Shown here: positions 1-23,899 of the stretch, piece after piece
How the letters are laid out: the number at the start of each line of letters is the position of its first letter
Numbering within the stretch: position 1 is the stretch's first letter
Source: a virus
Length of the DNA stretch: 23,899 nucleotides
Direction: 5' to 3' (one strand)
IMG/VR virus record: IMGVR_UViG_3300021959_000384
Span: 1 to 23,899 of that record
Made by a program: the position numbers and the translations under genes
The notes under the pieces: model-generated
Databases searched by the model: none
Told to the model about the DNA's origin: nothing
Seen by the model: the letters and a program-made list of their open reading frames with translations, nothing else

Positions 1-845
1 TTCCACTTTGCCGATTGCTTCGACCAGTTCTCCCAAAGAGGGAAACCTGCATCTCCGAGTTCGGCCTTGAGTGCCATGCCGACTTCAACCCAGGTGTCCC
101 GATCCTCATACCCTGGGACATGCTGCAGGACCTCTTCCCAGTTCGTTTCATCAGGGTAGTCCTTCTTGGACTCCTGCACTTGCTCGGCATCAAAGATAAC
201 TCGGCCCTTGACCTCTGCCTGTTCTGCTTCCTTGAAAGGAAACGGATCAGGATGAGGATTCAGGTATGCATCAGGATCATGCGAAAGAAAACAGAGCCTG
301 GAGAGGTCCTTGACCTTGAAGTCAAAGTATTCAATCGGCAGTTCCAGATACTCAGAGAAGTGCTGCTGAATCTGCTCAAAGTAGTCGAGATGATTATCGG
401 TAGTGGCATCGGTGCGGACCCCGAACTTTACCCCTCGTTGAGACGGTGAGAGGTAGCACCAGGCAATGTATCGGGAGAGTTTGAGGAGGTTGCGGATCTC
501 CTTGGCCTGCTGAACCTCCAGCTTGTCAATGTCTCCGTGTCCAATCTGGTTGTAAATCTGGATATTCGGCTTTCTCGTCTTTGGATCGTAGGCTTGCCGT
601 TTGATCGAATGATATTGTCCATAGACACTGAAACAGACGAGATCCTGCTTCTGTTCTCGGTACTCCTCAGAGTCAAACCCAAAGGTCTCGCCAATCGTGA
701 CCAGATCAATGATGAACTCCCGATAAACATCACTCTGAATCATGTCAATGATGCTGCCCATCGGCTGGACATAGGTGCTGACCGTGGTGTAGCAGTTGTT
801 GTAGACAGAAACCGGAAGGTCTGCCGTGTTCCAGGTCTCTGTCAT
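1..845 (-). CDS. Primase/VirE-N-type replication protein, N-terminal part (runs off the left edge)
   Basis: The frame is open from an ATG at 845 to the window edge, giving 281 residues without a stop. Residues about 133-198 (starting SPSQRGVKFGVRTD, then KDLSRLCFLSHDPDAY) resemble the BT4734-like/VirE N-terminal domain found in front of phage and plasmid primases. Residues about 240-281 (YEDRDTWVEVGMAL, then LWENWSKQSAKW) resemble a primase C-terminal (PriCT) domain. A helicase or polymerase domain probably follows outside the window. The start is supported by GAGG eight bases upstream and by a 10-base gap from the preceding gene. It is the last gene seen in the early operon and sits behind the SSB-like and Sak4-like genes, which fits a role in DNA replication. 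The family assignment comes from recalled motifs. Confidence 0.75.
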   Translation of the reverse strand, partial: MTETWNTADLPVSVYNNCYTTVSTYVQPMGSIIDMIQSDVYREFIIDLVTIGETFGFDSEEYREQKQDLVCFSVYGQYHSIKRQAYDPKTRKPNIQIYNQIGHGDIDKLEVQQAKEIRNLLKLSRYIAWCYLSPSQRGVKFGVRTDATTDNHLDYFEQIQQHFSEYLELPIEYFDFKVKDLSRLCFLSHDPDAYLNPHPDPFPFKEAEQAEVKGRVIFDAEQVQESKKDYPDETNWEEVLQHVPGYEDRDTWVEVGMALKAELGDAGFPLWENWSKQSAKW

Positions 846-855
846 CACTGCATCC

Positions 856-1503
856 TCAGAAGGGAACATCTTCTTCTGCACCAGTCGGTGTGCCTCCGGT
901 CGGAGCACCTGCAGGTACATCCACAGACATGATGCTGGACCCTTTGAAGGTTTTGCTGAACTTGTTGAGGATGTCCTGTGCATCTGGTGCCGTGGAGGCA
1001 GACTTGCTGACCGGAGGCAGATCTGTGATCGACTGGGCAAAGTATTTGACGATCTTCTTGGGGTAACTCTTCCCGTTGTCGAGCTTCTTGTGCATCACAG
1101 CACCCGTCTTCTTGTCAGTCAGGTTGCGGATGCCAATGGCAAACTGCTTTCCTTCCAGAATCGGATTGTAGGAACTCTTGTCATCAGTGATCTTATGGTT
1201 CGGGCAACCAGAGAAGACACAGATCTGCTTCAGGTGATCGTGTCCGAGTCCAACAGCCCAGAAATCCTTTTCTTTGTGAGAGACAGTGTACCAGGTGCGG
1301 AATTGACCTTCTCCGCACTGGAACTCCACCTTGATCTGTTGCTGAAGAAACTTGCCCTGATCATCGGTCTCTTCCGGCAGTACCTCCAACTCTGCAACAC
1401 TGACCAGGTAGTTGCCCTCATCTAAAATAGGTCCATTGCCATTGCCAGAACCTCCTGCTGAACGGAGTTCGACCTGACCAGCATCAAAGATTACGCGACT
1501 CAT
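856..1503 (-). CDS. DUF669-like single-stranded DNA-binding protein
   Basis: This 215-residue protein opens with SRVIFDAGQVELR, then has a glycine/asparagine-rich loop and the segment ILDEGNYLVSVAELEV. A core with FRTWYTVSHKEKDFWAVG, LKQICVFSG and GKQFAIGIRN follows, and the tail is acidic and ends DVPF. The order of an early beta-strand pair, aromatic-rich OB-like strands and an acidic, aromatic-ended tail matches phage DUF669 proteins, which bind single-stranded DNA next to Sak-type recombinases. An acidic tail ending in Pro-Phe is also typical of bacterial SSB proteins, where it recruits partners. The start overlaps the Sak4-like stop (ATGA), so the two are probably translationally coupled. 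The family is an inference from motifs and neighbourhood. Confidence 0.7.
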   Translation of the reverse strand: MSRVIFDAGQVELRSAGGSGNGNGPILDEGNYLVSVAELEVLPEETDDQGKFLQQQIKVEFQCGEGQFRTWYTVSHKEKDFWAVGLGHDHLKQICVFSGCPNHKITDDKSSYNPILEGKQFAIGIRNLTDKKTGAVMHKKLDNGKSYPKKIVKYFAQSITDLPPVSKSASTAPDAQDILNKFSKTFKGSSIMSVDVPAGAPTGGTPTGAEEDVPF

Positions 1504-2225
1504 AGTGCTAACTCCTTGGCAAGCATTTCATAATTGACAGGCTTAATCCCATCCCCGTTGTACCCAAAACGATTCTTGGCAACATAGTGGGCACCCTCAT
1601 TGATCAGCAGCACCCGTTCTCCATCGGTGCTGAGTAGTTCCTTCTGCCCTTGCCTGCGGACCATGGTTTCCAGAATCAGGAACCCCACACACTCAGCCCA
1701 CTCCACACACTTTGCAGCAGCCCGTTTGTGCAGTTTGACATCCCAACGGTCGTATTCGGTGAGCATCGGGTCAAAGATCCGTTTCTGTTCGCAGTGTGCC
1801 AGGAGCACCACATTCATCCCCCGTTGATCGCAGAGATAGGTACAACCTGCCAAGAACTGGGGCCACTCCTGTGAGCTCGTCTCCACATATCCTCTGCCAT
1901 ACCCTGGAGTCTCAATGCTGGGCACTTCCAGACGAGCGCAGGTAGCCTCCCAGACCTTCGGTTCCAACCAGTCAATCGTGTCAATGACCAAGGTCTGATA
2001 ATCGTGTTCTTCCTTGGCAAGTCGTCGCAACCAGTCCATCACAGTGCTGAACTTCTCCTTCCGTAGATCCACCCGATCCACATCCAAACGTCCGGTGCTG
2101 CCCTCAATGTCTAGGATCAAGGGATTTGGGAATGATGCTGCCAGTGTAGACTTCCCCACTCCTGGAATGCCGTAAATTAAGGCCTTCAGTGGGGTTTTCA
2201 GTTTCCCTGAGCTGATTCCTTCCAT
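1500..2225 (-). CDS. Sak4-like RecA-fold ATPase (phage single-strand annealing/recombination)
   Basis: The 241-residue protein has a Walker A motif, GIPGVGKST, at residues about 19-27. A Walker B-like strand, TLVIDTIDWLE, lies near residues 77-87, and a later strand NVVLLAHCE resembles the motif-3 strand of RecA-fold ATPases. Size and motif spacing match the Sak4/AAA_24 recombinases of phages, which work with a dedicated SSB. The SSB-like gene immediately follows with a 4-base overlap. GAGG five bases before the ATG supports this start. It probably promotes strand annealing or exchange during replication and genome repair. A plain AAA ATPase of another role is less likely given the neighbour. 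Confidence 0.82.
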   Translation of the reverse strand: MEGISSGKLKTPLKALIYGIPGVGKSTLAASFPNPLILDIEGSTGRLDVDRVDLRKEKFSTVMDWLRRLAKEEHDYQTLVIDTIDWLEPKVWEATCARLEVPSIETPGYGRGYVETSSQEWPQFLAGCTYLCDQRGMNVVLLAHCEQKRIFDPMLTEYDRWDVKLHKRAAAKCVEWAECVGFLILETMVRRQGQKELLSTDGERVLLINEGAHYVAKNRFGYNGDGIKPVNYEMLAKELAL

Positions 2226-2338
2226 GTGTCCTCATATGGAATGTATCGTTGAAAATGTGCAGACCACTTGAGCCAACCGTCTTCAGGAGACCAGGCAGTC
2301 TGCAGTTTGGGGGTCTTCGTTTTAGTTTGAAATCTCAT
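2198..2338 (-). CDS. Hypothetical small protein, 46 aa
   Basis: An ATG at 2338 opens a 46-residue frame (MRFQTKTKTPKLQTAW...) that fills the gap between the 141-aa gene and the Sak4-like gene. It overlaps the first by 17 bases and the second by 28 bases. It is basic at the N-terminus and rich in tryptophan and tyrosine. I see no Shine-Dalgarno sequence and recognise no family. Dense packing of the operon favours coding, but the region could instead be a short leader for the Sak4-like gene, which has its own GAGG. Confidence 0.4.
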   Translation of the reverse strand: MRFQTKTKTPKLQTAWSPEDGWLKWSAHFQRYIPYEDTWKESAQGN

Positions 2339-2747
2339 TAGATGCGCTTGAATTAGTGATTGGTATTCTCTCTACATATTTTTTAATGTAAGAATTTTCA
2401 TTTTCTGCTGCGTAACGTGCAGCAAGCAAAAAATTTTTCTTCATTATTTCAATTTGTTGACTGCGCCAACGTAAATGATGACTATTTTGTTGGTCAGTAC
2501 AAAAACGTTTTAATTGCGTTAAAGATTGATCCTCTGGGTCAAAACCTATTTCATTTTCAAATGCTGTACGACTAAAGATCGAATCAGCAATTAGTTTTGG
2601 AAGATCTCGAACAGCACAAAAGAAACAAATAAAAACGTCTTTTCCTCCTTGAAAATTCCAATAGGCATCTGCTGGTCGTTGACAAGAATCACACTTTGCG
2701 TCCTTGCCAAAAGACCCAAAAGGGGCATTTTTAGAAATTATTCCCAT
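2322..2747 (-). CDS. Hypothetical zinc-ribbon-like protein, AT-rich gene
   Basis: The protein is 141 residues from the ATG at 2747. AAGG six bases upstream favours this ATG over the adjacent one at 2750. Residues 19-22 (CDSC) and 41-44 (CFFC) form two CxxC pairs about 20 residues apart, as in a small zinc ribbon. The rest is charged and helical with no motif I know. The start lies inside the last codons of the HNH gene, so it is probably coupled to it. The DNA is visibly richer in A and T than the genes on either side, which suggests separate acquisition. Longer upstream starts would run into the HNH coding sequence and are unlikely. Function unknown. Confidence 0.65.
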   Translation of the reverse strand: MGIISKNAPFGSFGKDAKCDSCQRPADAYWNFQGGKDVFICFFCAVRDLPKLIADSIFSRTAFENEIGFDPEDQSLTQLKRFCTDQQNSHHLRWRSQQIEIMKKNFLLAARYAAENENSYIKKYVERIPITNSSASNEISN

Positions 2748-3150
2748 CATTAACCTTAAAACTAGAATGTCGGTTGTAGGTCCTGCGCCAGTGAACCATC
2801 TTGTGGCACCCAGTGCAGAGAGTCTGCAGGTTCTCAGGGGCATCACTGCCTCCATGCTGAACCTCCAGAACATGATGGATCTCCAGAGTGTCTGGCAGCA
2901 CCAGATCCTCTTTCATGCTGAGACACATCTCGCAGTAGTCTTTGCAGAAACGATTGCGGAGATCCGCCTGACCCTTGCGTGACTTCTTCTCCTTCGGTTT
3001 GCCTTCCCACTTCATGAAACGCCCACAATCCTCACAGGTCACTTTGCAGTAGTGCCCACCAGGATGAGGACCGTAGTCACGACTCAGGTTTTCGTGATCA
3101 CAGTCTTGAGTCCAAGCAACTGTTTCTGCGTCAAATAATATTTTTGCCAT
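2731..3150 (-). CDS. HNH endonuclease
   Basis: The protein is 139 residues. The C-terminal half carries the HNH fold: CEMC at 73-76, LEIHHVLEVQHGG with the His pair at 92-93, ENLQTLC with Asn 107, and CTGCH at 112-116, so the nuclease is of the type with two CxxC zinc-binding pairs. The N-terminal half has further cysteines (C35, C39, C42 in CKVTCEDC) and a lysine-rich linker, plausibly a DNA-binding finger. AGGAG six bases upstream supports the start. It could be a free-standing homing endonuclease, a packaging-associated nuclease or an early recombination nuclease; its place far from terminase genes argues against packaging. Whether it acts on the intron-bearing capsid gene cannot be told from sequence. 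Confidence 0.85.
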   Translation of the reverse strand: MAKILFDAETVAWTQDCDHENLSRDYGPHPGGHYCKVTCEDCGRFMKWEGKPKEKKSRKGQADLRNRFCKDYCEMCLSMKEDLVLPDTLEIHHVLEVQHGGSDAPENLQTLCTGCHKMVHWRRTYNRHSSFKVNDGNNF

Positions 3151-3270
3151 CCATTGCTCCTATCGAAAACAGAGACCAGCACCTTCTCGGCAGATCCTAA
3201 GTGCCGATCATCAGTTTGGACTGCAGAACCTCTGGAAACCGTCATGTCAGTAACCGATTTCCTGCGCAGT

Positions 3271-3376
3271 GACGACACAACGTCGGAGAGACCTGATAGC
3301 GTGGATGCGTCTCTCGATTTGCAGTCTTTTCACTGGTCTCTACCAGTCGCACGACATGCGACTGATGCAGATCAGT
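3271..3376. other. Hairpin-rich intergenic region (possible structured RNA or origin)
   Basis: Lying in a gap of about 350 bases without a convincing gene (3151-3499), this stretch holds a chain of perfect inverted repeats: GACG/CGTC (3271-3274 with 3281-3284), GAGAGAC/GTCTCTC (3286-3292 with 3309-3315), ACTGGT/ACCAGT (3332-3337 with 3342-3347), CAGTCGCA/TGCGACTG (3344-3351 with 3357-3364) and ACTGAT/ATCAGT (3361-3366 with 3371-3376). The eight-pair hairpin shares bases with the ones on either side, so two folds exclude each other. I recognise no known RNA family. The position inside the early operon, before the HNH gene, would suit a regulatory RNA, a replication origin or an attenuator. Confidence 0.5.
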
Positions 3377-3435
3377 GGGTTGGGAGGTGCTGAGATCGTA
3401 GGGGGAGAAAACGCGAAAAACCCCGTATTGATTAG

Positions 3436-3485
3436 GTGGTACATGAATGTAGCGGAATTTTTTTAGGGAGGACTCCGCTCACCAC
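3436..3485. other. Nested inverted repeat upstream of the hairpin array
   Basis: GTGGT at 3436-3440 pairs with ACCAC at 3481-3485, and AGCGG at 3451-3455 pairs with CCGCT at 3475-3479. A short ACAT/ATGT stem (3441-3444 with 3447-3450) sits inside the left arm. On the minus strand this lies just after the stop of the seven-finger gene, so it could be a 3' RNA structure, but no T-run follows it in that direction and it is not a standard terminator. Confidence 0.35.
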
Positions 3486-3499
3486 TTTGCCCAGCACCG

Positions 3500-4609
3500 T
3501 TAAATTTCTAATTCCAGTAACTCCTCTTCATCTTCATTGATGGTCGATCCAACTGCCCAAATCGGGTGCAGATACTTGGTGATCGTCTTCCCCTTCTTCA
3601 GATAGGCCCAGATTTCCTTGGCATATGCCGTGTCTGGAGGACAATCTCGGACCTGAATCGATGAGTCGTCCCATTTCTTCTGCAGTTGAACCTGGTTCTT
3701 CTGTCCCTTCTCCAACTCATCAATTTTCTCCTGCCGTTTGGCAACTCGATACCCACCTTGGCACTTGTGGGAACAGAACTTTGCCATCGACTTGCGGGTC
3801 TTTGGCATGAACTCCTCCTTACAGTGCAGACAAACCTTGGGACGAATCGGAGAATTCTGGGTTGCCAGTCGTCCACGTTCTCTCTGGGCATCACTGTTAC
3901 AAGATGCGGAACAATAAACGTGTCTGCTATGCTTCTGCTCAAAATGGAAATTACAACTTTTGCACTTAACAACTTTCTTTTTCGGTTCCCCTCTTACTTT
4001 CCAATTATTCCACTGCGCCCTCTGCCTCCTTGCCTCATCAAAACAGTCAGCACTGCAGTATTTCTGATGACTGTTGACCTTCGTGTATTCCTCCCCACAA
4101 TGCAGACAGCCCACAATCTGGGGAGGTTTGCGAGGGTTCGATTCCCAGCATTTTCGACCACAGAATCGATGACTCAGAGTCTTCGGTTTGAACATCTCCC
4201 CGCAGGTCTCGCAGGGTTTCGGAGGTCGATCTTTTAGATACAACCCCAACCTTGCTCTCTCTAACTTCGACTGATAACTGCACTCAGCACTGCAGGTGAT
4301 GGAGCGAGGACTCCCGTAAAATTCCTTCTTGCAGACGACACAATTCTTTGGCGGATACTTTCTCCCAATCCTTCTGTTCCTCCATTTGCGACTGCATTCC
4401 TCACTGCAGGTTTTTGCTCGTCGATCTGCCTGGAATATTTCTTTGCAGACGATGCACGGTTTAGGATTGACCGACCGATACTTCAGTTTTTCCTGCTCTA
4501 GTTTGTATTCTCTGCTGCAGATCTCCCCGCAGGTTTTCTGTCGTGCCACCAAGGGGATGTACTTGAGTCCGCACATCAGACAGATCCGAGGGTCCTTCCA
4601 ATGACTCAC
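3500..4609 (-). CDS. Protein with seven tandem C4 zinc fingers
   Basis: The 369-residue protein starts with GTG, overlapping the upstream stop (GTGA). Seven copies of C-x2-C-x(12-15)-C-x3-C follow: C10/13/27/31, C52/55/68/72, C90/93/106/110, C133/136/150/154, C168/171/185/189, C216/219/233/237 and C260/263/279/283. Most third cysteines sit in a (K/R)xC(S/G)xxC setting. Linkers are strongly basic, and a final segment of about 85 residues is charged with an acidic end. Single fingers of this kind occur in phage nucleases and DNA-binding proteins. Seven in a row without an attached enzyme domain suggests a modular nucleic-acid binder or a zinc-dependent scaffold. I know no named family with this architecture, so the function is unknown. 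Confidence 0.85.
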   Translation of the reverse strand: MSHWKDPRICLMCGLKYIPLVARQKTCGEICSREYKLEQEKLKYRSVNPKPCIVCKEIFQADRRAKTCSEECSRKWRNRRIGRKYPPKNCVVCKKEFYGSPRSITCSAECSYQSKLERARLGLYLKDRPPKPCETCGEMFKPKTLSHRFCGRKCWESNPRKPPQIVGCLHCGEEYTKVNSHQKYCSADCFDEARRQRAQWNNWKVRGEPKKKVVKCKSCNFHFEQKHSRHVYCSASCNSDAQRERGRLATQNSPIRPKVCLHCKEEFMPKTRKSMAKFCSHKCQGGYRVAKRQEKIDELEKGQKNQVQLQKKWDDSSIQVRDCPPDTAYAKEIWAYLKKGKTITKYLHPIWAVGSTINEDEEELLELEI

Positions 4610-4791
4610 TCTTTCTTCTCCTTCCGATCCTCATCCCATTCCCAAAATCCGCAGGCGTGCAAGGGTGCTTCATCTGCCCCAGTCACTCCACACATTCCCC
4701 AGATATAACTGCTGGGAAGTCGGAAGTTCCCCGCAGTCCGGTAGTGCCGACAGTTGCGACATAACCTATTTCCAGTATGCGGGTAGCTCAT
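4606..4791 (-). CDS. Small cysteine-containing hypothetical protein, 61 aa
   Basis: The protein has cysteines at 11, 14, 34 and 47 (CRNC, MCG, ACGFWEW), consistent with a single zinc site, and a charged C-terminal tail ending EDRKEKKE. The frame overlaps its neighbours by four bases on both sides (ATGA upstream, GTGA downstream), which strongly supports it as a real member of the operon. The CRNCRHYR... CGFWEW pattern is reminiscent of small phage zinc-binding proteins, but I cannot assign a family. Confidence 0.7.
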   Translation of the reverse strand: MSYPHTGNRLCRNCRHYRTAGNFRLPSSYIWGMCGVTGADEAPLHACGFWEWDEDRKEKKE

Positions 4792-4976
4792 CGAATCCTT
4801 TCACATGCACGGCACTTGGCTCTGCCAGGATTCCAATATGGTTTCCTGTTGGGCTTGTAGGTCTCGCACCGACTGCAGAACAGGAGAGCAGGCTTGGCAT
4901 CTAACTTCTCCAACCTCTCTCGCAGTCGTTCACTCAAGGGTCGCCTGGTAGTCCCATGTAACGTCATTAAATACAT
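4788..4976 (-). CDS. Small zinc-ribbon protein, 62 aa
   Basis: The ATG at 4976 is preceded by AGGAGG five bases away, the best ribosome-binding site in this cluster. It is therefore preferred over the much longer frame that starts at 5201, which would overlap the neighbouring coding sequence. The product has an arginine-rich helix (residues 10-25) followed by CSRC (34-37) and CRAC (55-58), a compact two-knuckle zinc ribbon. The start lies within the end of the upstream gene and the stop overlaps the next gene by four bases. A DNA- or RNA-binding role is plausible; no family recognised. Confidence 0.72.
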   Translation of the reverse strand: MYLMTLHGTTRRPLSERLRERLEKLDAKPALLFCSRCETYKPNRKPYWNPGRAKCRACERIR

Positions 4977-5244
4977 CGTCCCTCCTAGACAGTTTCTCTT
5001 CCATTGATGGATCGACAGGCCGCAGATCCCTGCACTGCTGGGTATGCTCGGCAGGTCGGAACAGACCACACTGAGGACACTGGTAGACTGCAGTGTAGGA
5101 TGCTCGGATCTCCTTGGACCTTGCCTCTGCACGACGCACAGATGCCCAGTACGCTCGACCCATCCGTGCAGTCTCTGCCTTGAACGCTTCAAATCGAGCA
5201 TTCAGTTTTTCTGCTGTCGTAGTTTCCATTTCAGGGTGATCCAT
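4930..5244 (-). CDS. Hypothetical protein with helical N-terminus and CxxC knuckle, 104 aa
   Basis: Residues 1-48 are helical and rich in Ala, Arg and Glu. CPQC at 56-59 and C71 form a partial zinc site, and the tail is acidic. The start is uncertain: ATG at 5244 and ATG at 5229 are both possible and neither has a strong Shine-Dalgarno sequence; TTG at 5262 is also in frame. It overlaps the genes on both sides, as elsewhere in this operon. Function unknown. Confidence 0.65.
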   Translation of the reverse strand: MDHPEMETTTAEKLNARFEAFKAETARMGRAYWASVRRAEARSKEIRASYTAVYQCPQCGLFRPAEHTQQCRDLRPVDPSMEEKLSRRDDVFNDVTWDYQATLE

Positions 5245-5357
5245 TGAAGACGCACCCACCAATAGGCACGACGTAGAAGTAACTGCTGGGAGGGACGGAG
5301 GATTCTGGACTTGCGGTGCTGAATCTCTAAATCAAAGAGGTATTCGACTCTGGACAT
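5202..5357 (-). CDS. Small basic hypothetical protein, 51 aa
   Basis: GGAG seven bases before the ATG at 5357 supports a 51-residue product (MSRVEYLFDLEIQHRKSR...), rich in Arg, Lys, Leu and Trp. An alternative ATG is adjacent at 5360, and an in-frame ATG at 5426 would add 23 residues but has only a weak ribosome-binding site. The C-terminus overlaps the start of the next gene. A small basic amphipathic protein of this type could bind nucleic acid or membrane; no family recognised. Confidence 0.5.
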   Translation of the reverse strand: MSRVEYLFDLEIQHRKSRILRPSQQLLLRRAYWWVRLQWITLKWKLRQQKN

Positions 5358-5552
5358 CATCACTCTCCATGTATTGGGTTGGCTCATCCAATGGGATGCA
5401 GATGAAATGAGAAAAACCGCTTTCATCTCACTTCAGAGAACTCTGTCAATGAGTCCAATGTTCTGCACCCCAGTGGAAGCCCAGTTTTAGACCTGTGTAG
5501 GCGGGACCACGACAGCACACAGATCACGGCACTGGGAAGCCGGTGAGGGTTC
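5358..5552. other. Early-operon gap without a convincing gene; possible internal promoter
   Basis: No frame here has both adequate length and a ribosome-binding site. On the minus strand a perfect TTGACA (plus-strand 5444-5449) is followed by the small palindrome AGAGTTCTCT, but the -10 region is poor. An inverted repeat GATGAAA/TTTCATC spans 5401-5427. This may be an internal promoter or control site for the zinc-rich genes downstream; the evidence is weak. Confidence 0.3.
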
Positions 5553-5789
5553 TTAGTTGACGATTACGATGCTTTGAAGATCGTCCTCATCGTATTGATC
5601 TAATTCCTCATCAGTCATGAACTGAATCTTGTACTCATTGATGATCCCATTTTCTGGGTCATCGAATTCATGCTTGAGTTCCTGAACCTGTGCTTCTGCA
5701 TCCTGTTGAGTAGGGAACAGTCCATACATGAAGGCATGAACCCAGTAACTGGATACGTTGTCGCTAACTTGTTCTTGAATGATGTACAT
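5553..5789 (-). CDS. Acidic hypothetical protein, 78 aa
   Basis: The product is strongly acidic in its second half (EFDDPENG, DEELDQYDEDD) and has an aromatic-rich start (YWVHAFMYGLFP). GAGG four bases before the ATG supports the start. It is the third gene of the leftward early operon, 14 bases after the 59-aa gene. Small acidic early phage proteins often act as DNA mimics or bind host enzymes, but nothing specific identifies such a role here. Confidence 0.65.
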   Translation of the reverse strand: MYIIQEQVSDNVSSYWVHAFMYGLFPTQQDAEAQVQELKHEFDDPENGIINEYKIQFMTDEELDQYDEDDLQSIVIVN

Positions 5790-5803
5790 GCGTCCTCTTT
5801 AGG

Positions 5804-5983
5804 TTAGTCCGCCATTTCTGACATCTGGCGGATCTGTTGGTTAATGCGACTCTCCTCCAACTTGCGGAGAGCGCGAACGGCAGCAATTTCAGTGTCTGCT
5901 GCCACCTGACGGGAGATGATCTGCATCATCTCCTTGATTTCTTTTAGGTCAGATCTGATCTCATCAAGTTCAATGTCGGTCAT
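5804..5983 (-). CDS. Small coiled-coil protein, 59 aa
   Basis: The frame from the ATG at 5983 gives MTDIELDEIRSDLKEIKEMM and continues as an almost uninterrupted helix with heptad-like Leu/Ile/Met spacing (residues about 4-55). GAGG seven bases upstream supports the start, and the ATGA overlap with the MerR-like gene shows coupling. It probably forms an oligomer. Function unknown; a partner for the neighbouring DNA-binding protein is possible. Confidence 0.65.
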   Translation of the reverse strand: MTDIELDEIRSDLKEIKEMMQIISRQVAADTEIAAVRALRKLEESRINQQIRQMSEMAD

Positions 5984-6150
5984 AGACTGGCCTCAATCAA
6001 TTTGAACTCTTTTAAACTAAAAATAATCGGGGCATGGGCATGAGATTGCCATCCCTGCGGGATTCGGCCTTCCCTACGGAGTCTGCGGAGTTTATCCACA
6101 GATACCCCAGTTTTTTTACTCACTTCCAATAAACTTATGTTGTTTTCCAT
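5980..6150 (-). CDS. MerR/excisionase-like small DNA-binding protein, 56 aa
   Basis: The 56-residue product begins MENNISLLEVSKKTGVSVDK and continues LRRLRREGRIPQGWQ. This matches the winged-helix start of MerR-type and phage excisionase (Xis/AlpA) proteins: a helix-turn-helix at residues 6-22, then an Arg-rich wing at 21-33. It is the first gene of the leftward early operon, divergent from the CI-like repressor, the position of a Cro or Cox/Xis regulator. With the integrase nearby, an excision-directing or early switch role fits. It reads directly out of the palindrome-bearing control region. The family is inferred from motif and context. Confidence 0.72.
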   Translation of the reverse strand: MENNISLLEVSKKTGVSVDKLRRLRREGRIPQGWQSHAHAPIIFSLKEFKLIEASL

Positions 6151-6243
6151 CTGTTTTTTATGTAAACTGTTTAACAGTTGAACAATTTGTTCAATTAGTT
6201 TTATTGGACTTTTTAAACTATTTCAACATTTTTTTGCGCTATT
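6151..6243. promoter_or_regulatory. Divergent control region with two operator-like palindromes
   Basis: This 93-base AT-rich gap separates the leftward early operon from the rightward repressor. It holds two perfect inverted repeats that share two bases: AACTGTT-T-AACAGTT at 6165-6179 and TTGAACA-ATT-TGTTCAA at 6178-6194. Their placement next to the MerR-like start fits repressor operators covering the early promoter. Promoter hexamers cannot be fixed by eye; TTGGAC at 6204-6209 is a possible rightward -35. The repressor ATG lacks a Shine-Dalgarno sequence, so its mRNA may be leaderless or nearly so. Confidence 0.65.
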
Positions 6244-6645
6244 ATGGACAAGTCCAAGCAACTCTTTGAAATCACTAAACAAAAATTTGGATTACGTTTT
6301 GATCGTGAACTTGCAGATTTGCTTGGGATAAAAAAATCAACTCTGTCACAGAAAATTTCTCGTGCAGATTTTCCTTTTTTTCAAATTCGGCAGTTACTTG
6401 CTGAACGAGGTTTAGCAAGCGATTGGCTAGACGATTATGAGGGGAAAATGAAACCAGATTCATCGAATAACATGAATCCAGATGCAGCCAGACTGAGGGA
6501 TAAAGATCAGATCATTCAGATTCAAAAGGAGTATATAGAGACCTTAAAAGAACAGATTGAGGTCCTGAAGGATGAACACAAAAAAAAATGGAATCCGGCA
6601 ATCGCACCACAATGGATCAATCGACCAAGCAATTTGACGATATAG
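6244..6645 (+). CDS. CI-like phage repressor with coiled-coil C-terminus
   Basis: This 133-residue protein has a helix-turn-helix at about residues 19-40 (DRELADLLGIKKSTLSQKIS), as in phage CI repressor N-terminal domains (Phage_CI_repr type). A linker follows, then a predicted coiled coil at about 80-114 (DQIIQIQKEYIETLKEQIEV). There is no S24 peptidase or RecA-cleavable domain, so induction by self-cleavage is unlikely; oligomerisation by the coiled coil probably replaces it. It is transcribed opposite to the early operon, toward the integrase. It probably keeps lysogeny by binding the palindromes at 6165-6194. AT content is higher than in the structural genes. Confidence 0.8.
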   Translation: MDKSKQLFEITKQKFGLRFDRELADLLGIKKSTLSQKISRADFPFFQIRQLLAERGLASDWLDDYEGKMKPDSSNNMNPDAARLRDKDQIIQIQKEYIETLKEQIEVLKDEHKKKWNPAIAPQWINRPSNLTI

Positions 6646-6733
6646 ACCCTCCAAGTCAGTAATTACGGGCATTAGCTACCTTTTATTCATTTAGTTACAA
6701 AATCGTTACCCCCCCCCATGTTTGTGTAATTCG
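6646..6733. other. Gap between repressor and integrase, with a nine-C run
   Basis: No gene seen. A run of nine C residues lies at 6709-6717. The surrounding DNA is AT-rich. No terminator hairpin with a T-run follows the repressor. Confidence 0.4.
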
Positions 6734-6753
6734 ATATTTGTTTAATCAAATAT
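6734..6753 (+). promoter_or_regulatory. Inverted repeat covering the integrase start codon
   Basis: ATATTTG (6734-6740) and CAAATAT (6747-6753) form a perfect seven-base inverted repeat around TTTAAT and include the first two bases of the integrase ATG. No Shine-Dalgarno sequence precedes this start. The repeat could be a protein-binding site or an RNA hairpin that limits integrase translation. Confidence 0.45.
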
Positions 6754-7813
6754 GATCCGCAAAGATATAGTCTACGACAGAACGAACAGGGTATTTACTG
6801 CGAACTTTCGATTCGACGGAAAACGCCACAGACCCACCCTGATCAGCAAGGATGACTACGACCAACTCACCGAGGAAGAAAGGGAGCAGGTAGTTGGGAC
6901 CCTCTGGAGGAAAGCAAAGGATCGATTTGACCGACTGGTGGCGGAGGGAGAACGACACGGACAGTACCTAGAACCACTGCTGGAGGAGTGGCTTGCCTCG
7001 GTTGCCTCTGCACGAGACTCCAAGACCGTGGATCACTACAGACTAGACCTTCAAAGATTCCTTCACGTTGCTCCCCCAAGAACAGGACAACTCTCCTCCA
7101 GGGTCCAGGAACCCTTCTACGATCACCTCCGCAGTCTCGGCCTGTCCGATTCCTCCATCAATTCTGCAGTGCGATCTGTTCGGGTATTCGTCAAGTGGTT
7201 GGCAGAACGAGAACTGCTGAAGCACCCAGTGACCTTGAAGGCGTTGCGAACCGTCAAGAAACGTCCGCAGTTCTACAGTGCAGAACAGATCAGCCAGATG
7301 CTGGACTACTGCAGGGAGACACCAGGCAGGAGATATACATTATTATATAGGTGTATCTGGATCTTGAGTCAGACCGGAATGCGGGGAGGGGAACTGTTGA
7401 ATCTAAAATGGTCAGAGGTCGAGGAGAGACGGATCAAGATCGTCAGCACTGACCAATGGCAAGTAAAGAGTCGCAGAGATGCTTGGGTTCCCGTGTCGCC
7501 AAAATTACAGCAAGAATGGAATCAGTGGGAGAAAACAGGAGAGACCTGGGTGCTGGATAAAGGGGATGGCAAGAGGTACTGGGCACATCTCAATGAGTTG
7601 ACTGCCAGCATGAGATTTGTTCAGACCAAATGCGACTGCAGAGGTCCGAAACCGTTGCATGGATTTAGAGCTGGAGTGGCAACGGAATTATTGAGACAGG
7701 GTGCTAGTCCGGTGCATGTGCAGAGACTGTTGCGTCATGAGGATCTGAGTACGACGATGGGATACTTAGATCCAGATGCTCTGGAGATCGAAAATCTGGT
7801 GAGAAACCTATGA
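6752..7813 (+). CDS. int: Tyrosine-family phage integrase
   Basis: The 353-residue protein has the tyrosine recombinase catalytic set: Arg 211 in TGMRGGELLNL, Lys 239 in the beta-hairpin, His 303 and Arg 306 in LHGFRAGVATELL, His 329 in LLRHEDLSTTMGYL, and the nucleophile Tyr 338. An N-terminal core-binding domain lies near residues 75-155. The length is normal for phage integrases. It catalyses recombination between attP and a bacterial tRNA gene, and the attP core lies 45 bases after its stop. The ATG at 6752 has no Shine-Dalgarno sequence and sits in an inverted repeat. All catalytic residues are present, so it should be active. Confidence 0.95.
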   Translation: MIRKDIVYDRTNRVFTANFRFDGKRHRPTLISKDDYDQLTEEEREQVVGTLWRKAKDRFDRLVAEGERHGQYLEPLLEEWLASVASARDSKTVDHYRLDLQRFLHVAPPRTGQLSSRVQEPFYDHLRSLGLSDSSINSAVRSVRVFVKWLAERELLKHPVTLKALRTVKKRPQFYSAEQISQMLDYCRETPGRRYTLLYRCIWILSQTGMRGGELLNLKWSEVEERRIKIVSTDQWQVKSRRDAWVPVSPKLQQEWNQWEKTGETWVLDKGDGKRYWAHLNELTASMRFVQTKCDCRGPKPLHGFRAGVATELLRQGASPVHVQRLLRHEDLSTTMGYLDPDALEIENLVRNL

Positions 7814-7974
7814 TCTCCAAAGGGAGTTATCGACAAATCGAAAATTCCCGCCAGGCGTGCGCCCATCAGGACTTGAACCTGAAACCTACTGATTAGAAGT
7901 CAGATAGAAATTATTATTTATTCTATAATATCAGTAATTTGCAAGATTGAGAATGGTCAGTAAAGACAAGGTTG
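7787..7974. other. attP flanks with possible integrase arm sites
   Basis: The 9-mer ATCGAAAAT occurs at 7787-7795 and 7837-7845, with a related ATCGACAAAT between 7829 and 7838. On the other side of the core an AT-rich inverted repeat ATAGAA/TTCTAT spans 7905-7926, and TATCAGTAATTTG near 7929 is one base off an IHF consensus. These are candidate arm-type and bending sites. No terminator is evident for either the integrase or the converging late operon. Confidence 0.35.
7858..7905 (-). other. attP core: 3' half of tRNA-Arg(UCU)
   Basis: On the minus strand the sequence reads as a tRNA from the anticodon stem to the discriminator base: an anticodon stem-loop CTGA-CTTCTAA-TCAG with anticodon TCT, a variable region, a T-arm TCAGG-TTCAAGT-CCTGA, and the 3' acceptor strand TGGGCGC followed by A. 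The 5' half (acceptor 5' strand and D-arm) is absent; the DNA turns AT-rich immediately beyond. This is the classic identity segment of a phage that integrates into a tRNA gene and restores its 3' end. It lies 45 bases downstream of the integrase gene. Confidence 0.88.
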
Positions 7975-10041
7975 CTAGTCCAGAAGTCCACTGGAAATCC
8001 TTCCGCCAAGACCTCCAACAAACATATTTCGACGGGCATTTTCTTGTGCCATCAAGTCCCTCAATGCAGCGTAGTTTTGCAGGTCGTTCAGACTCTGACC
8101 AACGGCAGCAGATCCCTGTCCAGACAATCGAGGACCTAGTTGCTCCGACATCTGTCTCATCTCTCTGCGTCTCAGCAGGTCATCCACATAATTTGCTCCT
8201 CTTGCCAGCAGATCAATGTTATTGGCTTGTGCTGCACTACTAATCTCATTCGGGGTTAGTCCACCAAGTTCACTTTGATTTGCGAATCGTTCTGCAGTCT
8301 GACTGTTCCCCAACACATATTTTGCAGATTTGCTCATGGTCCGTTCTGCATCCATCTCTCGCTGGAACTGCTGGAACTGCTCTGGGGATTCAAACAGAAT
8401 CTCCATCCTCCTCTGCATGTTTGGAGAGGACCAGTCTCTTGTTCGATCTCCTGCATCAGCTTTGACTTCATTCATCTGATCCTTCATCCGTTGAACGAAT
8501 CCAGACCGGAGGGCATTCATCTCTGTGGAAGTCTTGTCCCTTACCAGATCCTCCAGTTGCTCTGGAGGCATTCTTGGAGCATCCTTGTACCCGATTTGAT
8601 TGAGATCCTGCATCATGCGGGTGTCGTAACCTTCTCGACGCAACTGCTGATATGCTGGGTTCTCTGCATCTGCAGCAGACATGAACTCATTCAAATTCTT
8701 GGACAGAGATCGACGTTCTGCACCAGAGATATATCTAGGTTCTACAGGTCTTCGGTCAATCATATCTCCCACCCCTTGCCGAGTATCCTCAATCTCTCTC
8801 AGTGTGTAGGGGCCTGGTCGGATTCCTTGATCTGTACGGATTGCACCCCCAGTGGGTTCGCGTAAATATTCTGCATTCTTTTGAATGGATCGTTGAGCAT
8901 CGGCAAACCGAGGATCACTCTCATAGATTTGCTGGTAGGTGGGGTCCTGCATCAAGTCATTCTGAATAGCTTGATAGCGAGGACTCAACTCTGCTCTGCG
9001 TTCTGCCATCTGAGTTGCAAACCGTTCAGGGTCTGTCCCTTCTGCCAGGTTCCTTTGCAGGGTGTCGAGCAAACGTTCTCGTTGTCCAGCCTGTCGAGTG
9101 TAGAGCATGTCACTGATCTGCTCAGATGCAGGTCCTGGAGTTGATACCAGTGCATCCGTGGTTTTTCTCAGATTCCGACCTGCTAGGTCAGGCATGGCAA
9201 CCTCTGCACCTCGTTGAGCTGTTTCAAACTCACCGAGTCGTTGTCTGGCAGCATCCACAGCAGCAGCACCTCTCAGTCCTGTGTCGTCTTCAATACTGGT
9301 CAGCAGTTTGCGGAGGGCACGATTGTTTGGATCATAATCATTAACAGGAGAGGCAGGTCCAATCGGAGTGTTCCCACCAGACCCTGAGAGTAATCTCTGC
9401 AGTCCTGCACGACCCAGATCCACTGCTGGACTGATGGTCCCCCCTGTGGCAGCACCGACTGCTGCACCAATTCCTACATTCTGATCCGCACCTGCAGCAG
9501 TCAAAGCACCTGCCCCTGCACCTGATGCAGCGCCAGAGGTTGCAGACCTGGCAATGTTACGGATGGGTTGTCCGGTAGTTGGTTGGAGCATTTGAGGCAA
9601 CTGCATTCCTAACCGTGCTGCGGCAGCACCTTCTGCGGCACCTCCTATGATCCCACCTCCGACATTCATCAGTGTTGTTGCTGTAGGATCGATGTTCTGA
9701 AAGGTCTGTCGTTCTTCGTTAATCTGATTCTTGGCTTCGTCGTAGGTTTCGTCTGTGACCAGGGTGCGGAAAAAGGCTTCCACCTCATCACCCCACTCAT
9801 ACATCACCCCACCTGCAATCTCTCTGGCAACAGCACCAGCAAACTGAGGACTGAACTTGTCACCGAGTGCTTTCTGGTATCCTGCCTTCTTGCCTTGTTT
9901 GTTGATTAGGTAGCGAACGGCATCCTCAAAACTATCTCGACTGTACCCTTTCCGACGCAGGTACTCGTTGATGTTTTCTTCCGAAACATTTCTAGCCCGT
10001 GCATCAGAGACTTTGACTAGGATCTCCTGCAGTTTGGTCAT
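7975..10041 (-). CDS. Probable DNA-ejection (internal virion) protein, 688 aa
   Basis: This is the last gene of the late operon, 7 bases after the 593-aa gene. After a helical start (residues 1-115) there are glycine/alanine-rich, glycine-zipper-like segments: MNVGGGIIGGAAEGAAAARL near residues 124-143, and a longer one, from SGAASGAGAGALTAAG to VGIGAAVGAATGG, at about 169-202. A long charged helical region with an Arg-rich composition follows. Podovirus ejection proteins of the P22 gp16/gp20 class combine such membrane-active zippers with extended helices and are coded at this place, after the tail genes. The identification rests on composition and position; the catalytic or channel role is not visible. 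Confidence 0.65.
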   Translation of the reverse strand: MTKLQEILVKVSDARARNVSEENINEYLRRKGYSRDSFEDAVRYLINKQGKKAGYQKALGDKFSPQFAGAVAREIAGGVMYEWGDEVEAFFRTLVTDETYDEAKNQINEERQTFQNIDPTATTLMNVGGGIIGGAAEGAAAARLGMQLPQMLQPTTGQPIRNIARSATSGAASGAGAGALTAAGADQNVGIGAAVGAATGGTISPAVDLGRAGLQRLLSGSGGNTPIGPASPVNDYDPNNRALRKLLTSIEDDTGLRGAAAVDAARQRLGEFETAQRGAEVAMPDLAGRNLRKTTDALVSTPGPASEQISDMLYTRQAGQRERLLDTLQRNLAEGTDPERFATQMAERRAELSPRYQAIQNDLMQDPTYQQIYESDPRFADAQRSIQKNAEYLREPTGGAIRTDQGIRPGPYTLREIEDTRQGVGDMIDRRPVEPRYISGAERRSLSKNLNEFMSAADAENPAYQQLRREGYDTRMMQDLNQIGYKDAPRMPPEQLEDLVRDKTSTEMNALRSGFVQRMKDQMNEVKADAGDRTRDWSSPNMQRRMEILFESPEQFQQFQREMDAERTMSKSAKYVLGNSQTAERFANQSELGGLTPNEISSAAQANNIDLLARGANYVDDLLRRREMRQMSEQLGPRLSGQGSAAVGQSLNDLQNYAALRDLMAQENARRNMFVGGLGGRISSGLLD

Positions 10042-10048
10042 AGGTCAC

Positions 10049-11830
10049 TCACTGAAGTAAAATATCATCAGGGTCATTGCTTACTTGTGGGAGTGCCCCC
10101 TGGATTCGGGCTTGTTCCGCAATTTTTAACTGTGCTTCCTGCACCTTCAATGCTCTCATCTGCCGTTTGCGTTCCTTGGCTTCCGGTCCTTCTCCAGGTG
10201 TTGGGAAGTATTGCTGTCGGTATGATTCATATTCTGATTGGGCAATGGCGGCACCAGATGCAGCTCGCAATACATTTTCAATCCAACGATCCTGGGCATC
10301 GATTTTCATTCGATACTCATCTGACTGGAATCGTCGGAATGGCATTGCTTCGTCAAGACTAAAGGTGTCCATTGGTTCATCATAGTTGTTACTGAGGATC
10401 TCCTGTTCAAATCCTGCCAAGACATTCCCCCTTGCCCGTTGTTGCTGCTCCGTCAGATTCGGTTTGGCAGGTACAACACTACTCTGGTTCTTCAGTTGGG
10501 CCTGCTGTTGTGCCAGTGCTGGGAACTTCTTCACATAGTAGTCTGGGATGGTTGGATAGGTCTTGAACCGTTCTGTCTGTTGTTTCTGTGGATTCCACTG
10601 AGTGGTTTCATCAGAAGGTTCTAGGAACAATCTCTGGAATGCCATCTGAACCTTGGGATCATTGGTTTGTTCTGCCGTAGCATTGATGAGGATGTCCTCA
10701 TCTCGTTCTGCCTGGCTCCCTCTGGGTTTGGCCTCTGGTTTCTGAGGTTCTTCAAACTTACTGATCGCAGAGATCAAATCCTTGGACTCATAGGCCCCAT
10801 AGGTCTCAGCAGGTTGCCCTGTGTAGCTTGCCAATTTCTCCCGCAGATTCTGAGTCTCTTGCATCTCGGCAGTGGGGAAGAACTGATGATATTCCGACTG
10901 CAGCATTTCGGGACTCATTCCCATCAACTGCTTTCGACGTTCTACTCTTTGCGTTTGATTGAGGTCGGATTGCTTGCCAAGAATCTGACTGACCTGGCTT
11001 TCCTTTAGTTGTCCAGCCAGTCGTCTGGCCTCTGCCTTCTCCGTCATTGTTGCATTCATCGAGTTGGCACGACTGATGGCATCTGTAGTCAATGCCCGTA
11101 GATACATGATGTCATATTCTTCTTTTCGGGCATCACGTTCATCCTCAATCCGTTGCCTCTCCGCCTCACTCAACCGTTTCTTCGTCCCACCATATCCCTG
11201 AATGTAACCACCGAGACCCCTGGCAAGTGCCGAGGAGAGTGTGACATCATTTGGGTTTGTACTGTACCGAGGTGCGGACATCAAGCCGAGTCCTGCTTGA
11301 AGGAGTCCCATCCTCATCGGATCATCGTAGAATGATCCACCCTCTGTAGGTTCCTCGGTGTCCAGCAGTCCTTGTGCTGGTGAGGAGGTCTGTGGTCTGA
11401 CAGGCAATGGAACATTGCCAGTGCTGGGAGGTGCCCCCATGCTTGGAGGTGTAATCGGCTGGACAGGTCGAGGTCTGGTCTGTACTGAACTGAGCGGGTC
11501 ATAGTTCGCAGGTGGTCGTGCTCCCCGTGTCTCTGCACTCCGGTTCGTTGGGATTGCCTCCCTCTGGCGTTTCTCTTGATACTGCCGGAACTGTCTCTCA
11601 ATCATCGATACTGGATCAGATCCCAGAGTTTTGGGCAAGTTCGGCATCATGGCCTGCTGCAGTCTTGCTTGGTCCAGTTGATCCAGATAATCCAAGGCAT
11701 TTGGGGGGTAGGAAGATGCAGGAGAGGATGGATTTGCGCCAGACATCGTGCTCAGTCTGAAGAATTCTGCAGGGTCCAGATAGTTTTGCCAATCCTGCGG
11801 ATTAGGCAACCCTCGATATTGTAATGCCAT
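10049..11830 (-). CDS. Probable internal virion protein, 593 aa
   Basis: The protein is low in complexity at the start (Pro, Ser, Gln rich, residues about 30-150). It then has the segment MGLLQAGLGLMSAPRYS (about 173-189) and ALARGLGGYIQGYGG, followed by long charged helices with many Arg, Glu and Gln residues (about 215-320 and the C-terminus). The LLQAGLGLM-type segment near a disordered start is seen in internal virion proteins of marine podoviruses. AGGAG six bases before the ATG supports the start. It lies between two other large candidate ejection proteins and is probably packed in the virion with them. No enzymatic domain seen. Confidence 0.55.
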   Translation of the reverse strand: MALQYRGLPNPQDWQNYLDPAEFFRLSTMSGANPSSPASSYPPNALDYLDQLDQARLQQAMMPNLPKTLGSDPVSMIERQFRQYQEKRQREAIPTNRSAETRGARPPANYDPLSSVQTRPRPVQPITPPSMGAPPSTGNVPLPVRPQTSSPAQGLLDTEEPTEGGSFYDDPMRMGLLQAGLGLMSAPRYSTNPNDVTLSSALARGLGGYIQGYGGTKKRLSEAERQRIEDERDARKEEYDIMYLRALTTDAISRANSMNATMTEKAEARRLAGQLKESQVSQILGKQSDLNQTQRVERRKQLMGMSPEMLQSEYHQFFPTAEMQETQNLREKLASYTGQPAETYGAYESKDLISAISKFEEPQKPEAKPRGSQAERDEDILINATAEQTNDPKVQMAFQRLFLEPSDETTQWNPQKQQTERFKTYPTIPDYYVKKFPALAQQQAQLKNQSSVVPAKPNLTEQQQRARGNVLAGFEQEILSNNYDEPMDTFSLDEAMPFRRFQSDEYRMKIDAQDRWIENVLRAASGAAIAQSEYESYRQQYFPTPGEGPEAKERKRQMRALKVQEAQLKIAEQARIQGALPQVSNDPDDILLQ

Positions 11831-11839
11831 CAGACTCTC

Positions 11840-13768
11840 CTAATCTTTGAGTAAACTGTAGGTTGACAACCCTGCACCGAGTGCCTGGAGGAGAGGATTC
11901 TGACCATACAGAGGACTGCTGGTAGTGACCACACTGTTCGTCGCAGGAGAGATTGCTGCATTCCTAAGATTGATCATGTCCATTGGATACCCAAGTTCTC
12001 GTTGGAACTCGTTATAAATGAAGTCGAGATCCTGCTGGTTTCGGTTGTCCTGTCCTGCTCCTGCTGCAAGCAGGTCTGCGATTCGTTGACGACGATCTGC
12101 AACATCCATCTGATTGAGGTTCCCCAGTGCCCCTGCACCCTGAAGATTCAGGGCCCCTGCACCCTGGCGAAACTGCTCGGCCAGTCTGGCCTGCTCTACT
12201 TGCAACTGATTCCCTTGCCGTTGCAACTGTTGTTGCAGACTCATCACATCGCGATCACTTTGTGCCCCTAAACCCTGAGCAGTCAGGGCACCCTGTGCGT
12301 CCAGTCCTTGTGCTGCCAGAGCACCCTGAGATTGCAATCCCCGCACATCCTGCAGATCTTTTGCAGTCAAGGACTGACCCTGGAGATTCCCAGCAGACTG
12401 ATAGCCTCTCACATTTTGTAGGTCTGCTGCCGTCAACCCAAGTCTTTGCAGTTTTTCCTGTTGTGCGAGATTTGCAGCAGTGTTGAACCCTTGAGACCTC
12501 AGTTGTCCAGCAGTGGATGCTGCTTGGTCAAGTGCGTTCCTGGTGTTTTCTGCTCTCATCAGAGCTTCTCTTGAACCACCAAAGGCACCCGACTTTGCGG
12601 CTCCTCCCATCGTGGAGAGGTCTGCCATCTGTCGAGCACGGTTGATGTCCTTGAGACTGCTATTGACGACCTGGTCCGTATAAGGGTTCATGAATTTCTG
12701 GACAGACTCCTGAAAACTCTGACCAGTCCCATAATCCTGTGCCCCCAGAAGTCCTTGATTGGCATTGCCATATTGAGCTGAGCGCAAATTAGCATTCACA
12801 TTCGCCAAACCACTGAGGACATTATTGTAGGAATTTGCAGAGGGGGCCTGGAGGTTCAACGAGGCAGGAGAAAACCCTGATCGATAGTTAGCTGTTCCCT
12901 GTGCAGCATCGATTGCCGAGGCATAAGGACTTGCCTTATTCACTCGATCTGCCAGCAAACCCTCTCCCTGCAAGGTTCGGTCAGACGGTGCGGCAAAGCG
13001 TTGACGATCGTATGCAGAGAAGGGGGTAAGCATGTCACCAAAGGGCACGGCATCTTCCTCCTCACCGTTTTCGGTTTCATCATTTTCCTGACTAGATGCT
13101 GCCTGCTGTGCGTTTTTCAAGGCAGTTTGGGAGGCAACCAGTTTTTGATAAACATCTGAATTGAATTCCCCACTGGGCGACTCAGCGAGAGCATGCAGTT
13201 CCAGATCCGTGTAGATTTTTGTTGGATCATAATCGCGCCCGTATCCAAGACGGACAGGATTCCCTGATGGAGGAGTTGTCGCAACAGGGTTTTCCAGCAG
13301 TGGGTTTTGTTCTTCCAGAACTTTGGTATTCTGTCGTCCTCCTCCTCGGCTGGAGGTGCGCCCAGTCTGCAGATTATCGGACAGAGAAACCTGCCCGTAA
13401 TCTAACCCACCAGGGGACTGATAAAATCCGATTGGAGGGCTTCCCGTATATCCTCGAATCCCAGAATAATCCTGATCCAGAGTGCTGGGCCGATAGTTGG
13501 GATTCATCGTAAACTCCGAACCGATATTCATCGTGTTCTGTGCGTAGGGAATCGCCCAGTCCGGTAGGTTCTGCTGTATCGTGGTTTGATTCCCTGATCG
13601 AGAACCCCCTTGCCCCAGAAATGTCGTCAATAAACCAACGCCTACTGCTGCTGTGGCAGGATCAATTGCGGCAGCAGACCTCCCTGCTGGGTTCGTGCGG
13701 TACGCATTGGGATTCAGTCCATACTGTCCAACCTGACTGCCCGTGTTGTTTTGATCTTGTCGGATCAT
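11840..13768 (-). CDS. Probable internal virion/ejection protein with Gln-Ala-Gly repeats, 642 aa
   Basis: A short hydrophobic stretch (AAVGVGLLTTFLGQGG) lies near residues 40-55. The middle is low-complexity. Residues about 445-545 contain degenerate repeats of the forms LTAxDLQ(N/D)VRGxQS and (L/A)xAQGLxAQGAL, and the DNA has a 14-base direct repeat at 12129-12142 and 12153-12166. The C-terminus is a more regular helical region. Glutamine- and glycine-rich helical proteins of this size follow the tail gene in many podoviruses and are ejected with the DNA. The assignment is by position and composition only. Confidence 0.5.
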   Translation of the reverse strand: MIRQDQNNTGSQVGQYGLNPNAYRTNPAGRSAAAIDPATAAVGVGLLTTFLGQGGSRSGNQTTIQQNLPDWAIPYAQNTMNIGSEFTMNPNYRPSTLDQDYSGIRGYTGSPPIGFYQSPGGLDYGQVSLSDNLQTGRTSSRGGGRQNTKVLEEQNPLLENPVATTPPSGNPVRLGYGRDYDPTKIYTDLELHALAESPSGEFNSDVYQKLVASQTALKNAQQAASSQENDETENGEEEDAVPFGDMLTPFSAYDRQRFAAPSDRTLQGEGLLADRVNKASPYASAIDAAQGTANYRSGFSPASLNLQAPSANSYNNVLSGLANVNANLRSAQYGNANQGLLGAQDYGTGQSFQESVQKFMNPYTDQVVNSSLKDINRARQMADLSTMGGAAKSGAFGGSREALMRAENTRNALDQAASTAGQLRSQGFNTAANLAQQEKLQRLGLTAADLQNVRGYQSAGNLQGQSLTAKDLQDVRGLQSQGALAAQGLDAQGALTAQGLGAQSDRDVMSLQQQLQRQGNQLQVEQARLAEQFRQGAGALNLQGAGALGNLNQMDVADRRQRIADLLAAGAGQDNRNQQDLDFIYNEFQRELGYPMDMINLRNAAISPATNSVVTTSSPLYGQNPLLQALGAGLSTYSLLKD

Positions 13769-13770
13769 AA

Positions 13771-13983
13771 TTAACTCACTACTGAAGTGGAAAGATTCCC
13801 TGAGTTATCCACCACAATTTCGTAGCGGGTCCCATTCGGGCTTACTATGATTAGGCTTTGATCTGCGTTGAGCTCAACATCAGACCCCTTCTGGTAACTG
13901 GTCGTCAACAACCGAGCAATCTGCTGAAGCACTGGAGCAAAGTACGCCTGAAGGTACGTCCCTGGGGGATTGGGGAGAATCAT
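13771..13983 (-). CDS. Small hypothetical virion-region protein, 70 aa
   Basis: The start overlaps the stop of the gp10-like gene (ATGA), which supports it. The product begins MILPNPPGTYLQAYFAPVLQ, and its C-terminal half looks like a beta-hairpin (QSLIIVSPNGTRYEIVVDNSGNL). No family recognised. It may be a small structural or assembly protein of the tail. Confidence 0.65.
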   Translation of the reverse strand: MILPNPPGTYLQAYFAPVLQQIARLLTTSYQKGSDVELNADQSLIIVSPNGTRYEIVVDNSGNLSTSVVS

Positions 13984-15770
13984 CGTCTGCCTCCGACATG
14001 CGTTTCAAATCGGGTGTTCCCCACTGTCCAGTCGTTGGCTAGTTCTCCTGAGACTTTGTAGCGCACCTGACGTCCTTGGAGTCGCACATCGATCTCACCA
14101 TCTGCTTCCAGTGGAAAACTGCTGGATGTTGTCTCAGCAGCATCCCCTGAGACGGCAGTGAAAAATTGGAAATTGATGTCTCCCGCAGTCTGTTGATCCG
14201 AATCGGTGAAAATCTTGGAAACCCTGGTAAATCGTTCTCCTCCGAGGAGATCAATCGCACCTGTCTCCGCTTCTGCAATCTCAACCTGCAAGGGGTCCTT
14301 AGTTTCGTGCTGGTAAATTTTGTTATCCGTAGGATCTGCCGCAATGGGTGCAGACCAGACCCCCTTATCGAACCAGCAGTTTCGGGTCAGGCCAGAATCT
14401 CCAAACGAGTCGTACCAGATGTTTTCTCGGTAATTATAAACAACGTAGTAAGAACATTCGCCTGTGTCCCCAATTACACTGGGACACCACCAGATGACCT
14501 CACTGAATTCCGAATTTCCTCCGCAGTAGATCAGACCTTCCTGAGTCCAGTCTACGGTCCTCATCACCCGATCCTGAATTGGACACGGTAGATGTCTGGC
14601 GTATCCATCAAACATCCAAAACCCTGATCGATTCAACCAAGCTGTGATTTCACTTGTGTTGTAGATCGCATAGGGAGAGAAAGCGCCAGCGGAGTCTGCA
14701 AGTTTTTGAATTCCGTAGACCAGAGGAGGTCCAAGATAGGTCATTAAATGAACATCAACATCAGTAAAGACCAAAATCCCTTGAGATACCCGTTTTGCAC
14801 AGACAATGTACCCTTGCGTTTGCACAGGGAGATCCCCTGCTGTGTTTGTGCTGGATGGGGTCCACACATCCACCGTCTCCTGACTGGACCATTTGATGCT
14901 GCGAGCATCACTATCGGCACCTAACGCCAAAACATGCCGTTCCTGGGTGACGATCACAGAGACTGCAGTTGGTGCATTATTGGTGTACCCGTTGGCAGTC
15001 GTGATCTCCTCGGCAGGTGTGGAAGTATCCCCCGTCCAGTAAAAAATCGCTTTATCTCCTGACTGCACCCCCACCAGGTTCTCGCCAAAATTATCGAGAC
15101 TCCACTGTGCTGTCCTACTGTACATTGCAGATCCAGGTCCTGCGTAGATATATCCGTAATCCCCCTCACCATAGAGGTAGGAATTGTACCCAGGTCGAAA
15201 TTCCGCATCTCCTGTGGCTTGGTATCCACTAGGAGTGATGTCGTAGAGTTTCTGGTGAGCTTCCACCGGAGTAACCGTCACAGTGATGTCTGTCGCAGTT
15301 GCTGTGCAGTTTTGTGTGATCGTCACCGTGTTGCTGCTAATCGATTCAATCAAAGATCCGTCTGGGATGCCTGCCCCTGTGATGATGTCTCCTACTTCAA
15401 AATTGGTAGCATCATCCACCGTAATGTCTGCTGATCCATCCGTCGTGTCTGCCGTTGCGTCCGTGAAGGCAACAGCCGAGGAGATCGTGCCTGCAAACAG
15501 TTTTCCATAGTTGGGATTTCCGGTTCCAGCAGTGCCAATCGCCAGCACACCGACATTGGAGTTGTTACGCCACTGATGATGCCCACGGACAGCAGAATCC
15601 AGAGTTTCCGAATGGCGACTCAGTGGGAATTCACGCCAACCTCCCATTGGGCGTAACCTGCCATCTCGGAATCGGACCAGATTCCCTTTAAACCATCTCT
15701 GTTTAATCATCCGAGGAGTGCCGTCAACAAACCCTGGAGGGAGTTGAATCTCCTGCAGTCGTTTAGGCAT
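13980..15770 (-). CDS. P22 gp10-like packaged-DNA stabilisation/tail nozzle protein
   Basis: The 596-residue protein starts with a segment typical of this family (LPPGFVDGTPRMIKQRWFKG, then a GRLRPMGGWREF turn), and later HHQWRN, LYDITPSGY and a run of WT/W-containing strands consistent with a beta-propeller. In P22, gp10 joins the gp4 ring to the tail needle and closes the tail. Residues about 97-168 look like an inserted beta-rich domain (VGDIITGAGIPDGSLIESI). It overlaps the preceding membrane-protein gene by 8 bases. The expected gp4 partner is coded at 21338-21958, separated from it by the fibre and lysis genes. The family name is from recalled motifs. Confidence 0.72.
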   Translation of the reverse strand: MPKRLQEIQLPPGFVDGTPRMIKQRWFKGNLVRFRDGRLRPMGGWREFPLSRHSETLDSAVRGHHQWRNNSNVGVLAIGTAGTGNPNYGKLFAGTISSAVAFTDATADTTDGSADITVDDATNFEVGDIITGAGIPDGSLIESISSNTVTITQNCTATATDITVTVTPVEAHQKLYDITPSGYQATGDAEFRPGYNSYLYGEGDYGYIYAGPGSAMYSRTAQWSLDNFGENLVGVQSGDKAIFYWTGDTSTPAEEITTANGYTNNAPTAVSVIVTQERHVLALGADSDARSIKWSSQETVDVWTPSSTNTAGDLPVQTQGYIVCAKRVSQGILVFTDVDVHLMTYLGPPLVYGIQKLADSAGAFSPYAIYNTSEITAWLNRSGFWMFDGYARHLPCPIQDRVMRTVDWTQEGLIYCGGNSEFSEVIWWCPSVIGDTGECSYYVVYNYRENIWYDSFGDSGLTRNCWFDKGVWSAPIAADPTDNKIYQHETKDPLQVEIAEAETGAIDLLGGERFTRVSKIFTDSDQQTAGDINFQFFTAVSGDAAETTSSSFPLEADGEIDVRLQGRQVRYKVSGELANDWTVGNTRFETHVGGRR

Positions 15771-16044
15771 TTTGCTTCTCAGCTTCTTTCATTTTCCTGC
15801 GCCACTGACGAAACACTTTGATCCCAATGATAATCGCTAATGGTGCGCCCAGTGCTCCTGCAATCCCTTCGGCAGCGCCAGTATCGAGCATTATATCTAC
15901 CACCCCCCAGGCTTGATCTTCGACAGTAAGCTCTGTTGTCGCAACAAGCTCTGTCTCAACAGTGCCAGTGATCGCATCGGTTGCTGTCTCGAGCAGAGTT
16001 TTCTCCGCTCCCTGCTTGATATAATCAATCAGTACGTCTTCCAT
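15763..16044 (-). CDS. Small membrane protein in the lysis cassette, 93 aa
   Basis: The start at 16044 is chosen because GGAG lies six bases upstream and the ATG overlaps the endolysin stop by one base; an in-frame ATG at 16056 would add four residues. After a mostly helical acidic region, one membrane segment is predicted at about residues 57-77 (GIAGALGAPLAIIIGIKVF), followed by a very basic tail (RQWRRKMKEAEK). This shape suits a holin, pinholin or inner-membrane spanin subunit. It directly follows the endolysin and precedes the gp10-like gene. No family recognised. Confidence 0.65.
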   Translation of the reverse strand: MEDVLIDYIKQGAEKTLLETATDAITGTVETELVATTELTVEDQAWGVVDIMLDTGAAEGIAGALGAPLAIIIGIKVFRQWRRKMKEAEKQNA

Positions 16045-16412
16045 CAGTAACTCCAAACTGCCGGGATATCCCGATCATCTACGTGGAGGAAGCGAGACTC
16101 TACCGGGCCACGAAACGAGCAGCCCAGGCCCTTGAATCCGTGTTTGATCGCGAGCTCGAGGAGTCGATACCCATCGTAGCCCACAAGTAGGTCAGCGGCT
16201 CTGCCAAGGCCGTGGTATCCAACCTTGTCCTTCTTAGCCTCCGCTGGATGGGTTTTGTCTCTAAATGCAGAGCTCAAATAGATTGGTTTGCCGTATTCTT
16301 CCCGGAGAGCCTCCAGGCGATCGAGGAAGGACTGCTCCATTTCACAGCGACCAGTGTGTTTGCACTGAAGCTCGTCTCTCGAAAATCTTAGGCTGTGATC
16401 TGCTGTACTCAC
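16044..16412 (-). CDS. M15-family peptidoglycan peptidase (endolysin)
   Basis: This 122-residue protein matches the zinc peptidase fold of the M15_3 family: SSAFRDKTH, then H67 and D74 in YHGLGRAADLL, and H110 in FLHVDD, which together form the metal site. These enzymes cut peptide cross-links in the bacterial wall. The start is GTG, overlapping the holin-like stop (GTGA). There is no signal peptide, so release needs a holin, and two small membrane proteins flank it. The length is normal for single-domain phage endolysins of this kind. Confidence 0.85.
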   Translation of the reverse strand: MSTADHSLRFSRDELQCKHTGRCEMEQSFLDRLEALREEYGKPIYLSSAFRDKTHPAEAKKDKVGYHGLGRAADLLVGYDGYRLLELAIKHGFKGLGCSFRGPVESRFLHVDDRDIPAVWSY

Positions 16413-16690
16413 CTTCTTTCCCCGTGTTCAATGGTCTGCTTCAGTTCCGAAATCGCTACCGTCATTTCCTTTAGTGTTGTATTTACTCCGGTCATTATTT
16501 GGATCAACTGATTGTGCGAACTGGACATTAAATTTCGCAAAGCCTCATCGTTTACTGAGTCCTTATCGTAGAGGATTTTTCGTTCTTCTCGATGTTGATC
16601 GGAGATATAGCGGACGTACCAACCAGCACCAATTAGAGCGATGAATAGACCACCCAGGTTCGATAGTTCTTTGATCAATTCTATATCCAT
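16409..16690 (-). CDS. Holin-like membrane protein (single TM plus coiled coil)
   Basis: The 93-residue product has one membrane segment at residues about 11-29 (NLGGLFIALIGAGWYVRYI), then a charged region and a helical coiled coil to the end. This is the layout of UviB/BhlA-type and other class III-like phage holins. GAG about seven bases upstream supports the ATG, and the stop overlaps the endolysin start by four bases. It probably permeabilises the inner membrane. The assignment is by topology and context. Confidence 0.65.
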   Translation of the reverse strand: MDIELIKELSNLGGLFIALIGAGWYVRYISDQHREERKILYDKDSVNDEALRNLMSSSHNQLIQIMTGVNTTLKEMTVAISELKQTIEHGERR

Positions 16691-16731
16691 CGTTTTACTC
16701 GTTTTGGTTCAGTTAGCATTGCTCGACTTGG

Positions 16732-17076
16732 TTAGTCGGTTGGTGGTTGGGGCCACGTGATGCCCGTTAGGTTCCCGTTTGAATCAAGTGCTGGTGATTG
16801 GGTTGTTATGTCCCTAAGCGTTTGTCTGTACGTCTGCCACTCCGTTTGATTAGAGCCTGGGTAGTCGGATACCATTCGCCAATCGGATTGCTGGAGTAGT
16901 TTGTTGCGTTGTCGACGTAGTTGGCGTAGGGGTTCTGCTGCTCGGAGTTCTGCAATTTTTGCAGCCACCAATTCGGTGTCGATAACAATTTGATTTCCGT
17001 CAAAATCAAATACACCTTCAGTGTCGTCAATTTTTTTTGCGTTAGCATAAACTAATCGAATGGCTTGATGATTCAT
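16732..17076 (-). CDS. Phage tail (fibre) assembly chaperone-like protein
   Basis: The 114-residue product has the pattern RQRNKLLQQSDWRMVSD..., then EWQTYRQTLRDI, which matches the tail assembly chaperone family Phage_TAC/APC (RxxLLxxxDW... YRQxLRDI). The N-terminal half has acidic and helical segments. It directly follows the fibre genes with an ATGA overlap, the usual place for a fibre folding or assembly factor. No membrane segment or signal peptide. Confidence 0.72.
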   Translation of the reverse strand: MNHQAIRLVYANAKKIDDTEGVFDFDGNQIVIDTELVAAKIAELRAAEPLRQLRRQRNKLLQQSDWRMVSDYPGSNQTEWQTYRQTLRDITTQSPALDSNGNLTGITWPQPPTD

Positions 17077-17654
17077 CCTTGGATCTCCATTAACGTAATG
17101 CTGCTGGTCGTTCTTTGAATATATGTAAAGTTGCCATCGGACTCTGTTCTATTGACGTATATTGTGTTTCCGCCAGCATCTCCAGCTACATAAACTGCAT
17201 AAGTATGCGGCCCAACCGAACCAGGAGCATCCAACTTTTGCATAAACATCGTCACAGGAGGCATATTAGAATCAACATTGTACTGCTCAAAAGCCACACC
17301 ACCTTCTAACTGGTTAGATAACCCTGTATCTGCAACCAAAATATTAGTAGCGCCTCTAAAAATAGAAGCCACACCTCCACCACCAGTCTGTTCATTAACA
17401 GCACTTAACTGCACCATTACTAGAACTTTATTGGAAGGATCGGATAGAGTGATGGTTTGTGATAACCCAGTGACTGCCTCAAAAGTAGCGGTTACTGAAT
17501 CAGAAAAAGTATCCGTTTTTACAGTCTGTAAAACCTGAATAATATGATGTTGAGGAAACACCACCGCACTGCTAAGTGTCCCATTATTCACCGTAATCGT
17601 TCCGCCTGACTCGCTAGCAAAGCTAGTCCCGGCTAGTTGAATCTCTCCTGCCAT
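17073..17654 (-). CDS. Fibre-tip or tail-associated beta-rich protein, 193 aa
   Basis: The N-terminus, starting MAGEIQLAGTSFASESGG and continuing TITVNNGTLSSAVVFP, then HHIIQVLQTVKTDTF, matches a C-terminal fibre module found widely in marine phages, where it occurs as a fibre tip or a separate protein. The rest is Gly/Ser/Thr-rich beta structure. It starts 2 bases after the stop of the long fibre gene and overlaps the chaperone gene. It probably forms the distal receptor-binding part or a fibre-associated subunit. Confidence 0.65.
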   Translation of the reverse strand: MAGEIQLAGTSFASESGGTITVNNGTLSSAVVFPQHHIIQVLQTVKTDTFSDSVTATFEAVTGLSQTITLSDPSNKVLVMVQLSAVNEQTGGGGVASIFRGATNILVADTGLSNQLEGGVAFEQYNVDSNMPPVTMFMQKLDAPGSVGPHTYAVYVAGDAGGNTIYVNRTESDGNFTYIQRTTSSITLMEIQG

Positions 17655-17656
17655 AT

Positions 17657-19729
17657 TTAACCTACTACGTTAAGAGTTCCGGTAATAATTAAAGCTGATG
17701 CATTAGTAAAATTAGCGTATCCGTGACTAATTACTAAATATCCTTCCATCGTTCCACTTCCGCTAAAAGTCGTACCACCAACATACATCCGGTTGGTCCC
17801 AGCACTAATCGCAAGCGAATCCGAAACCGTTGAACTGTGTTCGATGTAACTACTCCCAGAGCCACCACCACCTGACTGATCCACGAAGCTCAAATTCCCA
17901 CTGCCATCTGTTTTCAAAACCTGATCCGCAGACCCGTCTGCAGTAGGCCACGAAAGCCCGTCTAGGATGATCTTGCCTGTGGTGTCCGGTGTAATTGCGA
18001 TGTTCCCAGCACTGACCGAAACGATGCTGTTCCCATTGAGATCCAGGTTGCCACCGAGTTGTGGGGTAGTATCACTGACGATATCGGAGATCCCTCCGGT
18101 TGCCGCTTCCCACGCAACTCCACCTGTTCCATCGGCAGTCAGGACATATCCATCCGTGGCATCAGTGACCCCATTATTCGATCCCAGATCAGCAGCGTTC
18201 AGTGATGTTAAAGACGTAACTCCAGTTCCCCCGTTTGCCGTTCCAAGAGTTCCAGTTACTGCTGTGCCGAGATCGTTGGTCTCAGCAGTGAGGTAGGTCT
18301 GAAGGTCACTGATCTGTGACTCAGTAATACTTAGCGCAGCCTGATGCTGAGTGACAGAAGACTGAGTTATGTTTGCGTCTGGCACGTTTGCCCAGGTCAC
18401 TGCTGCAGACAAATCGTTTGTTTCTGCAGTCAGGTAAGATTGCAGGTCGCTGATTTGAGATTCGGTGATGGAGATCGTTTGGAACTCTAGGGCCGTTGCT
18501 CCTGCATTGACTGCCAGGACCTGGTTTGCAGTCCCGATTGCCGAAAGTCCTGTCCCGCCATTGCCTGTTCCAAGGGTCCCAGAAACCGTGCTCAGATTGT
18601 TTGTCTCCGCAGTGAGATAGCCTGCATCGTTTGTCCACTGAGAAATGTTCCCAGATTTGTTCGTCAGGGTGTCGGTGCTCGATGCTGTGATGTACGATCC
18701 CAAGTCCGAAATCTGAGACTCAGTAATTGTGTCCTGGGTTGCTAATGCCCCCAGTCCTAAAGTCGTTCGTTGAGCCGTAGAATCCGCATCATCTAGGATC
18801 GCACGCCCTGCTGCAGTCAGATCAGCAACTGCGTATACATCGGAGGCAGTCGTGTAGATCATCTTGTCTGCTGCTGTCGTGAGCCCTGAGATCGACTGTA
18901 GTCCTGCATCATACGCTTGCGTATTCACATTGATCTGCAACCCAAGAGCAGTCCTAGCATCTGAAGCAGTCGCACTTCCAGTACCTCCAGAGGAAACTGG
19001 GAGAGTATCCGTTACGTCTGTCGTGAGATTGATCTGTTGAAGAGTGATCGCTTGACCGGAAAGAGTGAGGTAGTCCAGAGACCCCGATAGACTCACCGGA
19101 GTGGAGTTGTCTGTCCCACTGACATCAACGCCAAGAGTTGTGCGGAGGGTCGCGCCACTCTCAAACTCAAACTCTCCTGCAGTCGAGTTATAGACCAGCA
19201 AAGCATCGTCTGCGAGTGCTGCGGTGTCGACATCACTCAGTGTCTGAACCGTTGAGCCTGGGAGATCTGCATACTTCCATTCTGAATCGGTGGCAGAGTA
19301 TTTAAGGATCTGATTATCGGTAGGAGTTGCATCATCATCGGTCAGCAGAATCCGATCAACCTGCACCTGGAGGGCAGTGTTGAGTTTTGCGTAGGTGATC
19401 GACCCATCTGCTGGATTGGTCGTGATCCCTGTGAGATCTGAATCGTCCGCTTTACCGTCGAGAGCAGTCTGCAGTCCTGAGATGTCGGAGATTGAGAGTG
19501 TGGATGCTGACCAGTTTTGACCGTTGAACTGAAGAACCTGGTCCTCGGCTGGAGTGGTATTGACCACATTGCCCAACTCCTCCAGATCCTGATCTGCAAT
19601 CGAGTCATTCAGAGTCTTCAGTTCCGTATCGATCGTTGTGAAGTTTGTATTTAGGTAACTTCCCCACTGATCATCATCAGATCCTACTGTTGGCAGGTTG
19701 AGTGCGTAGTTCGTCGTAGTTGTGGGCAT
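17657..19729 (-). CDS. Long tail fibre protein, 690 aa
   Basis: The N-terminal anchor (residues 4-37: TTTNYALNLPTVGS, WGSYLNTNFTTID) matches a fibre attachment motif common in marine phages. The shaft is Thr/Ser/Gly/Asp-rich and contains repeats of ITESQISDL(G/Q)(S/T)Y(I/L)TA at about 335-349, 421-434 and 468-481, GTLGT(G/A)NGGTG repeats, and collagen-like or beta-helical turns. Near residues 547-620 is a familiar phage fibre module (DTTPQLGGNLDLNGNSI, ADQVLKTDGSGNLSFVD). It binds the host surface and is likely trimeric. It shares its anchor with the two fibre genes upstream. Confidence 0.85.
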   Translation of the reverse strand: MPTTTTNYALNLPTVGSDDDQWGSYLNTNFTTIDTELKTLNDSIADQDLEELGNVVNTTPAEDQVLQFNGQNWSASTLSISDISGLQTALDGKADDSDLTGITTNPADGSITYAKLNTALQVQVDRILLTDDDATPTDNQILKYSATDSEWKYADLPGSTVQTLSDVDTAALADDALLVYNSTAGEFEFESGATLRTTLGVDVSGTDNSTPVSLSGSLDYLTLSGQAITLQQINLTTDVTDTLPVSSGGTGSATASDARTALGLQINVNTQAYDAGLQSISGLTTAADKMIYTTASDVYAVADLTAAGRAILDDADSTAQRTTLGLGALATQDTITESQISDLGSYITASSTDTLTNKSGNISQWTNDAGYLTAETNNLSTVSGTLGTGNGGTGLSAIGTANQVLAVNAGATALEFQTISITESQISDLQSYLTAETNDLSAAVTWANVPDANITQSSVTQHQAALSITESQISDLQTYLTAETNDLGTAVTGTLGTANGGTGVTSLTSLNAADLGSNNGVTDATDGYVLTADGTGGVAWEAATGGISDIVSDTTPQLGGNLDLNGNSIVSVSAGNIAITPDTTGKIILDGLSWPTADGSADQVLKTDGSGNLSFVDQSGGGGSGSSYIEHSSTVSDSLAISAGTNRMYVGGTTFSGSGTMEGYLVISHGYANFTNASALIITGTLNVVG

Positions 19730-19732
19730 CTC

Positions 19733-20734
19733 TTAACTAAAGTAAGGAGGTGACGGGTTACTGCAGTTCAAAGTAGGGTAGGGATAGATGACCTGGTGCT
19801 TTTCCCAATTTAGGATGTCAATGTCATCTACAACCTTATTATTAGCATTCTCCCTGTTTAAAAGTTGTGGCATTCTCAAAACAATTCTAGTCGTGGAATC
19901 CACAGTGCTTGCCCCTGTGTATTTGACCTGAACCGCCCTACCGGAAGCACGATTTTCCCCACTAAAGGACCCTCCAAATTTACTGACATAATTACCCAAA
20001 GACACCCCAGAAGTTATATCACTGGGAGTCCGTATCCCGTAAAAGGACTGGAATGACGTCGTCAGCACTCCATTATCAATCCAATACTGTAGCACCGGAT
20101 AGTCATTGACAGACGCAGGTTTGTGTTCTGACTCATCGATATTCCCTCCGATTGATGTTGGCACCTTCGTGAATTTCGTAATTAGTGGAGAATTACCAAT
20201 GCTTCCTCCATCAACCAGACGTGTTGATTTCGCCCCACTGCTCTGGGCAGCAGTTCGGGCATCCAGAATGGTTTTCGTCGCACAGGTATCCTCCAGGGCA
20301 GAACTGAGATCCGACTCTGCCTGGGTGACAATGATGTCCAGCGCATCCAGCTTCCCATTGAGGTAATTCACAAAGGTAGTGAAGTCCCCACTGGAAAAGA
20401 ACGTCTCGATCTCACTGGCTGTTTCTGGTGGAGAGATCCCTAGTGCAGTCAGTTCGGTGTTGTACGCAGGCCAGGTGCTGACCGTGCTGTAGTTCCCACT
20501 GTACGGATCTGGGAGAATCCCCGAGGTGTTGACCGTTACCTGTGCGAGATCCCGATCAATCTGGGCCAATGTTGAACTACTGCCAACCCCTGCAGCATTA
20601 ACTCGGTCCGATAGATTTTTGAGCTTGGTCTCCAACCCCTGGATGTAGGTATTCAGCACAGTTCCATAGGAAGTGCCGTCCCCGTTGAGTGTCGGTAACT
20701 GTAGATCTGTATAGTACAGAGAGGACTGTGGCAC
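19733..20734 (-). CDS. Tail fibre paralogue, 333 aa
   Basis: The GTG start at 20734 overlaps the preceding stop by one base. Residues 4-38 (LYYTDLQLPTLNGDGTSYG, TVLNTYIQGLE) are a diverged copy of the anchor in the neighbouring fibre genes. Heptad-like helical segments follow (about 35-60 and 105-150), and then a beta-rich C-terminal half (about 175-333) containing the SFQSFYGIRTPSDIT and RIVLRMPQLLN stretches, possibly the receptor-facing domain. It has the build of a short tail fibre. No enzymatic motif seen. Confidence 0.7.
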   Translation of the reverse strand: MPQSSLYYTDLQLPTLNGDGTSYGTVLNTYIQGLETKLKNLSDRVNAAGVGSSSTLAQIDRDLAQVTVNTSGILPDPYSGNYSTVSTWPAYNTELTALGISPPETASEIETFFSSGDFTTFVNYLNGKLDALDIIVTQAESDLSSALEDTCATKTILDARTAAQSSGAKSTRLVDGGSIGNSPLITKFTKVPTSIGGNIDESEHKPASVNDYPVLQYWIDNGVLTTSFQSFYGIRTPSDITSGVSLGNYVSKFGGSFSGENRASGRAVQVKYTGASTVDSTTRIVLRMPQLLNRENANNKVVDDIDILNWEKHQVIYPYPTLNCSNPSPPYFS

Positions 20735-21159
20735 TACGGAACTCCTAGTGCGGATTCTGCCGCAGTCTTTGCAGCAGCAGCATCTGTCTTTGCATTACGT
20801 GCGTCATCTGCGAGAGATCCTGATGTTCCTACTGCGCCCACTGTGGTCTCCAACGTTGAAACCCTAGATGTTAAAGTGGTCAAGGTGGTGTTCAGGGATT
20901 TATTGGCAACACTGACGGCAGTCTGAGAGTTTGTCAGTGCAGTGCTGGCATTAGTGCTGGCCTGTGTCAGATTGTACGCAAGACTCGGAGTTGCAGAGTC
21001 TGCAGCATCCCCAAGCACCTGATCAGTTGTGTAGACCTCATTCTCAAGTGCTTGAAATGCCGAGTTCAATTGAGACCCCCAGGTCCCCTTTGAACTCCCA
21101 ACGGTTGGGAGTGTGATGGAGTAGTTTGTAGTCGTTGGAGGTGTGTCAGAGATTGCCAT
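20734..21159 (-). CDS. Short tail-fibre-anchor protein, 141 aa
   Basis: Residues 9-42 (TTTNYSITLPTVGSSKGTWG, then SQLNSAFQALE) are nearly the same anchor as in the 690-aa fibre. The rest is a Ser/Thr/Ala-rich helical region with heptad-like spacing (residues about 65-141) ending DAAAAKTAAESALGVP. It has no distal beta domain, so it may be a truncated fibre, an adaptor that extends the anchor, or the first part of a multi-chain fibre together with the adjoining 333-aa protein. The stop and the next GTG share one base. Confidence 0.7.
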   Translation of the reverse strand: MAISDTPPTTTNYSITLPTVGSSKGTWGSQLNSAFQALENEVYTTDQVLGDAADSATPSLAYNLTQASTNASTALTNSQTAVSVANKSLNTTLTTLTSRVSTLETTVGAVGTSGSLADDARNAKTDAAAAKTAAESALGVP

Positions 21160-21161
21160 CG

Positions 21162-21341
21162 TTATATTTGTTTGGGTGTCCAGTTTTTGTCAGTCGGTCT
21201 CCGTTTCGTCCAGATCTCTAAGGTCGTATCTGGTCGCTCAGTCCAGTCTGCTGTCGGTGGTCCAGCCGATTCAAAATTAATCTTTTGGACATAAGGACCA
21301 ATCCCATATCGTTTTGTTCCATATCGGATCAACTCACTCAT
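21162..21341 (-). CDS. Small hypothetical protein between adaptor and fibres, 59 aa
   Basis: The frame starts in an ATGA overlap with the gp4-like gene and ends two bases before the first fibre gene. The product (MSELIRYGTKRYGIGPYVQK...) is Tyr/Trp-rich and basic, with TADWTERPDTTLEIWTKRRP in the middle. Position, coupling and full use of the gap support it as a real gene. It may be a minor tail component. No family recognised. Confidence 0.65.
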   Translation of the reverse strand: MSELIRYGTKRYGIGPYVQKINFESAGPPTADWTERPDTTLEIWTKRRPTDKNWTPKQI

Positions 21342-21958
21342 GACATGGCCTGGAAGTTCAGACTATGCCGTGACCCCTTCGTTCTCCGCCTGTCATCTGA
21401 TGCCTGGATCTCTGCAACGGCACGTTCTGCCTGGGCTTGCCAGATCGTGATTCTCTCATCTTCTCCGAGATACGGAGATGCCTGCATCAGGGAGTAATAC
21501 AAGTATGCGTCTGGGTGAGAGGTACTGACCCAGTTTGTTGTGTTCGTTGTACTCAGTGCTGGAATCTGGGCGTAATAGAACATCTCATAAGTGATCGACT
21601 CTGCAGGGGTTGGGATGATCCGCAAGGCGTTGCCATACACAAAATATCTGGGATACGAGTCTGCCAGTCCTGCGATGAAATTTGTGTCCGTATACTCATT
21701 GATCGCATGAGCTGCAATCTCCACCAGGTCCCTCTCTTTTGGACTAGTCATCCGCAGATGCCGCATTTCCAGAAAGTCGGAGGGCATAGACAGGTACTGA
21801 TCAGACGTAGAAATATCTGCACGGGTGTATTGATTCGTTGTCCGCAACTGTCGGTTCAACCTGGCTTCCGCCAACGTGATGAAGGTGGGGATGACCGAGG
21901 TCAGATCTGTTCGATTGAGCCAGTCTGCGATGTTGCTTTTCAGTTCATCAAACGTCAT
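21338..21958 (-). CDS. P22 gp4-like head-to-tail adaptor
   Basis: The 206-residue protein begins MTFDELKSNIADWLNRTDLT, then FITLAEARLNRQLR, the typical start of phage gp4-type adaptor proteins, with LSMPSDFLEMRHL and a later helical half ending near RAVAEIQASDDRR. It would bind under the portal ring and receive the gp10-like protein. The start at 21958 is chosen because this ATG overlaps the preceding stop (ATGA); an in-frame upstream start at 21973 would add five residues inside the previous gene. The length is slightly above P22 gp4. Confidence 0.75.
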   Translation of the reverse strand: MTFDELKSNIADWLNRTDLTSVIPTFITLAEARLNRQLRTTNQYTRADISTSDQYLSMPSDFLEMRHLRMTSPKERDLVEIAAHAINEYTDTNFIAGLADSYPRYFVYGNALRIIPTPAESITYEMFYYAQIPALSTTNTTNWVSTSHPDAYLYYSLMQASPYLGEDERITIWQAQAERAVAEIQASDDRRRTKGSRHSLNFQAMS

Positions 21959-22281
21959 AGGTGTCCTTCCCAAACTCGGAAGGGTTTGTTGTGGTAATCA
22001 TTTAACCACTGCTTGAATTTCTTCTTGTCCTTGGTGATTCCTTGCTGTGCGAGTTGGTCGTAGAGAACCCGTGGGATCTCGGCAACTCGTTTCCATCCGC
22101 TTTGTTTATTTGCAAATGGATCAAGGTGTTGGTTGTCACGCAAGGTCTTGGTCAACTTCAATGTAGGTCCCAGATCCTGCGTGACCTTGTGATGTATCTG
22201 CAAAGATCGAGAGTCTGTCTCATCAACATAGAACTCACTGAGTACATGACCTGTGTGATCTAAAATTTGCTTCGTCAACAT
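21955..22281 (-). CDS. Hypothetical protein after the capsid gene, 108 aa
   Basis: The protein is charged, with Lys/Asp-rich helices (TQDLGPTLKLTKTLRDNQ) and an aromatic C-terminus (FKQWLNDYHNKPFRVWEGHL). GAGAGA precedes the ATG, and the stop overlaps the adaptor start. Its position between capsid and adaptor suggests a minor head or head-completion protein. No family recognised. Confidence 0.6.
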   Translation of the reverse strand: MLTKQILDHTGHVLSEFYVDETDSRSLQIHHKVTQDLGPTLKLTKTLRDNQHLDPFANKQSGWKRVAEIPRVLYDQLAQQGITKDKKKFKQWLNDYHNKPFRVWEGHL

Positions 22282-22306
22282 TCTCTCAATCTCTCAGATT
22301 TAGTGA

Positions 22307-23519
22307 TTAGGAAGTGGTCAGATCAAAGATCCCACCATGAGCCGCTTCCTGTGTCATCTCCAGACCCATCTCGACCACCAAGTGCTTGGTCTCCGCGTCA
22401 CTGGTCTTTCCGAGGGTACTTACCTGGAAATTTCTCAAGTAGGAAACCTTCGCAAATTCGGGCGATATGAGAAATGCGTCCCGCTCACGCTGGAAGCGAT
22501 TTGGCATCACCTGGAGGTCTCCAAAGTCGGTCGCAAACACGGTTACGTTTGATCCCGCCGTGTTGGAATCAATCATCTCACGGGCGATAGATCGTCCGGT
22601 CAATGTACTGACAACCGTTTTGTTGAAAGGTCCGACCATCAAGCGATCTGGCTCACCACCCTCGGTGTAACACGATTGCATCACGGTATTGATCAATGAG
22701 GCAGTCAATGCTCGTTGAGCCGAGGAGTCGGTTCGGGCAGTTGATCCAACTGTCACCGGATCGGCACCGGACGTGGCATCGAAACTGGTGTTGGTGTCCA
22801 ACCAGGCACCAATCATTGCGGAGGTTCGCGCAGTCGTTGCGTTACCTGTGGCTTTGGCCTGGTTGCTCAACAGTGCCGCTTCGACAGAACGTTTCAATTC
22901 CTTGGTTCTGCGAGCCATCTGGTGAGCCATTTGCGATGTCTTCAATATGTTCAATCAGGTTCGCTACTCCCTGACCCGTCCCTTTCGGGACTGCTACCTG
23001 TCCCCAGGCAGTTCAGACTATATCTTCACCCGATCAGGGTGCTCCGCACTTCCACTCGCTTGAGTGTACGCCTTTCGGCTAGTCGTTGAACCTTCCCATT
23101 TCTGGGCTTGGCTGCTGATTGTCCGGTCTGGACTTCCCAGCAATTCACGGAGTTTTTCATAACTAGTTCCCTAGTTAAGCGGCAAGTCGTTCACCGTAGA
23201 GCTTGATCGCAGACTGGGTTCCTGTCACAGCTACTGCCCGACTCATGATCTGGCAGACGTTGCTGTTTCGGGTGGTCAGGCTTGCCGCAGCAGCACTGAT
23301 GGCATCCCCTTCCAGGTCTGTCGTTGTGCTGGTCGCACTGAGTTCTTCTGTGATCCACTCGAATACAGTGTTGGAAACATTTCGTGTTCCTACACTGTTG
23401 ACGAATGGGGTCTCGGTTGGGGAGATGTTATAAACAATCTCTTTGATATCAATTACATCCTCTTCCGTGCCTGACGTTTTGATGTCGTAGGACGTAGAGG
23501 CATTCGTTAGAAGTGCCAT
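22307..23519 (-). CDS. Major capsid protein (SU10/DUF5309-type), split by a group I intron
   Basis: Exon 1 is 23519-23193 (109 codons) and exon 2 is 22942-22307 (211 codons plus stop), giving a 320-residue product after removal of 250 nt. The joined protein follows the DUF5309 capsid order: VIYNISPTETPFVNSVG-like start (residues 29-44; here EIVYNISPTETPF), a middle QIMSRAVAVTGTQSAIKLYG, then across the junction KTSQMAHQMARRTKELKRSV, and a C-terminal domain. Without splicing, exon 1 reads five more codons to a TAA at 23177-23175. GGAG nine bases before the ATG supports the start. The gene lies after a scaffold-like gene, as expected. The length is normal for the family only if spliced. Confidence 0.88.
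22943..23192 (-). ncRNA. Group I intron (IA-like), ORF-less, 250 nt
   Basis: Numbering n from the 5' splice site, position is 23193 minus n. P1: exon CGGU plus GA pairs with UUGCCG (8-13), with U-G at the splice site. P10: exon-2 AAG pairs with CUU (7-9). P2: UAACUAG/CUAGUUA (16-33). P3: CUCCG (41-45)/CGGAG (147-151). P4: UUGCUG/CAGCAG. P5: GUCC/GGAC. P6: CCCA-GAAA-UGGG. P7: GUUCAACGACUA (102-113) with UAGUCUGAAC (173-182). P7.1 and P7.2: GCC-GAAA-GGC and CACUC/GAGUG (114-140). P8: CACCC/GGGUG. S element: AAGAUAUAGUC (167-177). P9 hairpins follow, and the intron ends in G. P7.1/P7.2 point to subgroup IA, usual in phages. No homing endonuclease is coded inside. Confidence 0.93.
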
Positions 23520-23534
23520 TGTGACTTACTCCAA

Positions 23535-23570
23535 TAATCTAGATTACCCATATTGGGCAAAAAAATTTGC
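23535..23570. promoter_or_regulatory. Three adjacent palindromes before the capsid gene
   Basis: TAATCTAGATTA (23535-23546) is a perfect 12-base palindrome, followed by CCCA-TAT-TGGG (23547-23557) and GCAAA-AAAA-TTTGC (23557-23570). They lie between the scaffold-like stop and the capsid ribosome-binding site. They may form an RNA-processing or stabilising structure, a weak terminator or an operator that adjusts capsid to scaffold ratio. Confidence 0.4.
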
Positions 23571-23574
23571 AGGT

Positions 23575-23899
23575 TCAACGCAATAACGCATCAAACACTG
23601 CAACTGCGTCTTGGTTCTTCCCAGACTTCTGTAGGCGTTGCATTGACTTTTTGAGTCGTGATGCACCTTCATCGGTTGGGGTAAAATTGCGGCCCATCTT
23701 CGGTGCAGTCTTGACTGTCGATTCAGGACTCTTCTTCAACTGTTGCTTGGCTTGCGAGGTAGTCTTGTTCGCTTGCCAGGCTGAGTACAAAATTGCGACG
23801 AGGCGGGAGTCGTAGGCTTGGCTCAAATCAGAATCGGTCAACCCAAATTTCTCTTGAGCAAACTTGCGGATCTCGGCCTTCTCGGTCTTTGCGGTCTCT
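23575..23899 (-). CDS. Scaffold-like protein, C-terminal part (runs off the right edge)
   Basis: The frame is open from the window edge to a stop at 23575, giving 107 residues; an internal TTG at 23841 is not a needed start. The sequence is charged and helical (EKAEIRKFAQEKFGLTDSDL) and ends with a basic stretch (ASRLKKSMQRLQKSGK) and AVAVFDALLR. A basic helical C-terminus directly upstream of a major capsid gene is the usual place and form of a phage scaffold protein, which binds the capsid subunit by this end. The assignment rests on position and composition. Confidence 0.6.
   Translation of the reverse strand, partial: ETAKTEKAEIRKFAQEKFGLTDSDLSQAYDSRLVAILYSAWQANKTTSQAKQQLKKSPESTVKTAPKMGRNFTPTDEGASRLKKSMQRLQKSGKNQDAVAVFDALLR

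Follow-up and report, generated by a model that had tools for sequence, protein, structure and literature searches.

A conserved seven-finger array protein with no recognisable nuclease domain, and two structured non-coding elements after its stop codon, in an uncultured temperate phage

The locus and its setting

IMGVR_UViG_3300021959_000384 is a 23.9-kb viral record from an uncultured temperate phage. Its full length (23,899 nt) was analysed and is referred to below as the window. The plus strand carries an integrase gene (positions 6752–7813) and a CI-like repressor gene (6244–6645). The minus strand carries an early operon, Sak4-like recombination genes and virion genes. One virion protein matches Octadecabacter Antarctic DB virus 2 with 35% identity, and because of this match a marine alphaproteobacterium is a reasonable guess for the host.

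The subject of this analysis is a gene for a tandem finger array. It is part of the early operon, is read in the opposite direction to the CI-like repressor and the integrase, and lies just before the recombination/replication module. The features of the locus are:

4606..4791, minus, conserved 61-aa Cys-containing open reading frame, 4-nt overlap with the array start
3500..4609 (4609 to 3500), minus, finger-array gene, 369 aa, GTG start
3503..3760, minus, constant C-terminal tail of the array protein, 86 residues (284–369), following finger 7, without a known domain
3386..3498, minus, RNA-A, structured non-coding element, beginning 1 nt past the array stop codon
3171..3377, minus, RNA-B, structured non-coding element of about 200 nt, 59 pairs, 17 with two-sided changes
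2731..3150, minus, optional HNH endonuclease gene, 139 aa, directly after RNA-B
1500..2225, minus, Sak4-like recombination ATPase, part of the exchangeable downstream module

The GTG start is preceded by AGGAGAAGAAAGAGTG and overlaps the stop codon of the upstream 61-aa open reading frame (GTGA). Past the array stop codon, structured non-coding DNA extends over about 330 nt. Together, the array gene and the RNA pair form a junction: the genes upstream of it are conserved, and the modules downstream vary among relatives (Sak4; a 230/207/567-aa set; a 189/164/208/759-aa set).

The finger array and its conservation

The array protein displays seven fingers of the pattern C-x2-C-x(12-15)-C-x3-C. 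The first-pass annotation had placed a seven-finger protein at 3500–4609, and both the coordinates and the seven motifs are correct. The central spacers of fingers 1–7 are 13, 12, 12, 13, 13, 13 and 15 residues long. The fingers are:

4517..4582, minus, finger 1, residues 10–31
4394..4456, minus, finger 2, residues 52–72
4280..4342, minus, finger 3, residues 90–110
4148..4213, minus, finger 4, residues 133–154
4043..4108, minus, finger 5, residues 168–189
3899..3964, minus, finger 6, residues 216–237
3761..3832, minus, finger 7, residues 260–283, constant in all relatives

A chance origin of the motifs was ruled out by shuffling the protein sequence 20,000 times, which gave a mean of 0.06 motifs and a maximum of 3, against the 7 observed. 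Residues 1–300 contain 68 K/R and 31 D/E, and the linkers are basic, as described earlier.

Array relatives were found in nine viral contigs. Seven of them (L002, L003, L004, L005, L006, L008 and L009) have a complete gene of this type, in each case with the full set of seven fingers, and these proteins are 76%–91% identical. Of the other two, L007/L010 is cut within the gene and L025 has a different finger set, described below. In the alignment of array relatives, 28 of 28 ligand cysteines are invariant, which is consistent with predicted zinc binding and goes no further than that. Where dS is unsaturated, dN/dS is mostly 0.05–0.15 in fingers 1–6, finger 7 and the tail; a single stretch of 32 codons stands out with a value of 0.49. 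By these sequence comparisons, the array gene is under purifying selection.

The viral scan, in which some searches were seeded by the array itself, yielded no relative without the array and no empty site among the nine contigs. A protein-pattern search of bacterial genomes found no relatives. Because all array relatives are close kin, inference for the family as a whole is thin.

In one 38.4-kb record, IMGVR_UViG_3300034418_006209 (L007/L010), both contig ends fall inside the array gene and the overlapping copies are non-identical. Probably the genome is circular and sequences of two strains were joined in its assembly.

Relationship to the fingers of phage nucleases

The best family match of the array is PHROG 1271 (HNH endonuclease), with an E-value of 1.4e-29 and the best stretch at residues 84–201. 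The same family also matches the neighbouring HNH gene, there via the nuclease part. Pfam and NCBIfam gave no model above cut-off for the array protein, and PDB chains gave no sequence match. NinG (PF05766), a protein of lambdoid phages, scored 20.9 bits, below its gathering score of 25.4. The likeness is between one finger of the array (residues 161–200) and the first 40 positions of the NinG model, and the remainder of NinG is absent.

Three annotated phage proteins illustrate the relationship. Gaia gp136 of a Mycobacterium phage combines five fingers of the same type with an HNH domain in one protein, and aligns with array residues 99–300 (27% identity). GAL1_80 of a Gordonia phage has three such fingers and an HNH domain. 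ChaylaJr gp95 has four, joined to a C-terminal domain of another kind, whose annotation is Holliday junction resolvase (a putative nuclease). The array shares with PHROG 1271 proteins the tandem C-x2-C-x(n)-C-x3-C fingers and the basic linkers. However, those proteins have 3–5 fingers and a C-terminal nuclease-type domain, whereas the array has seven (four in one relative, L025) and a tail without a recognisable enzyme.

A search of a viral structure library gave 72 matches at E ≤ 0.001. Many are HNH proteins, and some carry names that do not refer to a nuclease. In view of these matches, the PHROG 1271 result and the annotated fusions, the earlier statement that arrays of this kind are very unusual in phages is not supported.

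The AlphaFold model of the array has a pLDDT of 67.7 and a pTM of 0.26. It displays repeated units of a beta-hairpin and a helix, with the second Cys pair carried at the helix start. The predicted secondary structure fits the features of FCS/YacG-type treble clefs (zinc knuckle, beta-hairpin, helix with the second Cys pair), but the structural matches to this type reach Z-scores of only 2.2–4.1. Individual modelled fingers match YacG (4tma, Z 4.1; 1lv3, Z 2.7) and FCS fingers (2w0t, Z 3.6; 2l8e, Z 2.2), all low values. FCS/YacG-type proteins have one such finger each. HIT fingers and ribosomal and chromatin proteins are also among the structural matches, at Z below 5; the best Z overall is 4.5, and the fold matches are weak. 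CTCF-like matches of the full model were rejected, as they share only a "string of fingers" appearance at TM-scores of about 0.1.

By the PHROG 1271 match and the Gaia, GAL1 and ChaylaJr fusions, this finger type is common in phage nucleases. The fingers as such are therefore of a known type, while for the nuclease-free version no described role was found.

The C-terminal tail

The nuclease domain expected of a PHROG 1271 fusion or of a free-standing homing endonuclease was not detected in the array protein. Pfam, PHROGs, NCBIfam and PADLOC detected no enzyme domain, in line with the first-pass annotation. A nuclease hidden in the tail was considered, and searches of the tail by itself against Pfam and PHROGs gave nothing convincing; a tblastn search of the tail against annotated phages gave matches at chance level. 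In the predicted structure of the tail, finger 7 is followed by a long helix, then a short one, and the acidic end is of low confidence; the long helix and the acidic end are also seen when the tail is modelled alone.

Exchange of the N-terminal finger block

L025, which comes from the same source metagenome as L008, has four fingers in total. Its first three are at most 28%–47% identical to any finger of the window. By contrast, its finger 7 and tail are 89% identical to those of the window over 99 aligned residues. The upstream 61-aa open reading frame and RNA-A/B are also retained. The exchanged segment is:

3862..4604, minus, block swapped in L025, about residues 1–249, with a 3-finger replacement that has no detectable DNA similarity

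In a blastn comparison, DNA similarity between L025 and the window ends at about 4604 and restarts at about 3862, and both flanks show 78%–85% DNA identity. These breaks indicate that residues 1–249 were replaced in one piece, with homologous DNA on either side.

A comparable process has been described for T5orf172 homing endonucleases, whose tandem Zn-finger arrays recombine and swap, and CapR, a transcriptional repressor, is built from fingers related to these arrays (PMC10448857). The single case of L025 fits this modular exchange of other phage finger arrays (PMC10448857). The likeness consists of tandem modular Zn fingers in phages, domain swapping, and a nuclease-free relative that acts as a repressor. 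The finger type (CxxC...CxC) and the nuclease family are different, however, and no homology is claimed.

RNA-A and RNA-B

Both elements are conserved in all array relatives, and their distribution is exactly that of the nine viral contigs carrying the array. In RNA-B, 97% of the alignment cells are paired, with a sharp loss on sliding, and 17 of 59 pairs show two-sided changes (0 of 500 shuffles). These values come from seven related sequences whose cells are not independent events, and the same alignment served to build the structure, a bias that raises the percentage paired and, to a lesser extent, the two-sided changes. By its covariation, RNA-B is a real structured RNA. RNA-A has 3 pairs with two-sided changes (5 of 500 shuffles); its structure is likely, though less certain than that of RNA-B.

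Neither element has a match in Rfam, and neither was found in annotated phages. A microRNA match at this locus was discarded, being on the opposite strand and far below its gathering score. A group I intron was also rejected; Rfam places one elsewhere in the window and none here. A DNA pattern of RNA-A gave three matches in bacterial genomes, which look like chance and are not accompanied by the remainder of the element.

L012 has an HTH-type open reading frame (positions 1363–1970 of that contig) between RNA-A and RNA-B, and because this frame splits them the two elements are separable.

The 12-mer TGATCTGCATCA occurs exactly at window positions 3363–3374 (the 5′ end of RNA-B) and again at 5917–5928 (inside a 59-aa early open reading frame). 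The second copy lies within a longer palindrome; it is retained in L014 and L019, and L018 has one mismatch. Within RNA-B (window 3341–3172), an invariant AGAGACCAG can pair either with an upstream CTGATCT stretch or with an invariant CTGGTCTCT at the 3′ end. Because of these alternative partners, two mutually exclusive folds are possible.

Possible functions of the array

The features that distinguish this array from described ones are the lack of a nuclease together with a conserved 86-residue tail, the block swap in L025 and the two conserved non-coding elements after the stop codon. Most of what is known of finger arrays in phages concerns nucleases of which they form part. A conserved version free of a recognisable nuclease, with a swappable recognition block, therefore offers a natural test of nucleic-acid reading by fingers and of modular specificity.

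The earlier proposal that the array reads a long nucleic-acid site is still the best reading. The form preferred here, which may have nearly an even chance of being right, is that of a nuclease-free DNA-recognition array of the homing-endonuclease type, acting early as a sequence-specific DNA-binding regulator. The protein would be related to the regions by which phage HNH (homing-type) endonucleases recognise DNA with tandem fingers. Its seven FCS/YacG-like treble-clef fingers, with basic helices and linkers between them, would follow one another along an extended DNA site like beads on a string. Produced from the early operon, it would act as a regulator or a roadblock, and its specificity would be altered by exchange of the N-terminal finger block. 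The constant finger 7 and tail would perform a task shared by all members, e.g. contact with a partner.

What the sequence itself shows is the fingers and their conservation, purifying selection, the place of the gene in the operon, the block swap, and a protein in which no nuclease can be recognised. DNA recognition is suggested by the PHROG 1271 match, the nuclease fusions, the hairpin-helix model, the lack of an enzyme domain and the swap in L025. A regulatory role is suggested by the homology of the fingers to nuclease-fused ones, together with the CapR precedent. Several points count against this reading. RNA and protein are also bound by treble clefs of the FCS-like kind, and the array gene abuts an RNA that is conserved and structured. 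The precedent has fingers of another type (CapR/DUF723), the fold matches and model scores are low, and only close kin are available. No target site for the array was found.

The array may instead bind RNA-A and/or RNA-B, either autoregulating its own transcript or forming an RNA-protein complex that governs read-through into the replication module. The adjacency of RNA-A to the stop codon, the identical distribution of the array and both elements, their two-sided pairs and the lack of an Rfam match are consistent with this, and constant RNA accompanies a constant finger 7 and tail, including in L025. However, in L025 the first six fingers were replaced by three others with RNA-A/B nearly unchanged, so no clear fit between the variable fingers and these elements is apparent. 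Co-occurrence within close relatives is weak evidence, and the frame in L012 separates RNA-A from RNA-B. This function is rather unlikely. A combination, in which array and RNA act as one unit with finger 7 and the tail on RNA-A/RNA-B and the exchangeable N-terminal fingers on a variable target, is improbable; if true, it would be a phage RNA-protein complex whose specificity is altered by finger-block swaps.

The array could also be the targeting subunit of a two-gene endonuclease. The parts of a Gaia-type fusion would then be split over two genes, the second being the HNH gene, which lies about 350 nt downstream in the same orientation. Gaia and GAL1 join the same fingers and an HNH domain in one protein. 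However, the HNH gene is limited to the window lineage and L008/L017, and the other array carriers have no HNH gene at this position. It is therefore not an obligate partner and behaves as an optional insertion after RNA-B. This makes a split endonuclease quite improbable.

Equally doubtful is a role in counter-defence or host take-over, in which the array would target a protein of the host or of a rival phage, compare YacG on DNA gyrase. The early operon position, the likeness of single fingers to YacG and the modular N-terminus would suit such a role; however, PADLOC gave no match, the YacG-like fold is common to many DNA-, RNA- and protein-binding fingers, and a protein-binding knuckle needs fewer than seven basic fingers.

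RNA-B lies between the array gene and an exchangeable replication/recombination module, and with this position a part played by it in the control of early phage genes can be tested directly.

Other elements in the window

A group I intron is located at 22994–23202 on the minus strand (Rfam RF00028, 89.2 bits, E-value = 6.7e-22). It splits the major head protein gene into segments at 23175–23519 and 22307–22954, both of which match PHROG 1328, and has no internal endonuclease open reading frame. Over 74 nt, it shares 93% identity with non-coding DNA of Streptococcus phage Str-PAP-1.

A tRNA-like remnant is found at 7864–7927 (minus strand), directly after the integrase gene, with a score of 28.1 bits, slightly below the gathering score. 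Its anticodon loop resembles CTTCTAA, as in tRNA-Arg(TCT). The remnant is possibly the phage attachment site.
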